From Acidobacteriota bacterium (GTDB lineage Bacteria > Acidobacteriota > Vicinamibacteria > Vicinamibacterales > UBA8438), in NCBI GenBank assembly GCA_009861545.1, contig VXME01000114.1:1-64000 (forward strand): DNA of 64,000 bases. The letters are read 5' to 3'. Below are positions 1 through 64,000 of this stretch, piece after piece. The notes under the pieces are model-generated. The model saw nothing but the letters and a program-made list of their open reading frames with translations. It was not told the origin of the DNA and made no database searches. Position numbers and translations under genes: made by a program. Each line of letters begins with the position of its first letter. Position 1 is the first letter of the stretch.

Positions 1-381
1 CGCAGGGGGCGCCGGGCGGGCCGCCGGGCGGCGCGGCGCCGCGGGCGGGGCCGGGCGGGCGCGGCGGGCCGCAGTCGCGGGCGGTTCCCCGGCCGCCGCC
101 GGCCCCGTGGCTGCGGACGCCTCGACGACGATCTCGGGCTCGATTACCTGTTCGGTGGCCTCGACGGCGACCCCTGCCGCCGGTCCGGCAGTGCGGGTGG
201 CGGCCGGTCCGTCCGGTTCGTGGATGGCCGGATCCATGCGCCCTCCTGGCGCCTGATCCCCTACCGGGCCATCCGCGGGCAGTGCGTTGTGGCGAACCGC
301 GAGGTACGCGCCGATGCCGGCCGCGGCGACGACCAGCGTGACGGCGAGGGCGGCGACGACGAAGAAGGATGCACGTGTCAT
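1..381 (-). CDS. Membrane-anchored Ala/Pro-rich protein (partial, runs off left edge)
   Basis: Only the first 127 codons are present; the gene continues beyond base 1. It starts with ATG at 381 behind a GAGGAG ribosome-binding site 9 bases away. Residues about 5-28 form one hydrophobic helix, read as a signal anchor, so the rest should lie outside the cytoplasm. From about residue 35 the chain is low complexity: first Ala/Gly/Pro with several Glu and Val, then an Ala/Arg/Pro stretch at the edge, where the DNA is almost pure G and C. No domain is recognisable in the visible part. The region may be a periplasmic linker to a domain outside the window. It is divergent from the transporter gene at 614. 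Confidence 0.7.
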   Translation of the reverse strand, partial: MTRASFFVVAALAVTLVVAAAGIGAYLAVRHNALPADGPVGDQAPGGRMDPAIHEPDGPAATRTAGPAAGVAVEATEQVIEPEIVVEASAATGPAAAGEPPATAARRARPAPPAAPRRPAARPAPPA

Positions 382-443
382 GCCAGAAGACTCCTCACTC
401 GTCGAAAGGACAGCAAGAGCCGTGCCGTTAGTGTCCCAAGGCG

Positions 444-471
444 ATTATGCCTCGTTTCCATGGGGCTGCAA
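444..471 (-). promoter_or_regulatory. Possible promoter for the leftmost gene
   Basis: On the minus strand TTGCAG (471-466), a 16-base spacer and CATAAT (449-444). This puts a transcript start near 437 and a leader of about 55 bases before the ATG at 381. The -10 is a good match and the -35 matches only in TTG. Confidence 0.35.
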
Positions 472-528
472 GCCGTTCCGTGCGCGCCGCGGCCCGTCGG
501 AAGCATATTCGACGGGGAGGAACCGTGT

Positions 529-561
529 CACCGCGGGATGACCGGCTGTCATCCCGCGGTG
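529..561. repeat. Perfect 14-bp inverted repeat with 5-base loop
   Basis: CACCGCGGGATGAC (529-542), loop CGGCT, and its exact reverse complement (548-561). It sits between two divergent genes, where no transcript should end, and no T-run follows it. It could be an operator, a cruciform or a dispersed palindromic element. No second copy was noticed in the window. Confidence 0.8.
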
Positions 562-613
562 CCCGTGCTCGCCCGCGCGAGCCGCCAGCGTGTAGAATGA
601 GGCGCCGGATCGG

Positions 614-1837
614 TTGGGGGGCCGAGCCGGTAGTCCGTTCGAAGAAAGGCAGGACACGAGCATCGTCCGGACCGCTTTGCCCGCCACAACCCCCAGCCCT
701 GAACGTTTCGGGTCGACCGTCGTCCAGCGCGCGCTGAGCGTGACGGCCCTGTTGTTCGTGTTTCTCCTCGGCGTCAAGGGACTCGGTGACGGCTTCGAGC
801 TGATCGGGCAGGACTTCATCGAGAGCTTCTTCGCGGCGACCTCCAATCCGTTTATCGGCCTCATCGTCGGCCTGCTGGCGACCACGGTCATGCAGAGCTC
901 CTCGGTGACCACCTCGATGGTCGTCGCTCTGGTCGCGGCGCCCGAGAATCCGCTGCCCCTGGCCAACGCGATTCCCATGGTGATGGGGGCCAACATCGGG
1001 ACCACGGTGACGGCGACCATCGTCTCGCTGGCCCACATCGGACGCCGGGACGAGTTCGAGCGGGCGTTTCCGGTCGCGATCTGCCACGACATCTTCAACT
1101 ATCTGGCCGTGCTGGTGCTGCTGCCGGTAGAGATTGCCACCGGCTACCTCGGACGCACCGCCAGCACGCTGGCCGAGACGTTGGGACACGTGGGCGGGGT
1201 CGAGTACGAGAGCCCGCTGAGCACGGCGCTCAACGCCGGATTCGAGCCGATCATTGCGATGGCCCGGGGACTCTTCGCGGCCGCGGGCGGGCAGGCCGTC
1301 TTCCTCATCGGCATCAGCGGCGCGTTCATCTTCTTCGCGCTGTTTCTGCTCGTGAAGGTCATGCGGGCTGCAGTGACCTCACGGGTCGAGGGCATGATCG
1401 ACCGGGCGCTCAGCTCGAGCGCGATCATCGCCATGCTGGTCGGCGTGGTCGTGACCGTCATGGTGCAGTCGAGCTCGATAACGACGTCGCTGCTCGTGCC
1501 ACTGGGCGGCGCCGGCCTGCTGCGGCTCGAGCAGGCGTTCCCGGTCACGATCGGGGCGAACATCGGCACCACGGTGACGGCGCTTCTCGCAGCCCTTGCG
1601 GTCTCGGGGCCGAACGCGGCGGCCGGCCTCGAGATCGCCCTGGTGCACCTGCTGTTCAATATGAGCGGCCTGCTGCTGATCTACCCGGTGAAGGCGATTC
1701 GTCGATGGCCGCTGGAGGCTGCACGCCAGGTGACGAAGCTCGCGCTACGGTCGCGCAAGCTGACGGTCGTGTGGGTCGCCCTCCTCTTCTACGGCCTGCC
1801 CGCGCTCTGCATCGCCATCGGGCGCCTCTTCGAGTAG
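614..1837 (+). CDS. Na/Pi cotransporter family membrane protein (NptA-like)
   Basis: An inner-membrane transporter of the type II sodium/phosphate cotransporter family, expected to couple phosphate or another anion to sodium. The family's internal duplication is plain: QSSSVTTS at residues 94-101 and QSSSITTS at 285-292, each followed by an identical GANIGTTVTA (125-134 and 314-323). Around them lie about eight hydrophobic helices. The protein lacks the C-terminal PhoU-like domain of many bacterial members (about 550 residues), so this is the short form. The start is uncertain. The frame opens at TTG 614, but the first helix begins near residue 40 and no good ribosome-binding site precedes any candidate; TTG 676 or GTG 745 are alternatives. 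Substrate direction is unknown. Confidence 0.85.
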   Translation: MGGRAGSPFEERQDTSIVRTALPATTPSPERFGSTVVQRALSVTALLFVFLLGVKGLGDGFELIGQDFIESFFAATSNPFIGLIVGLLATTVMQSSSVTTSMVVALVAAPENPLPLANAIPMVMGANIGTTVTATIVSLAHIGRRDEFERAFPVAICHDIFNYLAVLVLLPVEIATGYLGRTASTLAETLGHVGGVEYESPLSTALNAGFEPIIAMARGLFAAAGGQAVFLIGISGAFIFFALFLLVKVMRAAVTSRVEGMIDRALSSSAIIAMLVGVVVTVMVQSSSITTSLLVPLGGAGLLRLEQAFPVTIGANIGTTVTALLAALAVSGPNAAAGLEIALVHLLFNMSGLLLIYPVKAIRRWPLEAARQVTKLALRSRKLTVVWVALLFYGLPALCIAIGRLFE

Positions 1838-1916
1838 TCTCGGCGCCTCGTCTGCCGGCACGGGACGCGTACGGCCCGGCCGTAGTACACTCAGGGGTTT
1901 GGCAGGACCCAGAACC

Positions 1917-3032
1917 GTGGACCAGACATCGCAGGTCGTCGTCATCGGAGCCGGGATCGTCGGGTGTGCGGTCGCTTACGAGCTGGCGCGGCGCGGCCTG
2001 CACGTTCGCGTCATCGACCGTCGCGAGGTTGGGCAGGGCGCGACACAGGCGTCGGCCGGCGTGCTGGCGCCGTACATCGAAGCGCCCGATCGCCGGCCGC
2101 TCCTCGACCTGACCACCCGCAGCCTGGATCTCTACGACGAGTTCGTGGCGGGCATCGTCGAGGACTCGGGCGCGGCAGTGCAGTATGCGCGCACCGGTAC
2201 GCTCGAGGTCGCCTCCGGCCCGCAGGACATGACGCGTCTGGAGAGCATCCTGGCCGCCTGCGAAGCGCGCGGCATCGGCGCCGAGCTCCTCGACGCGGGC
2301 GCGGTGCGGCAGGCCGAGCCGCAACTGGCGCCGGCCGTGCACGGGGGTTTGATCGTCGAGTCGCACGGCTTCGTCGGCGTCTCCGAGCTGACCGCTGCTC
2401 TGCGGCGGGCCGCAGCGTCCCACGGCGTAGCGTTCCAGACTTCCGCGGCCGTGACGCGCGTCGCGCGCAACGGCGCCGCCGTCCGTGTCGAGACGGCCGG
2501 CGACGCGCTCGCCTGCGAATGGGCAATCATGGCTGCCGGGAGCTGGGCGGGGCACGTGGAGATCGAGGGGGCCGCACCGGTCCCGATTCGACCGGTGCGC
2601 GGGCAACTCCTGCACCTGGGGTGGCCGGCGCCCGCCCTCAAACGCGTGATCTGGGCGTCGGACTGCTACCTCGTGCCGTGGAGCGACGGCTCGGTGCTGG
2701 CCGGTGCGACCAGCGAGGAGGTCGGTTTCGACGAGCGCGCCACGGTGGCCGGCGTCCGGGAGCTCATCGACGCCACGCGACGGGTCACGCCGGCGGTGAG
2801 CAACGCGTCGTTCCAGGAAGCCCGCGTCGGCCTCAGGCCGGCGACGCCGGACGAGCTGCCCGTCATCGGGCCGTCGGCGGCCGTGCCCGGTCTCGTCTAT
2901 GCCTGCGGCCACTTTCGCAACGGCATCCTGCTGGCGCCGTTGACGGCGGCTCTGGTCGGGGATCTGGTGGTCGACCGGCGTCTCGACGGTGCGCTCGACA
3001 TCACGAGTCCGTCCCGTTTCGGCTCGTGTTGA
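1917..3032 (+). CDS. thiO: FAD-dependent amine/amino-acid oxidase, ThiO (glycine oxidase)-like
   Basis: A flavoenzyme of the D-amino-acid oxidase superfamily. The FAD Rossmann motif (VVVIGAGIVGCAVAYELARR) is at the N-terminus, followed by a Ser/Ala/Gly-rich FAD loop (GATQASAGVLAP). The C-terminal signatures GLRPATPDELPVIG and GHFRNGILLAP are those of ThiO, which oxidises glycine to iminoacetate for thiamin thiazole. GTG 1917 is preferred over an upstream TTG at 1899 because AGGA lies 9 bases before it and the FAD fold begins directly after. No thiamin genes are nearby. The next gene, 69 bases downstream, is pyrroline-5-carboxylate dehydrogenase, so an amino-acid-catabolic oxidase acting on proline, a D-amino acid or sarcosine is a fair alternative. 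Confidence 0.72.
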   Translation: MDQTSQVVVIGAGIVGCAVAYELARRGLHVRVIDRREVGQGATQASAGVLAPYIEAPDRRPLLDLTTRSLDLYDEFVAGIVEDSGAAVQYARTGTLEVASGPQDMTRLESILAACEARGIGAELLDAGAVRQAEPQLAPAVHGGLIVESHGFVGVSELTAALRRAAASHGVAFQTSAAVTRVARNGAAVRVETAGDALACEWAIMAAGSWAGHVEIEGAAPVPIRPVRGQLLHLGWPAPALKRVIWASDCYLVPWSDGSVLAGATSEEVGFDERATVAGVRELIDATRRVTPAVSNASFQEARVGLRPATPDELPVIGPSAAVPGLVYACGHFRNGILLAPLTAALVGDLVVDRRLDGALDITSPSRFGSC

Positions 3033-3101
3033 GCCCGACGGGTGGGGCGAACACGTCGCCCGATGCAGTAATCTCTGTCGCAGACCGAAGGAGCCGCTTG
3101 A

Positions 3102-4736
3102 ATGATCAACGCTCGAGTGCAAGTACCGACACCCGTGAACGAGCCCGTGCTGAGCTATGCGCCCGGGTCCGGGGAGCGGGAAGAGCTGAACACCCACCTC
3201 GCCGAGGTCGCCGGCCAGCAGATCGAGATCCCGCTGATCATCGGCGGCGGCGAGGTCCGCACCGGCGATCTGGGTCAGTGCGTCATGCCGCACGACCACC
3301 AGCACGTGCTGGCGACCTTCCACAAGGGTAACGCCGACTCCGTGCAGCAGGCGGTGGCCGCCGCGGCAGCGGCGCGCCCGGAATGGGCGGCCATGCCGTG
3401 GGAGGCGCGCGCCTCCGTCTTCCTGAAGGCGGCCGAGCTGCTCGCCGGCAAGTACCGGCCGATCATCAACGCGGCGACGATGCTGAACCAGAGCAAGACG
3501 GTCTTCCAGGCCGAGATCGACGCGGCCTGCGAGTTGATCGACTTCCTGCGCTACAACGTCTCGTACATGCCTCAGATATTCGCCGAGCAACCCGCCAGCG
3601 CGCCGGCGATATGGGACTACGTCGAGTACCGGCCGCTCGAGGGCTTCGTCCTGGCGATCACGCCGTTCAATTTCACCTCGATCGCCGGCAACCTGCCGAC
3701 CAGCCCGGCAATGATGGGCAACACGGTCATCTGGAAGCCGGCTTCGACCGCCGTTCTCTCCGCCTACCGGCTGATGGAGATGCTCAAGGAGGCGGGACTG
3801 CCCGACGGCGTCATCAACCTCGTGCCGGGCAGCGGGGGGCAGATCGGCGAGCCGGCGATGAACCACCCGGATCTCGGCGGCGTGCACTTCACCGGCAGCA
3901 CCGCGGTCTTCCAGGGGATGTGGAAGACGGTCGGCGCCAACATTGCGGGCTACCGCGGCTATCCGCGCATCGTCGGAGAGACCGGCGGCAAGGACTTCGT
4001 CTTCGCCCACGCCTCCTCCGATCCCGACGCACTGGCGACCGGGCTCATTCGCGGCGCCTACGAGTACCAGGGCCAGAAGTGCAGCGCGGCCAGCCGGGCC
4101 TACATTCCCAGGAGCCTCTGGGACCGGTACGGCGACGAATGGTGCCACGAGATCGAGGCGATCAAGTGCGGTGACCCGGCCGACCTGACCAATTTCATGG
4201 GCGCGGTCATCGATCGCGCGTCCTACAACACGCTGAAGTCGGCGATCGACGGCGCGCGCGCCGATGCCGGCGCCGACGTCGTCTGCGGCGGGCACTGTGA
4301 CGACAGCCGGGGCTACTTCGTCGCACCGACGCTCATCCGGGCCCACGACCCGCGCTACCGGACGATGGAGGTCGAGCTGTTCGGGCCCGTGCTGACCGTC
4401 TACGTCTACGACGACGACGCCTACGAGGAGACGCTGGAGCTGTGCGACAAGACGTCGCCCTACGGGCTGACCGGCGCCATCTTCGGCACCGACCGCAAGG
4501 CGATCAACCTCGCTCACGGCAAGCTCGCCAACGCGGCGGGGAACTTCTACATCAACGACAAGCCGACCGGGGCGGTGGTCGGCCAGCAGCCGTTCGGCGG
4601 CTCCCGCGCCTCGGGGACGAACGACAAGGCGGGCAGCCTGCTGAACATGATCCGCTGGGTCAGTCCGCGGACCACGAAGGAGAACTTCCTGCCCCCGCGC
4701 GACTACCGCTACCCGCACATGCAGGACGGAGACTGA
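3102..4736 (+). CDS. pruA: L-glutamate gamma-semialdehyde (1-pyrroline-5-carboxylate) dehydrogenase, ALDH4 type
   Basis: Oxidises glutamate semialdehyde to glutamate with NAD, the second step of proline degradation. The 543-544-residue length and motif order match the stand-alone ALDH4A1-like enzyme, not the bifunctional PutA. Visible motifs are ITPFNFTSIAGNLPTSPA and WKPAST (cofactor binding), GETGGKDFVF with the general-base Glu, and YQGQKCSAASRAY with nucleophile Cys327. The start is ATG 3102 with AAGGAG ending 8 bases upstream. It follows the ThiO-like oxidase and is followed 5 bases later by a small CxxC gene. No proline dehydrogenase lies in the window, so the source of the semialdehyde may be the oxidase upstream or a PutA-domain enzyme elsewhere. 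Confidence 0.93.
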   Translation: MINARVQVPTPVNEPVLSYAPGSGEREELNTHLAEVAGQQIEIPLIIGGGEVRTGDLGQCVMPHDHQHVLATFHKGNADSVQQAVAAAAAARPEWAAMPWEARASVFLKAAELLAGKYRPIINAATMLNQSKTVFQAEIDAACELIDFLRYNVSYMPQIFAEQPASAPAIWDYVEYRPLEGFVLAITPFNFTSIAGNLPTSPAMMGNTVIWKPASTAVLSAYRLMEMLKEAGLPDGVINLVPGSGGQIGEPAMNHPDLGGVHFTGSTAVFQGMWKTVGANIAGYRGYPRIVGETGGKDFVFAHASSDPDALATGLIRGAYEYQGQKCSAASRAYIPRSLWDRYGDEWCHEIEAIKCGDPADLTNFMGAVIDRASYNTLKSAIDGARADAGADVVCGGHCDDSRGYFVAPTLIRAHDPRYRTMEVELFGPVLTVYVYDDDAYEETLELCDKTSPYGLTGAIFGTDRKAINLAHGKLANAAGNFYINDKPTGAVVGQQPFGGSRASGTNDKAGSLLNMIRWVSPRTTKENFLPPRDYRYPHMQDGD

Positions 4737-4741
4737 GTGCC

Positions 4742-4951
4742 ATGAGCTTCTGCGAGCACTGCGCGGGTCAACGGTTCGATCGGGCGCAGGTGCTCCGTAC
4801 CCTGCGAGCAGCGCGCAAGCGGTTGAGGGACGGGCCGCAACTGTGCAGCGCGGTGGATGCGCTCGATGACGTCATCCAGGCCGTGCGCGAACTGGAGATA
4901 CCGCACCTCGAGCCGCTCGACGAAATGGGCGACGATACCGTGATCCACTAG
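4742..4951 (+). CDS. Small CxxC protein downstream of pruA (69 aa, unknown)
   Basis: A short frame starting ATG 4742, 5 bases after the pruA stop, so it is probably translated by coupled reinitiation; a GGAG lies in the last codons of pruA. The N-terminus MSFCEHC carries a CxxC pair that could bind metal, then a helix rich in Arg and Lys (AARKRLRDG) and an acidic C-terminus. No family is recognised. Codon use (G/C at third positions) agrees with a real gene, but its size leaves room for doubt. Confidence 0.5.
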   Translation: MSFCEHCAGQRFDRAQVLRTLRAARKRLRDGPQLCSAVDALDDVIQAVRELEIPHLEPLDEMGDDTVIH

Positions 4952-5105
4952 TCCGGGGGCTGCGCAGCGGGAAGTCGCGGCATGCAGACGACGTCCGGCC
5001 GAGCGAGGCCGGCCGCACCGGCTCGACGGTGCTCCGGCACGTGCGCGCGGCGAGGCGGACGAAGGGCCGCGCGACGGGCGCCTCCCTCCGTTCGCCGCGC
5101 CCCTC

Positions 5106-5765
5106 CTACTTCGGCTGCGGGACGATGCGGATGTAGGGCAGCGGCGCCTGCCAGCCGTCGGGGTACTTCTCGCGCGCCTCGGCGTCGGAGACCGCGGGCA
5201 GAATGATGACGTCCTCGCCCTGGTTCCAGTTGGCCGGGGTCGCCACCTTCTTCGCCGCGGTGAGCTGGCACGAGTCGAGCAGCCGCAGGATTTCGTCGAA
5301 GTTACGCCCCGTACTCATCGGATAGGTCAGCGTAGCCTTGATGCGCTTGTCCGGTCCGATCACGAAGACCGAGCGCGCGGTGGCGTTGTCGGCAGGCGTA
5401 CGCCCGACCGACGAGTCGCCGGCGTCGGCCGGGAGCATGTCGTAGGCCTTGACGACCTTCAGCTCCGGGTCGCCGACCAGCGGGTAGTTGAGCGCGTGGC
5501 CCTGCGACGCCTCGATGTCCTTCGACCACCGCTCGTGGTCGCTGACGCCGTCGACGCTGATGCCCAGCACCTTGCAGTTGCGCTTCGCGAACTCCGGTCC
5601 GAGCCCGGCCACCGTGCCCAGCTCGGTCGTGCAGACCGGCGTGAAGTCCTTCGGGTGCGAGAACAGGATCGCCCAGCCGTCGCCGACCCAGTCGTGGAAG
5701 TCGATGGTGCCCGCGGTCGTCTCCGCCGTGAAATCCGGCGCGACGTCGTTGATGCGCAGTGACAT
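5106..5765 (-). CDS. 1-Cys peroxiredoxin (Prx6/AhpC-TSA family)
   Basis: Reduces hydrogen peroxide and alkyl hydroperoxides in the cytoplasm. The catalytic motif PVCTTE contains the peroxidatic Cys45. The arrangement SHPKDFTPVCTTELG and the long C-terminal extension (PANWNQGEDVIILP) are those of the 1-Cys Prx6 class, which lacks the resolving Cys of typical 2-Cys enzymes. Length from ATG 5765 is 219 residues, normal for the class, and AAGGAG lies 7 bases upstream. An in-frame ATG at 5840 has an equally good GGAGGAG site and would add 25 Trp-rich residues. A TATAAT box at 5921-5916 lies upstream of both starts. Confidence 0.92.
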   Translation of the reverse strand: MSLRINDVAPDFTAETTAGTIDFHDWVGDGWAILFSHPKDFTPVCTTELGTVAGLGPEFAKRNCKVLGISVDGVSDHERWSKDIEASQGHALNYPLVGDPELKVVKAYDMLPADAGDSSVGRTPADNATARSVFVIGPDKRIKATLTYPMSTGRNFDEILRLLDSCQLTAAKKVATPANWNQGEDVIILPAVSDAEAREKYPDGWQAPLPYIRIVPQPK

Positions 5766-5915
5766 GATTCTCTCCTTCGCAGACGTTGCCGCCTCTCCGG
5801 CTTCCCACCAGTTCCAGCGCCAGGACCTCCAGAAAGGCATGATTCTCCTCCCCGCAGGCAGGTGCCCGTCCCGCGCCGGAACCGCACCGTGGTCGGGCAG
5901 GCCCGCTCTCCCGGA

Positions 5916-5921
5916 ATTATA
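5916..5921 (-). promoter_or_regulatory. Putative -10 box for the peroxiredoxin gene
   Basis: A perfect TATAAT on the minus strand with no convincing -35. It predicts a transcript start near 5909, upstream of both candidate start codons (5840 and 5765). Confidence 0.45.
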
Positions 5922-5990
5922 GGTCGCGGCGTCGGTCCGGGAGTCGGCGGTCGAGTTTTCCGGACGCGCCGGACCCGCGAGTCGAAGTGA

Positions 5991-5996
5991 TATTCT
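5991..5996 (+). promoter_or_regulatory. Putative -10 box for the sdh operon
   Basis: TATTCT about 70 bases before the sdhC start, in an AT-richer patch of an otherwise GC-rich gap. No clear -35 is visible. Confidence 0.35.
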
Positions 5997-6063
5997 ATTG
6001 GCGGATTCGGCGGTCGTGGGCCGTGTTCAGGCCCTTTTTCCCGTCGTCGAACGGAGCAGCGAG

Positions 6064-6864
6064 ATGGATCGGGTGCAGATTGCGATACCGGTGCGGGGGT
6101 TCGGTGAGACGTCGCGGCGCGACGCCTGGTGGCTGCAGCCGGCCGCCGTCTTCGCCGGTCTCCTGGGCGCCCTCATCTACCTGAACTGGGCCGCGGTCCA
6201 GGGCGAGTACTACGCCCACGGCGGCTACCTGTCGCCGCTGTACTCGCCCGAGCTGTTCGGCGACTCGTCGCACAGCCTGTTCGGGCCGAAGCCCGGGTGG
6301 TGGCCGGCGTGGCTGCCCTTCTCGCCCGCGTTCCTCATTCTGTGGGCGCCGGCCGGCTTCCGGGTGACCTGCTACTACTACCGGGGGGCGTACTACAAGG
6401 CATTCTGGGCCGACCCGCCGTCGTGCGCGGTCGGCGAGCCGCGCAACGCGTTCCGCGGCGAGAACTCGTTCCCGCTGATTCTGCAGAACGTGCACCGCTA
6501 CTTCCTGTATCTCGCGCTCGGCTTCATCGTGTTCCTGAGCTACGACGTCTGGAACGCGCTCTGGTTCGAGGACGCGGCCGGGACCGTGTCGTTCGGCGTC
6601 GGCATCGGAACGCTCGTGCTCGCGCTCAACGTGGTCCTGCTCGGCGGATACACGTTCAGTTGCCATTCCCTGCGCCATCTGGTCGGCGGCCGGCACGACT
6701 GCATCTCGGCGAACCCCGTACAGCAGCGCGCGTACGACTGCGTGAGCTGCTTGAACCGCCGTCACATGCTCTTCGCGTGGCTGAGCCTCGTCTGGGTCTG
6801 TTTCTCCGACGTGTACGTGCGGCTCTGCTCGATGGGGGTCTGGACCGACCTCCGCATCCTGTAG
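6064..6864 (+). CDS. sdhC: Succinate dehydrogenase membrane subunit, Sdh1/type F-like
   Basis: The membrane anchor and quinone-reducing subunit of complex II. It has 266 residues and about five hydrophobic helices, unlike the short SdhC/SdhD pairs. The segment YYRGAYYKAFW, the conserved CAVGEP and FPLILQNVHRYFLY resemble the actinobacterial Sdh1 anchor. The C-terminal third contains Cys200-His201, His205, Cys213, Cys226, Cys229 and His234. In mycobacterial Sdh1 (type F) a Rieske-type [2Fe-2S] cluster sits in this subunit inside the membrane, and these are the plausible ligands here. ATG 6064 is chosen because GGAG lies 10 bases upstream. It leads an sdhC-sdhA-sdhB operon (gaps of 55 and 17 bases). 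Confidence 0.85.
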   Translation: MDRVQIAIPVRGFGETSRRDAWWLQPAAVFAGLLGALIYLNWAAVQGEYYAHGGYLSPLYSPELFGDSSHSLFGPKPGWWPAWLPFSPAFLILWAPAGFRVTCYYYRGAYYKAFWADPPSCAVGEPRNAFRGENSFPLILQNVHRYFLYLALGFIVFLSYDVWNALWFEDAAGTVSFGVGIGTLVLALNVVLLGGYTFSCHSLRHLVGGRHDCISANPVQQRAYDCVSCLNRRHMLFAWLSLVWVCFSDVYVRLCSMGVWTDLRIL

Positions 6865-6919
6865 TTCCGCGAGCTGTGGCCCGCGGCCTCATCGAAGTGA
6901 AGAACAAGCGAAACCAGGG

Positions 6920-8737
6920 ATGGACTACCAGACATTCGAACACGACGTCCTGGTGATCGGCGCCGGCGGGGCGGGGCTGCGGGCGGCGGTGGAGGCCTCG
7001 GCGGCCGGGGTCTCCGTCGGCCTCGTCTGCAAGTCGCTGCTCGGCAAGGCGCACACCGTGATGGCCGAGGGCGGGATGGCCGCCGCGCTCGGCAACGTCG
7101 ACGACCGCGACAGTTGGCAGACGCACTTCGCCGACACGATGCGCGGCGGCCAGTACCTCAACAACTGGCGCATGGCCGAGCTGCACGCCAGGGAGGCGCC
7201 GGCCCGGGTGCGCGAGCTCGAGGCCTGGGGCGCGGTCTTCGACCGCACGCGCGACGGACGCATCCTGCAGCGCAACTTCGGCGGCCACAAGTATCCCCGG
7301 TTGGCCCACGTCGGCGACCGCACCGGCCTGGAGATGATCCGCACGCTGCAGGACCACGGCGTGCACCAGGGCATCGACGTGCACATGGAGTGCACCGTCG
7401 TCGAGCTCCTCAAGGACGGCGAGCGGGTCGTCGGCGCGTTCGGTTACGACCGCGAGCGCGGCCGGTTCCGGCTCTTCAAGGCGAAGGCGGTGGTCCTGGC
7501 CTCGGGCGGCATCGGGCGCGCGTTCAAGGTGACGAGCAACAGTTGGGAGTACACCGGCGACGGCCAGGCCCTGGCCTACCGGGCCGGCGCCGAGCTGATC
7601 GACATGGAGTTCGTCCAGTTCCACCCGACCGGCATGGTCTGGCCCCCGTCGGTCAAGGGGATCCTGGTCACCGAGGGGGTGCGGGGCGAGGGCGGCGTGC
7701 TGCGCAACAGCGAGGGGCGCCGCTTCATGTTCGACGACATCCCCGACCTCTACAAGCACCAGACCGCCGACAGCGAGGAAGAGGGGTGGGTCTACACGCA
7801 GGGCGACAAGAACGCCCGCCGGCCGCCGGAGCTGCTCACCCGCGACCACGTGGCGCGCTGCATCGTGCGCGAGATCAAGGAGGGCCGCGGGAGCCCGCAC
7901 GGCGGCGTCTTCCTCGACATCGCCTGGATCAAGTCGAAGCTGCCGAACGGCGCCGAGCACATCCGCAAGAAGCTGCCGAGCATGTACCACCAGTTCAAGC
8001 AGCTCGCCGGCATCGACATCACCGAGACGCCGATGGAGGTCGGGCCCACGACCCACTACGTCATGGGCGGCGTCCGGGTGGATGCCGACTCGCAGATGTC
8101 GACCGTCTCCGGCCTGTTCGCGGCCGGCGAGGTGGCGGGCGGCCTGAACGGCGCCAACCGGCTCGGCGGCAACTCGCTCTCGGACCTGCTCGTCTTCGGC
8201 AAGCGCGCCGGGGAGTACGCCGCGGCGTTCGCGCGCGACCACCAGTCCGGCGTGATCGACGACGGGCAGGTCGAGGCGGTGGCGCGCACGGCGCTCGAGC
8301 CGCTCGACCGGCAGGGCAGCGGCGAGGCGCCCTACCAGCTCCAGTACGAGCTGCAGGACCTGATGCAGAGCCAGGTCGGCATCGTCCGCAACGACGCCGA
8401 GCTGCGGCAGGCGCTCGACTCGCTGCAGCGGCTGCAGGAGCGGGTCAAGCGGGTCGAGGCGCAGGGCAACCGCGAGTACAACGCCGGCTGGCACACCGCG
8501 CTCGACCTTCGCAACCTGATGCCGGTGGCCGAGGCGGTGACGCGCTCGGCCATCGAACGGCAGGAGAGCCGCGGCGCGCACTTCCGCGAGGACCACCTCG
8601 GCAAGGACGAGGAGTGGGGGAAGACCACGCTCGTCGTCAAGCAGGGGGCCGACGGTTCGATGGATCTTCGCCGGGAGGCCATCGCGCCGCCGCGCGAGGA
8701 TCTGCAGCGCATCATCGAAGAGAGCCAGAAGAGCTGA
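6920..8737 (+). CDS. sdhA: Succinate dehydrogenase flavoprotein subunit
   Basis: Oxidises succinate to fumarate and passes electrons to SdhB. It has 605 residues, close to the usual length. The FAD dinucleotide-binding motif VIGAGGAGLRAA is at residues 13-24. The FAD is expected to be covalently linked to His45 in KAHTVMAEGG. Substrate and FAD-binding signatures follow: FHPTGMVWP, EGVRGEGGVLRN, and near the C-terminus THYVMGGV and NRLGGNSLSDLLVFG. It is the second gene of the sdh operon. Sequence gives no sign of preference for fumarate reduction. Confidence 0.96.
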   Translation: MDYQTFEHDVLVIGAGGAGLRAAVEASAAGVSVGLVCKSLLGKAHTVMAEGGMAAALGNVDDRDSWQTHFADTMRGGQYLNNWRMAELHAREAPARVRELEAWGAVFDRTRDGRILQRNFGGHKYPRLAHVGDRTGLEMIRTLQDHGVHQGIDVHMECTVVELLKDGERVVGAFGYDRERGRFRLFKAKAVVLASGGIGRAFKVTSNSWEYTGDGQALAYRAGAELIDMEFVQFHPTGMVWPPSVKGILVTEGVRGEGGVLRNSEGRRFMFDDIPDLYKHQTADSEEEGWVYTQGDKNARRPPELLTRDHVARCIVREIKEGRGSPHGGVFLDIAWIKSKLPNGAEHIRKKLPSMYHQFKQLAGIDITETPMEVGPTTHYVMGGVRVDADSQMSTVSGLFAAGEVAGGLNGANRLGGNSLSDLLVFGKRAGEYAAAFARDHQSGVIDDGQVEAVARTALEPLDRQGSGEAPYQLQYELQDLMQSQVGIVRNDAELRQALDSLQRLQERVKRVEAQGNREYNAGWHTALDLRNLMPVAEAVTRSAIERQESRGAHFREDHLGKDEEWGKTTLVVKQGADGSMDLRREAIAPPREDLQRIIEESQKS

Positions 8738-8754
8738 CGAAGCGGGGGAGACCG

Positions 8755-9495
8755 ATGGCGAGGGCGACGTTCAGGATCTGGCGCGGCAACGACGAGGGCG
8801 GCGACTACCAGGACTACACCACCGAGGTGACCGAGGGGATGGTGGTGCTCGACGCCGTGCACCAGGTCCAGGCCGAGTCGGCCAACGACCTCGCCGTGCG
8901 CTGGAACTGCAAGGCGGGCAAGTGCGGCTCGTGCTCCGCCGAGGTCAACGGCCATCCGAAGCTGATGTGCATGACGCGGCTCAACAGCCTGAACCTCGAC
9001 GAGCCGGTCACCATCGAGCCGATGAAGGCATTCCCGGTCGTCCGCGACCTGGTCACCGACGTGTCGTGGAACTACGAGGTCAAGAAACGGATCAAGCCGT
9101 TCAAGCCGCGCCCGCCGGACGCCGAGGACGGCACGTGGCGGATGCGGCAGTCCGACGCGGAGCGCGTGCAGGAGTTCCGGAAGTGCATCGAGTGCTTCCT
9201 CTGCCAGGACGTCTGCCACGTGCTGCGCGACCACCGGCTGCACCACGAGTTCATCGGGCCGCGCTTCTTCGTCTACACCGCGGCGCTGGAGATGAACCCC
9301 CTCGACACCGAGCACCGCTCCGAGGACCTGGCGAACGACTTCGGGGTCGGCTACTGCAACATCACCAAGTGCTGCACCAAGGTCTGCCCCGAGGAGATCA
9401 CCATCACCGACAACGCCATCATCCCGCTCAAGGAGCGCGTGGTCGACAAGCTCTACGACCCGCTGAGCCGGCTGCTGCGGGTCTTCCGCTCGTAG
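8755..9495 (+). CDS. sdhB: Succinate dehydrogenase iron-sulfur subunit
   Basis: Carries electrons from FAD to the membrane subunit. All three clusters can be assigned: [2Fe-2S] by Cys52, Cys57, Cys60 and Cys72; and two C-terminal ferredoxin-like motifs, Cys144/147/150/154 and Cys201/206/207/211. ATG 8755 is chosen (246 residues) because GGGGGAG lies 4 bases upstream and the N-terminal beta-grasp fold begins there. Last gene of the operon. Its 246-residue size equals that of the mycobacterial Sdh1 iron-sulfur subunit, which supports the type F reading. Confidence 0.95.
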   Translation: MARATFRIWRGNDEGGDYQDYTTEVTEGMVVLDAVHQVQAESANDLAVRWNCKAGKCGSCSAEVNGHPKLMCMTRLNSLNLDEPVTIEPMKAFPVVRDLVTDVSWNYEVKKRIKPFKPRPPDAEDGTWRMRQSDAERVQEFRKCIECFLCQDVCHVLRDHRLHHEFIGPRFFVYTAALEMNPLDTEHRSEDLANDFGVGYCNITKCCTKVCPEEITITDNAIIPLKERVVDKLYDPLSRLLRVFRS

Positions 9496-9545
9496 GGAGG
9501 TGCTCGGCCGCCGGGGGCCGGGTCTGAGCGTGGCGTTCGCCGCTG

Positions 9546-11138
9546 TCACATGCCCCACACGGTGACCGGCGCACCGTCCGCCGTCGGGTCGCGGCGGAAG
9601 AGCTTCTCCGCCCACGTCCGCTCCGGCGCGCGGTCGAACACGATCAGGTGGCCCGCCTCGGCTCCGCAACGGTCCATGTAGCCGCGCGTCTGCGTCATTC
9701 CCTCCGTGATGGTGCGCTCCAGCTCTCCGCGGCGCAGCTTGCACTCCACCACGAACTTCCTCGTCCGCCCGCCCTGCGGCCAGCGGATCAGCAGGTCGGT
9801 GCGGCCCCGGCCGAGCGCGTACTCCCGCTCGATGGTCCCGCCGCCGTTCACCACCCGCTGCAGATGCGCCTGGAGCAGGAGCTGCGGGCCTGCCTCCTGG
9901 TACTGTTCGAAACGCTGCACCCAGTGCTGGGCGTGTTCCCGGAAGAACGTCTGGAAATCGGCGATCAGCGCCGCCACGTCCAGGGCGCCGTCCGCGTCCA
10001 CGTACCACGCCCGGTCGTGCGGCAGGCCCGCCTGCACGGCGGCGTTCAGGTGGCGCGGCACGACCTCGGCGTAGATCGGGTTGGCGATGCGCGGTGCGCC
10101 ACCGGCGTCCTGCGCGATGAGCCCCAGGTCGCGCAGGTAGAGGAGGTCGTCCTCCGACCACGACTGCTCGTCCGCGCCCGCCAGGATCGGCTCGATCACC
10201 CGCCGCACCCGCTCCTCGCGCAGCTTGTGCGCCAACTGGTCGATATGCGTGTCGCGCCGCAGGATCAACCGTTCCTGGGCCGCGAGGATGTCATCACCGG
10301 TGATGGGACGCGAGCGGTTCCGGCCGCTCCTGTCGTCGAAGCAGGCGTCGTAGCACAGCGCGTTCACCAGCCACGGCTGGCCGGCGGTGCGGGTCCGGAC
10401 CATCCGGAATGCGTCGTCGGTGAACGCCTGTCCCGTTTCGGCGGTGTGCTGGGCGAGCAGGGCGCGCACCTCCTCCTCGGTGAAATCGCCGAGTCGCAGC
10501 GACTTCGACTTGACGTTGAAGGCGCTGCCGCCGAGCACCAGCGCGTTCGCGGCGCTCGACCGAATGCGGTAGTCGCGCACGTCCACCACGCCGCACAGAA
10601 TGACGCTGTGGGGAAAGCCGGTGGGCCGCTGATCGTAGCCGGCACGCAACTGCCGGAGCACGGAGACGAGCGTGTCGCCGATCAGGGTGTCGATCTCGTC
10701 GATCAGCAGCACCAGCGGCCGCGGGTCGGCGGCGGCCCAGCGCGAAAGCACGTCGATGAGTGCGCCGTCGGCGCCCTCCGTTTCCAGCGCCGTGCCCCGC
10801 AGGGCGTCCGGCGTATTGTCACCCAGCGTTACGCGCGCCCGGCGGGCCAGCTCCCCGAGCAGGGCGCGCATCGCCCTCTCGGTGTCCTCGCGCCCAGCCT
10901 GTCCGACCTCGAAGTCCGCGTACACGCATCGGTAGTCGCCGCCGCCGTTCAGCAGGTCGCGCAGCGCCAGCAGGGCCGACGTCTTGCCCGTCTGTCGTGG
11001 CGCGTGCAACACGAAGTACTTCTTGTCGCGAACGAGGCCGAGCACCGTGTCGAGGTCGATGCGCTCCAGCGGCGGGATGCAGTAGTGGTCGTCCGGCCGT
11101 ACCGGACCCTCGGTGTTGAAGAAGCGCATTCGTCTCAT
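9546..11138 (-). CDS. AAA ATPase with C-terminal PD-(D/E)xK nuclease-like domain
   Basis: An STAND/AAA-like ATPase. Walker A is APRQTGKT (residues 46-53), Walker B is VLLIDEID (143-150), and a winged-helix-like region (SEDDLLYLRDLGLI) follows. The C-terminal 100 residues contain RTDLLI followed 12 residues later by VVECKL, the D...ExK pattern of the PD-(D/E)xK nuclease superfamily. Related ATP-binding proteins are common and unassigned; roles in defence or DNA processing have been suggested for some. The start is uncertain: ATG 11138, ATG 11129 and ATG 11165 are in frame and none has a strong ribosome-binding site. The conserved part begins at MRFFNTEGPV. It is convergent with sdhB and divergent from the SnoaL-like gene. 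Confidence 0.75.
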   Translation of the reverse strand: MRRMRFFNTEGPVRPDDHYCIPPLERIDLDTVLGLVRDKKYFVLHAPRQTGKTSALLALRDLLNGGGDYRCVYADFEVGQAGREDTERAMRALLGELARRARVTLGDNTPDALRGTALETEGADGALIDVLSRWAAADPRPLVLLIDEIDTLIGDTLVSVLRQLRAGYDQRPTGFPHSVILCGVVDVRDYRIRSSAANALVLGGSAFNVKSKSLRLGDFTEEEVRALLAQHTAETGQAFTDDAFRMVRTRTAGQPWLVNALCYDACFDDRSGRNRSRPITGDDILAAQERLILRRDTHIDQLAHKLREERVRRVIEPILAGADEQSWSEDDLLYLRDLGLIAQDAGGAPRIANPIYAEVVPRHLNAAVQAGLPHDRAWYVDADGALDVAALIADFQTFFREHAQHWVQRFEQYQEAGPQLLLQAHLQRVVNGGGTIEREYALGRGRTDLLIRWPQGGRTRKFVVECKLRRGELERTITEGMTQTRGYMDRCGAEAGHLIVFDRAPERTWAEKLFRRDPTADGAPVTVWGM

Positions 11139-11268
11139 TGTCGCAACCCGCGACGCGTCTGTCATGCGGCGGCCGTCGACGCGGCCGAGGCACGTTGGTC
11201 CGGCATCGCGGGAAGCACTCCACGCGGCATGGAATAATGGGCCGCGACACGGCAGCGCGGAGGCGATG

Positions 11269-11730
11269 ATGCGACGACGATGGCTCCGGTATCTCCTGTT
11301 CGGCTTGCTCGCGTCCGGTTGGGCGTCGAGCCTCTCCGCGTCCCAGCTTCCCGAGGTTTCTACCGAGGACGCCCTCATCGCGCTCGAGCGAGGCTGGAAC
11401 GAGGCATTCTACGCGCGGGACGTAGCGTTCCTCGAGAGCATTCTCGCCGACGATTTCATCGTGACCTACGACGACGGCACGCGCGGCGACAAGGCCCGCG
11501 AACTGGCGCTTGCCGAGTCGTTCAACCAGCGGGTGATCTCGGCCACGCAGGACGACTTCATCGTGCAGGTCTACGACGACGCCGCAGTGGTGTGGTTCAC
11601 GCTACGCGTGGTCGGCATCCGACGCGGGCAGGAGGCCGAGATCGTCCTGCGCTACACGGACGTCTGGGTGGTGCGCGACGGACGCTGGCAGTGCGTGTCG
11701 TCCCAGAGCACGCGGGTCAATCCACGGTAG
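11269..11730 (+). CDS. Secreted SnoaL/DUF4440-like protein
   Basis: A 153-residue protein with a signal peptide (MRRRWLRYLLFGLLASGWAS, cleaved around LSA-SQ) followed by one NTF2/SnoaL-fold domain. The DUF4440 hallmarks are visible: ALERGWNEAFYARD, then ILADDFIVTYDDGT and RYTDVWVVRDGRWQCVSSQ. Members bind small ligands or act as unassigned periplasmic proteins. Two adjacent ATGs (11266 and 11269) follow GGAGG at 11259-11263; the second has the better 5-base spacing. Function unknown. Confidence 0.78.
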   Translation: MRRRWLRYLLFGLLASGWASSLSASQLPEVSTEDALIALERGWNEAFYARDVAFLESILADDFIVTYDDGTRGDKARELALAESFNQRVISATQDDFIVQVYDDAAVVWFTLRVVGIRRGQEAEIVLRYTDVWVVRDGRWQCVSSQSTRVNPR

Positions 11731-11741
11731 CCTGCGCGGCT

Positions 11742-11757
11742 CGGCGCTTCCGCGCCG
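11742..11757. terminator. Small hairpin between convergent genes
   Basis: CGGCGC, loop TTCC, GCGCCG, lying just after the stop of the SnoaL-like gene and before the convergent Uma2 gene. There is no T-run, so terminator function is only suggested by position. Confidence 0.3.
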
Positions 11758-11830
11758 TCAGTGCGGCGCCGTCTTCGTCGCCTGCGGGTCCTGCATGGAC
11801 ACCGCCGGTGGATGCTCGATCCGCAAGCGG

Positions 11831-12862
11831 TCAGATGCACGTCCGGCCAAGGCGCCGCCAGAAGTCCGCCTCATCGGTACAGGCCAGTGCAGCGGCGGCC
11901 ATCCGAGCGCCGCCGGGCGTGTCGGCGGCCTTCGCGGCCCGGGCCGTGAACGACTCGGAGACGGTGACCCCGCGCTCCGCGAGCATCGCGCGGACGAGCT
12001 CGGCCTGCCCTTCGGCTCGTCCCGCTGCCTTGCCTTCCGCCCGTCCGGCGGCCTCGCCCTCGGCCCGTTCCCGGCTTCCCAGTACGCGCAACAACGGGTC
12101 GTCCTCGGGGCCGGTTCCTTCCCGCGTACCCAGCATGCGCCCGACCCGCTCCAGCACGCGACAGGTGCGCTCCGTCGTCAGCGGCTCGGTCAGCGCCACA
12201 TGGATTTCCGAGGCGGTCCAACCCGGAAACGCCTCACTTTCCGGCACGACGCCATACCGGTCGCCCTGCAACCGATGGATCGTCACGCCGGCGGGCCAGC
12301 GGCGGGTCGCTCCGGCCGGCGGCACCAGCATCCACAGCTCCGGGAAGCCCCACGCCTCGTACAACGGCAGCTTGCCCCGGCGGATGTCGGTGGTGTGATC
12401 GACCTCCAACACGACGTCCGGCAGGTCATGGAGGCCGATGATCAGCGGCCCGGACGGCATGCGGGCGCGGCGCGGGTGCAGGTAGAGCGTCTCGTCCGCC
12501 TGCATGATCCGCTCGGCCCGGCCGGCGTCGTCGTTCACCCGCAGGTCGACCGACCCGAACGCCCGGATCGGCGCGCCGCGCACGGTTGCGATCAGCCGTG
12601 CGAGCTCCGGCAGCCGGCGTGACGTCGACTCGTGGATGCCGCCGGTCGGCTCGGCGAGAACCCAGGCGGTTTCGGTGCGCGCCTCCCAGTACTCGAGACG
12701 ACCGTCGAAGTCGGCGAGCTGGTCCCGGCGCAGGGCTATCGGTCGACACCCGGGAAACTGCAGTCCGGTCGGCGTGCGACGGTCGCGGGTCGGTGCCGAG
12801 GTCGGCGTATCCCTGTCGCTCGTGGATCGGGCCGCGCGCGTCGAAAGGCCACCGTAAGCCAT
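11831..12862 (-). CDS. Uma2-family PD-(D/E)xK nuclease-fold protein
   Basis: A 343-residue protein with the Uma2 (DUF820) core. FGSVDLRVND is followed by PDVVLEVDHTTD, then a Lys in RRGKLPLYEAWG and the strand FPELWMLVPP, which is the family order of nuclease-fold acidic residues and lysine. The C-terminus carries a charged repeat, RAEGEAAGRAEGKAAGRAEG, likely a helix, seen in many nuclease-fold proteins of this group. The first 40 residues are Arg/Ser/Thr rich and poorly conserved. Function is unknown; the fold is linked to mobile DNA and defence contexts. The start is ATG 12862, only 5 bases after a perfect TATAAT, suggesting a leaderless message. Confidence 0.75.
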   Translation of the reverse strand: MAYGGLSTRAARSTSDRDTPTSAPTRDRRTPTGLQFPGCRPIALRRDQLADFDGRLEYWEARTETAWVLAEPTGGIHESTSRRLPELARLIATVRGAPIRAFGSVDLRVNDDAGRAERIMQADETLYLHPRRARMPSGPLIIGLHDLPDVVLEVDHTTDIRRGKLPLYEAWGFPELWMLVPPAGATRRWPAGVTIHRLQGDRYGVVPESEAFPGWTASEIHVALTEPLTTERTCRVLERVGRMLGTREGTGPEDDPLLRVLGSRERAEGEAAGRAEGKAAGRAEGQAELVRAMLAERGVTVSESFTARAAKAADTPGGARMAAAALACTDEADFWRRLGRTCI

Positions 12863-12867
12863 GCCCG

Positions 12868-12873
12868 ATTATA
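12868..12873 (-). promoter_or_regulatory. Putative leaderless promoter -10 box
   Basis: TATAAT on the minus strand, ending 5 bases before the ATG of the Uma2 gene. TCGACA lies 18 bases upstream as a -35 (5 of 6 to consensus), inside the end of the symporter gene. Transcription would begin at or next to the start codon. Confidence 0.55.
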
Positions 12874-12874
12874 G

Positions 12875-14329
12875 TCATGCACGATAACCGCTGTCGAGCC
12901 GCCCTGCGAACAGCGTCACCGTTACGCACATCGCCACGTTGACGCCGAGCCCGACCACGCCGGCGTGGACGTTCCACACCGTCGGCAGTCCCGCGAGCAG
13001 CAGCCCCGCATAGATCGCGCAGCCGGCCAGCATCCCGCTGGACGCCGCGGCCGTCGTCAGGCGCCGCCACGTCACGCCGAGGACGAACAGCGGCGCCACC
13101 TGGGCCAGGATCTCCATCTTGATTTCGGTCAGGCCCCACAACGTCACCCGCGGCGACAGGGCGATGATCACCAGCACGCCGACGACAACCCACGAGAGCA
13201 GCTTGCCGATGCGGGTCAGTCGTTCCTCGGAGGCGCCCTCGAGCAGGGCGGCCCCCACGATGTCCTTGGCGAGGATCGACGAGAGGCTCAGGAGCACCGA
13301 GTCGGCGGTCGACATGACGGCGGCGACGACGGCGGTGATGACCGTCACGCAGAGGAGGTAGAGCAGCAGGGACCGCCCGCTCCAGACGGTCAGCAGCGCC
13401 GGCATCACCTGGTCGGCGTCGCCGCCGGCGGACAGCTCGCGGATGGCCAGGATGCCCACCATGAACATGACCCCGGTGGTGACCAGCGGCAGGAAGACCA
13501 TCACGCTGAAGGCCCGCTTGAGCGTCGCCGCGTCGCGGGCGGCGTAGATACGCTGGATCGCGTGGGGATAGACGGCGCCGGAGAAGCCGATCAGCAGCAG
13601 CGTGCTGAGCCAGTTGCGCGAGACCTCCCACGCCGGGACGGCGACCTTCTCCGGCGCCTGCGCCGCGACCGCCAGCGTCAGCTCGGTGAGGTGGGTCGGG
13701 GTCGGCACCACGGCCAGCAGCAGGCCGGCCAGTCCCACCAGCAGCATCACGCCCTGCACGCAGTCGGTCCAGGCGACGGCGCGCATGCCGCCGACCGTCT
13801 CGTAGACGATGACGACCAGCGTCAGCAGCACGACTCCTGCCCAATAGGGCACGGCGCCGCCCGACAGTCCTTCCGTGACGTGGCCCATCGCCATGAGCTG
13901 GGCCAGCAGGTAGTTGGAGATCGCCAGGACGAGCAGCACGTTGGCGAGCAGCGTCAGGCGGGGCGAGCCGAAGCGGTGCGTGATCCAGTCCCCCGGGGTG
14001 ACGAAGGCATGGCGGCGGGCGACGCGCTGTAGGCGCGGCGCGAAGATCAGGTAGACGACGATGATCGCCATCATGAAGCCGACGCTCATCACCCAGGCGT
14101 AGCCGATACGGAATGCCTCTCCCGGATAGCCGAGCAGCGTGTTGCCGCTGTACTGCGTCGCGTAGAGGGTCAGCAGCAGCACGAAGCCGCTCAGGTTGCG
14201 GCCGGCCAGGTAGAAGTCGCCCAGGCCGGTCTGGGCGCCGCGGCGCCGGGTGGCGTAGCCGACCGAGACGAGCACCAGCAGGTAGAGGCCCACGGCCGCG
14301 CCGGCGCCGAGCGCGAGCGACGAGCTCAC
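12875..14329 (-). CDS. Sodium:solute symporter (SSS family)
   Basis: An inner-membrane secondary transporter of 484 residues with about 13 hydrophobic helices, moving an organic solute with sodium. Family features include DFYLAGRNLSG after the first helix, YATQYSGNTLLGYPGEAF, the GGMRAVAWTDCVQG loop, and ISTAD-like MSTADSVLLSLSSILAKDI. The substrate cannot be read from sequence. It starts GTG 14329, overlapping the TGA of the small upstream membrane gene by four bases (GTGA), so the two are translationally coupled. Confidence 0.9.
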   Translation of the reverse strand: MSSSLALGAGAAVGLYLLVLVSVGYATRRRGAQTGLGDFYLAGRNLSGFVLLLTLYATQYSGNTLLGYPGEAFRIGYAWVMSVGFMMAIIVVYLIFAPRLQRVARRHAFVTPGDWITHRFGSPRLTLLANVLLVLAISNYLLAQLMAMGHVTEGLSGGAVPYWAGVVLLTLVVIVYETVGGMRAVAWTDCVQGVMLLVGLAGLLLAVVPTPTHLTELTLAVAAQAPEKVAVPAWEVSRNWLSTLLLIGFSGAVYPHAIQRIYAARDAATLKRAFSVMVFLPLVTTGVMFMVGILAIRELSAGGDADQVMPALLTVWSGRSLLLYLLCVTVITAVVAAVMSTADSVLLSLSSILAKDIVGAALLEGASEERLTRIGKLLSWVVVGVLVIIALSPRVTLWGLTEIKMEILAQVAPLFVLGVTWRRLTTAAASSGMLAGCAIYAGLLLAGLPTVWNVHAGVVGLGVNVAMCVTVTLFAGRLDSGYRA

Positions 14330-14631
14330 GGTTCGCCTTCCGCGTCGTCCGGGTCTTCGCCGGCCGGCGGTACGGACCAGTGGCGCGCTACTACGTACGC
14401 GGTGAAGACGGCGACGGCCAGGTAGGCGGAGAGAGATATGACGACCCAGTGCGGGAGCCCGAACCAGAGCCGCGCGGGACTGCCGGCCGGGAGGTACCAG
14501 GGCACGGAGGCGGCGAACAGGAAGACGTACACGAACCAGATCCAGAGGTGCGACCGTGGTTCCAGCGGTTCGTGGCGAGACCCTGCGGGGCTCTTGCCGC
14601 GGGCTGCTCGCGGTTCGGAAGGAGCCGGCAT
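14326..14631 (-). CDS. Small membrane protein paired with the SSS transporter
   Basis: About 101 residues with two hydrophobic helices: WIWFVYVFLFAASVPWYL and VVISLSAYLAVAVFTAYVVA. A small two-helix protein immediately upstream of, and overlapping, a sodium:solute symporter gene is a recurring arrangement (DUF3311/DUF997-like proteins); the helper role is inferred from context. The start is uncertain: ATG 14631 is used, while GTG 14682 would add 17 Arg-rich residues. Neither has a strong ribosome-binding site. Confidence 0.65.
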   Translation of the reverse strand: MPAPSEPRAARGKSPAGSRHEPLEPRSHLWIWFVYVFLFAASVPWYLPAGSPARLWFGLPHWVVISLSAYLAVAVFTAYVVARHWSVPPAGEDPDDAEGEP

Positions 14632-14707
14632 GCTTCGTCCGGACCGACGCCGGACATCGCGGCCGACTGGCAGCGCGTCCACCGGCGGAATCCCGGCCCG
14701 GTGGCCC

Positions 14708-14714
14708 TATGATA
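14708..14714. promoter_or_regulatory. Symmetric -10 element between divergent genes
   Basis: TATGATA reads TATGAT on the plus strand, toward the amidohydrolase gene, and TATCAT on the minus strand, toward the transporter operon. The overlap would let one site serve both directions. Confidence 0.45.
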
Positions 14715-14779
14715 GTGCCGTGCGGCTCGGGACTGGGACCGGGCTCCGGCCGGTCTTCGCGAGGACAGGAGGGCGTGCG

Positions 14780-15700
14780 ATGGGAAGAATGAAGCGAGTT
14801 GTCGTGCTGCCGACCATCGCGGCCGGCATGGCGGTCGTTGGCGCGGCCGCGGTGGCGCAGGGGCAGGAGGAAGAAATCTCCCTGGAGGGCGTGGTCGATC
14901 TGCACTTCCACACGGGACCCGATTCTCGCCCGCGCTCCGTGGACGACATCGAGGCGTCGCGGCTGGCCGCCGAGGCGGGCATGCGCGCCATCCTGCTGAA
15001 GAACCACTTCACCATGACAGCCGATCGCGCGGCCATCGCGATGGAGCAGGTGGACGGCCTGGAGATCTTCGGCGGACTCGTCCTCAACCGGGCGGTCGGC
15101 GGCATCAACCCCGAGGCGGTGCGGCAGATGGCCGCGTTCTCGGGCAGACGCGGCAAGGTCGTATGGCTACCCACTTTCGATTCGGAGTACGCCGCGACGT
15201 CGTCGGGCGGCGGCGTGCCGTACGTGCCCATCCTGGAGGGCGGCGAGCCGCTGCCGGCGGTGCTGGAGGTGTTCGAGCTGCTCGCCGAGCACGACCTGAC
15301 GTTGGCGATGGGGCATTCGGCGCCGGGTGAGGTCCTGCGTCTGATCCCGGAGGCGAAGCGTCTCGGGGTGCCCCGGATTCTCGTGACGCACGTGTTCAGC
15401 CAGGGCGCGACCCGCGAGCAGATGCGGCAGATGGCCGACGCGGAGGCGATCATGGAGATCGACTGGCTGGCCGTGCACGGCGGCGGCCGCACCATCGAGG
15501 ACTATGTCTCGGCGATCCGCGATCTGGGCGCCGACGCCTTCTTCATGTCGTCCGACCTTGGGCAGGAAGGTAATCCGGTGCACACCGACGGCCTGCGGAC
15601 CTATATCCGCGCGATGCTGGACGCCGGCATCACTGCGGATGAGATCGACACGATGATCCGGCGCAACCCGGCGCGGCTGCTGGGGCTGGATCCCTGGTAG
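14780..15700 (+). CDS. Exported amidohydrolase-superfamily protein (DUF6282-like)
   Basis: A 306-residue protein with a probable signal peptide (RVVVLPTIAAGMAVVGAAAV, cleavage near AQG). The mature part is a TIM-barrel metal hydrolase: the first metal motif is VDLHFHTGPD (HxH), later histidines are in AMGHSAP and VTHVFSQG, and a late Asp is in SSDLGQEGNP. Substrate unknown. ATG 14780 follows AGGAGG at 7-8 bases; a second ATG at 14789 would remove three residues. It is divergent from the SSS transporter operon, which may carry a related substrate (inference). Confidence 0.78.
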   Translation: MGRMKRVVVLPTIAAGMAVVGAAAVAQGQEEEISLEGVVDLHFHTGPDSRPRSVDDIEASRLAAEAGMRAILLKNHFTMTADRAAIAMEQVDGLEIFGGLVLNRAVGGINPEAVRQMAAFSGRRGKVVWLPTFDSEYAATSSGGGVPYVPILEGGEPLPAVLEVFELLAEHDLTLAMGHSAPGEVLRLIPEAKRLGVPRILVTHVFSQGATREQMRQMADAEAIMEIDWLAVHGGGRTIEDYVSAIRDLGADAFFMSSDLGQEGNPVHTDGLRTYIRAMLDAGITADEIDTMIRRNPARLLGLDPW

Positions 15701-15778
15701 ACGGATCGGCCGCGGCGGCGCGACCGGCCGCAAACGTCGTGGGCGGCGCTGTTCGAGATTCGGGATGCGTCGCGAGCG

Positions 15779-16753
15779 TCAGTGCACCCGATAGTCGGGC
15801 CGGTGTTCGTCCCAGGGATCCGTATCGAGTGCCTCCTCGGCCTCCCAGCGCCGCCGGCGCTCCGCGCGCCGCAGACGATGGCGCCAGATCGCGGCCAGGG
15901 CCAGGCTCGTGATCAGGGTCCAGAGGGTGAAGGGGCTGGCCAGGAACGTTATCCACTCTTCCCAGCCGCCGGAGCTGCGCCAGAAGAGGCGGGTCGCGCC
16001 GCGCACGGTCGTTCCGGTGGCGCCGATGAAGGCGTTGTCGAAGGTGGCTCCGGCCGCGACCCCGGACAGTATGCGCGACACGACGGCGGCGCCGTGCCGC
16101 CGGATGACGTCGCGGACGATGGCGTGCGAGATGATGTAGGCGCGCGCGGCGTCCCGTCCATCCCCGTAGAAGAGGCCTTCGAGGGCGGTGACCGTCGGCT
16201 GGCCGGCCATGACGGTGGCCCACAGGAACCGGGACCGGTTGCCGATGCCCCAGCTTCGTTCCGCGACGCTGGCGAGTCCTTCGTCGAACCAGCGGGGCAA
16301 GCGTCCGCCGCCGGCCGCCCGCGCGGCCAGAATGTGGGCCACCTCGTGGTGAAGCACCACCTCCAGCGAGTCGTGGGGGTAGCTTCCGATGCGGTCGGGG
16401 AAGAGGACGATGAGGTCGTTCGCCGCATCGGCGAACCCTCCGACCCACGGGGCGGTTTCGCGCGCGATGCGCGAGTCCTCCGGCACGAGCACGACCCGAA
16501 TCCGGTTGCCCGGATCGCTCAGGCCGACCAGGCGCATCACCGCCTGCAGGCGGCCGACGTCGAGCCGCCGGATCTGGCTGGCGACGGCGCGGAGCCGCTC
16601 GGGTGCCTCGATCGCCAGCTCGGGAAGACGCAACTGGGCGCTCGCCGGTGCGACGCAGGCCAGCGTGAGGCAGCCGACCAGTCGCAGCGCCGCGGCCGTC
16701 GGCGCCTGCGCGCGAGGCCGGCGGGTCCCGGTGGGCAGAGGATCGTCAGGCAG
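15779..16753 (-). CDS. Exported zinc metallopeptidase-like protein (HEVAH) with C-terminal helix
   Basis: The N-terminus has a signal-like hydrophobic stretch ending CVAPASAQ. A gluzincin-type motif HHEVAH lies mid-protein, with RWFDEGLAS about 20 residues later, as in peptidase MA-like families. The C-terminus has a membrane helix (FTLWTLITSLALAAIW) and a charged Arg/Glu tail. The substrate is unknown. The start is odd: no ATG, GTG or TTG precedes the signal peptide in this frame. The only plausible codon is CTG 16753, which overlaps the end of the upstream Smr gene by eight bases, so coupled initiation at CTG is inferred. Confidence 0.7.
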   Translation of the reverse strand: MPDDPLPTGTRRPRAQAPTAAALRLVGCLTLACVAPASAQLRLPELAIEAPERLRAVASQIRRLDVGRLQAVMRLVGLSDPGNRIRVVLVPEDSRIARETAPWVGGFADAANDLIVLFPDRIGSYPHDSLEVVLHHEVAHILAARAAGGGRLPRWFDEGLASVAERSWGIGNRSRFLWATVMAGQPTVTALEGLFYGDGRDAARAYIISHAIVRDVIRRHGAAVVSRILSGVAAGATFDNAFIGATGTTVRGATRLFWRSSGGWEEWITFLASPFTLWTLITSLALAAIWRHRLRRAERRRRWEAEEALDTDPWDEHRPDYRVH

Positions 16754-17033
16754 AGTCCGGGGCGCCGGGGCGGATCGACGCGACCGTCGCGCCGAGGTGG
16801 GATCGCGGATCGTCCCAGAAGGCCGTGACCAGGGGATGCTGCTCGAGCGTGGACTGGACGTTTCCGCGCTGGACGCCGGTCCCGCGCCCGTGCACGAAGC
16901 GTACCTCCTGCAGCCCCGCGGCCGACGCCGCGTGCACGTACTCCGTGACCACGGACCGGATGTCGCGCGGCGCGAAGGTGTGCAGATCCAGCTCCGCCTC
17001 GATGGGCACGCGGTGTGGCGGTTCATCACTCAT
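16746..17033 (-). CDS. Smr-domain protein (MutS2 C-terminal-like)
   Basis: A 95-residue stand-alone Smr domain, a fold found in nucleases and RNA-binding proteins. Signature parts are ELDLHTFAPRD at the N-terminus and RFVHGRGTGVQRGNV with the HGxG motif. The ATG at 17033 gives a compact domain; a TTG at 17096 would add 21 residues. It lies between queF and the metallopeptidase on the same strand, and its stop overlaps the next gene's probable start. Confidence 0.82.
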   Translation of the reverse strand: MSDEPPHRVPIEAELDLHTFAPRDIRSVVTEYVHAASAAGLQEVRFVHGRGTGVQRGNVQSTLEQHPLVTAFWDDPRSHLGATVASIRPGAPDSA

Positions 17034-17106
17034 CGCCTGGAAATCGCCGCCGAAGGCGACCACGAGGTCGCGCTGCGGCCTCCGCTCTCCGTCCAACCAA
17101 CCCTCG

Positions 17107-17475
17107 CTATGAGTCTACGCCGTCGTGCGGCGCAGACGCGTAGACGGCCGTCACCTGGGTGGTGATGCCCCCGCGCACCGAGAAATCGCCGACCACGGTC
17201 ATCCGGCGCGGGCGGCACGCGGCGACGAGGTCGTCCAGGATCCGGTTGGTGACGTCCTCGTAGAAGATGCCCTGGTCACGAAAACGAATCAGGTAGTACT
17301 TCAGCGCCTTGAGCTCGATGCAGCGTTCGCCGGGCACGTACGTGATGCGGATCTCCCCGAAGTCGGGGAGCCCGGTCTTCGGACAGACCGACGTGAACTC
17401 GGGGCAGCGGATGGCGATCTCGTAGTCGCGCTCGCGTCTGGGGTTGGGAAACGTCTCGAGCGGCGAATCCGGCAT
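17107..17475 (-). CDS. queF: NADPH-dependent 7-cyano-7-deazaguanine reductase (QueF, short type)
   Basis: Reduces preQ0 to preQ1 in queuosine biosynthesis. At 122 residues it is the unimodular (YkvM-like) form. The catalytic Cys lies in [19 protein letters not shown], which also contains the conserved Asp. The QueF signature Glu-Leu-Lys-Ala-Leu-Lys-Tyr-Tyr ([16 protein letters not shown]) follows, with [14 protein letters not shown] and FSVRGGI later. The start is ATG 17475, six bases after TAAACT, a likely leaderless -10. No other queuosine gene is in the window. Confidence 0.95.
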
Positions 17476-17481
17476 CCGATG

Positions 17482-17487
17482 AGTTTA
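17482..17487 (-). promoter_or_regulatory. Putative leaderless -10 box for queF
   Basis: TAAACT on the minus strand, six bases before the queF ATG. No clear -35 and no ribosome-binding site. Confidence 0.4.
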
Positions 17488-17520
17488 GCCCGACCGGACA
17501 CCGGGTCGGTACGCAACGGA

Positions 17521-17549
17521 TTGACACGCGAGAACCCCCGCGCTAGGCT
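17521..17549 (+). promoter_or_regulatory. Strong sigma-70-type promoter for the HU gene
   Basis: TTGACA (17521-17526), a 17-base spacer and TAGGCT (17544-17549). This is the best canonical promoter in the window. It predicts a transcript start near 17556 and a leader of about 90 bases before the HU start. Confidence 0.75.
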
Positions 17550-17646
17550 TCTCTCACTTTTATTGGGTTTTTCCGTCCTGATGACCGTCGGCGCGCGCGG
17601 TCTTCGAGGCGTCCACAATCGCGCGCTCACACCAGGGGGAGCGCCG

Positions 17647-17961
17647 ATGGCCGCAGCCCGCAAGATGGGCAAGACCGAGTTGTTCGCGCACTTCGTCGAG
17701 CACATGTCCAACTACGACGTCACTCTCAAGCGCGGTGACGTGCGGGTGTTCTTCGAAGAGTTGCAGCGACTGTGCGAGGAGCAGCTTCAGGATTCCGGCG
17801 AGTTCACGCTCCCCGGTATCGCGAAGCTGGTGCTGCAGAACCGTGAGGCGCGGATGGGTCGCAACCCGGCGACGGGCGAAGCCATCGAGATCCCGGCGAA
17901 GCAGGTGGTCAAGGCGCGCATCGCGAAGCAGCTCAAGGACGCCGTGCTCACCGACGCGTAG
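17647..17961 (+). CDS. HU/IHF-family DNA-binding protein
   Basis: A nucleoid protein of 104 residues that bends and compacts DNA. The N-terminal helices (KTELFAHFVEHM) and the DNA-binding arm signature EARMGRNPATGEAIEIPAK are typical of the HU/IHF family, where the Pro inserts between base pairs. ATG 17647 follows GGGGGAG. It is expressed from a strong promoter at 17521, in keeping with an abundant protein. Confidence 0.9.
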   Translation: MAAARKMGKTELFAHFVEHMSNYDVTLKRGDVRVFFEELQRLCEEQLQDSGEFTLPGIAKLVLQNREARMGRNPATGEAIEIPAKQVVKARIAKQLKDAVLTDA

Positions 17962-18128
17962 CGTTCCTGTGCCGGACGCCGGACCGAGCCGGCGCCCAGC
18001 GCGAAGTGCGCCAGGCCGGGGTGGGCGTCTCCCCGGCCTCCCGCTTCACTCCTTCCGGACCGACGTTGCGGCCGGTCCGAGCGAACTCGGGTTTGCTGTC
18101 CTTCCTTCCGCCACTCTGCGACCAACCG

Positions 18129-19349
18129 ATGGCGATCGACGTGCTCATGCCGCAGCTCGGCGAATCCATCGCCGAGGGCACCATCGTGCGGTGGAACAAG
18201 CGCGTGGGCGACCGGGTCGACAGGGACGAGCCGCTGTTCGAGGTTTCCACGGACAAGGTCGACGCGGAGGTGCCGTCACCGGCCGGGGGCGTCCTGGCGG
18301 AGGTGCGTGCGGAGGCGGGCGAGACCGTGCCCGTCGACAGCATCGTCGCCGTCATCGGTGCGCCCGGGGAGACCGTGGTCGAGAGCGGCGGTGCGCGCGC
18401 GCCGGAATCGTCCGCAGCGGCGCCGGGGGCCGACGGCCCCGCGCCGGCAGCGGCGCCGCCGTCGGCGGGGCGCCGGAGCGCCCATGTATCTCCGGTCGTT
18501 CGCCGGCTGGCGCGCGAGCACGGCGTCGACCCCACCGAGGTAGCGGGCACCGGTGCGGGCGATCGCGTCACGAAGGACGACATCCTGAAGCACGTCGCGG
18601 CGGCATCGCCGGCCGGCGCCCACGCGCCGGCGGCGCCGAGGGACGACCGTCGCATCGAGCCCCTGTCGGTCATGCGGCGCGGGATCGCGGAGCACATGGT
18701 CCGCAGCCGCCGCACGTCGGCGCACGTGCACACGGTATTCGACGTCGATTTCTCGCGCGTAGTCGCGCTGAGAGAGGCGCACAGGGACTCGTACGCGCAG
18801 CGCGGCGCCCGCCTGACGTTCCTGTCGTTCGTCGCGAAAGCGGCGATCGACGCGCTGGTCGAGATGCCGCTGCTCAACGCGTCGCTCACGAGTGACGGCG
18901 GCGGGATCATCCACGCGCCCGACGTCAATCTGGGCATCGCCGTGGCCCTCGAGGGCGACGGCGGTCTGATCGTGCCGGTAATCCGGCGCGCGGGCGAGAA
19001 GAGCGTGCCGGAGCTGACCGCGGCGATTGCCGATGTGGCCGCGCGCGCACGCTCGAAGCGCCTCGCACCGGAGGAGGTGCAGGACGGGACCTTCACGATC
19101 ACCAATCCCGGGGCGTTCGGGTCCCTGTTCGGGATGCCGATCATCAACCAGCCGCAGGTGGCGATACTCTGTCTGGGAGCGGTGGAGCGCCGGCCCGTGG
19201 TGATTGACGACGCGGGGACGATCGCGGCGCGCCCGCGCGCCTACCTTGCGCTCGGCTTCGACCACCGGCTCATCGACGGCGCGGTCGCGGACCGGTTCAT
19301 GGCCCGGGTAAAGTCCGGCCTCGAGCGATTCGACAGCGGCAGCCTGTAG
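18129..19349 (+). CDS. 2-oxoacid dehydrogenase E2 (dihydrolipoamide acyltransferase)
   Basis: Core subunit of a 2-oxoacid dehydrogenase complex, transferring acyl groups to CoA. Domains in order: a lipoyl domain (residues 1-76, lipoylated Lys43 in STDKVDAEV), an Ala/Pro linker, a peripheral subunit-binding domain (SPVVRRLAREHGVDP to VTKDDILKHV), and the catalytic domain with DHRLIDGA near the C-terminus (His and Asp). The QLGESIAEG start of the lipoyl domain is common in 2-oxoglutarate (SucB) and branched-chain types; which complex is unclear because E1 and E3 are not adjacent. The start is ATG 18129. lipB, which modifies this type of protein, follows after 17 bases. Confidence 0.88.
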   Translation: MAIDVLMPQLGESIAEGTIVRWNKRVGDRVDRDEPLFEVSTDKVDAEVPSPAGGVLAEVRAEAGETVPVDSIVAVIGAPGETVVESGGARAPESSAAAPGADGPAPAAAPPSAGRRSAHVSPVVRRLAREHGVDPTEVAGTGAGDRVTKDDILKHVAAASPAGAHAPAAPRDDRRIEPLSVMRRGIAEHMVRSRRTSAHVHTVFDVDFSRVVALREAHRDSYAQRGARLTFLSFVAKAAIDALVEMPLLNASLTSDGGGIIHAPDVNLGIAVALEGDGGLIVPVIRRAGEKSVPELTAAIADVAARARSKRLAPEEVQDGTFTITNPGAFGSLFGMPIINQPQVAILCLGAVERRPVVIDDAGTIAARPRAYLALGFDHRLIDGAVADRFMARVKSGLERFDSGSL

Positions 19350-19366
19350 CTTTCACCCGTCTCTCC

Positions 19367-20029
19367 ATGCGTCCAGCGCGGGCTCTTCACGTTCGGCGGC
19401 TCGGGCTCGTACGGTACGCCGCTGCCGTCGAGCTGCAGAGGAAGCTCGTGTCCGAGCGCCAGCGGGACGCGATAGCCGACCAGTTGCTGCTGCTCGAGCA
19501 CCCGCCCGTGATCACCCGGGGCGTGCGGGCCGGCGCGGACAACGTACTGGCGCCGCCGGACGTGTTGCGCCGGCGCGGCGTCGAGGTCCACGACGCGCGG
19601 CGCGGCGGTGACGTGACCTATCACGGACCCGGACAGCTCGTGGGGTACCCGATCCTGTTGCTGAAGCCGGACCGTTGCGACGTGCACCGGTACGTCCGGG
19701 ATCTCGAGGAGGTTCTCATTCGGGCGGTGGCCGGGTTCGGCGTCCGTGCAACGCGGATCGAGGGCCTCACCGGGGTCTGGGTCGGCAACGACAAGCTGGC
19801 CGCGATCGGCGTGCGCCTGTCGCGCTGGGTCACCAGTCACGGATTCGCGCTGAACGTGGCGACCGATCTCGACGATTTCGCGCTGATTCGGCCGTGCGGC
19901 CTCGCGGATCGCGGCGTGACCTCGCTTGCCCGGCTTACCGGTACGAAGGTTTCGGACGTCGCCGTCGCCGACCGCGTCGCCCGACGCTTCGCCGAGGTGT
20001 TCGACCGCGAAATCGTGGTCGATGATTAG
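19367..20029 (+). CDS. lipB: Octanoyltransferase LipB
   Basis: Moves octanoyl from acyl carrier protein to lipoyl domains, the first step of lipoate assembly. The 220-residue protein has RRGGDVTYHGPGQLVGYPI (substrate pocket), the Lys in WVGNDKLAAIGVR, and HGFALNV with the catalytic Cys in RPCGL. It follows the E2 gene by 17 bases, so its product and one of its targets are probably co-transcribed. lipA is not in the window. Confidence 0.95.
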   Translation: MRPARALHVRRLGLVRYAAAVELQRKLVSERQRDAIADQLLLLEHPPVITRGVRAGADNVLAPPDVLRRRGVEVHDARRGGDVTYHGPGQLVGYPILLLKPDRCDVHRYVRDLEEVLIRAVAGFGVRATRIEGLTGVWVGNDKLAAIGVRLSRWVTSHGFALNVATDLDDFALIRPCGLADRGVTSLARLTGTKVSDVAVADRVARRFAEVFDREIVVDD

Positions 20030-20053
20030 TACTAGTCGGCTCGGTCGACGGCG

Positions 20054-20902
20054 TCAGCCGGCGCGGGCGGCTTCGAGCCTGCTGCGCTCGCCGGCGTCGA
20101 GCGCCGGCTCGACGATGCGCGCCACACCGCCGGCGCCGAGCAGGACCGGCGCGGCCAGCGCCTGCCTGCGCGTCCCGAATTCCCCGTCGACCGCGACGAA
20201 ACAGGAGGCCTGGCGGCGGCTGCCGGTGACGAGGGACGCCGCGACCCGTCCGGCCGCCGCCGCGAGGGCGTAGGGACCCGGGGGCCACAGCGCCGCCGCT
20301 CGCGCGCGCAGGCGCCGGTACCGCGGGGGCGGGAGCAGCGCCTCGAGCGACAGGCCGCCGACCGTCGCCTGGCTCCACGGCACGACGACGTGCTCCGGGG
20401 GCGCACCGAGCACGGTGAGGGCTACCTCGGAGGCCTCGCATCCGGCCTCCAGCGCGACGATGGCTCGCAGCGCGCCCCGGAGGGCCTCCGGGGCGGAGCC
20501 GAGCAGCCGGCGCCTGTCGAATCCCGCCTCGGATACGCCTCGTTCGACGAGGCCGCGCTGCCCGGCGCCCGCGCAGATGACGATGGCGCCGCGAGCAAAG
20601 GCGGCCACTTGGCGCAGCCGATTCAGCCCGGCATCCGCATCCCACGCGGCATCGTGAGTGCCGGCCGGGCCGGCCAGGATCAGCAGGTCCGCTCCTACTG
20701 CGGCCGAGGGGTTGCTGTCGGCGGCGATCGCCGTGCCGAACCCCTCGATAGGTCCTGCCTGGCGGATGTCGAGCGCCTTGCCGGCCGCGATGTCTCCGGC
20801 GTCGTCGATCAGCCGCACTTCGCGGTAGATGTCGTGCGCGGCCGTCACGCGCGCGACAGAACCGCCGAGCGTTCCGGCGCCGATGATGGCGAGAACCGGC
20901 AT
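20054..20902 (-). CDS. Malate/lactate dehydrogenase-like protein with degenerate active site
   Basis: A 282-residue member of the L-lactate/malate dehydrogenase fold. The NAD-binding GAGTLGG opens the protein, and the acidic residue after strand 2 (LIDD) and the KALDIRQAGPIEGF segment align with malate dehydrogenase. The catalytic half does not. Where the family has a Leu-Asp-x-x-Arg substrate Arg and a GGHGD histidine motif, this protein reads EALRGALR and GAPPEH. The TVGG strand after it is kept. Catalysis of malate oxidation is therefore doubtful. It is divergent from an SDR gene across a symmetric -10 element. Confidence 0.7.
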   Translation of the reverse strand: MPVLAIIGAGTLGGSVARVTAAHDIYREVRLIDDAGDIAAGKALDIRQAGPIEGFGTAIAADSNPSAAVGADLLILAGPAGTHDAAWDADAGLNRLRQVAAFARGAIVICAGAGQRGLVERGVSEAGFDRRRLLGSAPEALRGALRAIVALEAGCEASEVALTVLGAPPEHVVVPWSQATVGGLSLEALLPPPRYRRLRARAAALWPPGPYALAAAAGRVAASLVTGSRRQASCFVAVDGEFGTRRQALAAPVLLGAGGVARIVEPALDAGERSRLEAARAG

Positions 20903-20954
20903 GTCGGGAGCCTGCGGCAAGAGCCCGCTGCAATTCGAGCCGCGATGCTCGCGG

Positions 20955-20961
20955 TATTCTA
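20955..20961. promoter_or_regulatory. Symmetric -10 element (leaderless to the right)
   Basis: TATTCTA reads TATTCT on the plus strand, ending 7 bases before the SDR ATG, and TAGAAT on the minus strand, about 53 bases upstream of the malate-dehydrogenase-like start. Confidence 0.5.
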
Positions 20962-20967
20962 GTGGCG

Positions 20968-21741
20968 ATGACAGTCGACACAGGACCGGCGGCCGAAGAG
21001 CGGGATGCCCGTTTCGCGGGCTCGGTGGCCATCGTGACTGGAGGATCGAAGGGGATTGGGCGCGCGGTGGCCGAGAGCCTGCTGCAGCGCGGCGCCGACG
21101 TCGTGATATCGGGGCGCTCGGTCCGGTCGCTGGACGAAGCGGCCGCCGGGCTGGCGGCACTCGCCGGGACCGCGGGCGCCGGACGCATCGAAACCGTGGC
21201 GGCCGACGTGCGGCGGCCGGCGGACGCGGAGCGGCTGATCGCCGCCGCCGCGGATCGTTTCGGCGGCGTCGATATTCTGGTCAACAACGCCGGCGTCGGT
21301 TGTTTCGACTCGGTCGCGGAGCAGTCCGTCGACGATTGGGCGCAGGTGATCGAGACCAACCTGAATGGGGTCTTCTACTGCTGCCGGGCGGCGATCCCGA
21401 TTCTGCGTAGCCGCGGCGGCGGGTGGATCGTAAACGTGAGCAGCCTGGCGGGCAGCCATCCGTTCGCGAACGGCGCGGCCTACTGCGCGTCCAAGGCGGG
21501 CCTCGATGCGTTCACCGCCGCCCTGATGCAGGAGGTGCGGTTCGACGGCATCCGGGTGAGCGCGGTGGCGCCCGGATCCGTAGGGACGGCGTTCGCCGGC
21601 AGCGACGATCGGCACGCCGCGGCGCCCTGGAAGCTGACGGCCTCCGACGTCGCGCAGGTAGTCGTCGATCTCGTGAGCCATGACGCGCGAAGCCTGCCGA
21701 GCCGGGTCGAGATTCGTCCGTCACAGCCGCGCAAGGGCTGA
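20968..21741 (+). CDS. Short-chain dehydrogenase/reductase (SDR)
   Basis: A 257-residue classical SDR. TGGSKGIG binds NAD(P), NNAGVG is the structural motif, and the catalytic Ser (NVSSLAG) is followed by YCASK, giving the Ser-Tyr-Lys set. It resembles 3-oxoacyl-ACP reductase-like SDRs, but the substrate cannot be assigned. ATG 20968 is chosen over GTG 20962 because TATTCT ends 7 bases before it and there is no ribosome-binding site, which fits a leaderless start. An FHA gene follows after 14 bases. Confidence 0.88.
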   Translation: MTVDTGPAAEERDARFAGSVAIVTGGSKGIGRAVAESLLQRGADVVISGRSVRSLDEAAAGLAALAGTAGAGRIETVAADVRRPADAERLIAAAADRFGGVDILVNNAGVGCFDSVAEQSVDDWAQVIETNLNGVFYCCRAAIPILRSRGGGWIVNVSSLAGSHPFANGAAYCASKAGLDAFTAALMQEVRFDGIRVSAVAPGSVGTAFAGSDDRHAAAPWKLTASDVAQVVVDLVSHDARSLPSRVEIRPSQPRKG

Positions 21742-21755
21742 CCGCCGGGAACGCC

Positions 21756-22046
21756 ATGTGGATTCTCCGCGGCACCGTCGACGAAGAGCCAGTGATCATC
21801 CGGCTGCCGCCGGGGGCGGCCCGGACGCTGGGCCGGGGAACGAACGCCGACTTCATCGTCGGCGATGCACTCATGTCGCGCGTTCACTGCCGGTTGACGG
21901 CTTCGGAACGGCAACTCGTGATAGAGGATCTGCAGAGCACGAACGGCACCTTCGTCAACGACGTGCGCCTCAAGCTCTCCACCCTCGATGACGGCGACCG
22001 CGTGCGGGTGGGCCAGGTGGAGTTCAGCGTCAGCCACCGGAGTTGA
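21756..22046 (+). CDS. Small FHA-domain protein
   Basis: A 96-residue protein that is a single forkhead-associated domain, a phosphothreonine-binding module. The hallmarks are LGRGTNADF (Gly-Arg), MSRVHCRL (Ser-x-x-His) and STNGTFVN. No kinase or effector is fused to it. It sits 14 bases after the SDR gene on the same strand and is convergent with the hydrolase gene. Confidence 0.9.
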   Translation: MWILRGTVDEEPVIIRLPPGAARTLGRGTNADFIVGDALMSRVHCRLTASERQLVIEDLQSTNGTFVNDVRLKLSTLDDGDRVRVGQVEFSVSHRS

Positions 22047-22090
22047 GAGCGGGTCGGAAGACCGGTCGACGGCCGCCGCCGCGCAGACTC

Positions 22091-23788
22091 CTATTCCGCG
22101 GGGAGCGTCCGCTCGATCCAGTCGATCAGGATCTCGGCGACTCGCGGGCTGATCTCGGGGTTCCCCGGCGACGCGTTCTGTTCTGCGCCGCTCGCCGCCA
22201 GCAGCAGGTGGTTCACGCCGTCGAGCGTGGCCAGCTCCACCGTCGATTCCCGCCGTCCCCGCAGGCGCGCGACGTTCTGGAGACGTTGAGCGTGATAGGG
22301 CGGGACCAGCCGGTCCAGCGCGCCCTGAATCAGCAGCAGCGGCTGCCGCACGCGGCGCACCTCGTCCGTCGGGTCGAATGCCAGAAAGCTGCGGAACAGC
22401 GGCGTATCGGCCTGTCTGCGCATGTCGTCGGGAATGCCGTCCCACCCGCCGTCCCCCAGCACCGCGCGGTGGATGCGCGTCTGCAGCTCGATCCGTTCCT
22501 GGCGTTGGTCGCCCGTCGTGCCGGTACGGCGGAGCTCGTCCCGCTGCTGCTCGAGCACGAACGTGGCGCCGGTCGTGCCGGGCGTAGCCACCAGCGCGAG
22601 TCCCCTGATGCGGTTCTCGCGGCGCGCGGCCAGCAACCCGATCCAGCCGCCCTCGCCGTAGCCGACGGCAACGATGCGATCGCGGTCGACGTCCTCGCGC
22701 CGCTGCAGGTAGCGCACCATCTCGCGGACGTCCTGGGCGTAGTCGATGAGCGCGGCCGATTCGGCGCGGCCGCCGCTCTGCCCGAAGCCCCGCTTGTCGT
22801 AGCGGGCGACGACGAATCCCCGGTCCGTCAGCGTCCAGGCGAGCTGCCGGAAGATCGGCACGCCGGAGACGATCTCGTCGCGGTCGACCGGACCGGTGCC
22901 CGGCACCAGCAGCACCGCGGGCCAGCGGCCGTCCGCCGGCGGCGTCAGGTCGACCGGCGCGGTCACCGTCGTCGCCAGGGTGAACCCGGCCGCCGGCACG
23001 CGCACGCGCTCGCTGCCGGGGTGCGGCGGATCGGTGGTCAGCCGCGCCGAGACCGACGCGATGTCGCGCCGGGCGACCTCCAGCGCCGCGTACGGCAGAC
23101 TGACCCGCAGCAGGCGGTCGTTCTCGTCGATCCACACCTCTGCGTCGAGCGGCTGGGAGGGGTCGACGAACGTGATGCGATAGGTCCGCGCCTCGATCGT
23201 TCGCGCGGCGGTCTCGATATGCTGGATGCCGACTGCATCGACGCGAGCCGAGACGCGGCCGCGCGGCGGGACGTAGATCGGCAGCTCCGCGCCCGGTCGG
23301 GCGCCGGCGAGGCGCATGGCCAGCGCCTCGTAGCTGGCGAAGACGGAGTTTGGAAGCAGGACCGAGGCCGGGTCGATCCGCGCCTCGGTGGTGCTCCGCC
23401 GGTCGCCCTCCTGCAGGGTGTTCGTCGCGGCGCCGTCCGCGAACGTGCTCTCGAGGCGGAAGGAAATGCCCGCCTGGGAACCTTCGAGCGTGAGCTGCCG
23501 GGGGCGCCATTGTGTGTCGTAGGCGGCTTCGAAGACCCGCGTGTCGACCGGTACGGGCGTTGTCAACTGCCCGCTCGACTGCAGGAGCCAGCCGTCCCCG
23601 GTGCGTACGACGCGCACGCGTTCGAAGCCGGCCGGCGTCGAGCGAACGAAGATGTTGAAGAGGGCCTCGCCGGCGCCCGCGTCGGGGGGCGGCTGGGTGC
23701 GGACGGCGGTTGCCGTCGCGGCCGCCGCGGACAGGCAGAGCGCCAGGCGCAGGCACGTGCGAAGTCGTCGTTGCACGAGAATCAGCAT
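22091..23788 (-). CDS. Exported alpha/beta-hydrolase-fold protein lacking the nucleophilic serine
   Basis: A 565-residue protein. Residues 1-29 form a signal peptide. The next 220 or so form a beta-rich region, and the C-terminal half is a dienelactone-hydrolase/S9-like alpha/beta hydrolase: LLVPGTGPVDRD (oxyanion region), YDKRGFGQSGG, then GYGEGG at the nucleophile elbow. Relatives have GHSEGG, so the Ser is Gly here. The Asp (GALDRLVPP) and His (DGVNHLLL) remain. The codon is clearly GGC. The protein may be inactive or may use another residue. The start ATG 23788 is 27 bases from the divergent ygfZ start. Confidence 0.82.
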   Translation of the reverse strand: MLILVQRRLRTCLRLALCLSAAAATATAVRTQPPPDAGAGEALFNIFVRSTPAGFERVRVVRTGDGWLLQSSGQLTTPVPVDTRVFEAAYDTQWRPRQLTLEGSQAGISFRLESTFADGAATNTLQEGDRRSTTEARIDPASVLLPNSVFASYEALAMRLAGARPGAELPIYVPPRGRVSARVDAVGIQHIETAARTIEARTYRITFVDPSQPLDAEVWIDENDRLLRVSLPYAALEVARRDIASVSARLTTDPPHPGSERVRVPAAGFTLATTVTAPVDLTPPADGRWPAVLLVPGTGPVDRDEIVSGVPIFRQLAWTLTDRGFVVARYDKRGFGQSGGRAESAALIDYAQDVREMVRYLQRREDVDRDRIVAVGYGEGGWIGLLAARRENRIRGLALVATPGTTGATFVLEQQRDELRRTGTTGDQRQERIELQTRIHRAVLGDGGWDGIPDDMRRQADTPLFRSFLAFDPTDEVRRVRQPLLLIQGALDRLVPPYHAQRLQNVARLRGRRESTVELATLDGVNHLLLAASGAEQNASPGNPEISPRVAEILIDWIERTLPAE

Positions 23789-23815
23789 ATCATCGACGCG
23801 CCCGACGGACCGCCC

Positions 23816-24838
23816 ATGAACATTGCCGACTATCGGATTCTACGGACCCGCGCGGGGTTCATCGCAGCGGAGGACCGCGGCTGGATCGCGGTCGCCGGCC
23901 AGGACCGCGCCGACTTCCTGCAGGGGCTGTTGAGCAACGACGTCGTCGCCCTGTCGCCGGGGGCCGGCTGTTACGCGGTCTGTCTGACGCCGCAGGGGCG
24001 CATGACCGCGGATATGTACGTTCTTGCCCAGCCCGACCGCCTGTTGCTGGACGTCGACCGCGGCGTGGCGGATCGGCTCCGGGAGCGGTTCGACGATCTC
24101 GTCTTCACCGAGGACGTGCGCGTCGCCGATCTGAGCGCCGGCTCGGCGGGGTTCGGCGTGCACGGACCGGCGGCCCGCGAGGTGGCGGAGGCGCTGAGCG
24201 GGCCGGCGGCCGGGGCCATGGCGCCATGCGCGCATCGCGCCCTCGAACTCGGCACGGCGGCGGGCTGGGTGGCGCGGACCGACGACCTCGGAATCGAAGG
24301 CTACCGCGTCGTCGTGGAACGCCCGGCCGCGGAGGCGTTGCAGCGTGCGCTCGAGGCCGCCGGGGCCGTGGCGGTGGACCGCACCGCCGCCGAAGCCGTG
24401 CGGGTGGAATCGGGCCGGCCCGCGTATCCCATCGACATGGACCACGACACGATTCCGCTGGAGGCGGGGATCGCCGACCGCGCCATCAGCTTCGACAAGG
24501 GATGCTACGTGGGACAGGAGGTCATCATCCGCATCCTCCACCGCGGCCAGGGTCGCATCGCGCGCCGGCTCGTGGGGTTGACGCTGGGGAGGCGCGACGG
24601 CGCGGAACCGGCGCCGCCGCCGCGGGGTGCGGCGATCTTCAGCGGCGGCGCCGACGTGGGGCGCGTGACGAGCGCCGTCCGCTCGCCGGCCCTGGGCGGG
24701 GTCATCGCGCTGGGATACCTCCGCCGGGAACTGGCCGACGCCGGCGGGGCGTCCGTCGAGGTCTCGTCGGGTACGGAGCGCGTGCCGGCGACCGTCACGC
24801 CGCTGCCGTTCGTACCGCCTGCCGATCGCGCCGTGTGA
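23816..24838 (+). CDS. ygfZ: YgfZ/GcvT-like folate-binding iron-sulfur cluster maintenance protein
   Basis: A tetrahydrofolate-binding protein of the GcvT fold that helps maintain certain Fe-S enzymes. The signature KGCYVGQEV, with its conserved Cys, is present in the middle third. The N-terminal GQDRADFLQGLLSNDV and LTPQGRMTADMYVL are family-typical. Length 340 residues. ATG 23816; TATCAT at 23788-23793 is a possible -10. The adenosyltransferase gene follows by 15 bases. Confidence 0.88.
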   Translation: MNIADYRILRTRAGFIAAEDRGWIAVAGQDRADFLQGLLSNDVVALSPGAGCYAVCLTPQGRMTADMYVLAQPDRLLLDVDRGVADRLRERFDDLVFTEDVRVADLSAGSAGFGVHGPAAREVAEALSGPAAGAMAPCAHRALELGTAAGWVARTDDLGIEGYRVVVERPAAEALQRALEAAGAVAVDRTAAEAVRVESGRPAYPIDMDHDTIPLEAGIADRAISFDKGCYVGQEVIIRILHRGQGRIARRLVGLTLGRRDGAEPAPPPRGAAIFSGGADVGRVTSAVRSPALGGVIALGYLRRELADAGGASVEVSSGTERVPATVTPLPFVPPADRAV

Positions 24839-24853
24839 TAATCCCCCGAACGC

Positions 24854-25393
24854 ATGCCTCTCTACACCGGGGTCGGCGACCGCGGCACCACGGCGCTGTT
24901 CGACGGGACCACGGTGCCGAAGGACGATGCGCGCGTCGCCGTCTACGGCGACGTCGACGAGCTGAACGCGGTGGTCGGTCTCGCCCGCGCGGCCGGGCTG
25001 CCGGACGACCTCGACGAGATGGTCGTCGCGGTGCAGCGCGATCTGTTCGCGATCGGGGCGCGCCTGGCCGACCCGCGGTCGCGCATTGCGGCGCGCGTGA
25101 CCAAGGCGCAGTTGGGTGCGGACGACGTCCACCGCCTGGAGGCCTGGATCGACCGGGTCGACGGCGCGGTGCCGCCGCTGCGCAGCTTCATCCTGCCGGG
25201 CGGCAGTCCGGCCGGGGCGGCGCTGCACCAGGCCCGCGCCGTGTGCCGCCGTGCCGAGCGCCGCATAGTCGGACTCGGCGTGGAAGCGGTGGAGCCCGAG
25301 CTGCTGCGCTACGTCAACCGGTTGTCGGATCTGCTGTTCGCCCTCGCCCGCGCGGTCAACCACCGATCCGGGGCGGCCGAGATCGAGTGGTGA
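24854..25393 (+). CDS. Cob(I)alamin adenosyltransferase, PduO type
   Basis: Transfers adenosyl from ATP to cob(I)alamin to make coenzyme B12. The 179-residue protein has the PduO-type ATP motif YTGVGDRGTT, VYGDVDELNAVVG, FILPGGSPAGAALHQARAVCRRAER and YVNRLSDLLFALAR. It is downstream of ygfZ by 15 bases. The window also encodes B12-dependent MetH, although MetH uses methyl- rather than adenosylcobalamin. No adenosylcobalamin enzyme is nearby. Confidence 0.93.
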   Translation: MPLYTGVGDRGTTALFDGTTVPKDDARVAVYGDVDELNAVVGLARAAGLPDDLDEMVVAVQRDLFAIGARLADPRSRIAARVTKAQLGADDVHRLEAWIDRVDGAVPPLRSFILPGGSPAGAALHQARAVCRRAERRIVGLGVEAVEPELLRYVNRLSDLLFALARAVNHRSGAAEIEW

Positions 25394-25425
25394 CGCGGTC
25401 CGGTCCGGGTGCGCGGCCCGGGGGT

Positions 25426-25914
25426 TCAGCCGCGGGCTTCGAGGGTGCGCTTCACCGCGTCGAAGATGTTGCGGGCGAGCTCCTGCGAGATCTGCTCCCG
25501 GATGGCGCCGCAGGGGACGATGACGGTGTCGTCCCCGGTTTCGATGGCGACGTCCCACTGGTCGCGCGCGAGCCCCTCCGGCCGCTGCTGGACGAGGTCG
25601 CTCGGTATGGCGGTCGAGGCGCGATGATCGGGGCTCGCGGCGACGGCGATCGGGGCGCCGTTGATCAGCACGCGGGCCGCCGTCACGTCCGCTTTCGGAA
25701 TCGTCCGGTCGCCGTGGTGAAACGCCTCCGCGTCCTCGGCGAAGAAGACGAGGCCCGTTTCCGACGGAATCTCGGCCAGTATCGTCCGCCCGTGCGCCTC
25801 GATGGATGCGCGTTCGCCGCGCCGCTTGCGCCGGTCGCGGGTCAGCGCCGTCGCCATCCGCAGGGCGAGGAAGAGGAGGAGCATCGCGACCACGGCCCAC
25901 AGCACGTCGCGCAT
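25426..25914 (-). CDS. Unknown membrane-anchored protein (162 aa)
   Basis: One N-terminal helix (VLWAVVAMLLLFLALRM) followed by a basic RDRRKRRGER stop-transfer, then a 125-residue cytoplasmic domain without recognised family. It contains a single Cys (IVPCGAI). The start ATG 25914 lies six bases after TACCAT, a probable leaderless -10; an upstream reading of 41 residues is Arg/Pro rich and unlikely to be coding. It is divergent from thiI. Confidence 0.6.
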   Translation of the reverse strand: MRDVLWAVVAMLLLFLALRMATALTRDRRKRRGERASIEAHGRTILAEIPSETGLVFFAEDAEAFHHGDRTIPKADVTAARVLINGAPIAVAASPDHRASTAIPSDLVQQRPEGLARDQWDVAIETGDDTVIVPCGAIREQISQELARNIFDAVKRTLEARG

Positions 25915-25920
25915 GCAACC

Positions 25921-25926
25921 ATGGTA
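25921..25926 (-). promoter_or_regulatory. Putative leaderless -10 box
   Basis: TACCAT on the minus strand, six bases before the ATG at 25914. No ribosome-binding site intervenes. Confidence 0.35.
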
Positions 25927-26023
25927 ACGCCTGCCGGCGAAGCGTGATCCCGGGGGCGGGCGGCTGGCTCGCGAGCGGGCCGCCGGATACGATCGGGGGG
26001 GCGGTCGGCGCCGGAGACGGGAG

Positions 26024-27280
26024 ATGGAGTCGGTCATCGTTCACTACCAGGAGATCGCGCTCAAGGGGCGGAACCGACCCTGGTTCATAGACCGGCTCGC
26101 GAGCAGCCTGCGCGACGCGACGGCCGATCTCGACGTGACCCATGTGCGCCCGCTCATGGGACGCATCGAGATGGGACTGGGGCCGGCGGCCGACTGGCCG
26201 GCGGTCCGCGAGCGGCTCGGCCGGGTCTTCGGCGTGGCGAACTTCGCCCGTTCCCGGAACGCGGGACGAGAGGTCGACGAGATCGCCGGCGCCATTCTCC
26301 GGCACCTGGACGAGCCCGGCGCCGGCGCCCCGGAACGGGTGACAAGCTTCCGGGTCCGGGCCACGCGCGCGGACAAGACCTACCCGCTGACTTCGCCGCA
26401 GATCGAACGCGAGGTAGGGGGGCGGATCAAGGCGGCGCGGGGCTGGCGCGTCGACCTGGAATCCCCGGACCTTCCCATCAGCGTCGAGATTCTGCCCGAC
26501 CGCGTGTTCTACGCGCTGGGCAAGGAACCCGGCCGGGGTGGACTGCCGACCGGCACCAGCGGCGCCGTGCTCTGCCTGCTGTCCGGCGGAATCGACTCGC
26601 CGGTGGCCGCCTACCGCCTGATGAAGCGGGGCTGCCGGGTGCGGTTCGTGCATTTCCACGCGTACCCGATCCTGTCGCGGGCGTCGCTCGACAAGACGCA
26701 GGAGATAGCCGACCTGCTGACGCGCCACCAGTTGCGCTCGCGGCTGTACGCCGTGCGCTTCGGGGAGATCCAGCAGACCATCGTGCTCTCGGCCCCGCCC
26801 CCGCTGCGGGTCGTGCTCTACCGGCGGATGATGATGCGGATCGCCGAGCGGATCGCCGGTGTCTGCGGCGCTAAGGCGCTCGTCACGGGGGAGTCGGTGG
26901 GGCAGGTGGCGTCGCAGACCATCGAGAACCTGGCCGTGATCAACGACGTCGTCACGCTGCCGGTGCTGCGTCCGCTGATCGGCTCCGACAAGGAGGAGAT
27001 CACGCAGGAGGCGCGGCGCCTTGGGACGTATCCGATCTCCATCATCCCCGACCAGGACTGCTGCACCCTGTTCGTGCCCCGCCGGCCGGCGACCCGGGCC
27101 CGGCTGGAGGACGTCGAGCGCGCGGAGCGGGGTCTGCAGGTGGCCGAGCTGGTCGACAGGGCGGTGGCGGAGGTCGAGCGGCAGGACTTCCTGTTTCCGG
27201 CCCCGGCCCCGGCTGCGGCCGCAGGGTTGGCCGCGGGCGGCGGCGCGGACACCGCGGCGGCGCCGGCCCGGCCGGGGTGA
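26024..27280 (+). CDS. thiI: tRNA 4-thiouridine synthase ThiI
   Basis: Activates U8 of tRNA with ATP for sulfur insertion and can supply sulfur for thiamin. Domain order is a ferredoxin-like start (HYQEIALKGRNRPWF), a THUMP domain, and a PP-loop pyrophosphatase domain with LLSGGIDSPVAAY and the conserved IIPDQDCCTLFVP. It lacks the C-terminal rhodanese domain of E. coli ThiI, like many Gram-positive homologues; a separate rhodanese lies at 31746. The last 30 residues are an unusual Ala/Pro/Gly tail. 418 residues. Convergent with the Nudix gene. Confidence 0.93.
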   Translation: MESVIVHYQEIALKGRNRPWFIDRLASSLRDATADLDVTHVRPLMGRIEMGLGPAADWPAVRERLGRVFGVANFARSRNAGREVDEIAGAILRHLDEPGAGAPERVTSFRVRATRADKTYPLTSPQIEREVGGRIKAARGWRVDLESPDLPISVEILPDRVFYALGKEPGRGGLPTGTSGAVLCLLSGGIDSPVAAYRLMKRGCRVRFVHFHAYPILSRASLDKTQEIADLLTRHQLRSRLYAVRFGEIQQTIVLSAPPPLRVVLYRRMMMRIAERIAGVCGAKALVTGESVGQVASQTIENLAVINDVVTLPVLRPLIGSDKEEITQEARRLGTYPISIIPDQDCCTLFVPRRPATRARLEDVERAERGLQVAELVDRAVAEVERQDFLFPAPAPAAAAGLAAGGGADTAAAPARPG

Positions 27281-27328
27281 ACCGCGTCGCGCCACGTGCG
27301 CCGGCCGCCGCGCGCCCCCGGTCGGGTT

Positions 27329-27868
27329 TCAGACCAGATCGGCGTGGAGCAGCCCCCGCCGGTGGTCGCGCAGCGCATCGCGGGTGCTCCGGAAGGCGAG
27401 ATCGTCCCACGGAACGGTGTCCAGCGCGAACCACGCGGCCTCCAGCGACTCGTCGGCCGCGTCGAGCGTTCCGCCCACCACGGATGCCTTGTAGACGATG
27501 ACGATCGGCACCGCCCCCGCGTACGCGTAAATGTTGATGAGTCCGTCGAGCCGGATGTCGAGGCAAGCCTCCTCGCGCGCCTCGCGAACGGCGGCAACGG
27601 TCGGCACCTCACCGCGGTCGACGTAGCCGCCGGGAAAGACCCACTTGCCGTAGCCCGGCTCTATCGACCGCCGCACCAGCGCGATACGGCCTTTGTCGTC
27701 GGTGATCACGGTCCCCACCGCCACCTTCGGGTCCAGATAGACGACGTGCCCGCACTGGGTGCAGACGGGCCGTTCCGGCTCGCCCGCCTTGATCCGCTTC
27801 GGCGCGAGGGGACCGCCGCAGGACGGGCAGAACCTGAGCGCGGGGTCGTGGACGTGCGAGTCGCTCAC
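27329..27868 (-). CDS. Nudix hydrolase with N-terminal zinc ribbon
   Basis: A 179-residue pyrophosphohydrolase. CPSCGG and CTQCG form a zinc ribbon at residues 14-40. The Nudix box is GGYVDRGEVPTVAAVREAREEA, complete except that the usual final Gly is Cys. This architecture is shared with NudC/NADH pyrophosphatase-like proteins, but it is shorter. The start is GTG 27868, seven bases after TATATT, with no ribosome-binding site, so a leaderless transcript is likely. It is divergent from def over a shared promoter core. Confidence 0.88.
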   Translation of the reverse strand: MSDSHVHDPALRFCPSCGGPLAPKRIKAGEPERPVCTQCGHVVYLDPKVAVGTVITDDKGRIALVRRSIEPGYGKWVFPGGYVDRGEVPTVAAVREAREEACLDIRLDGLINIYAYAGAVPIVIVYKASVVGGTLDAADESLEAAWFALDTVPWDDLAFRSTRDALRDHRRGLLHADLV

Positions 27869-27875
27869 GGGGCGA

Positions 27876-27883
27876 AATATAAT
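27876..27883. promoter_or_regulatory. Shared bidirectional -10 element, leaderless on both sides
   Basis: AATATAAT contains TATAAT on the plus strand (27878-27883), ending 8 bases before the def ATG, and TATATT on the minus strand (27881-27876), ending 7 bases before the Nudix GTG. The two boxes overlap by four bases, so only one polymerase could occupy the site at a time. Confidence 0.6.
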
Positions 27884-27891
27884 GCGAATCG

Positions 27892-28425
27892 ATGTCCATC
27901 CTGAAAGTGGCGCGCATGGGCCACCCGGTCCTCCGCCGGCCCACGCCGCCGCTCGACCCGGCCGACCTCGGCTCCCGGGCCGTCCAGCAACTCATCGACG
28001 ACATGTTCGAGACGATGAACGAGTACGCCGGCATCGGCCTGGCCGCTCCGCAGGTGCACCAGAGCCTGCGGCTGTTCGTGGCGGGCGTGGACGACCCGGA
28101 CGGCGGCCTGCCGCCGGTGGTGATGATCAACCCGGAGATCGAGCCCCTCGGCATGGCCGAGGAAGAGGACTGGGAGGGCTGCCTGAGCATCCCGGACATC
28201 CGGGGCCGCGTGCCGCGCTCGGTGGAGATCCGGGTCCGGTGCCTCGATCGTCACGGCGCGCCGCAGCGCATCACCGCCAACGGCTTCGCCGCCCGCGTGA
28301 TCCAGCACGAGACCGACCACCTCGACGGCGTGCTGTTTCTCGACCGGATGGGTTCGTTCGAGAGCCTGACCTTTCTCACCGAGTACGACCGCTACTGGCA
28401 CAAGGACGGCGAATCCGGCGGGTAG
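27892..28425 (+). CDS. def: Peptide deformylase
   Basis: Removes the formyl group from nascent proteins. All three motifs are present: GIGLAAPQV, EGCLSIP (metal Cys) and QHETDHLDG (HExxH with the two metal His). Length 177 residues. The start ATG 27892 lies 8 bases after TATAAT with no ribosome-binding site. fmt is not adjacent. Confidence 0.97.
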   Translation: MSILKVARMGHPVLRRPTPPLDPADLGSRAVQQLIDDMFETMNEYAGIGLAAPQVHQSLRLFVAGVDDPDGGLPPVVMINPEIEPLGMAEEEDWEGCLSIPDIRGRVPRSVEIRVRCLDRHGAPQRITANGFAARVIQHETDHLDGVLFLDRMGSFESLTFLTEYDRYWHKDGESGG

Positions 28426-28505
28426 CATAGCATCGCGCGCGGCCGACGAAGCGTCTTGCGGGGCTTGGTGCCGTCCGCGCCCGCGCCTGCGGCGAGATGG
28501 AGCTG

Positions 28506-30128
28506 TCAGGGCGCGTGTTCTTGTGCCGCCCGCTTCCTGTCGAGGGCGCGCTCGGAAGCGAGCCGCTCGAGTTCGACGCTCGAGGGATTCGCGAAAGTCA
28601 TCGCGTCGGCGATGGCGCCGTGCCCCGCCTCGACGTCGATGGACTTCCACATCTCTCGACAGATGCGCCGGTACGATGGGTGTCCCTGTGGTGAGGTTCT
28701 GAGCTCGATGACGTGCATCGCCTCCCGTGCGTTCATGCGCATGTAGAAGCGGATGCGGAACGCCATCGACACGGCGTACTGTGCGACGGTGGACGAGTAC
28801 TTCCGCGCCAGACGTTCGTAAAGCGCCGCGGAGTCGTCCATCACACGCTTCCAGTCGCCGAGCGCACCCACTTCCGTGACTGCTTCAGGAGGCGGCGCAT
28901 AACCGTGCTGCGTCGTCAACTCCTGCCAGTCGAGAGTCAGCATCCGGTGGCGTTGCAGATCCCTGAACGCCCCGTAGTCCGAGATCACGTCGAACGTGTA
29001 GGTGGCGTGTTCGAAGGCCCGGCCGGGGCGGTGCCGGCGGTTCTTCCGCTCACCGACGTAGGTTCTCAGTACGCGGGCGCGATCCGCCGCTGTCATCGAG
29101 CCTGCGACGGCAAGAAGTCGGTCAAGAGGAAGCTGGGTCGCAGGGTACAGTGCAGCAGCCACCACCTTGACCTCGCCCTCCGGATCGAAATCGCTCAGAA
29201 CAACCTGGGGGCGTGCCTTTCGGTCGGCCTGTCCCGCCATGCTGTCGGACAAAATTCGGGTTTCGCGAGCACGGTCACGCAGGTATTCGGTCCATGCGCC
29301 ACCCCGATCAGGTAGATCAATGCGCTCCAGGAACTCGGGGAGGACCTTTCTGAGCTCGGGGAGCATCAGGTCGGCCACCTCACGCGTCTCGGACAGCGGA
29401 TGGGCGCGCATCCTGAGCAGGAGTGCCTCGTACGCCTGGCCGGAACCGTAGATGCCGACGTTCGACCGCGTGGCGGCCGGCAGAAGACCACGCAGCGTAT
29501 CGAGCGCCTTGGCGCGGATGACGGCCCGGTAGACGGCCTCGGAGTCCTTCGCAGTGCGTGGGTGCCGAATGCTGTAGTGCCGCTGCATCGGATCGATCCA
29601 GCGCGCATACGTTTCGAATGCTCGGTCCAGCGTCTCTTCGAACGCCCGGCGGTCCGAGTCGTCCTCGAGCTCCGACGGGACGACGTACTTCCAGCGACCG
29701 CCGGGCCGATCCGTGTACGGCACGTAACGCGTGGATTGCTCGAGGTAGGACATCAGCCGGCCGCGCTCGAGCACCTTCGTAAGGAGGTTGGAGACACCCT
29801 CGCAGGCGATGTGCGCGCCGCCGAGCTGCGCCACCGAGTCGTCGCCGTACTGAACGAACACCCGGTGGTACAGGCTCTCGGCGCGGCTCTTGCCGGGACC
29901 GGGCACTGTCCCGCCGGCACCGGGCTCGACACTGTCGAGGAACTCGTCGAGAAAGAGCCGGCGCGCCGACTTCGGTGACCGCGAATAGCGCGCGAAGAGG
30001 GCTCCCTTGACCGCTTCCGGCAGGTTGGTCAGGACGAAGACCGGCTTGTCGCAGTTGCCGAAGTACGGTGCTAGAGCGGCGGTCTCCTCGCGCGTAAACG
30101 TCTCAGGGGTCGAAAGCGTCGAGAGCAC
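28506..30128 (-). CDS. Two-domain ThyX-like (FAD-dependent thymidylate synthase) homologue
   Basis: At 540 residues it is more than twice the size of ThyX (about 220-250). It appears to hold two ThyX-like halves: the first with LFARYSRSPKSARRLFLDEF, the second with FRDLQRHRMLTLDWQELTTQHG, matching in place the ThyX motif RHRxxSxNxxSxR but with most Ser/Asn positions changed. ELRTSPQGHPSYR near the end matches the second conserved region. Whether it makes dTMP is uncertain. The start is GTG 30128, five bases after TATCCT and without a ribosome-binding site. Confidence 0.75.
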   Translation of the reverse strand: MLSTLSTPETFTREETAALAPYFGNCDKPVFVLTNLPEAVKGALFARYSRSPKSARRLFLDEFLDSVEPGAGGTVPGPGKSRAESLYHRVFVQYGDDSVAQLGGAHIACEGVSNLLTKVLERGRLMSYLEQSTRYVPYTDRPGGRWKYVVPSELEDDSDRRAFEETLDRAFETYARWIDPMQRHYSIRHPRTAKDSEAVYRAVIRAKALDTLRGLLPAATRSNVGIYGSGQAYEALLLRMRAHPLSETREVADLMLPELRKVLPEFLERIDLPDRGGAWTEYLRDRARETRILSDSMAGQADRKARPQVVLSDFDPEGEVKVVAAALYPATQLPLDRLLAVAGSMTAADRARVLRTYVGERKNRRHRPGRAFEHATYTFDVISDYGAFRDLQRHRMLTLDWQELTTQHGYAPPPEAVTEVGALGDWKRVMDDSAALYERLARKYSSTVAQYAVSMAFRIRFYMRMNAREAMHVIELRTSPQGHPSYRRICREMWKSIDVEAGHGAIADAMTFANPSSVELERLASERALDRKRAAQEHAP

Positions 30129-30132
30129 GCGC

Positions 30133-30139
30133 TAGGATA
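30133..30139. promoter_or_regulatory. Overlapping -10 boxes between thyX-like and RHH genes
   Basis: TAGGATA gives TATCCT on the minus strand, five bases before the GTG of the ThyX-like gene, and TAGGAT on the plus strand, about 50 bases before the ribbon-helix-helix gene. Confidence 0.4.
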
Positions 30140-30189
30140 CACAGTCTGCCGGCAGGTCATCCTCTGGCGGATACCGATCGGACTGGACC

Positions 30190-30426
30190 ATGAGGATCAC
30201 GATCTCCTTGCCGGACCACTTGGCACAACTTGCGAAACGCGAAGCGCGCCGGCAGGGCATCAGTCTCTCGGCGGTCATTCAGCGTTCGCTGGAGATGAAT
30301 CTGCGCAGGCCGTTGGGTGCAAGACTCCCGTGGCAGGGAATCGTCAGCGATGGCGGCAGAGCCGCACGCAACGTGGACGCGATGCTGGCCGACGCATGGC
30401 CGGACCGCATTGCCGTTGATCGTTGA
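30190..30426 (+). CDS. Ribbon-helix-helix DNA-binding protein (antitoxin-like), orphan
   Basis: A 78-residue protein whose first 40 residues match the ribbon-helix-helix fold: strand MRITISLPDHLAQL, helices with AKREARRQGISLSAVIQRSLE. The tail (ARLPWQGIVSDGGR, then an acidic amphipathic end) resembles the toxin-binding end of VapB/CopG antitoxins. The next frame is a thioesterase, not a PIN or RelE toxin, so the partner is missing or the protein is a stand-alone regulator. Confidence 0.7.
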   Translation: MRITISLPDHLAQLAKREARRQGISLSAVIQRSLEMNLRRPLGARLPWQGIVSDGGRAARNVDAMLADAWPDRIAVDR

Positions 30427-30483
30427 ACAACTCCCGTGTCCGCGAAATCAACGTGCGGATCCGGCACGTTCGCGAGCACGCGG

Positions 30484-30489
30484 TATGAT
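30484..30489 (+). promoter_or_regulatory. Putative leaderless -10 box for the thioesterase
   Basis: TATGAT, five bases before the GTG at 30495. No ribosome-binding site fits between the box and the start. Confidence 0.45.
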
Positions 30490-30494
30490 ACGCC

Positions 30495-30923
30495 GTGACT
30501 TCGGCCTTCACCCATCGTATCGAGGTGCGCTTCCGCGACTGCGACGCGATGGGGCACGTCAACAACGCGGTCTACTTCACCTACTTCGAGCAGGCGCGCG
30601 CCGTGATGGCGGAGACGCTGGGCCTGCGCCGCGAGTTGTCCCAGGCCGGGCTGGGCGTCATCCTGGCCCATACGTCCTGCGACTACAAGGCGCAGGTGGT
30701 GTTCGGCGACCAGGTCGAGGTGGGCGTTCGCGTGGTGACGCTCGGCCGCAGCAGCTTCACGTCCGAGTTCGAGGCGCGCCGCGTGCGGGACGACGCGGTC
30801 GTGGCCGTCGGCAGGTCCGTGCAGGCTGTGTTCGACTACGATGCCGACCGGACCACTCCCATCCCGGACGGTCTCCGCGCAAAGCTCGAGGCGCTGATGA
30901 CCGGCCCGGTTGCGGCCTCGTGA
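30495..30923 (+). CDS. Acyl-CoA thioesterase (4HBT/hot-dog family)
   Basis: A 142-residue hot-dog-fold thioesterase of the 4-hydroxybenzoyl-CoA thioesterase/YbgC type. The motif RFRDCDAMGHVNNAVYFTYFEQAR holds the catalytic Asp in the family position. Acyl chain preference is unknown. GTG 30495 is used because TATGAT ends five bases before it. The stop overlaps the start of the next gene (GTGA), indicating coupling. Confidence 0.9.
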   Translation: MTSAFTHRIEVRFRDCDAMGHVNNAVYFTYFEQARAVMAETLGLRRELSQAGLGVILAHTSCDYKAQVVFGDQVEVGVRVVTLGRSSFTSEFEARRVRDDAVVAVGRSVQAVFDYDADRTTPIPDGLRAKLEALMTGPVAAS

Positions 30924-31711
30924 GAGTCACGCTGATCGAGGGGTTCAACCCGGGCCCCTATACCGGGGCCGGCAACAACACCTATCTGCTCTCGGGCCTT
31001 GAACCTACCCTGATCGACGCCGCTACCGGGCAGACCCGCCATCTGGCTGCGCTCGACGAGGCGCTCGGGGGGTCCGCGCTCTCGCGCGTGCTCGTGACCC
31101 ACGCGCACCCGGACCACGCGTCCGGCGCGCCGCATCTCGCGTCCCGCTGGACCGGCGCGGGGTTCTTCAAGCTGCCCTGGCCGGAGCGCGACGGCGAGTA
31201 CCGGGTCGACTGGCGGCCGCTGGTCGACGGCGATGTCGTGCACGCCGGGGACGGCGCCTTGCGGGTGCTGCACACGCCGGGCCACGCGCCGGATCACGTC
31301 TGCTTCCTCGACGAGGCGGACGACACGCTCTTCTGCGGCGACCTGCTGATTCAGGGCGGCACGGTGGTGGTGCCCGGCAGCTACGGCGGCAACCTGACGG
31401 ACTACCTGGCGTCGCTGGCGCGCGTGCGCGAGTTGCGGCCGGCCCGCGTGCTGCCGGCGCACGGACCCGAGATCGACGATGTGACGGCGCTCATCGACGA
31501 GTACGTCGCCCACCGGCGCCGGCGTGACGAGCAGATCCTGTCGGCGCTGCGCGAGGGTCACACCACGCACGCGGCCGTCGTCCGGGTGGTCTATCCGGAT
31601 CTGGCAACGGAGCTTCTGGGGGCGGCGGGGGAGAGCGTGCTTGCGCATCTGCTGAAGCTGGAAGCGGACGGCGCCGTCCGACGGCACGACGCGACGTGGG
31701 AGGCGGTCTGA
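30920..31711 (+). CDS. Metallo-beta-lactamase-fold hydrolase (LACTB2/glyoxalase II-like)
   Basis: A 263-residue protein with THAHPDHASG (HxHxDH), HTPGHAPDHVC, CGDLLIQGG (bridging Asp) and LPAHGPEI, the full metal-ligand set. A C-terminal winged-helix-like domain (AVVRVVYPDL to LLKLEADGAVRR) is as in LACTB2, an endoribonuclease-like member. GTG 30920 overlaps the thioesterase stop by four bases. A hydrolase acting on thioesters or RNA is possible; sequence alone does not decide. Confidence 0.88.
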   Translation: MRVTLIEGFNPGPYTGAGNNTYLLSGLEPTLIDAATGQTRHLAALDEALGGSALSRVLVTHAHPDHASGAPHLASRWTGAGFFKLPWPERDGEYRVDWRPLVDGDVVHAGDGALRVLHTPGHAPDHVCFLDEADDTLFCGDLLIQGGTVVVPGSYGGNLTDYLASLARVRELRPARVLPAHGPEIDDVTALIDEYVAHRRRRDEQILSALREGHTTHAAVVRVVYPDLATELLGAAGESVLAHLLKLEADGAVRRHDATWEAV

Positions 31712-31745
31712 GGGCCGGAGCGAGTACCGCGATAGGGAGATTCGC

Positions 31746-32639
31746 ATGGAGAACCCGAAGGGCTATGCCAACCCGGAGTTGCTGATGACCCCGCGGGAGC
31801 TGGCCGGCCGAATGCACATCGTCACGGCGGACGGCGTGTGGTCGGAGACACCGGAACACGGGCAGGACGCGGTCCGGGGTCCGGTTCCCGTCCTGCTGGA
31901 CCTGCGCCCCGCCGAGCAGTTCTCGTCCGGTCACATCCCCGGCGCCGCGCACCTGGATCTCTTCGGCCTGAGCCTCGTCGACACCGATCCGGCGCCGCTC
32001 GCGGCGTTCCTGTGGATCATCGCGCACCTGCTCACCGCGCGGGGCGTCGACGCCGGCCGCCCGGTCGTCGTCTACGACGATCAGTCGGGAATCCGCGCCG
32101 CCCGCGCCTTCTGGTTTCTCGAGTTCTTCGGCCACCCGGACGCGCGGCTCCTCGACGGCGGCTTCGGGGCCTGGGAACGGAAGCGGCTTCCCGTGACCCG
32201 GGACGCGGAAGCGCCTGCGCGCGGGACCTGGGAAGTCGGGCGGGACGATGCGCGTCTCGCCACCTGGCGAGAGGTCAGCGAACGCCTGGAGCGCCGGGAC
32301 GTGGCGATTCTCGATACCCGCAGCGACGAGGAGTACTGCGGCACGCTGGTGCGCGCCCGGCGCGGGGGCGCCATCCCGGGCGCCGTTCACGTCGAGTGGA
32401 CACGCAACCTGGACGAGGCGGGCGCCTTCAAGCCGGCCGCCGAGCTGCGGGCGATGTACGAGGCCGCCGGCGTCACTCCCGACAAGGAGGTCGTCTCCTA
32501 CTGCCAGGGCGGCTACCGCGCCGCGCACGGCTACTTCGCGCTGCGGCTGCTGGGCTACCCGCGGGTCCGGAACTACCTCGGGTCGTGGAAGGAGTGGGGC
32601 GACCGCGAGGACCTGCCGATAGAGACGCCGGCGCGCTGA
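31746..32639 (+). CDS. Two-domain rhodanese sulfurtransferase
   Basis: A 297-residue thiosulfate- or mercaptopyruvate-type sulfurtransferase. The N-terminal rhodanese domain (LLDLRPAEQFSSGHIPGAAHLD) has no catalytic Cys at its loop (YDDQSG). The C-terminal domain (ILDTRSDEEYCG) carries the active loop CQGGYRA with the persulfide Cys. AGGGAG lies nine bases before ATG 31746. ThiI in this window lacks its own rhodanese domain; whether this protein supplies sulfur to it is speculation. Confidence 0.9.
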   Translation: MENPKGYANPELLMTPRELAGRMHIVTADGVWSETPEHGQDAVRGPVPVLLDLRPAEQFSSGHIPGAAHLDLFGLSLVDTDPAPLAAFLWIIAHLLTARGVDAGRPVVVYDDQSGIRAARAFWFLEFFGHPDARLLDGGFGAWERKRLPVTRDAEAPARGTWEVGRDDARLATWREVSERLERRDVAILDTRSDEEYCGTLVRARRGGAIPGAVHVEWTRNLDEAGAFKPAAELRAMYEAAGVTPDKEVVSYCQGGYRAAHGYFALRLLGYPRVRNYLGSWKEWGDREDLPIETPAR

Positions 32640-32666
32640 CACCCGTTCAGCGCCGAAACGGTACCG

Positions 32667-32849
32667 TCAGTCACTGCCGGAGGCCGGGAGCTTCCGGCCC
32701 ATCACGACGGTTACCACCATGTGCAGCGTTGCCTCGAGAGCGTCGACCCGGCCGGTCAGACGGTCCACCTTGCTGTTGACCACCAACACGCCGACCGCGC
32801 TGACGAAGGAGAGCAGGGCCGTGAGGACCTCGAGCACCGTGGCATCCAT
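32667..32849 (-). CDS. Small single-helix membrane protein (60 aa)
   Basis: One hydrophobic helix (LEVLTALLSFVSAVGVLVVN) followed by a heptad-like stretch (SKVDRLTGRVDALEATLHMV) and a basic tail. No family is recognised. ATG 32849 follows TATGAT by 7 bases; ATGs at 32858 and 32861 are also in frame but overlap that box. A GGAAGA sequence could serve as ribosome-binding site if the upstream ATGs are not used. Confidence 0.5.
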   Translation of the reverse strand: MDATVLEVLTALLSFVSAVGVLVVNSKVDRLTGRVDALEATLHMVVTVVMGRKLPASGSD

Positions 32850-32856
32850 GTCTTCC

Positions 32857-32862
32857 ATCATA
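32857..32862 (-). promoter_or_regulatory. Putative -10 box for the small membrane protein
   Basis: TATGAT on the minus strand, 7 bases before ATG 32849. Confidence 0.35.
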
Positions 32863-32907
32863 GCCCGGTCCGCACGGACAGCGGACCCGGGCCGGAATTC
32901 CACCGCA

Positions 32908-32936
32908 ACGGGGCGGGACTCGAAGCCCCGCCCCGT
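32908..32936 (-). terminator. Hairpin downstream of the TonB receptor
   Basis: A perfect 10-bp stem, ACGGGGCGGG with its complement CCCGCCCCGT, and a 9-base loop. It lies about 70 bases after the receptor stop on the minus strand. No T-run follows, so it may need Rho or act as a stabilising 3' end. Confidence 0.45.
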
Positions 32937-32969
32937 CGTTGCGAGTCGCATGGATCCCGGCCCTCCTAC

Positions 32970-33011
32970 CAGCGGTAGCGAGCCGCTACCCAGCGGTAGC
33001 GAGCCGCTACC
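32970..33011. repeat. Two exact 21-bp tandem repeats, each a 7-bp hairpin
   Basis: Two identical 21-base units (32970-32990 and 32991-33011). Each contains GGTAGCG, loop AGC, CGCTACC. The receptor stop codon (33007-33009) lies in the second unit, and the units resemble the receptor's last codons, as if the gene end had been copied. Confidence 0.8.
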
Positions 33012-36000
33012 AGAGGTAGCGGGCCGAGAAGACCATCGTGCGCGGCGGACGGGCCGAGATCACCTGCCCGAACCGCTCGTCCACCTGGTTGCCGGCCTCG
33101 TCGAACTGCGCGTTGAGGTCGACGTTGCGGAACTGCACCTGGTTGAACACGTTGTAGATCTCCCAGCCGAGCTCGAAGAACCGCCCGTCGCCGATCGGCA
33201 TCCGCTTGCCGAGGCGGAGGCCGGTGTCGTAGAAGCCGGGCAGCCGCAGGTCGTCCTTGCGCACGTTGCCCACTTCGCCCAGCCCGGGGCGGCTGAAGCA
33301 GTCGGTGTTGAACCAGCGGTCGATCGTGCCGCCGCCCGCCGACAGGTCGCAGCTCCGATCGATGTTGGCCGGCACCACCAGGTCGATGCTCGCCAGTCCG
33401 TCCGGGTTCGTGGACCGGCGCATCAGGTCGCCGCCGCCCAGGATGTCCTGGTTGTCGGTGGTGCTGAAGGCGACCATGGCCGGCGCGCCGCTCACCATCT
33501 GCGTGATGCCGGAGAGCACCCAGTCGTCCAGCAGGAAGCCGGCCGCTCCGCCGGGATCGGGCAGGTCCCAGGTGTAGTTGATCGTCAGCAGATGGGTCCG
33601 GTCGAAGTCCGACAGGCCCCAGGACCAGGTGTCGCGGTTCTCGTACTTCGGCACGCGCGAGCGGGCGCCGTAGAGGATGTCCGCCGACGTGTGGTCCTTC
33701 GACTGCGACAGCGTGTACGAGACCGAGAACTCCAGGCCGCCCGTGAAGCGGCGGTTGACCTGCGTCTGCAACGCGTTGTACTGCGACCGCCCGGCGTTCT
33801 CCGTCATGATGATGCTGGCGTAGCCGGGGTAGGGGCGGAAGAAGTTGTCGGGTAGCGGGAGGCCGGTCGTCGGGTCCTGGTTCTCGGGCAGGAACCGGGC
33901 GCCGCGCTCGATGGTGTTCTCGTCCCAGAGCTGCGGGAGGTTGGTGGCGCGCGTCCCGACGTAGGCGATGTCGAGCACCGTCTGCCAGCCGATCTCGGTC
34001 TGCACGCCGGCCGTGTAGCTGTAGAGCGTCGGCGCCCGATGATCGGTCACCACGCCATACACCGTGCCCGTCGGATAGACGATGCCGCCGGTGCCGGCGA
34101 GCACGCCCTGCCGGATCGTCTCCCAGTTGTACATCGTGTTGTACCAGACCTGCGGCGTCGCGACGAGCGGCGGGTTGAGCGCCTGCCGCCAACTGAGCGC
34201 GCCCGCCTGCTGCGTGTTGTGGAAGACGCCGAAATTCGCCCGCAGCGCCGTCCGGCCGTTGCCGAACAGGTCGTAGGCGAAGCCGATCCGCGGCTCGAGC
34301 AGGATTGTCGGCAGGTTCTGGAACGGGGCCGGCACCTGCGGATCGTCGTGGCGCACCATGCCGTTGTCGCTGGGCGATCCGGGCACGAGCGCGCCGATGA
34401 CCACCTCGGGCCGGATGTCGGTCGGGTCGTTGGGATTCATCGCCATCCGGACGCCGTCGACCATGGTGGGCATGTAGAGTTGCGCGGCGTTCATGTGGTC
34501 GAAGCGCGACGGCAGGAACGAGGCCGAGGGGTTCGCCTGCTCGAACACCGTGTACTTGCTGAAGCGCATGCCGATGTCCAGCGTCAGGCGGTCGACCGGC
34601 TGCCACTTGTCCTGCACGAAGACGTTGCCGATCCACTGGCTGGCGAGCTGGCCCAGCCGGGCGGTGTTCTCCTGGTACGACCGGAACGCGCCGATCAGGG
34701 CGTTCGCGTACGGGTGGCCGGTGCCGAACGGGTTCGCCGGATCGCGGTTGAAGTCGTAGCGCCCCGCGAGCGCGCTGGCGCCCTTCCCCTCGATGTTGGT
34801 CAGGTGCTCGACGTAGGCGCCGACCTTGAAGTTGTGGCGTCCCGAGGTCCACGACAGCCCGTTGTAGAAGTTGAACAGGTCGTCGTTGCCGTAGTTGATG
34901 AAGCGCGAGTCCCAGCTCGGGTTCGCCGGGTTCGGAATCGGCGCCCCGAACGACATCGCCGGAATGATCCCGTACAGATTGTTGGTCGGATACCACTGCG
35001 CGAGCGTGTACGGCACGACGCCCCGCGTGTTGGAGCCGTCGCCCCCGTTGTCGCGGCCGTCGTCGCCGGGGAAGGCGGTGTCGGAATCGATGCGCCGGTT
35101 CCGGTTGATGTCGAACGAGCTGGCCCACGGGTTGTGCTCGGACGAGTGGCGCCAGCCGAAGTTGAATTCGTTCACCATGTTGTCGCCGATGACGCGCGTG
35201 TAGTTGGTGGCGACGGCGAAGTCGTTGTAGGTGAACGTCCGCTCCAGCATCTCCCAGCCGCCGCGCCAGGAGCTGGTCGGCTGCAGCCAGTGCGAGAAGC
35301 GCGCGTAGATCGAGTCGCTCGTGGTCGGCCGGACGTCGACCCGGGTGACGTTGTTGATCCGCGGGGCCCGCTGCTGGCCCTGGAACTGGTAGTTGTAGTT
35401 CGACTGTCCCTCGACGTTCGGGTCCGGATACCAGTTCAGCAGCGCCTGCCCGTGCGGGTTGATCCGGTCCGCCGGGACGACGTTGCCCGGGAACGGCATG
35501 CCGGTCAGCGGATCGACTACCGGGATCAGGTTCCCCGACTGATCGAAGCTGCGCGAGAAGTCGCCCATCCGCTCCGCCAGGCTCGGCACCGTGAGCTGGG
35601 CGAGGTTCTGCGGCGTCCTGACCCCCCACTGCTCGTAGCTGTAGAAGAAGAACACCTTGTCCTGCACGATGGGGCCGCCGGCGTTGGCGCCGAGCGTCCA
35701 GTAGCGGTACTCCGGCTTCGGGATGCCGGCCTGCTTGTCGAAGTAGTCCTCGCTCCGGAACTGCTCGCTGCGGCCGTAGGTGTAGGCCGTGCCGGAAAAC
35801 TCGTTGGTTCCCGCCTTGGTGACGAGGTTGATCTGCGCGCCGCCGTTGCGGCCGGTGTCGGCGGTGAAGTTGGTGAGCTGCACGTTCACTTCCCCGACCG
35901 CGTCCGGGTTCATCGAGTGGCTGGAGACCTCCGGCAGGCCGATGTCGTTGCCGGGGATCCCGTCGATGGTGACGGTGCTCCAGCCCTGGCGCGTGCCGCC

Positions 36001-36552
36001 GACGTTGGGCAGCCACGAGCCGATGACGATCTCGCCGATCGCGTCCGGGTCGGGCTGGTAGCCGACGCCCGGCAGGATCCGCAGCATCGACGTGACGTCG
36101 CGCCCGCGGACCGTTATCGCGTCGATCGTCTCCTCGGTGATCAGCGCCGAGCGGTCCGAGCTGATCGTCTCGACGATCCGCTGCGCGGTGACCTGGACGG
36201 TCTCTTCCAGGGCGGCGATCGAGAGCTCCACCGTGCCGACGTTGTACTGCTGGTTGGTCGACAACTGGGCGCCGGTCAGCTCGTAGGCTCCGAAGCCGGG
36301 CAGCTCGACGCGGACCGTGTACGGCCCGGGCTGGACCGCGGCGAAGTTGAAGACGCCGACCTCGTTCGTGACGGTGTTTCTCAGCGCGCCGGTCTCTTCC
36401 TGCAGCAGGGTGACCGTCGCGCCCGGCAGGACCAGGCCGCTGTCGTCGACGACGTTGCCGGAGAACCCGCCGGTGGTGGTCTGCGCATTCGCGTTCGACG
36501 CAAGACCGAGGACAAGCAGAGTGACGAGAGTGAGCTTCCACGTGTGTCTCAT
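33007..36552 (-). CDS. Large TonB-dependent receptor with carboxypeptidase-regulatory N-terminus
   Basis: An outer-membrane protein of 1181 residues of the acidobacterial type. A signal peptide (MRHTWKLTLVTLLVLGLASN, cleaved after ANA) is followed by a carboxypeptidase-regulatory beta-sandwich (GFSGNVVDDSGLVLPGATVT), a plug domain (ISSDRSALITEETIDAITVRG to ILPGVGYQPD), and a long beta-barrel ending in an aromatic residue (ARYLW). No TonB box is obvious. The ligand is unknown; large members of this kind take up oligosaccharides or siderophores. GAGGAGA lies before the ATG. Confidence 0.92.
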   Translation of the reverse strand: MRHTWKLTLVTLLVLGLASNANAQTTTGGFSGNVVDDSGLVLPGATVTLLQEETGALRNTVTNEVGVFNFAAVQPGPYTVRVELPGFGAYELTGAQLSTNQQYNVGTVELSIAALEETVQVTAQRIVETISSDRSALITEETIDAITVRGRDVTSMLRILPGVGYQPDPDAIGEIVIGSWLPNVGGTRQGWSTVTIDGIPGNDIGLPEVSSHSMNPDAVGEVNVQLTNFTADTGRNGGAQINLVTKAGTNEFSGTAYTYGRSEQFRSEDYFDKQAGIPKPEYRYWTLGANAGGPIVQDKVFFFYSYEQWGVRTPQNLAQLTVPSLAERMGDFSRSFDQSGNLIPVVDPLTGMPFPGNVVPADRINPHGQALLNWYPDPNVEGQSNYNYQFQGQQRAPRINNVTRVDVRPTTSDSIYARFSHWLQPTSSWRGGWEMLERTFTYNDFAVATNYTRVIGDNMVNEFNFGWRHSSEHNPWASSFDINRNRRIDSDTAFPGDDGRDNGGDGSNTRGVVPYTLAQWYPTNNLYGIIPAMSFGAPIPNPANPSWDSRFINYGNDDLFNFYNGLSWTSGRHNFKVGAYVEHLTNIEGKGASALAGRYDFNRDPANPFGTGHPYANALIGAFRSYQENTARLGQLASQWIGNVFVQDKWQPVDRLTLDIGMRFSKYTVFEQANPSASFLPSRFDHMNAAQLYMPTMVDGVRMAMNPNDPTDIRPEVVIGALVPGSPSDNGMVRHDDPQVPAPFQNLPTILLEPRIGFAYDLFGNGRTALRANFGVFHNTQQAGALSWRQALNPPLVATPQVWYNTMYNWETIRQGVLAGTGGIVYPTGTVYGVVTDHRAPTLYSYTAGVQTEIGWQTVLDIAYVGTRATNLPQLWDENTIERGARFLPENQDPTTGLPLPDNFFRPYPGYASIIMTENAGRSQYNALQTQVNRRFTGGLEFSVSYTLSQSKDHTSADILYGARSRVPKYENRDTWSWGLSDFDRTHLLTINYTWDLPDPGGAAGFLLDDWVLSGITQMVSGAPAMVAFSTTDNQDILGGGDLMRRSTNPDGLASIDLVVPANIDRSCDLSAGGGTIDRWFNTDCFSRPGLGEVGNVRKDDLRLPGFYDTGLRLGKRMPIGDGRFFELGWEIYNVFNQVQFRNVDLNAQFDEAGNQVDERFGQVISARPPRTMVFSARYLW

Positions 36553-36617
36553 AGGGGTGTCTCCTCATCACGAACGGAGTTCCCGCCGCACGGACGCTCG
36601 ATCGCCGTCTTCCTCGA

Positions 36618-37529
36618 CTAGTTCAGGTTCGCGACGCGCCTCCGCAGTGCCTTCACGTGCTCCCAGATCTCCTTGTGCTCGTCGTTGTCGCTCGAGTCGT
36701 CCTCGCTTCTCTCGCTGCCTCCGACCCTCCCGCGCGAGGAGAACCGCAGGTACGCCTCCAGGTCCCGCAGCGCGGCGGGGTAGTCGTTCAGGTGGTAGGC
36801 CAGCAGGCCGCGGTCGCGCAGCTCCGTCGTGGCCGAAGGGTCGAGGGCCAGCAGCAGCTCGGTGATCGCGTGCGCTTGCGGGAACGAGCGCATGCGGACG
36901 TAGATGCGCTTCAGGTTGACCAGCATGCGGACGATGATCTCCGGCTTGGTGGCTCGCATCAGCATCCGGCGGTCGAACGCGACCTCGTCGCCCGCGTGGG
37001 ACCGCAGCAACTTGCTGCAGTCGAGTTCGGAGAGGATGGCGCCGCCGTGGAAGGGATCCACGATGACCTGGTCCTCCTCGAGCGGGGCGTCCGCGCCGCC
37101 CGGCTGTACGCGGAGCAGAAAGTGACCGGGAAAGTTCACGCCGTCGGTTTGCAGGCCGGCCCGCCGGGACACCTCGATGTAGACGAGAGCCAGGGTGATC
37201 GGGATGCCGGTGCGGCGATCGATGACGTTGTTGAGGAAGCTGTTCCGCGGGTCGTCGTAGTGCTTGCGGTTACCGGCGAACCCCTGCTCCTTGAACAGAT
37301 AGGAACTGATTCCCGCGATGCGCCGCAGCAGGTCGGCGTCCTCGCCCAGGGCCGCGATGCGGTCCGCCGCCGCGGCGCCCATCCGGTCGAGCGCCCGCAG
37401 GTAGCGCGACGCGTCAAGCTGCGGGTACTCGATGCGGGCGATGGCCAGAGCGGCCGGCGCCAGATCGGGAGACGGAGCCTTGGCGACTTCGGTGAAGCGT
37501 CGGATGAAGTCCGCGGAGACCACGCTCAT
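36618..37529 (-). CDS. SirB1-family transglutaminase-like/TPR protein
   Basis: A 303-residue protein of the SirB1 family: an N-terminal transglutaminase-like fold (RNSFLNNVIDRRTGIPITLALVYIE and GVNFPGHFLLRV) and C-terminal tetratricopeptide helices (SFPQAHAITELLLALDPSATTELRDRGLLAYHL). The Cys nucleophile of true transglutaminases is not present, as is usual for the family, and function is unassigned. ATG 37529 shares one base with the stop of the HAD gene. It is the last gene of a three-gene operon. Confidence 0.88.
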   Translation of the reverse strand: MSVVSADFIRRFTEVAKAPSPDLAPAALAIARIEYPQLDASRYLRALDRMGAAAADRIAALGEDADLLRRIAGISSYLFKEQGFAGNRKHYDDPRNSFLNNVIDRRTGIPITLALVYIEVSRRAGLQTDGVNFPGHFLLRVQPGGADAPLEEDQVIVDPFHGGAILSELDCSKLLRSHAGDEVAFDRRMLMRATKPEIIVRMLVNLKRIYVRMRSFPQAHAITELLLALDPSATTELRDRGLLAYHLNDYPAALRDLEAYLRFSSRGRVGGSERSEDDSSDNDEHKEIWEHVKALRRRVANLN

Positions 37530-38305
37530 CACCTGTCTCCATTCTGCACCGGTCGAGCGTGTACGTCGACCCCGCTCCGCCGGCACAGCGCGGCCAGCGC
37601 GCGATGGTCCACGTCGGCGAGGCTGGAAACGATGGCGGTTGCGCCGGTCAGCGCGGCGGCTTCGTAGGTCGTAGTGACCCCGACGCACGGGAGTCCTGCG
37701 GCGACGGCGGCCTCGATGCCCCAGCGGGAGTCCTCGATGGCGACGAAGCCGGAGGGCGACGGGGAGCGGCCGAGCTCGGCGCTCAACAGCTCCACCGCTC
37801 GCACATAGCCGTCCGGGGCAGGCTTGGCGCGCTCGACGTCGTCGGCCGCGACGATGGCCGAGAAGTGCCGGCGGAGTCCGGCGCCCTGCAGAATGTCCTC
37901 GATCTCCTGATGGAGTGCGCCCGAGGCGATTCCGAGGACGAGTTCTCCGGCGAGCCGCTCGATGCACGCGGGCGCGTCCGGAAACACGACGTCGCCAGCG
38001 CCGACCAGCTCTTCGTAACGCCGTCCCTTGGCTTCGATCAACCGCTCCAGATCGCCTCCGTCGAAGGCCAACCCCTGGTCGGCCGCGACCGTCGTGAACA
38101 CGCCGACGTCGTCGAATCCGAGGTAGCGGGCCTCGTAGTCCTCCCTGGAGAGGGTCATTCCCCGGTTGCGCAGAACGTCCCGATACGCTCGCAGGTGCAG
38201 GCGCTCGGTGTCCGCGATGACGCCGTCGAAGTCGAAGACGACGCCGACCAGGGGACCGCCGGCGACCATCCGGGCGTCGGGATGCCGGACGTCGGGCGGG
38301 CTCAT
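37529..38305 (-). CDS. HAD-superfamily phosphatase (beta-phosphoglucomutase-like)
   Basis: A 258-residue hydrolase with motif I DFDGVIADTE (nucleophile Asp), motif II IASGA, motif III Lys in KPAPDGY, and motif IV EDSRWGIEAA. A four-helix cap follows motif I, so it belongs to the subclass of beta-phosphoglucomutase and phosphoglycolate phosphatase. Substrate unknown. ATG 38305 overlaps the stop of the DUF1684 gene by four bases (ATGA). Confidence 0.9.
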   Translation of the reverse strand: MSPPDVRHPDARMVAGGPLVGVVFDFDGVIADTERLHLRAYRDVLRNRGMTLSREDYEARYLGFDDVGVFTTVAADQGLAFDGGDLERLIEAKGRRYEELVGAGDVVFPDAPACIERLAGELVLGIASGALHQEIEDILQGAGLRRHFSAIVAADDVERAKPAPDGYVRAVELLSAELGRSPSPSGFVAIEDSRWGIEAAVAAGLPCVGVTTTYEAAALTGATAIVSSLADVDHRALAALCRRSGVDVHARPVQNGDR

Positions 38306-38997
38306 GGCCCGGGCGCTTCGACGGGCTCGACCGGAACGAAGATCGGCAGCCGGCGTTCGTCTTCGGGCGGCAGCTTCTCGCCGGCGTGAATCGGTCTCGG
38401 GAGGCGGTTCTCCGGCGGAGGAAACGGGCAGTCGTACTGCTCGTCGAAGTAGCAGGTGGGGTGGTAGGCGCGGTTGAAATCGAGGTCGTAGACGCCGGTG
38501 GAGCTGAACGGCAGGTCGATGTAGCGTCCGGCCGGATAGGTCTCGCTGCGGCTCGTTTCGTCGCGGAACGGCACGAACAGGCCCTCCTCTTCGGACAGCA
38601 GCGCCGTCAGCCTGTGGGATTCGCCGTGAAGCACGAACTCCAGGTGGCCGATGCGCTGCATGCGCCGGAACTGCCCGGTCGACGTGGGGACGTCGTAGAT
38701 GGGCTGATCGTCGGCGATGTCGAGCTGGGCGGGCACGCGGTACGACGGATCCGGATCGTAGTAGCGCAGCGGCACCATCCACGAGCGTCGATCCAGCGGC
38801 ACGAAGGACTCGGGGTCGCTCTTGAGGAACTCGTCCTTGTAGGCGCGGGCTTCGAGAAGCAGCTCCAGGTAGCTGTGCTCATCCGGTTCCGGCGGCCCGC
38901 AGCCCGCCGCCAGCAGGAGGGCGCCGGCCGCGACGGCAATGACGAGTCGCCGTCCTCCGTCGCCCGCCGCGTCCCAATTGCTGCTTCTTCTGGTCAC
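38302..38997 (-). CDS. DUF1684 lipoprotein
   Basis: A 231-residue exported protein. A lipobox (LLLAAGC, Cys33) follows a hydrophobic signal, predicting a lipid-anchored periplasmic protein. The DUF1684 signature is clear: FRDETSRSETYPAGRYIDLPF, YDLDFNRAYHPTCYF and FPPPENRLPRPIHAGEKLP. Function is unknown. The start is GTG 38997 with GAGAG before it. It is the first gene of the operon driven from 39029-39056. Confidence 0.9.
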   Translation of the reverse strand: MTRRSSNWDAAGDGGRRLVIAVAAGALLLAAGCGPPEPDEHSYLELLLEARAYKDEFLKSDPESFVPLDRRSWMVPLRYYDPDPSYRVPAQLDIADDQPIYDVPTSTGQFRRMQRIGHLEFVLHGESHRLTALLSEEEGLFVPFRDETSRSETYPAGRYIDLPFSSTGVYDLDFNRAYHPTCYFDEQYDCPFPPPENRLPRPIHAGEKLPPEDERRLPIFVPVEPVEAPGP

Positions 38998-39028
38998 GAA
39001 CTCTCAAGTCCTCACTGCCTGTCCTACA

Positions 39029-39056
39029 AATATATCGCCGATGCTCGGGGAAGCAA
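39029..39056 (-). promoter_or_regulatory. Promoter of the DUF1684-HAD-SirB1 operon
   Basis: TTGCTT (39056-39051), 16-base spacer and TATATT (39034-39029) on the minus strand. A transcript would begin near 39022, 25 bases before the first start codon. Confidence 0.55.
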
Positions 39057-39101
39057 GCATCCGGGCATCCGCGAATTCGGCGGCGCGACCGGCCGCGGCC
39101 C

Positions 39102-40874
39102 CTACAAGGGGTACGCGCCCCGTTCCACCGCCGCGTCCGAGAGCCGCCGCCGGAGGCGCACGTCGTTGGCCGGCGTCACCTTCAGGAGCCGGCGCAGGCC
39201 CGCGAGGCGCGTCCGCAGCTCGTCGCCTTCCGCCATGGCGGCGAACGCGGAACGGGCCGTCGTCTCGATGCGCATGGCGGCCCCGTCGACGTACGACGCG
39301 GCGGCGTCGGCCTGCAGATCGGCGCCGGTTGCTCCGGACGCCGCGGCGGCCCGGGCGCGGGCGACCGCGCTGTCCGCCGCATAGGTGTCGATGACCACGT
39401 CCGCCGCGAACGAGAGCACCTCCTGCTGCTCGCTGAGCTTCTGGCCGTAGGTCTGCATCGCGAGGCCGATGACGGCCAGACCGACCTTGCGGAACATGCC
39501 GACCGCGGCCGCCGCGGCCCCGAGCGGGCCGTCGGGTGCGGCTGCCGCTCCCGACGGGGCCAGGATCTCGTCCTGCAGCTTCTTCGCCGCCGGGATCAGC
39601 GGCAGATCGCCCTTGACGGCGCGCTTGACGAGCATGCCGGGGATGAGCAGCCGGTTGATCTCGTTCGTGCCCTCGAAGATGCGGTTCACCCGCGAGTCGC
39701 GATAGTGGCGCTCGGCCGGGTAGTCCCTGACGAACCCGTTCCCGCCGTGAATCTGCACGTTCTCGTCGAGGACGTCATGCAGTGTCTCGCTGCCCGCCAC
39801 CTTGAGGATCGACGACTCGACCGCGTACTCCTCGAGGGCGCGCAGGATGGCGCCGCCGTCGCCGGGATCGACGCCCTCGAGCGTCCCGTCGATGAGTCCC
39901 ACCGTCCGGAACACCATCGACTCCAGCGCGTAGGTCCGGGCGACCATCCCGCCGATCTTGTGCTTGACGGCGCCGAAGCTCGCTATCGGCTGCCCGAACT
40001 GCCGCCGGCTGGCCGCGTAACGCGCCGATTCGCCGATGGCGCCGCGAGCGCCGCCCACGGTCGACGCCCCCAGCTTGAAGCGGCCGTAGTTCAGGACGTT
40101 GAAGGCGACCTTGTGGCCCTTGCCGACCTCGCCGAGCAGGTTGTCGGCCGGGACCCGGACGTCCTGCAGGATCACCGGCGTCGTCGACGAGCCGTGCAGG
40201 CCCATCTTGTGCTCTTCCTTGCCGGTGGAGACGCCGTCGAACCCGCGTTCGACGATGAACGCCGTGAAGTGCTCGCCGTCGACCTTGGCGAAGACGATGT
40301 AGAGATCGGCGAACCCGCCGTTGGTGATCCACATCTTCTCGCCGTTCAGCACGAAGCTGCCGTCCGCCTGCCGCGCCGCGCGCGCCTTGGCGCCGAGCGC
40401 GTCCGAGCCGGAGCCCGCCTCGCTCAGGCAGTAGGCGCCGACGGTCTCCCCGGTCACCAGGGACGGCAGGTAGCGCTGCTTCTGCTCGTCGGTGCCGAAC
40501 ATCCGGATCGGCAGGATCGCGAGGTTGGCGTGCGCGCCGTAGGTGGCGCTGAACGAACCGCACTGGCCGAGGCAGCCCGCGATGACCGCGGCGCTGGCCT
40601 TGTCGAGCGCCAGGCCGCCGTAGGCCTCCGGCACGTCGGTCGCCAGCAGCCCGAGTTCGCCGGCGCGTCGCAGCAGCTCGCGGGTCAGGTCCCAGTCCTT
40701 CGTCTCGAGTTGCTCGGTGTGGCCGGCGACCTCGTCGGTGAACTCCTGGGCCGTCTGCCGTATCAGTCGGTGCTCTTCGGTCATGCGCTCCGGGGTGAAT
40801 ATCGTCTCCTGCGGCGCCGCCTCCAGGAGCCACTCCCCGCCGCGCGGAACCGTCTCGATTGCGGTGGTGGTCAT
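39102..40874 (-). CDS. fadE: Acyl-CoA dehydrogenase, long-chain/VLCAD type
   Basis: The FAD enzyme that starts beta-oxidation. Its 590 residues are about 200 more than short- and medium-chain enzymes, and the C-terminal extension is that of the VLCAD/ACAD9 and Bacillus FadE type. Visible are the FAD-binding LSEAGSGSDALGAKARA and WITNGGFADLYIVFA, and the catalytic Glu in IFEGTNEINRLLIPG. It is the last gene of the fad operon, 58 bases after fadA. GAGGGA precedes the ATG. In B. subtilis the order fadN-fadA-fadE is the same. Confidence 0.93.
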   Translation of the reverse strand: MTTTAIETVPRGGEWLLEAAPQETIFTPERMTEEHRLIRQTAQEFTDEVAGHTEQLETKDWDLTRELLRRAGELGLLATDVPEAYGGLALDKASAAVIAGCLGQCGSFSATYGAHANLAILPIRMFGTDEQKQRYLPSLVTGETVGAYCLSEAGSGSDALGAKARAARQADGSFVLNGEKMWITNGGFADLYIVFAKVDGEHFTAFIVERGFDGVSTGKEEHKMGLHGSSTTPVILQDVRVPADNLLGEVGKGHKVAFNVLNYGRFKLGASTVGGARGAIGESARYAASRRQFGQPIASFGAVKHKIGGMVARTYALESMVFRTVGLIDGTLEGVDPGDGGAILRALEEYAVESSILKVAGSETLHDVLDENVQIHGGNGFVRDYPAERHYRDSRVNRIFEGTNEINRLLIPGMLVKRAVKGDLPLIPAAKKLQDEILAPSGAAAAPDGPLGAAAAAVGMFRKVGLAVIGLAMQTYGQKLSEQQEVLSFAADVVIDTYAADSAVARARAAAASGATGADLQADAAASYVDGAAMRIETTARSAFAAMAEGDELRTRLAGLRRLLKVTPANDVRLRRRLSDAAVERGAYPL

Positions 40875-40932
40875 GATGTCCCTCGTCTCTTGAATTGCCC
40901 CGGCCCGCGTGGTCGCACCGCGTGGAACCCGG

Positions 40933-42117
40933 TCAGAGTCGCTCGAAAATGCCGGCGGCCCCCATGCCGCCGCCCACGCACATGGTGACCATGCCGTAGC
41001 GCCCGTTCCGCCGCTCGAGCTCGTGGAGCAGCGTGGCCGTCAGCTTCGCGCCGGTGCAGCCGAGTGGATGGCCGAGCGCGATGGCGCCGCCGTTGACGTT
41101 GAGCCTGTCGGGATCGATCGGCAGCTCGCGCAGGCAGGCCAGGATCTGGGCGGCGAAGGCCTCGTTCAGCTCCACCAGGTCGATGTCGTCCAGCGTCAAC
41201 CCGGCCGTCTTCAGCGCCTTGCGTATCGCCGGGACGGGGCCGATGCCGAACAGCTCCGGGTCGACGCCCGCCGTCGCGTAGGCGACGAAGCGCGCCAGCG
41301 GCTTCAGTCCCGCCTGCGCGGCCCGCTCCGCGGTGGTCACGACGACGGCGGCCGCGCCGTCGCTCATCTGCGACGAGTTGCCGGCGGTCACCGACCCGCC
41401 GGCGAGAAACGCCGGGCGCAGCTTGCCCAGCGCCTCCAGCGAGGTGTCCGCGCGCGGTCCCTCGTCGCGGTCGAACGTGACGTCCCGCACCGCCGGCGCC
41501 TCTCCGTTGCCGTTGGCCGGCTCGGCGATGCTGACCGTCACCGGCACAGTCTCCGCGTCGAAACGGCCGGCCCCCAGGGCCGCGAGCGCACGCTGATGGC
41601 TGCGCAGCGCGTAGGCGTCCTGCTCGTCCCGGCTGATCGAGGACTCCCGCGCATGGTTCTCGGCGACCAGGCCCGTGCTGAGATAGACGTCCGGGTAGTG
41701 GGCCACGAGCTCGGGATTCGGGGCGATCTTGTGCCCTCCCATCGGCACGAGGCTCATCGACTCGGTGCCGCCCGCCACTATCGTTTCGGCCCAGCCGACC
41801 ATGATCTTCTCCGCCGCGAAGGCGATGGACTGCAGCCCCGACGAACAGAAGCGGTTGATGGTGACGGCCGACGCCGCGACCGGAATCCCGGCCCGCAGGC
41901 TGGCGATGCGGGCCACGTTCATTCCCTGCTCGGCTTCGGGCATCGCGCAGCCGAGGATGACGTCGTCGACCGTTTCGGGCTCGATGCCCTCGGCGCGCCG
42001 CAACGCCTCGCGAATCGCGACGGCGGCCAGCTCGTCGGGGCGGGTCGTGCGCAACGTGCCCTTGGGCGCCTTGCCGGCCGGGGTGCGGACGGCGGATGCG
42101 ATGACTGCGTCTCTCAT
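40933..42117 (-). CDS. fadA: Acetyl-CoA acyltransferase (3-ketoacyl-CoA thiolase)
   Basis: Cleaves 3-ketoacyl-CoA with CoA to release acetyl-CoA. It has 394 residues. The nucleophile Cys91 lies in [15 protein letters not shown]; the catalytic His is in [16 protein letters not shown] and the second Cys in [14 protein letters not shown]. It lies in the fad operon between the alpha/beta hydrolase and fadE. The ribosome-binding site is weak. Confidence 0.95.
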
Positions 42118-42147
42118 GGTCTTGACTCGCTGGGTTGCTCAAGTCGA

Positions 42148-42957
42148 TCAGGCCGGTACCCGTACCGCGGCGGGTCTGCCGGCGTGCAAGCGGACGAACT
42201 GCGTCACCACGTCGGCGAAGCGCTCCGGACGCGTGACGAGTCCCAGGTGCCCGGTTCGGTCGAGCCGATCGTAGCGCGCGCCCGGGATTGCCCGCAGGTA
42301 CTCCCGCGTACTCGCGACGTCCACGACCCGATCGAGACCCGGATCGCCGGTCACGATCTGGGTCGGCGCCGCGATGCGGGCGCAGTCGGCCGCGAAATCG
42401 AAGCGGTCCGCGCAGCGCGCGCGTTCGGCCATGCAGGTCGGCGCCGCCGGATACCGTGCGACCCGCCACAGGTGACCGGCGATGAAGGGGATGCGCTCGC
42501 CGGGCGACGGGAAGGCGGCCGCCAGCTCCGGGTAGAGGCGGAAGCACGACCCGAGCGCGAAGACCGGCGCCATCAGCCGGGGGGCGGCCAGATACCGCTC
42601 GACCCTGCATCCGGGCCGCCACGCAGGCGACGGCGTGGAGACGAGCGTCAGGGTCCTGACGCGTTCCGGGCGGCGCGCGGCGTAGTGCAGGGCTATCCAG
42701 CCGCCGTAGGACACGCCGCACAACGACACCGGACCGTGAACGCCGGCGCGGTCGAGCAGGGCGTCGAGCCATTCGGTGTGGCGTTCGAATCCGACCGCCG
42801 GATCGGTGCCGGCGATGGAGCCGGAGTCGCCCGGCAACGACCCGCTGATCACGCGGCAGCGCGCCGCGAGCGCCTCCACCGCGGGCAGCATCCACTCCCA
42901 GCGGCCCTGAATGCCGGGGACGAGCACGAGCGGCGGGCCGGCCCCACGGTCGGTCAT
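42148..42957 (-). CDS. Alpha/beta hydrolase inside the fad operon
   Basis: A 269-residue alpha/beta-fold hydrolase. Oxyanion region LVLVPGIQGRWEW, nucleophile elbow GVSYGG, Asp in TGDPGLD and His in DRTGHLGLV form a plausible triad. Its ATG shares one base with the fadN stop (TGATG), so it is translationally coupled within the operon. B. subtilis fadNAE has no such gene. A thioesterase, lipase or monoacylglycerol-type role feeding or draining beta-oxidation is inferred from position only. Confidence 0.85.
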   Translation of the reverse strand: MTDRGAGPPLVLVPGIQGRWEWMLPAVEALAARCRVISGSLPGDSGSIAGTDPAVGFERHTEWLDALLDRAGVHGPVSLCGVSYGGWIALHYAARRPERVRTLTLVSTPSPAWRPGCRVERYLAAPRLMAPVFALGSCFRLYPELAAAFPSPGERIPFIAGHLWRVARYPAAPTCMAERARCADRFDFAADCARIAAPTQIVTGDPGLDRVVDVASTREYLRAIPGARYDRLDRTGHLGLVTRPERFADVVTQFVRLHAGRPAAVRVPA

Positions 42958-45257
42958 CAGTTCCTCAGGGGCTTGCCGGTCTTGAGCACGTGGGCGATGC
43001 GTTCCTGCGTCTTCCGCTCGCCGCACAGGCTCAGAAACGCTTCGCGTTCGAGGTCCAGCAACCGCTGCTCCGACACCGTCGTGGCGTGCGGCAGGTCGCC
43101 GCCCGCGAGGATGCGGGAGAGGGTCCGTCCGAGGTGGGCGTCGTAGTCGCTGATGCGTCCGCCGCGCCACGCGATATGCACGCCGAGATCGAGCGCCGCG
43201 CGGACGCCGGCTCCGCCCACGGGGATGTCGTGGCGCGGCGGCGGCTGATAGCCGGCCCGCGCCATGTCCAGAGCCGTCGCCTTCGCATCGGCCAGCAGAC
43301 GCTCCCGGTTCATCGTGATGGCGTCCGCCTCGCGCAGCAGCCCCAGGCGCCGGGCGTCGGCGGCGCTCGTCGAGACCTTGCCGAATCCGATGAGCTCGAA
43401 CGCCTGCTGGATGCAGGGCAGCGGGTCGGCCGCACCCGCCGGGACGCGGGCCGTGAACCGGGCGAGCAGCTCCTTCGTGCCGCACCCGGCCGGGATCAGG
43501 CCGGCGCCCACCTCCACCTGGCCCATATAGGTCTCGGCCGCCGCGTGCACGCGGTCCCCGTGGAGCACGATCTCGCAGCCGCCCCCGAGGGCCAGCCCGG
43601 CCGGGGCGACGACCACCGGCACGGCGGCGTACCGCAGCCCGACCACGGCCGATTGGAACGTGCGCACCATCAGGTCGATCTCGTCCCAGTTCTCTTCCTG
43701 CGCCTCGAGCAGCAGGAGCATCAGGTTGGCGCCCGCCGAGAACGCCGGCGCGTCGTTGCCGATCACCAGCGCGTCGAAGTTCCGGGACGCCTCTTCCACG
43801 CCGGCCGTCATCATCGCGACGGTATCGCCGCCGATGGCGTTCATCTTCGAGTGGAACTCGAGGCCGAGCACGCCGTCGCCGAGGTCGACGAGGCTCGCAC
43901 CGGCGTTGCGTCGGACCGGCGGACGCTGCTCTTTCGCCCGTTGCAGAATCTGCAGGTCGGGTGCGCGCGGGGGGACCGGGCCCTCCCGGAAGCGGACGCT
44001 GCTCGCCGCCGGTGGCGCCGAATGCTGCACGGCGCGCACGATCGCGGGCGGCTTCGTCCGCCCGGCCGCCTCCAGCACCCGCTCCACCCCGATGGCGTCC
44101 CAGAGCTCGAAGGGTCCGAGCTCCCAGCCGAAGCCCCACCGCATGGCGCGGTCGACGTCGTCGATGGTGTGCGCGATCTCCGGCGCGGCCTCCGCCGCGT
44201 ACACCAGCGTCGGGGCGAGCGTGGCGCGCAGGAACTCCCCGACGCGGTCGCGTCCCTCGAACAAGGTCCGAATCCGCTCGCCGCGGTCGTCCATAGCGGC
44301 GGCGGCGTCCAGCGCCGGCAGTCGTGGCGGCCGGCGGGCGCGGTAGTCCATCGTGCCCGGATCCAGCGTCAGAATCTCGCTGCCGTCGCCGGTCTTCTGC
44401 TTGCGGTAGAAGCCGCCGCCCGCCTTCGATCCGATCCAGCCCCGCTCGACCATGCCGGCGACCAGCGGGGGCAGCGCGAAGGAGGCGCGCTCGGCATCGT
44501 TCTCGAGGCGCTCGGCCAGGTTGGCCGCCACGTGGGCCAGGATGTCCAGACCCGCGATGTCCAGTGTGCGAAACGTCGCCGAGCGGGGCCGGCCGATGAC
44601 GGGGCCGGTCATCGCGTCGATTTCCTCGATCGTGTACGCGCCGCCCGCGAGCTGTTCCAGGATCCGTGCGACGCCGAACATGCCGATGCGGTTGCCGATG
44701 AAGTTCGGGGTGTCCTTCGCGACGACCACGCCCTTGCCCAGCGCGTGATCGCCGAACTTCACCATGGCGTCGAGCAGGGCCGAATCCGTGTCGGCCGTCG
44801 GGATGACCTCGAGCAGCGGCAGATAGCGCGGCGGGTTGAAGAAGTGGGTGCCGAGCCAGTGGCGGCGGAAAGCCTCGCCGCGCCCGTCCGCGAGGCTGGC
44901 GATCGGGATCCCCGACGTGTTGGAGCTGACGACGGCGTGTGCCGCGCGGTGCGGCTCGACCCCGGCCAGCAACTCCCGCTTCACGTCCAGCCGCTCGACG
45001 ACGGCTTCGAGGATCCAGTCGTGCTCGCCGACGCGCTCCAGATCGGTGTCGAACCCGCCCACGGCGATGCGCCGCGCCGTCTCCGGCGTGAAGAACGGGT
45101 CCGGTCTCAGCTTGCGCGCACGCTTCAGCCCTTCGCGGGCGGTCGCGGCGTCGAGATCGAGGAGGAGCACACGGAGGCCGGCGTTGGCGGCATGGGCGGC
45201 GATCTGGGCGCCCATCGCGCCCGCGCCGAGCACGGCGATGGAGTGTATCCGTTGCAT
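42957..45257 (-). CDS. fadN: Bifunctional 3-hydroxyacyl-CoA dehydrogenase/enoyl-CoA hydratase, FadN type
   Basis: Performs hydration and NAD-linked oxidation in beta-oxidation. The dehydrogenase comes first: the NAD motif IAVLGAGAMGAQIAAHA is at the N-terminus, THFFNPPRYLPLLEVI follows, and two C-terminal helical domains come next. The enoyl-CoA hydratase (crotonase) part is at about residues 470-700, with APAFSAGANL (oxyanion) and LALGGGCEI. This domain order is the reverse of E. coli FadB and matches B. subtilis FadN. 766 residues. Its start is three bases after the regulator's stop, so it is coupled to it. Confidence 0.93.
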   Translation of the reverse strand: MQRIHSIAVLGAGAMGAQIAAHAANAGLRVLLLDLDAATAREGLKRARKLRPDPFFTPETARRIAVGGFDTDLERVGEHDWILEAVVERLDVKRELLAGVEPHRAAHAVVSSNTSGIPIASLADGRGEAFRRHWLGTHFFNPPRYLPLLEVIPTADTDSALLDAMVKFGDHALGKGVVVAKDTPNFIGNRIGMFGVARILEQLAGGAYTIEEIDAMTGPVIGRPRSATFRTLDIAGLDILAHVAANLAERLENDAERASFALPPLVAGMVERGWIGSKAGGGFYRKQKTGDGSEILTLDPGTMDYRARRPPRLPALDAAAAMDDRGERIRTLFEGRDRVGEFLRATLAPTLVYAAEAAPEIAHTIDDVDRAMRWGFGWELGPFELWDAIGVERVLEAAGRTKPPAIVRAVQHSAPPAASSVRFREGPVPPRAPDLQILQRAKEQRPPVRRNAGASLVDLGDGVLGLEFHSKMNAIGGDTVAMMTAGVEEASRNFDALVIGNDAPAFSAGANLMLLLLEAQEENWDEIDLMVRTFQSAVVGLRYAAVPVVVAPAGLALGGGCEIVLHGDRVHAAAETYMGQVEVGAGLIPAGCGTKELLARFTARVPAGAADPLPCIQQAFELIGFGKVSTSAADARRLGLLREADAITMNRERLLADAKATALDMARAGYQPPPRHDIPVGGAGVRAALDLGVHIAWRGGRISDYDAHLGRTLSRILAGGDLPHATTVSEQRLLDLEREAFLSLCGERKTQERIAHVLKTGKPLRN

Positions 45258-45260
45258 CGT

Positions 45261-45920
45261 TCAGACCGTTGGCTGCGCCTTCATTCCATTGACCAGCAGA
45301 TCGATGACCGGGTCCGCGTCGTCGACCAGCCGGTGGTCGCGGTTGCTCAGCACCCAGTTCGTCACCATCTCGTCGAGTGCGCCGAAGATGGCCTTCGCCG
45401 CCAGCGTCGCGTTGAGGTCGGTCCGGAACACGCCAGCTTCCTGCGCCGCACGGACGGCGTCCCGCAGGTGATCGAGATACGTTCGGAGCTGGGCGGCCGA
45501 GAAGCGCTCCATGAACTTCGTGGACTGCCGCAACTCGACCTGGAACACGATCGCCAGGTCGCGCCGGCTGCCGAGACCGCCGAGGTGCACGCGCGCGAGG
45601 CGGCGCAGCCGCTCGACCGGATCGGTGACTCCGGTGAGCGCGCGGTCCGCCTCTTCGAGCGCTCGCGTCATCGACTTCTCGAAGATCGACGTCAGCAGGT
45701 CGTCCTTGCTCCGGAAGTAGAGATACACGGTCCCGGCGGCGACCCCGGCCTCCCGCGCCACGTCCGCGACCTGGGCGTTGAAGAAGCCGCGGCGGGCGAA
45801 CACGCGCGTGGCGGCGTTCAGAATCGCGGTCCGCTTGTCGCCCGCGCCGGGCTGCCGGCGAGCCGGGATCCCGTGTTGCGCGCTCGCGCCGGACGGAACC
45901 GTCTGTGAATGAACGTTCAT
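45261..45920 (-). CDS. fadR: TetR-family fatty-acid regulator, FadR-like
   Basis: The likely acyl-CoA-responsive repressor of the fad operon. The N-terminal DNA-binding domain has AILNAATRVFARRGFFNAQV and REAGVAAGTVYLYFRSK, the TetR helix-turn-helix. The ligand half closely tracks B. subtilis FadR: LAIVFQVELRQS and IFGALDEMVTNWVL are near-copies of segments known from that protein. A 30-residue basic N-terminal arm precedes the first helix. ATG 45920 is the only start in frame; it lies inside an 18-bp palindrome and just after a promoter, implying autoregulation. Confidence 0.88.
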   Translation of the reverse strand: MNVHSQTVPSGASAQHGIPARRQPGAGDKRTAILNAATRVFARRGFFNAQVADVAREAGVAAGTVYLYFRSKDDLLTSIFEKSMTRALEEADRALTGVTDPVERLRRLARVHLGGLGSRRDLAIVFQVELRQSTKFMERFSAAQLRTYLDHLRDAVRAAQEAGVFRTDLNATLAAKAIFGALDEMVTNWVLSNRDHRLVDDADPVIDLLVNGMKAQPTV

Positions 45921-45923
45921 TCA
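45906..45923. promoter_or_regulatory. FadR-like operator, 18-bp perfect palindrome
   Basis: TGAATGAACGTTCATTCA is perfectly self-complementary. Its half-site TGAATGA/TCATTCA is the one in the published Bacillus FadR consensus. It overlaps the fadR start codon and lies just downstream of the -10 at 45934-45929, a position that would block initiation. No second copy was noticed in the window. Confidence 0.85.
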
Positions 45924-45928
45924 GTAAA

Positions 45929-45958
45929 ATTCTGCAACGACCGTCGCGGAGTTGTCAA
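45929..45958 (-). promoter_or_regulatory. Promoter of the fad operon
   Basis: On the minus strand TTGACA (45958-45953), an 18-base spacer and CAGAAT (45934-45929). Initiation would fall within a few bases of the fadR ATG at 45920, inside or beside the operator. Confidence 0.6.
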
Positions 45959-45998
45959 GGGGGCGACAGTGCCGTGTTTCAAGGAATGACGGAAACGT

Positions 45999-46029
45999 GC
46001 ACGCGGTGCCGGATTGCGGCACCGCGTGC
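45999..46029 (-). terminator. Strong hairpin after the TPR gene
   Basis: A perfect 13-bp stem, GCACGCGGTGCCG and its complement, with a 5-base loop. On the minus strand it is followed by ACGTTTCC. It lies between the end of the TPR genes and the fad promoter and would insulate the operon. Confidence 0.6.
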
Positions 46030-46050
46030 GACGAGGAATGTGCGGATCCT

Positions 46051-46065
46051 CCCCCCGGCGGGGGG
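46051..46065. terminator. GC hairpin at the end of the TPR gene
   Basis: CCCCCC-GGC-GGGGGG, a few bases after the stop codon of the minus-strand TPR gene and just before the larger hairpin. No T-run. Confidence 0.35.
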
Positions 46066-46070
46066 CGGCG

Positions 46071-47072
46071 CTAGGGCAGTGCGTTCAACGTAGCCTGGGC
46101 CTGCGCGGTCTCGGCTGCGGACGTCGGATCGTCGACGTCGATCGTGCGCTGGAAAAACTCCTTGGCGGTGTCCATGTCGCCCTTGTTCAACGCGACGAGG
46201 GCGAGCTTGAAGAGGGGCTTCGCCCAGCTTGGATCGACCATGTTCGCCCGCTCGTACCATTCGGCCGCGCCGTCCACGTCTCCCTGGGAGAAGGCCTGCT
46301 CGCCCTGGTTGTAGAGATCCTCGCGCGAGGCGGAGAGGCTGGTTGCGGCCTGCTCGAGCAACTGTCGGTCCGCCGCATCCGCCGTGCCGGCTGCCAGGCG
46401 CACCCTGGCGCGGGCGACCTGTACGGTCTGGTTCTGCGGGTCGGCAGCCAATGCGCGGTCGTACGCCGCGATGGCGGCATCGGTCTGCTGCAGTTGCGCA
46501 TAGGCGTTGCCGATGTTGAAGTGCAGGTTGCTCAGTGCCGGGAGCTGAGCGAGAACGGTCTCGTAGCCGGAGATCGCCTCCTGGTAGTTCCCGCCGTTGA
46601 AGGCCCCGTCGGCAGACGCAATCTGCGCGTCGATCGCGTCGAGGTCGATCCCGGCGACCGCATCGTCGCCCAGCATCTGCGCCAACGGGTGGCGGATGCG
46701 AATCAGCTCGAAGTCGATGGGCGCGTTCCGTGTCTGGGTGATGTTCGAAGGACCCTCGCTCGGCGAGTAGCCTCGCGGCGACCCGTTCCGCTCGCCGCAG
46801 GCGTCCGTGCAGTCAGCCCGGAACATCCATTGTCCGCTCACCAGTCCGATGATGGCGAAGTTCCCGTCGTTCCCGGTCGTGGTGGTGAACTCCGTAGGAT
46901 TGGCATTCGGATTGGTAGCCGTAATCCGGGCGCCGGCCAGTGGGTTCCCGTTGTCGTCCACGACCTGGCCGACCACGCGCCCCTGGCCCTGTGCGGCTGC
47001 CGAACCGGCAATCGCGAAGCTCAGGGCGAGACCGAACGTGCAAGAGATGGTGTGTTGCAGACGCGGGCTCAT
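46071..47072 (-). CDS. Exported carboxypeptidase-regulatory/TPR protein
   Basis: A 333-residue secreted protein. A signal peptide (ending SAAAQ) is followed by a carboxypeptidase-regulatory beta-sandwich (VVGQVVDDNGNPLAGARITA), a variable loop with two Cys, then at least three tetratricopeptide repeats (AISGYETVLAQLP, AIAAYDRALAADP, AAEWYERANMVDP). These are protein-binding scaffolds; the partner is unknown. AGGAG lies six bases before ATG 47072. The upstream gene is a shorter version of the same architecture. Confidence 0.85.
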   Translation of the reverse strand: MSPRLQHTISCTFGLALSFAIAGSAAAQGQGRVVGQVVDDNGNPLAGARITATNPNANPTEFTTTTGNDGNFAIIGLVSGQWMFRADCTDACGERNGSPRGYSPSEGPSNITQTRNAPIDFELIRIRHPLAQMLGDDAVAGIDLDAIDAQIASADGAFNGGNYQEAISGYETVLAQLPALSNLHFNIGNAYAQLQQTDAAIAAYDRALAADPQNQTVQVARARVRLAAGTADAADRQLLEQAATSLSASREDLYNQGEQAFSQGDVDGAAEWYERANMVDPSWAKPLFKLALVALNKGDMDTAKEFFQRTIDVDDPTSAAETAQAQATLNALP

Positions 47073-47177
47073 GTCATGCTCCTGTGTGTCCCGGAACGCC
47101 CCGGGAGATTGCTCGCCGAAGTATGTCGAATGCGATGGGCGCCCCCTCCGCGCTCCGGGCGCGCGGAATCGGTTGAG

Positions 47178-47828
47178 CTACCGGTCCTCGCCGGCCTGGA
47201 GCGCTGCGATCGCGCCCTGGGCCTCGACGCTCGCGGGGCCGCCGGCCGGAACCGCACGATATGCCGCGAGCGCGCGCGCGCGGTCGTTCTTCTCGCGGTA
47301 GGCATGTCCTATCTGGACGTGCAGACCGGTGAGCCCGGGCACATTCTCCAGCACCGACTCGTATGCTTCGATGGCGGCATCGAAGTCGCCGCGGTCGTAG
47401 AGCGCGTCGGCGGCGTCGAGGGCTTCTTCCAGCTCGTCACCCCGGAGGTTGGCCAATACGCCGGTCGACGGCGCGGGCGGATGGAGCGGGTCGGTCTCCA
47501 TGACGAAGTTCACGCGCCCCGTGCCCGAGCCCCGAACGTTGGCGAATCCCTGAACCGGCTCGTAGCCCCGCTGCCGGATCAGAAACAGCCAGCGTCCCCG
47601 CTGCAGGCCGATGAAGGAAAAGCGGCCTGCGTCGTTGGTGGTCGTGTCGATGCGGCGCTGCCACTCCGTGTTCTCTCCCACCACCTCCGCGCCGACGATC
47701 GGCTCGCCTTCGACATCGCGCACGGAACCCGTGACCACGCCGGTCTGCGCGGACGCGACCGCGGCGAGCGACGTCAGGAGCAGTGCTGCGACGACCGTCG
47801 CCGTCACGCTGATTGCGGAACGTGGCAT
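47178..47828 (-). CDS. Exported carboxypeptidase-regulatory/TPR protein (short paralogue)
   Basis: A 216-residue protein with the same layout as its downstream neighbour: signal peptide (ending AVASAQ), carboxypeptidase-regulatory domain (VVTGSVRDVEGEPIVGAEVVG), then TPR helices (AIEAYESVLENVPGLTGLHVQIGHAY). That TPR segment lines up with AISGYETVLAQLPALSNLHF of the neighbour, which suggests tandem duplication. The number of TPRs is lower. GAGGAA precedes ATG 47828. Probably co-transcribed with the larger copy. Confidence 0.82.
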   Translation of the reverse strand: MPRSAISVTATVVAALLLTSLAAVASAQTGVVTGSVRDVEGEPIVGAEVVGENTEWQRRIDTTTNDAGRFSFIGLQRGRWLFLIRQRGYEPVQGFANVRGSGTGRVNFVMETDPLHPPAPSTGVLANLRGDELEEALDAADALYDRGDFDAAIEAYESVLENVPGLTGLHVQIGHAYREKNDRARALAAYRAVPAGGPASVEAQGAIAALQAGEDR

Positions 47829-47910
47829 GGCGTATTCCTCTTGGCCTGATGGTGGCTCCACCGGCGACGGGGGGAGTGCGACGCCCCGCGTCCGCCCGGA
47901 GCGAACCAAC

Positions 47911-47920
47911 AGTATACACT
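47911..47920. promoter_or_regulatory. Overlapping divergent -10 boxes
   Basis: AGTATACACT reads TACACT on the plus strand (47915-47920), 17 bases before the serine hydrolase ATG, and TATACT on the minus strand (47916-47911), about 80 bases before the short TPR gene. Confidence 0.45.
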
Positions 47921-47937
47921 CGGATCCGGTCCGACCG

Positions 47938-49161
47938 ATGCGCTCGATTCGCCTTCGCCTGATCCTTTTCGGAGCACTCGCGGCGATGCTCGTCGCGCCG
48001 CCGGCGCCGGCCGCGGCGCGGTCCGCTGTTCAGGAACGCGAGGGCCCGGCGCCGGCACTCGACGCGGCACGTCTCGCGCGAATCGATGCCGTCGTCCGGG
48101 ATGCGATCGCGGCCGGGCAGTTGCCCGGCGCGGTGGTGCTGGTCGCCCACGCTGGCCGGACCGTCTACCGGCAGGCGTTCGGCCACCGCGCGGTGAGTCC
48201 GGTGCGCGAACCGATGACGGTCGATACGATCTTCGATCTCGCCTCGCTGACGAAGGCCGTTGCGACCGCTCCGAGCGTGATGGTCCTCGTGGAGGAGGGC
48301 GTCGTCCGGCTGCGAGACCGCGTCGCCCGCTACCTGCCCGGATTCCAGCGCCACGGCAAGGACGCCGTCACCATCGAGCACTTGTTGACGCACGTATCCG
48401 GGCTGCGGCCCGGCCTGCCCCTCGAGGAGGAGTTCGAGGGCACCGGCGAGGCGTTGCGGCGCGTGTTCGCCGAGCGCCTCGAGGCGCCCCCGGGCGAGGC
48501 GTTCATCTACAGCGACCTCAACTTCCTGCTGCTCGGCGAGATCGTCCGGCGGGTGAGCGGGACGCCGCTCGACGTCTTCGCGGCGGAGCGGTTGTTCGTT
48601 CCGCTCGAGATGCTCGACACATCTTTCCGACCGGGTGGCGATCGCGTAGCGCGCATTGCCCCAACCGAGGCGTGCACGCCCCGCGGCTGGCCGTGCGGCG
48701 GACCCGGGGCGGTCATGCTGCGGGGCACCGTGCACGATCCGACCGCGCGGCGGATGGGGGGCGTGGCGGGGCACGCCGGATTGTTCGGCACGGCCGACGA
48801 TCTGGCTCGTTTCGGTGCGATGCTGCTTGCCGGCGGCCGAGCGCCGTCCGGCGCCGCGCTGCTGTCGCCGCTCACCGTGGCCCGCATGACGAGGCCTTCG
48901 ACGCCCGCACGCCTGCAGGACGTGCGCGGGCTCGGCTGGGACATCGACTCGCGCTACTCGAGCAACCGCGGGGATCTCTTCGCCCGCGGGTCCTACGGCC
49001 ACACCGGTTTCACGGGAACCTCCATCTGGATCGATCCGCAGACGGAGACCGTCGTCGTCTTTCTGTCGAGTCGAGTGCATCCGGACGGGGGCGGCGACGT
49101 GGTCCGCCTGCGCGGCTTGGTGGCCACCCTCGCCGCGGCGGCAGTCGGCGTGGCGCGGTAG
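47938..49161 (+). CDS. Exported serine hydrolase of the class C beta-lactamase fold
   Basis: A 407-residue protein with a signal peptide (LRLILFGALAAMLVAPPAPA). The penicillin-binding triad is present: SLTK (nucleophile Ser and Lys), YSD at the Tyr position, and HTG in GHTGFTGTS. It resembles EstB-like esterases and DD-peptidase relatives rather than a proven beta-lactamase. Substrate unknown. It is divergent from the TPR pair and convergent with the DUF420 gene. Confidence 0.88.
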   Translation: MRSIRLRLILFGALAAMLVAPPAPAAARSAVQEREGPAPALDAARLARIDAVVRDAIAAGQLPGAVVLVAHAGRTVYRQAFGHRAVSPVREPMTVDTIFDLASLTKAVATAPSVMVLVEEGVVRLRDRVARYLPGFQRHGKDAVTIEHLLTHVSGLRPGLPLEEEFEGTGEALRRVFAERLEAPPGEAFIYSDLNFLLLGEIVRRVSGTPLDVFAAERLFVPLEMLDTSFRPGGDRVARIAPTEACTPRGWPCGGPGAVMLRGTVHDPTARRMGGVAGHAGLFGTADDLARFGAMLLAGGRAPSGAALLSPLTVARMTRPSTPARLQDVRGLGWDIDSRYSSNRGDLFARGSYGHTGFTGTSIWIDPQTETVVVFLSSRVHPDGGGDVVRLRGLVATLAAAAVGVAR

Positions 49162-49220
49162 CGCCCCGAAACGCCTCGCAGGCTCGGAATCTCGGCCCAT
49201 CCCCCCCCCGCTCCACGACC

Positions 49221-49261
49221 TTGCGCCGCAGAACTTCGCTTCGCTTCGTTCTGCCGCGCAA
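49221..49261. terminator. Hairpin between convergent genes
   Basis: TTGCGCCGCAGAAC (49221-49234) and its near-complement (49248-49261), 14 bp with one mismatch, around a TTCGC-repeat loop. It lies between the ends of the serine hydrolase and DUF420 genes and could serve both. A run of nine C lies just before it. Confidence 0.55.
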
Positions 49262-49281
49262 GCCCCTAGCCGGCCGGTCGC

Positions 49282-49698
49282 TCACATCCGGTACAGCATC
49301 CAGTAGACGATCACGCCGGTCACCGACACGTACAGCCAGACCGGCAACGTCCAGCGGGCGATCGCCGCATGGGCCGCGAAACGCCCGCGCAGCGCGCGGA
49401 TCAGGGTCACGAGGGCCAGCGGCAATATGAGCGCCGCAAGCACGATGTGGCTGATCAGCACGGTGAAGTACACGAAGCGGATCGGCCCCTGTCCGGTGAA
49501 TGCCACCGAGCCGACGTTGAGGTGGTAGACGACGTACGAGGCCAGGAAGAGGGTCGAAGTGGCGCAGGCGGCGAGCATGCACGCGCGGTGCTGCTCGGTC
49601 CGGCCGGTCCTGATCAGGATGTAGCCGGTCGCCAGCAGCGTGGCCGAGACGGCATTCAGCGTGGCGTTCACACCGGGCAGATCGGTGACGTCGAGCAC
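49282..49698 (-). CDS. DUF420 membrane protein (CtaM-like)
   Basis: A 138-residue protein with four hydrophobic helices and conserved histidines (RTGRTEQHRACM, VVYHLNVGSV, LISHIVLAALILPLAL). DUF420 proteins such as Staphylococcus CtaM are needed for maturation of heme A-containing oxidases. It is the last gene after ctaA and ctaB, 10 bases downstream of ctaB, which fits that role. The start is GTG 49698. Confidence 0.85.
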   Translation of the reverse strand: MLDVTDLPGVNATLNAVSATLLATGYILIRTGRTEQHRACMLAACATSTLFLASYVVYHLNVGSVAFTGQGPIRFVYFTVLISHIVLAALILPLALVTLIRALRGRFAAHAAIARWTLPVWLYVSVTGVIVYWMLYRM

Positions 49699-49708
49699 GC
49701 GGGCGGCC

Positions 49709-50596
49709 TCAGGGTGCGGGGGTTGCCAGCAACGAGATCCAGAAAAACGGCAGATACACCAGCGAACCGACGAAGAGGGCTCGCGCCCGCGCCTCGCAAG
49801 GCTGCGCCAGAAAGCGGATGGCCAGGGCCAGGAAGAGCGCGCCCAGGGCGCCGGCGATCATGACATGCTGCGGCCCCGCCATCCCGGCCGCCGTCGGGGC
49901 CAGGCTCAGGGGGATGAGCGCCGCGGTGAAGAGGAGCGCGTGCAACGCCGTGCGCCGGCCCTCGGGGTCCCGAGTGGCCACCAGGGGCAGGCCGGCGCGG
50001 CCGAAGTCTTCCCGGTAGAGCCAGGACAGTGCGTGGAAATGCGGCAGTTGCCAGAGGAAGACGATGCCGAACAGGATCCACGCCTCCACCGTCAGGGCGC
50101 CGCGCGCGGCGGTCCAGCCGATCACGGGTGGCAGTGCGCCCGGCACGGCGCCGATCAGGGTGGCCCACGCGGTCCTCCGCTTGAGCGGCGTGTAGATGCC
50201 GGCGTAGCTGATCAACGTGGCCAGGGCGACCAGGGCGGTGAGCGTGTTGACGCGCAGCGCGAGCTCGATCAGGCCGGCCGCGCTGAGTGTCGCGGCGAAG
50301 AGCCGGCCCTCGGTCGGCGTGAGACGGCCGGCGGCCATGGGGCGCAGCCGGGTGCGCAGCATCACTTCGTCGATGTCCCGCTCGGCGACCTGGTTGAAGG
50401 CCGCCGCGCCGCCCGCCACCAGCGCCGACCCGACCAGCACGTGGAGCGCGACCGCGAGGTCGGGCGCCGCGGCGCCGAGGTAGTAGCCGACGCCGGCCGT
50501 CACCACCACGAGCGAATTGAGCCGCGGCTTCGTGAGCGCCAGGTAGTCCGCAATGCGGTTCGACGTCGCCGGCATCGTCGCCGCATCGCTCTTCAC
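49709..50596 (-). CDS. ctaB: Protoheme IX farnesyltransferase
   Basis: Converts heme B to heme O by adding a farnesyl group. It has 295 residues and about nine helices. The prenyl-diphosphate motif NQVAERDIDEVMLRTRLRPM matches the UbiA/CtaB first Asp-rich motif, and KPRLNSLVVVTAGVGY precedes it. Start GTG 50596 overlaps the ctaA stop by four bases. An internal Met at codon 8 is an alternative start. Confidence 0.94.
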   Translation of the reverse strand: MKSDAATMPATSNRIADYLALTKPRLNSLVVVTAGVGYYLGAAAPDLAVALHVLVGSALVAGGAAAFNQVAERDIDEVMLRTRLRPMAAGRLTPTEGRLFAATLSAAGLIELALRVNTLTALVALATLISYAGIYTPLKRRTAWATLIGAVPGALPPVIGWTAARGALTVEAWILFGIVFLWQLPHFHALSWLYREDFGRAGLPLVATRDPEGRRTALHALLFTAALIPLSLAPTAAGMAGPQHVMIAGALGALFLALAIRFLAQPCEARARALFVGSLVYLPFFWISLLATPAP

Positions 50597-51576
50597 GCCC
50601 GCGCCTCCGAGCCTGCGCCGATCGGCTCCGCCGCGTCGCTCGACGCCGGGCGGACGTCGGCCCCGGCGTCCGCGAACCGCTCCCGGTGCACGCGTAACGC
50701 GAGCACGACCGACGCGGCGAACGCGACGGCTCCAACGGCCACGTGGGCGGTGTTCACCGCCACCTGCCGGCCGCTCAGCACGGTCCAGGCGCCCAGGCCC
50801 ACCTGCACGAGCACGAGCGCGGAGAGCACGAGCGCGGGCCGCGTCAGTTCACGTCGTCCCGGATGATGGAACAGCAGGTGTCCTGCTGTCGCGATCACGA
50901 TGGTCGTCACCACCAGCGCGCCCACGCGGTGGGCGAAGTGGATGGCGATGCCGGTGGTCCACTGCGGCGGAACGAGGTGTCCGAAGGCGAGCGGGAAATC
51001 GGGAATCGCGAGGCCGGCCCCGGTATGGCGCATCGTCGCGCCGATCAGGATCTGTGCATAGATGACCGCCGGCGCGGCCAGCGCGAGCCGCGCCAGGACA
51101 GGATCGTTGCGTGCGCCGCACGCGTCGGGACCTGTACGCCAGCCCGGCGAAGTGAACAGCGTCAGGCTCACCACGAGCGCAAAGAAGATCTGCGCCAGAC
51201 CCGCGTGGCTGATGGAGACGGGAGCGGGCAGAAAGTACAGGACAGTTATCCCGCCGAGCAGCCCTTGTATGACGACCGCCGCCAGCGCGGTCCACCCCAG
51301 GCGGCGGACCCAGCGTCGCGGCTCGATGCACGCCAACCAGAAAGCCAGCCCGATGGTCAGCAGACCGACCGTGCTTGCGATAAGACGATGGCCGTGCTCG
51401 TAGAAGATGCCGCCCACCATCTGCGAGAGGGGGAAGGCGAACATGAAGGTGCCGTAGGTGTTCGGCCAGTCCGGAACGGCCAGCCCGGAACCGGTGCTGG
51501 TGACCAGGCCGCCGGCCACGATGAGCAGCAGAGACGCCGCGACGACGAACCTCAGATAGAAGTGCAGCCAGCGCAT
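50593..51576 (-). CDS. ctaA: Heme A synthase (COX15/CtaA)
   Basis: Oxidises heme O to heme A. The 327-residue protein has eight helices in two related halves. Conserved parts are GGLVTSTGSGLAVPDWPNTYG, the His in GGIFYEHGHRLIAS and ISHAGLAQIFFA in the first half, and RHTGAGLAIPDFPLAFG and HFAHRVGA in the second. It is the first gene of a ctaA-ctaB-DUF420 operon. The oxidase subunits themselves are not in the window. Confidence 0.94.
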   Translation of the reverse strand: MRWLHFYLRFVVAASLLLIVAGGLVTSTGSGLAVPDWPNTYGTFMFAFPLSQMVGGIFYEHGHRLIASTVGLLTIGLAFWLACIEPRRWVRRLGWTALAAVVIQGLLGGITVLYFLPAPVSISHAGLAQIFFALVVSLTLFTSPGWRTGPDACGARNDPVLARLALAAPAVIYAQILIGATMRHTGAGLAIPDFPLAFGHLVPPQWTTGIAIHFAHRVGALVVTTIVIATAGHLLFHHPGRRELTRPALVLSALVLVQVGLGAWTVLSGRQVAVNTAHVAVGAVAFAASVVLALRVHRERFADAGADVRPASSDAAEPIGAGSEARA

Positions 51577-51679
51577 GAGCGGCGGCCGCGCGGGGCCGCG
51601 ACGGAACGTACCGGGCCGGGGCGCCCGCGACCGAACGACCCCGACCCGATCGATTCCCCAGGTGTCGACCGGTTCGAAA

Positions 51680-52474
51680 CTAACCGACGGTGAACGTGAA
51701 CGAAACGTTGGCGGTTGCGCCGTCGCCGACCGTCACGTTCTGCGTCTGCTCACCCAGCATCTCGTGCCATGCCGCGATGACGTAGTTTCCGGCCGGCAGG
51801 TTGCCGATGTCGAACCCGCCGTCGGGGCCCGTCGTCACGAAGTACGGATGGTCGAGCACGCCGACGTAGGCGTTCATCCAGCCGTGCACGTCGCACTTGA
51901 AGGGCACCATCGGCGAACCGTCCAGGGCGACCTCGACCTGGTCGAACGTCCGCTCCATCGACATGCCCTGAATCGGCTGGCCCGTGTTGAACTCGGGGTT
52001 GACGGCCGGCGTGGCGTGGATGTTGTGCAGCGTGGGATCGGAGTTGGTGATCTGCACGGTCTGGCCGACCTGCACGCCGAAGATGTGCGGCGTATAGCGG
52101 CAGCCCTGCTGGTCGAGGACGACGGTCTCGCCGGACGCGGGGTACGACCCCGATAGGCCTTCCTTCACGTACACGAACACGTTGCCGAGCCCGCCGCCGT
52201 CGCCGACCACGTAGTACTCCGTCTCGGTGTTCGTCGCCTCCTTGACGCAGACCGGATCGGAGTTCATGCGGATGGTCTCGGGTGCGGGAGGTTCGCCCTC
52301 GATCGTGATCGAGCCGCTCACGGTGCTGGTGCCGGTGGCTCCGACCGCGTTGGCGGCGGCGCCGCCCCCCTCGGGGACGATGGACACGGGCGGTACGTCC
52401 GAGCGCGAATTGCATGCGCCCGCGACCGCGATCGCGGCGAGCGAGACGAGGATCCAGAATGTGCGGTGTCGCAT
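51680..52474 (-). CDS. Cupredoxin-like lipoprotein
   Basis: A 264-residue lipoprotein with a lipobox ending at Cys21 (AVAGAC). A cupredoxin-like copper site is suggested by LHNIHA (His) and FKCDVHGWMNAY (Cys, His and Met in the type 1 pattern). The C-terminal part (GGFDIGNLPAGNYVIAAWHE) is a carboxypeptidase-regulatory-like beta-sandwich. Periplasmic electron transfer or copper delivery fits its place beside the heme A operon, but this is inference. AGGAG precedes ATG 52474. Confidence 0.8.
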   Translation of the reverse strand: MRHRTFWILVSLAAIAVAGACNSRSDVPPVSIVPEGGGAAANAVGATGTSTVSGSITIEGEPPAPETIRMNSDPVCVKEATNTETEYYVVGDGGGLGNVFVYVKEGLSGSYPASGETVVLDQQGCRYTPHIFGVQVGQTVQITNSDPTLHNIHATPAVNPEFNTGQPIQGMSMERTFDQVEVALDGSPMVPFKCDVHGWMNAYVGVLDHPYFVTTGPDGGFDIGNLPAGNYVIAAWHEMLGEQTQNVTVGDGATANVSFTFTVG

Positions 52475-52560
52475 CGAGCTTCTCCTGCGCGGATGTGAGT
52501 ACGGGCTCAGACGGAACGGCACGCGAGGGTGCGTTCCCCGGGTTCCTTGCGAACCCTTCG

Positions 52561-52566
52561 ATTATA
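52561..52566 (-). promoter_or_regulatory. Putative -10 box for the cupredoxin gene, with a 5' hairpin
   Basis: A perfect TATAAT on the minus strand. It is followed by GGGTTC-GCAAG-GAACCC (52556-52540), so the predicted transcript would begin at or in this hairpin, with a leader of about 80 bases. Confidence 0.5.
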
Positions 52567-52583
52567 GCAGTCCGCCGCGCGGG

Positions 52584-53987
52584 TCACCTGGGCGCCGGCG
52601 CGCCGGCAACCTCGCGCAGCTTGCGCAGCACGCGGTCCTCGATCCAGTGCTCGTCCCACCATTCCATGGGGGTCACGGGTCTGCCCTGCAGCAGCATCGC
52701 GAAGTGCAGGTGGTCTCCGCCGGCCAGCCCGGTCTGCCCGCTCAGGCCGATCTGCTCGTCGCGCTCGACCGGCGTTCCCGCCGCGACGTCGACCGACGAC
52801 AGGTGGGCGTAGAGCGACTGGAGCCCCATGCCGTGATCGATCACGACGCAGCGGCCGTAGATGCCGAGGTACTCGGCGAAGACGACGGTTCCTGCGTTCG
52901 CCGCACGTACCGGCGCGTTCGCGGTCGATGCGAGATCGAACCCGAGATGTACCTGCTGATCGACCTCGTTGCCGTCGTAGAGGTACGTCCGATGGTCGGC
53001 GAAGCCCGATTCGACCTGCGAGTTGGCGAGCTGCCGGAACGGACCGCTCCAGAGCTGGCGGGGAGCCGTGTCCGCGGCCAGCGTCCTGATGGCGGCCCGG
53101 TTGCTCTCACGGAGCTGCCCGTTGATGAGCAGATAGATCTGGAGCAGCTCGGGGGGCGGCGTGGAGTTGTCGGCGTGCTCGCCGGCCAGCTCCGGCGACT
53201 GTGCCACGATGCCGGGCACGACGCGGCGCAGGAAGCCGTCGCTCAGGGGGATCCGCGAGCGGCGAAAACGCCGTTCGAAGACCCGGTGCGCGAAGTCGGC
53301 CGTCGCTTCGTTGCCGGCCCGGTCCCGCGCGTACAGCTCGATCGGCGTACCCAGGTCCTGGTCGTGGAGCAGCGCGAAGTACGCGATCCGCAGGTCGTCG
53401 CGCCCATCGATTCCGGCGCCAGCCGCCGGGTAGCCCGGGTACTCGACGTCTCCGACGCGGACCCCCGACCCGGCGTCCGCGGGGGTCACCCGGTAGACGA
53501 CGAGCTCCGAGCCGCCGTGCCTGACGTGGTGCAGCGTCGACAGCGGCGTCAGGCGGGGCGGCGTGAGGCGGATGGTGACGTCGACGGCGGTCTCCGACCC
53601 GCTCTCGCGCAGCCCGAACAGCACCGGCCTGGTCGCCGCGACGACGATGCGCGCCGGGCCCTCCGTCAGGTCGGGGTGCGTCTCCCGGTCGAACGTACGC
53701 GCGATGCGCAGGCGGTCGTCGGTCTCCTGCTGCAGCGCGGCGCCCGCCGGATCGTCGAGGGAAAAGAGCGGGTGGACGGTTCCTTCCTGCTCGATGTGCG
53801 CGGTGAGCGTGAGGAACTCGGCTCCAGGCGTCTCCGCGGTCGCGACGAAGGTAGCCGTGCGCCCGACGAACTCGCCGGGTTGCACGATGGCGAGGGCCGG
53901 GCCGGCGACCTGCCCCGCCGAGATCCAGGCGGCGGCGGCGGCACCCAGCGCCAGACCGGCCGTGAGCCCGAGGGCGGCGCGAATCAC
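52584..53987 (-). CDS. M23 family metallopeptidase (LytM domain)
   Basis: A 467-residue exported protein. Residues 1-27 form a signal helix. The C-terminal LytM domain holds the zinc site: HLGFDLAS (His and Asp), then LYAHLSS and GDHLHFAML (HxH). These enzymes cut peptidoglycan cross-links, or act as regulators when degenerate; here all metal ligands are present. The middle 280 residues are unassigned. The start is GTG 53987, six bases after TATCAT, with no ribosome-binding site. Confidence 0.88.
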   Translation of the reverse strand: MIRAALGLTAGLALGAAAAAWISAGQVAGPALAIVQPGEFVGRTATFVATAETPGAEFLTLTAHIEQEGTVHPLFSLDDPAGAALQQETDDRLRIARTFDRETHPDLTEGPARIVVAATRPVLFGLRESGSETAVDVTIRLTPPRLTPLSTLHHVRHGGSELVVYRVTPADAGSGVRVGDVEYPGYPAAGAGIDGRDDLRIAYFALLHDQDLGTPIELYARDRAGNEATADFAHRVFERRFRRSRIPLSDGFLRRVVPGIVAQSPELAGEHADNSTPPPELLQIYLLINGQLRESNRAAIRTLAADTAPRQLWSGPFRQLANSQVESGFADHRTYLYDGNEVDQQVHLGFDLASTANAPVRAANAGTVVFAEYLGIYGRCVVIDHGMGLQSLYAHLSSVDVAAGTPVERDEQIGLSGQTGLAGGDHLHFAMLLQGRPVTPMEWWDEHWIEDRVLRKLREVAGAPAPR

Positions 53988-53993
53988 GCGTCC

Positions 53994-53999
53994 ATGATA
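53994..53999 (-). promoter_or_regulatory. Putative leaderless -10 box for the M23 gene
   Basis: TATCAT on the minus strand, six bases before the GTG at 53987. Confidence 0.4.
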
Positions 54000-54009
54000 A
54001 CGCCCTTCG

Positions 54010-54039
54010 TTGACGGTCGAAACGGCGGGTTGCTAAAAT
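54010..54039 (+). promoter_or_regulatory. Promoter of tRNA-Glu
   Basis: TTGACG (54010-54015), an 18-base spacer and TAAAAT (54034-54039). Initiation would fall near 54046, about 11 bases before the tRNA. Confidence 0.65.
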
Positions 54040-54056
54040 AGAGGGACGGTCGACGT

Positions 54057-54131
54057 GGCGGTATCGTCTAGGGGTTAGGATACGTGGTTCTCAGCCACGG
54101 GACCGGGGTTCGAATCCCCGTACCGCTACCA
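54057..54131 (+). tRNA. tRNA-Glu (anticodon CTC), CCA encoded
   Basis: A full cloverleaf folds by eye. The acceptor stem GGCGGTA pairs with TACCGCT (one G-U). The anticodon stem CGTGG/CCACG encloses loop TTCTCAG with anticodon CTC at 54090-54092. The T arm is CGGGG-TTCGAAT-CCCCG. The discriminator is A (54128) and the CCA end (54129-54131) is encoded. Only the CTC isoacceptor is present here. Confidence 0.96.
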
Positions 54132-54278
54132 TCCCACACCCGTCGTTCCTCAACATCGGCAGTCGGGCGCGAAGGCTACGATGAGGTCGTCGCCAAGATC
54201 GTCTCCGGCGGCCGGGGATTCTGCCCTACCTCCGGCCCCGCCGGCCGTGCCGATGGCGTCTGACAGGCGGTGCGCCCG

Positions 54279-55277
54279 ATGACGCGACGTGTCAGGACGA
54301 TAGACGCGCATGCGGGGGGCGAGCCGTTGCGCCTGGTGGTCGAAGGGTTCCCCGCTCCGGTCGGGGCATCGATGCTCGACAAGCGGGCATGGGTGCGTCG
54401 CCGCCACGATGGCGTCCGCCGGGCCCTGATGCGCGAGCCGCGCGGGCACGCCGACATGTACGGCGCCGTGCTGACGGAGCCGGTGTCGGCCGGTTCCCAC
54501 GCCGGCGTGCTGTTCATGCACAACGAGGGCTACAGCACGATGTGCGGGCACGGCGTCATCGCGGTGGTGAAGATCGCCATCGAGCAGGGACTGCTGCAGC
54601 TCGCGGATCCCGGCGCGGACATCGTGCTCGACACGCCGGCCGGCACCGTGCGGGCGCGCGCTGCGCTCGGCGAGGGCGGCAGGGTCGAGGCGGTGTCGTT
54701 CGTCAACGTGCCGTCGTTCGTGCTGCGGGCGGGGATCCCGGTCGACGTGGACGGCCGCGTCGTTCCGGTCGACGTGGCGTTCGGGGGCGCGTTCTACGCC
54801 ATCGTCGACGGCGAGGCGGCCGGCGTGCCGATACGCGGCGAGCAACTGGCCCGCCTGCGCGCCCTCGGCGGGGCGATCCGGGACCGCATCGACAAGGCCG
54901 TCGACGTCGTGCATCCCGCGGACGCCCGCCTGCAGGGGATCTACGGGACGATCTTCACGGGGCCGCCCGACGCCGAAGGGGCCCACCTGCGGAACGCGAC
55001 CGTCTTCGCCGATGCGCAGGTGGACCGTTCCCCGTGCGGCACCGGCACGTCGGCGGTCATGGCGGTCGTCGACGCGATGGGGCTGCTGGATGCCGGCGGC
55101 CGCTTCGTGCACGAGAGCCTCATCGGAACGACGTTCTCGGGAGCGGTCGAGGAACGGACGTCGGTGGGCGACCTGCCGGCCATCGTGCCGCGAATCGAAG
55201 GCCGCGCCTGGATCACCGGACACCACGAGTTCGTGCTGGACGACGAGGATCCGCTCCGCGACGGCTTCTTGCTGTAG
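54279..55277 (+). CDS. Proline racemase/hydroxyproline epimerase family enzyme
   Basis: A 332-residue member of the proline racemase superfamily. Both catalytic Cys are present: Cys89 in STMCGHGVI and Cys253 in DRSPCGTGTSA. Two Cys favour a racemase or 4-hydroxyproline 2-epimerase; the trans-3-hydroxyproline dehydratases of this family have Thr at the second site. ATG 54279 is chosen over GTG 54270 because AGGCGG lies 8 bases upstream. With the ThiO-like oxidase and P5C dehydrogenase elsewhere in the window it could belong to proline or hydroxyproline use. Confidence 0.85.
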   Translation: MTRRVRTIDAHAGGEPLRLVVEGFPAPVGASMLDKRAWVRRRHDGVRRALMREPRGHADMYGAVLTEPVSAGSHAGVLFMHNEGYSTMCGHGVIAVVKIAIEQGLLQLADPGADIVLDTPAGTVRARAALGEGGRVEAVSFVNVPSFVLRAGIPVDVDGRVVPVDVAFGGAFYAIVDGEAAGVPIRGEQLARLRALGGAIRDRIDKAVDVVHPADARLQGIYGTIFTGPPDAEGAHLRNATVFADAQVDRSPCGTGTSAVMAVVDAMGLLDAGGRFVHESLIGTTFSGAVEERTSVGDLPAIVPRIEGRAWITGHHEFVLDDEDPLRDGFLL

Positions 55278-55362
55278 ACTTAGGCGAAAATGAGATCGGG
55301 TCGCATTCCCGGGGGCTGCCCGGGGAGGGCCACGGTCCCAGACATATTCGGGAGGCGTCAAC

Positions 55363-57879
55363 GTGCACCAGGGCCTCCGTACGCTCGATCAACTGCCGAT
55401 CGGCCAGAGTGCAGTCGTACATCGCATCGACTGCGAGCGCCGCGTCGGCGGCCGGCTCATGGAGATGGGTTTGCTGCCGGGCACGCGGATCGAGATGGTC
55501 CGCCGCGCCCCGTTCGGCGACCCGCTGGAGATCCGGCTGCGCGGTTACCTGCTGAGCCTGCGGTCGGCCGACGCCGCCGAGGTCTCGCTGGCGCCGCTCG
55601 ACCAGGTGGACCCCGGAGACGATGGCGAGACGTCGGGAACGCCGTCCCGCTTCGATGCCCATTCACCGCGTGATGCGGCCCCGAGGGCGCGGGTTCCGCG
55701 CGTGCTCGTCGCCGGCAACGCCAACTCGGGCAAGACCACCATCTTCAACGCCCTGACCGGCGCGCGCGCCAAGGTCGGCAACTATCCCGGCGTCACCGTG
55801 GCCCGGTCGTCGCGGGAGATCGAGCTTCCCGACGGGGCCCGCGTCGAGCTGGTCGATCTGCCCGGCACCTACAGTCTCAGCACGCACTCGCCGGACGAGC
55901 AGGTCGCCGTCGACGAGGTGCTCGGGAGGCGCGGCGAGGCGCCCGACGCGGTGGTGGTCGTCGTCGACGCGGGGACGATAGAGCGCGGCCTCTATCTCGT
56001 CCTGCAGATCATCGAGACCGGCGTGCCGGTCGTGGTCGCGCTGAACATGGTCGACGAGGCGGCGGCGGCCGGCGTGACCGTCGATGCGGCCCGGCTCTCC
56101 GACTGGCTCGGCATCACCGTCGTGCCGACGGTCGGCTCGACCGGCGAGGGGCTGGACGACCTGCGGCGCGCCATCGGCGGCGCCATCGAGCTGGCTCCCC
56201 GCGGCGACGTCGCGTGGACCGGATTTCCCGTGGCGGTGGAGAAGGCGGTATCCGAGGTGGAGGGGACCCTGCACGGCGGGGCGTTCGACCGGACGCCGGC
56301 GGCGCGCCGGTCCTGGGCCGTCTGGTCGCTGCTGTCGCACACCACCGACGAGGACGACGTCGAGGGGCTGCCGGCCGTTGCCCGGAAGACCGTCGACGAT
56401 CTGCGCCTGCGGGCCGCCGGCGAGCAGGTGAACCTGGATCAGGAGGTCATCGGCGCGCGCTACCGGTGGATCGAGACGGTGGTGGCCGACGTGCGCCGCG
56501 TGTCGTCGGCAGAGGGCGGCAATCGCGGCTGGACGGATCGCATCGACGGCATCCTCACCCATCGCTTCTACGGCATGGGGGTCTTCGCCATCGTCATGGC
56601 CCTCCTGTTCGAGGCGCTGTTCGCCTGGTCCGAACCTTTCATCGGCGCTATCGAGTCGGCCACCGCGGCACTGCAGACGGGGGTCACGGCGGTCCTGCCG
56701 GAGGGGCCGCTGCAGGACCTGATGGTCAACGGCGTCATAGCAGGCGTCGGCAACGTCGTGGTGTTCGTGCCGCAGATCGCGATGCTGTTCCTGTTCATCG
56801 CGGTCCTGGAGGACGTCGGTTACCTCGCGCGCGTCGCGTTCGTCATCGATCGGTTGATGGGCCGCGTCGGCCTGCACGGCAAGGCGTTCGTGCCGATGCT
56901 GTCCGGGTTCGCCTGCGCCATCCCGGCGGTCATGGCCACCCGGACCATCGAGAGCCGCCGCGACCGGCTGATCACGATGCTGACGCTCCCGATGATCTCC
57001 TGCAGCGCCCGGCTGCCGGTGTTCGCGCTGGTGACGGCGGTCGTCTTCGCGGGCGACGCGCGCGTGCTCGGCCTGTTCAGCGCCGGCGCCGTGGTGCTGT
57101 TCTCCATGTACGCGCTCTCGGTGGGTGCGACGCTGGGGGCCGCGGCGGTGCTGCGCCGGACCGTGCTCAAGGGGCCGCGGCTGCCGCTGGTCCTGGAGCT
57201 GCCGCCGTATCGCATCCCGCTGTGGAGCAACGTCATGCTCGTGACGTGGCGCGGGCTGCGGAAGTTCCTGGTCGACGCCGGAACGATCATCCTGACGATG
57301 ACGATCATCCTCTGGGCGCTGCTTTCCTACCCGCGCAGCGCCGAGATCGCCGAGCGGTACGCGGACCTGAGGGCCGACGTGGAGGCGACGGTGGTCGACC
57401 CGGACGCCCGCGCGGAGGAGCTCGCGTTGCTCGACGGCCGCGAGGCGGGCGAGAGCCTGGAGTACAGCATCGCCGGAAGGGTGGGGCGCCTGTTCGAGCC
57501 GACCATGGAGCCGCTCGGCTTCGACTGGCGCATCGGCGTCGGCATTCTCGGCGCGTTCGCCGCGCGGGAGGTGTTCGTCTCGACGCTCGGCATCGTCTTC
57601 GGCATCGCGGACGCGGACGAGGAGAGCCAGTCGTTGCGCACGTCGCTGCAGGAGGCGACGCACGCGGACGGCTCCCCGCTGATGACGCCCCTGGCGGGTG
57701 TCTCGCTGATGGTCTTCTTCGTGTTGGCGTGCCAGTGCATGAGCACGATCGGCGTCGTCCGGCGCGAGTCGGGCTCGTGGGGCTGGCCGGTGTTCATGTT
57801 CGGCTACATGTCGGTGCTTGCGTACGGCGCATCGCTCCTCGTCTACCAGGTGGGTTCTCTACTAGGGTGGGGGTTGTGA
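55363..57879 (+). CDS. feoB: FeoA-FeoB fusion, ferrous iron transporter
   Basis: Imports Fe(II). Residues 1-80 are a FeoA SH3-like domain (LMEMGLLPGTRIEMV), fused by a 30-residue linker to FeoB. The G domain has GNANSGKT (118-125), DLPGTYS (from 165) and NMVDE. The membrane part has the Gate signatures LSGFACAIPAVMATRTI and ISCSARLPVFALV with conserved Cys. 838 residues. GTG 55363 follows GGAGG. An imperfect repeat AATGAG-N7-CGCATT (55289-55307) might be a regulator site, but it matches no box well. A small Cys-rich gene overlaps its stop. Confidence 0.95.
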   Translation: MHQGLRTLDQLPIGQSAVVHRIDCERRVGGRLMEMGLLPGTRIEMVRRAPFGDPLEIRLRGYLLSLRSADAAEVSLAPLDQVDPGDDGETSGTPSRFDAHSPRDAAPRARVPRVLVAGNANSGKTTIFNALTGARAKVGNYPGVTVARSSREIELPDGARVELVDLPGTYSLSTHSPDEQVAVDEVLGRRGEAPDAVVVVVDAGTIERGLYLVLQIIETGVPVVVALNMVDEAAAAGVTVDAARLSDWLGITVVPTVGSTGEGLDDLRRAIGGAIELAPRGDVAWTGFPVAVEKAVSEVEGTLHGGAFDRTPAARRSWAVWSLLSHTTDEDDVEGLPAVARKTVDDLRLRAAGEQVNLDQEVIGARYRWIETVVADVRRVSSAEGGNRGWTDRIDGILTHRFYGMGVFAIVMALLFEALFAWSEPFIGAIESATAALQTGVTAVLPEGPLQDLMVNGVIAGVGNVVVFVPQIAMLFLFIAVLEDVGYLARVAFVIDRLMGRVGLHGKAFVPMLSGFACAIPAVMATRTIESRRDRLITMLTLPMISCSARLPVFALVTAVVFAGDARVLGLFSAGAVVLFSMYALSVGATLGAAAVLRRTVLKGPRLPLVLELPPYRIPLWSNVMLVTWRGLRKFLVDAGTIILTMTIILWALLSYPRSAEIAERYADLRADVEATVVDPDARAEELALLDGREAGESLEYSIAGRVGRLFEPTMEPLGFDWRIGVGILGAFAAREVFVSTLGIVFGIADADEESQSLRTSLQEATHADGSPLMTPLAGVSLMVFFVLACQCMSTIGVVRRESGSWGWPVFMFGYMSVLAYGASLLVYQVGSLLGWGL

Positions 57880-58088
57880 TGGACTGGCAGGAAGCGGCAG
57901 TGGCGGCCATCGTCGGGACCGCCGTCGTGTCGCTCTACCGGCACCTGCGGGGCATCTTCGCGCCGCCGAAGCGCGGCGGCGGCGCGTCCTGCCACGGTTG
58001 CGGCGACGAATGTGCGTCGGAGGAGGGCGGCCGGCCCGCCGGGCCGGCGCGAAACGTGCCGCCGGACCTGACCGGTACGATCCACTGA
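57879..58088 (+). CDS. FeoB-associated Cys-rich small membrane protein
   Basis: A 69-residue protein with an N-terminal helix (WQEAAVAAIVGTAVVSLYRH) and SCHGCGDEC, a CxxCxxxC cluster, in a short tail. Small proteins of this layout directly after feoB are a known family and occupy the FeoC position. Its ATG shares one base with the feoB stop (TGATG), so translation is coupled. A metal- or cluster-binding role is inferred. Confidence 0.8.
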   Translation: MDWQEAAVAAIVGTAVVSLYRHLRGIFAPPKRGGGASCHGCGDECASEEGGRPAGPARNVPPDLTGTIH

Positions 58089-58124
58089 CCGCGCCGGCTC
58101 CCCGCCGCGCCGTCCGGCGGCGGT

Positions 58125-58697
58125 CTATTCGCGGCCCTCGAGCGCACTGGCCGCTTCGAGAAAGGCGTCGAGCCGCCGCCGGTGCTCCTCCAGTATGGCG
58201 TGGCGCCAGCGCTCCGCGGCCAGATCGTAGACCGCGTTCTGGTACCACTGCATCTCGTCGAGGCCGGCGCTGAACGCGTGGAGGAAAGCGGCGCCGCGGG
58301 ACTCGATGCCCACCACCATCTTCGTCAGGTTGTGAATCTTGTCGGCCGAGGCGACGGCCAGCGAGCCGAGCCGCGGCGTCGTCCGGAGCTGTTCCAGGTA
58401 GGCCAGCTTCCGAGTCTTCCAGCGCGCCGGCCTCGGCGGTTCCGAGACGTCCTGCACCATGCGCAGCACCGGTTTCCCGAAGCGCGTCTCGATCACACCC
58501 GGATCGAGGTCGGTGTCCTCGAGCGTGTCGTGCAGCAGCGCCGCGACGACGGTGTCCTCGTCGAGGCCGAAGTCCGCGGTGATGAGCGCGACCGACAGCG
58601 CGTGGGACGCCTCGAATCCGCGGCCCTCCTTGCGTCGGCGGAGGCCGTGCGCCTCGAGCATCGTGGTGACGGCGTGCTCGACGCGGGCGGAATACAT
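58125..58697 (-). CDS. HD-domain protein resembling small alarmone hydrolases
   Basis: A 190-residue HD-superfamily phosphohydrolase. The order SHALSVALITAD, LLHDTLEDT and, 60 residues later, ASADKIHNL mirrors the (p)ppGpp hydrolase domain of SpoT and MESH1-like proteins. Synthetase and regulatory domains are absent. It might degrade (p)ppGpp or another nucleotide. ATG 58697 starts the conserved fold; GTG 58775 would add 26 residues. It follows the VWFA gene on the same strand. Confidence 0.78.
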   Translation of the reverse strand: MYSARVEHAVTTMLEAHGLRRRKEGRGFEASHALSVALITADFGLDEDTVVAALLHDTLEDTDLDPGVIETRFGKPVLRMVQDVSEPPRPARWKTRKLAYLEQLRTTPRLGSLAVASADKIHNLTKMVVGIESRGAAFLHAFSAGLDEMQWYQNAVYDLAAERWRHAILEEHRRRLDAFLEAASALEGRE

Positions 58698-58781
58698 GGG
58701 TCGACGTGTCGCGGGCGACAGGTAGCGGGCTCTCGAGACCTGGGTCGGCGGCCGGTGATCGGCAGCGTCACCCACGGGCGG

Positions 58782-59699
58782 TCAGGGACCGTCGTTGGTG
58801 GCCGTCGGTGCGGCGTAAGAGCGCCGCGCCCGCGCCTCCATTCCGCGCTGCCTGATGCGCACCTCGATCTCGTGCCTCCGGCCGTCGCGCTGCGGCGTGA
58901 AGCCGATGACGTACTGGCTGTGCAGCTCCTGGGCGACCCGCGTGAAGGTCGGCCCCAGATCGGCCGCCTCGGTCAGCTCGAAGTAGCCGCCGCCGGTCTC
59001 TTCCGCGAACCGCCGCAGGTTGCGGTCCGGACGCGTCGTCACGAAGCGCGCCCCGTTGAAGTAGTTGCTCTCGAAGCCGATGGAGTAGATCATCACCTCG
59101 TCCGCGATGGCCCGGTTGAGCACGTCGCGGGAGCTGGCGTCGCTGTCGGTGTCGTCGCCGTCGGTGAAGAGCAGCACGACGCGCCGGCCGGGCACGTCCG
59201 CGAGCGCCTCGAGGGCCGTTGCGGCGGCGTCGTAGACCCGCGTCGAGTTCCCGAAGTCGAGCCGGGGCAGCCAGCGGATCAACTCGTCGCGGTCGCCGAT
59301 GAACTCCGCCGGTTCGATCTCGACCTTGTCGTTGAACGCGCCGACGCGCGCTCGGTCGAACGGCAGCATCCGGATCAGGAACTGCTCGGCCCCGGCCATC
59401 AGGCGCCGGCGGTTCAGGTCCATGCTCGCGCTGGTGTCGAGCATGACGACGACCGTGATGGGGCGCACGTCGTTCTCGAACAGCACGATCTCGGCCGGCT
59501 CGCCGTCGTCGAAGACCGCGAAGTCCTCGCGGAGCAGATCCGGCACGAGGCGGCCGTTGCGGTCGGTGACCGTGACGAACAGGTCGACCAGTTGCGTGCC
59601 GCTCCGGAACAGGGGCTGCTGCTGCGCCGTGACGCCCGCGCCCGCCAGGAGCAGTCCGGCCAGGACCGCCAGAACCGCGCACGTTCGTGTAGAAGGCAT
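58782..59699 (-). CDS. Exported VWFA-domain protein, acidobacterial type
   Basis: A 305-residue protein with a signal peptide (ending GVTAQ) and a short region of the acidobacterial VWFA-related type (LVDLFVTVTDRNGRLVPDLL then DFAVFDDGEPAEI). A von Willebrand A domain follows with MIDAS motif DTSAS, a second Thr/Asp in FTDGDDTDSD. It is a likely metal-dependent adhesion or scaffold protein; the partner is unknown. It lies upstream of the HD gene. ATG 59699 is six bases after TAAGCT and has no ribosome-binding site. Confidence 0.9.
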   Translation of the reverse strand: MPSTRTCAVLAVLAGLLLAGAGVTAQQQPLFRSGTQLVDLFVTVTDRNGRLVPDLLREDFAVFDDGEPAEIVLFENDVRPITVVVMLDTSASMDLNRRRLMAGAEQFLIRMLPFDRARVGAFNDKVEIEPAEFIGDRDELIRWLPRLDFGNSTRVYDAAATALEALADVPGRRVVLLFTDGDDTDSDASSRDVLNRAIADEVMIYSIGFESNYFNGARFVTTRPDRNLRRFAEETGGGYFELTEAADLGPTFTRVAQELHSQYVIGFTPQRDGRRHEIEVRIRQRGMEARARRSYAAPTATNDGP

Positions 59700-59705
59700 G
59701 GGCGC

Positions 59706-59734
59706 AGCTTACCGCCGACTGACCGCCAGTGCAA
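59706..59734 (-). promoter_or_regulatory. Leaderless promoter of the VWFA gene
   Basis: TTGCAC (59734-59729), a 17-base spacer and TAAGCT (59711-59706), then six bases to the ATG. This is the one leaderless candidate that also has a well-spaced, though partial, -35. Confidence 0.6.
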
Positions 59735-59836
59735 CGAAAGTGCAACTGATTGGCCGCCGGGTGCAGTGTCTCGCCGCGGATGGCGCGCGGCCGGTCGCGC
59801 GTTCCGGCAATCCGGCCGCCAGGGTCCGGTCGCTCG

Positions 59837-59865
59837 TTGTCAGGACCGCGCCGGGAGAGTACGTT
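59837..59865 (+). promoter_or_regulatory. Promoter of the DUF3347-metH genes
   Basis: TTGTCA, a 17-base spacer and TACGTT. Initiation would fall near 59872, about 50 bases before the DUF3347 ATG. Confidence 0.45.
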
Positions 59866-59924
59866 AGACAGAACGTGCCCTGCCACGGGCTCGGCGGAAC
59901 ACATGCGTCGGAGGGAGGAAGACC

Positions 59925-60347
59925 ATGATCAGGATTGCAGCGATGGCGGCGGCGTTGGCGGCGTTGGCGGTTCCGGCGTCCGCGGCGCCGGCCGACGGCC
60001 TCGCGGCGCCGTACCTGCACATTCAGGTGGCGCTCGCCAACGATTCGACGGACGGGGTGGCCGAGGCGGCTCGCGCGATAGCGGCCGAGGCGGCCGGCAT
60101 GGGCGAGCAGGCGGTGGCCATCGGCGCGGCGGCCGAGGCGCTCGCGGACGCGACCGATCTCCAGTCGGCACGCGACGCGTTCGGCCCCCTGAGCGACGCT
60201 CTCATCGTGTACGCCAGAGACGTCGGGTTCGGCGAGCTGCGCCTCGCCTACTGTCCGATGGTCGACAAGGAGTGGCTCCAGGCGACCAGCGAGATCCGGA
60301 ATCCCTTCTACGGCTCGATGATGCTGACCTGCGGCGAGTTCCGGTGA
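59925..60347 (+). CDS. DUF3347-like periplasmic protein
   Basis: A 140-residue protein with a signal peptide ([17 protein letters not shown]). The body is helical; the C-terminus carries the family end [29 protein letters not shown] with two Cys. DUF3347 domains also occur at the C-terminus of heavy-metal efflux adaptor proteins and are suspected to bind metal. GGAGG lies before ATG 59925. It is 43 bases upstream of metH; a functional link is not evident. Confidence 0.8.
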
Positions 60348-60390
60348 TCCTACGCAGCGACTTCCGGCGGCGGCAGCCTACAGGCGGATC

Positions 60391-64000
<3,610 letters not shown>

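Follow-up and report, generated by a model that had tools for sequence, protein, structure and literature searches.

A predicted alpha/beta hydrolase gene as an inherited member of the beta-oxidation operon in Vicinamibacterales

Introduction

The closest described counterpart of the locus analyzed here is the fadN-fadA-fadE operon of Bacillus subtilis. The gene order given in the available text of a review (PMC4525379) leaves no gene between fadN and fadA, as the initial annotation of our locus had assumed for Bacillus. In Escherichia coli, the thioesterase FadM belongs to the fad regulon and has been proposed to purge stalled acyl-CoA (PMC9329746, accessible part). The FadR-repressed beta-oxidation cluster of Sulfolobus acidocaldarius includes Saci_1105 and Saci_1116, for which esterase activity has been shown according to the sections available of PMC6449355. 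We analyzed an acidobacterial fad locus in which an alpha/beta hydrolase gene is placed between fadN and fadA. Among the open-licence papers listed in the literature searches, none was seen to describe this operon variant, including the available text of papers on Granulicella (PMC7074687) and on Acidobacteriota genomes (PMC11778308).

Organization of the fad locus

The window, i.e. the whole stretch of 64,000 nucleotides that was analyzed, carries on its minus strand the genes fadR, fadN, hydrolase, fadA, fadE and DUF1684 in this order (Table 1). Thus, fadN, fadA and fadE are found in one directon together with a gene for a YsiA-type regulator. The fadR product reaches 94.8 bits with the Pfam model TetR_C_4 (cut-off 21) and 176.7 bits with the NCBIfam model FadR_Bac, which is under the cut-off of 200; FadN and FadA of the window also remain under some of the curated NCBIfam cut-offs. 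The 3' end of fadR is located 3 nt ahead of fadN, and 30 nt separate the stop codon of the hydrolase gene from fadA. Relatives of the DUF1684 protein have solved structures (PDB 2lok, 2lnu). Its gene is often the last of the operon in the order Vicinamibacterales, and in some genomes without fadN it stays with the hydrolases. Elsewhere in the window, at 33007-36621, an 860-aa plus-strand frame lies over a 1181-aa minus-strand frame; the latter resembles a TonB-dependent receptor by eye, and the former is probably a spurious frame of high-G+C DNA.

Table 1. Coordinates of genes, motifs and predicted regulatory sites of the fad locus in the window.
Feature	Position	Strand	Basis or remark
Sigma-70-like promoter TTGACA-18-CAGAAT ahead of the operon	45929..45958	-	consensus scan
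Perfect 18-bp palindrome TGAATGAACGTTCATTCA, predicted FadR operator	45906..45923	.	read from sequence
fadR, TetR-family regulator with YsiA-like C-terminal domain	45261..45920	-	Pfam, NCBIfam
fadN, 3-hydroxyacyl-CoA dehydrogenase/enoyl-CoA hydratase	42957..45257	-	Pfam 3HCDH_N, 3HCDH, ECH_1
GAGGAA, ribosome-binding-site-like	42961..42966	-	within fadN 3' end; from sequence
Alpha/beta hydrolase gene	42148..42957	-	ATG start, 269 aa
GVSYGG nucleophile elbow	42700..42717	-	Ser83 codon at 42709-42711
Asp209, predicted catalytic acid	42331..42333	-	orthologue alignment
His237, predicted catalytic base	42247..42249	-	orthologue alignment
fadA, thiolase	40933..42117	-	Thiolase_N 235 bits, Thiolase_C 174 bits
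fadE, acyl-CoA dehydrogenase	39102..40874	-	NCBIfam FadE_Bacil 749.6 bits, cut-off 600
DUF1684 gene, common companion at operon 3' end	38302..38997	-	PF07920 138.8 bits, cut-off 25

The hydrolase scores 66 bits with Pfam Abhydrolase_1 and 60 bits with Abhydrolase_6, above the gathering cut-offs of 25.8 and 26.3, respectively. The A at position 42957 is common to its ATG and to the stop codon of fadN (TGATG), and the gene has a GAGG of its own, which ends 5 nt ahead of the ATG. The one-base overlap and the placement before fadA had been described correctly in the initial annotation, as had the coordinates and motifs of the hydrolase (GVSYGG, Asp and His), and the three catalytic residues are kept in orthologues. 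For this comparison, 63 hydrolase open reading frames (ORFs) were aligned with that of the window, after exclusion of eight of 71 ORFs outside 235-300 aa. Ser83 and His237 are present in all 64 sequences and Asp209 in 62, the other two having Glu, so that the predicted Ser83-Asp209-His237 triad is intact. As these loci were picked by the stretch G[IV]QGRWE[WY], the constancy of this stretch within the alignment is built in. In a second alignment, which was based on whole-protein similarity and comprised 41 of 54 relatives (42 sequences in the residue counts), Glu21 and Glu144 are constant in 42/42, and Gln17, Arg19 and Trp20 each occur in 40-41 of the 42. Compared with its three nearest relatives in the set of named loci, the gene shows a dN/dS ratio of 0.21-0.25, which indicates purifying selection and thus that it is maintained. 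By eye no signal peptide was seen on the hydrolase, which is probably a cytosolic protein.

Distribution and inheritance within the order

Gene neighbourhoods were compared, as the initial annotation had proposed, in 149 genomes of the order Vicinamibacterales, with a strong hydrolase orthologue defined by an E value of 5.2e-15 or better and a strong fadN by one under 1e-80. The arrangement proved not to be confined to the window's genome. A strong hydrolase orthologue is found in 118 of the 149 genomes and a strong fadN likewise in 118; both occur together in 107 (Fisher p 8.6e-10 for the table 107/11/11/20, with relatedness ignored). In 103 of these 107 genomes the hydrolase gene is the next match downstream of fadN on the same strand. 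Three of the remaining four pairs are located at contig ends (G124, G121, G019), and the genes of the fourth are on separate contigs (G140). Where fadN was split over contigs (G040, G145, G148), the piece beside the hydrolase was used. This recurrence beside fadN across the order indicates that the arrangement is not due to chance. That it is a recent insertion or an assembly artefact peculiar to the window's genome is contradicted by the 118 orthologues, and can be given next to no weight, since fadN-hydrolase-fadA also occurs in the single-contig genomes G003 and G016 (loci L056 and L057), which speaks against an artefact of assembly.

A scan of named genomes with one short pattern (the stretch G[IV]QGRWE[WY]), which divergent members may escape, yielded 76 hydrolase loci, all from metagenome-assembled genomes. 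Most of them are labelled Acidobacteria and several Vicinamibacterales, Vicinamibacteraceae or Vicinamibacteria, and the few labelled otherwise (e.g. Woeseiaceae, Acidimicrobiia, Bifidobacterium breve) were taken as wrong bins. In 67 of the 76 loci fadN is immediately upstream of the hydrolase gene. In the 37 loci where each of the five operon proteins reached 85% length, the distances between pairs of hydrolases correlate with those of FadN, FadA and FadE (r 0.75, 0.74 and 0.87), with 0.19 as the largest correlation in 999 permutations, as is expected of shared descent. The predicted hydrolase is best regarded as an old component of the beta-oxidation operon of this order that has been inherited vertically.

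The initial annotation had also described the hydrolase gene as translationally coupled to fadN and had concluded that its product has a stoichiometric job with beta-oxidation. The comparison bears out neither a coupling that is conserved nor the stoichiometric job deduced from it. The two genes overlap in only nine of 55 measurable named loci, and the gap between them has a median of 27 nt and extends up to 312 nt (five of the 76 loci were skipped as cut off, and start codons were set by a simple rule). Furthermore, 11 genomes have fadN without the hydrolase and 11 have the hydrolase without a strong fadN match, although in both sets some cases are contig-limited. The rarity of the overlap, the separate GAGG of the hydrolase gene and the separate occurrence of the two genes leave a stoichiometric FadN-FadA role unsupported; the overlap itself is not a conserved trait. 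A structural or channelling partner of a FadN-FadA complex is highly improbable in view of the same counts, although the window does share the one-base overlap with the three named loci most closely related to it. The 11 fadN genomes without the hydrolase also show that it is dispensable for the pathway; six of them lack X (see below) as well, including G128, where the locus is at the end of a contig.

A second hydrolase gene and loci outside the order

The hydrolase gene is directly followed by another gene, here termed X (e.g. L014:2370-3026), at 56 of the 76 named loci, and in 51 of these 56 fadA comes next. X encodes a different alpha/beta hydrolase that is closest to PDB 2fuk, 3trd and 2i3d (Z 30-32, identity 32-36%), which we take to be hydrolases of the COG2945 type. 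The length filter retained 45 of 48 X ORFs, of which 40 were aligned and five omitted without a rule; residues S115, D164 and H193 are found in 40/40 aligned copies. A further X alignment comprised 27 proteins. A strong X match is present in 106 of the 149 genomes, and none was found in any of the four genomes of the window's genus, that of the window among them. Among the 118 genomes with fadN, 86 have both hydrolases, 21 only the first, five only X and six neither, some of the absences being due to contig ends. From this distribution, the hydrolase and X are predicted to have been gained or lost separately within the order. A common form of the predicted operon is (fadR)-fadN-hydrolase-X-fadA-fadE-DUF1684, and the window represents the form without X.

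Hydrolase, X and DUF1684 genes also occur together without a strong fadN match (L029:6774-9184, L031:7674-9729, L032:5936-7973), and some fadN-less genomes keep X without the hydrolase. These clusters would fit a general detoxifying or promiscuous hydrolase that is inherited within the operon and has no specific role in beta-oxidation. Its absence from 11 fadN-bearing genomes would fit as well, and so would its rate of change, as it has diverged faster than the other four operon proteins compared (mean distance 0.51 vs 0.23-0.40). The purifying selection, the conserved triad and the position kept throughout the order argue against such a protein, which we regard as improbable.

Outside the order, 126 genomes with fadN were listed, of which 28 were sampled together with five further loci. 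None of the hydrolase, X and DUF1684 genes was found in the stretches examined of these 33 acidobacterial fad loci, several of them being short or cut off by the end of a contig. Within the same class, the hydrolase was found in 0/7 loci sampled from the eight fadN genomes of another order. A FadD-type acyl-CoA ligase is encoded in 16 of the 33 outside loci, with fadR upstream of fadD in 13 of these 16; operons with the ligase gene upstream of fadN include L164, L165, L169 and L204. In 128 locus records from Vicinamibacterales, with some genomes counted twice, no operon contained fadD. The window's genome encodes a full-length FadD relative elsewhere (G000:C142, 51% identity). On a simple reading of these distributions, the hydrolase, X and DUF1684 genes would have entered the operon, and fadD left it, on the stem of the order.

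Predicted regulation by FadR

The promoter-like sequence TTGACA-18-CAGAAT is directly followed by a perfect palindrome, whose half-sites TGAATGA/TCATTCA show no mismatch to what we take to be the Bacillus FadR box. The consensus scan of 38000-46400 yielded this one promoter against 0.4 expected, which by itself is no functional evidence. The palindrome overlaps the annotated ATG of fadR (45920) and the -10 element ends at 45929; fadR may therefore give a leaderless mRNA, unless its actual start codon is located further on.

Because the 4-nt spacing between the half-sites was picked by eye from this site, other loci and genomes served as controls. The palindrome is the sole site at two or fewer mismatches throughout the 6.35-Mb genome of the window. 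Across the order, 71 exact palindromes occur in 69 of the 149 genomes, and 67 of the 71 are located 497-884 nt upstream of fadN, i.e. ahead of fadR. Two further exact copies precede X in fadN-less genomes, with fadR or a fragment of it in between; loci L188 and L190 show this arrangement of palindrome, fadR gene or fragment and X without a strong fadN. The reversed pattern gave no exact site in the 149 genomes. At two or fewer mismatches, 75 sites were counted in 1.95 Mb of loci (a set with some genomes twice and some loci outside the order), compared to 0-6 for 20 scrambled palindromes. A FadR pattern with a 1-nt spacer was rejected as a candidate: it had no match in the window and 46 scattered matches at three or fewer mismatches in 2.06 Mb of loci.

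No exact palindrome is present in 80 of the 149 genomes, including the single-contig G003 and G016. In the 56 named loci that covered the start of fadN and no less than 1.2 kb ahead of it, fadR and the palindrome occur together in 33 and are both absent in 23, and no locus has only one of them. This joint presence or absence ties the palindrome to FadR, and the 23 loci (e.g. L098, L100, L101 and L103-L108), which keep the rest of the operon with the hydrolase, restrict FadR control to part of the order. Locus L079 contains at 779-1309 a second exact palindrome followed by fragments of fadR and fadN, with the intact operon some 2 kb further downstream. This looks like a decayed duplicate, and the two sites of the locus are as far apart as the pair in G058. 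Locus L029, without a strong fadN, has a site with two mismatches ahead of X, and G090 has a stray site (C101).

Judging from operator, regulator gene and gene order, the hydrolase gene of the window very likely belongs to a FadR-controlled operon, and the predicted FadR regulon of this genome very probably consists of this one operon. The prediction for this genome is thus a single regulator with a single operator, and co-production of the hydrolase with the beta-oxidation cycle.

Predicted function of the hydrolase

The AlphaFold2 model of the hydrolase (pLDDT 95.3) shows an alpha/beta hydrolase fold with a four-helix cap (helices 117-183). Its best structural matches, which lie within a tie at Z of about 27, are aryl esterases, a carboxylesterase and the PcaD lactonase. 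PDB 2xua, 4uhc, 1va4 and 4etw gave Z of 25.8-27.1 at 16-22% identity, and the sequence profile ranks C-C bond hydrolases high as well. No thioesterase stood out and no function was singled out in the structure searches. The cap (residues 112-196) is basic: its mean net charge is +8.5 (sd 2.7) and is positive in 64/64 orthologues, with +5 in the window, under the family mean, compared to +1.0 (sd 3.9) in the shorter caps (71 vs 85 residues) of 22 weaker paralogues of the order. The charge may point to an anionic substrate, for example a CoA thioester.

On balance, the hydrolase is best explained as an inherited member of the fad operon that is controlled by FadR and hydrolyzes acyl thioesters, a reading that we hold to be somewhat probable as a whole. 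FadR would repress the operon until it is released by long-chain acyl-CoA, as in B. subtilis, and the hydrolase would then be produced together with FadN, FadA and FadE. Presumably it acts as a cytosolic serine hydrolase on fatty-acyl compounds, though this step is uncertain. When intermediates stall, it may cut carrier-linked acyl thioesters (acyl-CoA) to CoA and free acid. The purge of thioesters is ranked first because of the predicted FadR control in this genome and the precedent of FadM; a thioester is named as the substrate only tentatively. The closest folds and profiles, which are those of carboxylesterases, PcaD lactonase and C-C bond hydrolases, count against a thioesterase.

An ester or a lactone as the substrate is possible and placed a close second. 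In this case the enzyme, a cytosolic carboxylesterase, monoacylglycerol lipase or lactonase, would feed the pathway by freeing or opening acyl substrates, and a FadD from another locus would activate its product, a role that we likewise consider possible. Esterases and an enol-lactonase come nearest in structure (4uhc, 1va4 and 2xua), members of the hydrolase family score on the PcaD, RutD and BioH models, and the FadD relative in the window's genome could serve for activation. A precedent is given by the two esterases in the Sulfolobus acidocaldarius FadR cluster, as reported in the available part of PMC6449355. However, the scores stay far from the curated cut-offs for PcaD (TIGR02427, 74 vs 255.85 bits), BioH (TIGR01738, 31.4 vs 206.95 bits) and PHA depolymerase. 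Extracellular lipids are unlikely substrates since inspection by eye showed no secretion signal, and feeding leaves the basic cap unexplained.

The favoured reading of an acyl-thioester hydrolase can be extended to a proposal that we rate as rather unlikely. The order would have rebuilt its beta-oxidation operon by removal of fadD and addition of two serine hydrolases and DUF1684, often under a single FadR site, and the hydrolase would found a new family of acyl-CoA thioesterases acting as a release valve. If this is true, there is a new alpha/beta-fold thioesterase family that is marked by the stretch PG[IV]QGRWE[WY] and the basic cap.

Comparison with known systems

The operon described here defines a fadNAE variant that is shared across an order. 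The activity of the enzyme would reveal either a release of acyl-CoA or a feeding of esters that is built into beta-oxidation, and the two hydrolases and DUF1684 could receive a joint annotation. With respect to its fold and triad, the hydrolase resembles the branch of PcaD, BioH and the aryl esterases, from which it differs by its own PG[IV]QGRWE[WY] stretch and its basic cap. The COG2945-type hydrolases (2fuk, 3trd and 2i3d) resemble X, which gave no match in the window's genome.

FadM of E. coli is a thioesterase III with the hot-dog thioesterase fold, whereas the protein found here is an alpha/beta serine hydrolase with putative thioesterase activity. Both may share the mode of expression, as the hydrolase is predicted to be co-induced with beta-oxidation via a FadR repressor like FadM (accessible part of PMC9329746), and they may also share the purge of stalled acyl-CoA. 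The likeness to Sulfolobus acidocaldarius is one of gene context; its cluster is archaeal and, in the available sections of the paper cited above, spans 30 kb with 23 open reading frames.

The operon shares with that of B. subtilis the proteins FadN, FadA and FadE in the same order and a TetR-type FadR (YsiA) regulator. In contrast to B. subtilis, the operon here opens with fadR, and one or two alpha/beta hydrolases and DUF1684 are added in this order. Finally, the FadR regulon is predicted to comprise one operon in the window's genome, compared to five in B. subtilis according to the text available of PMC4525379.
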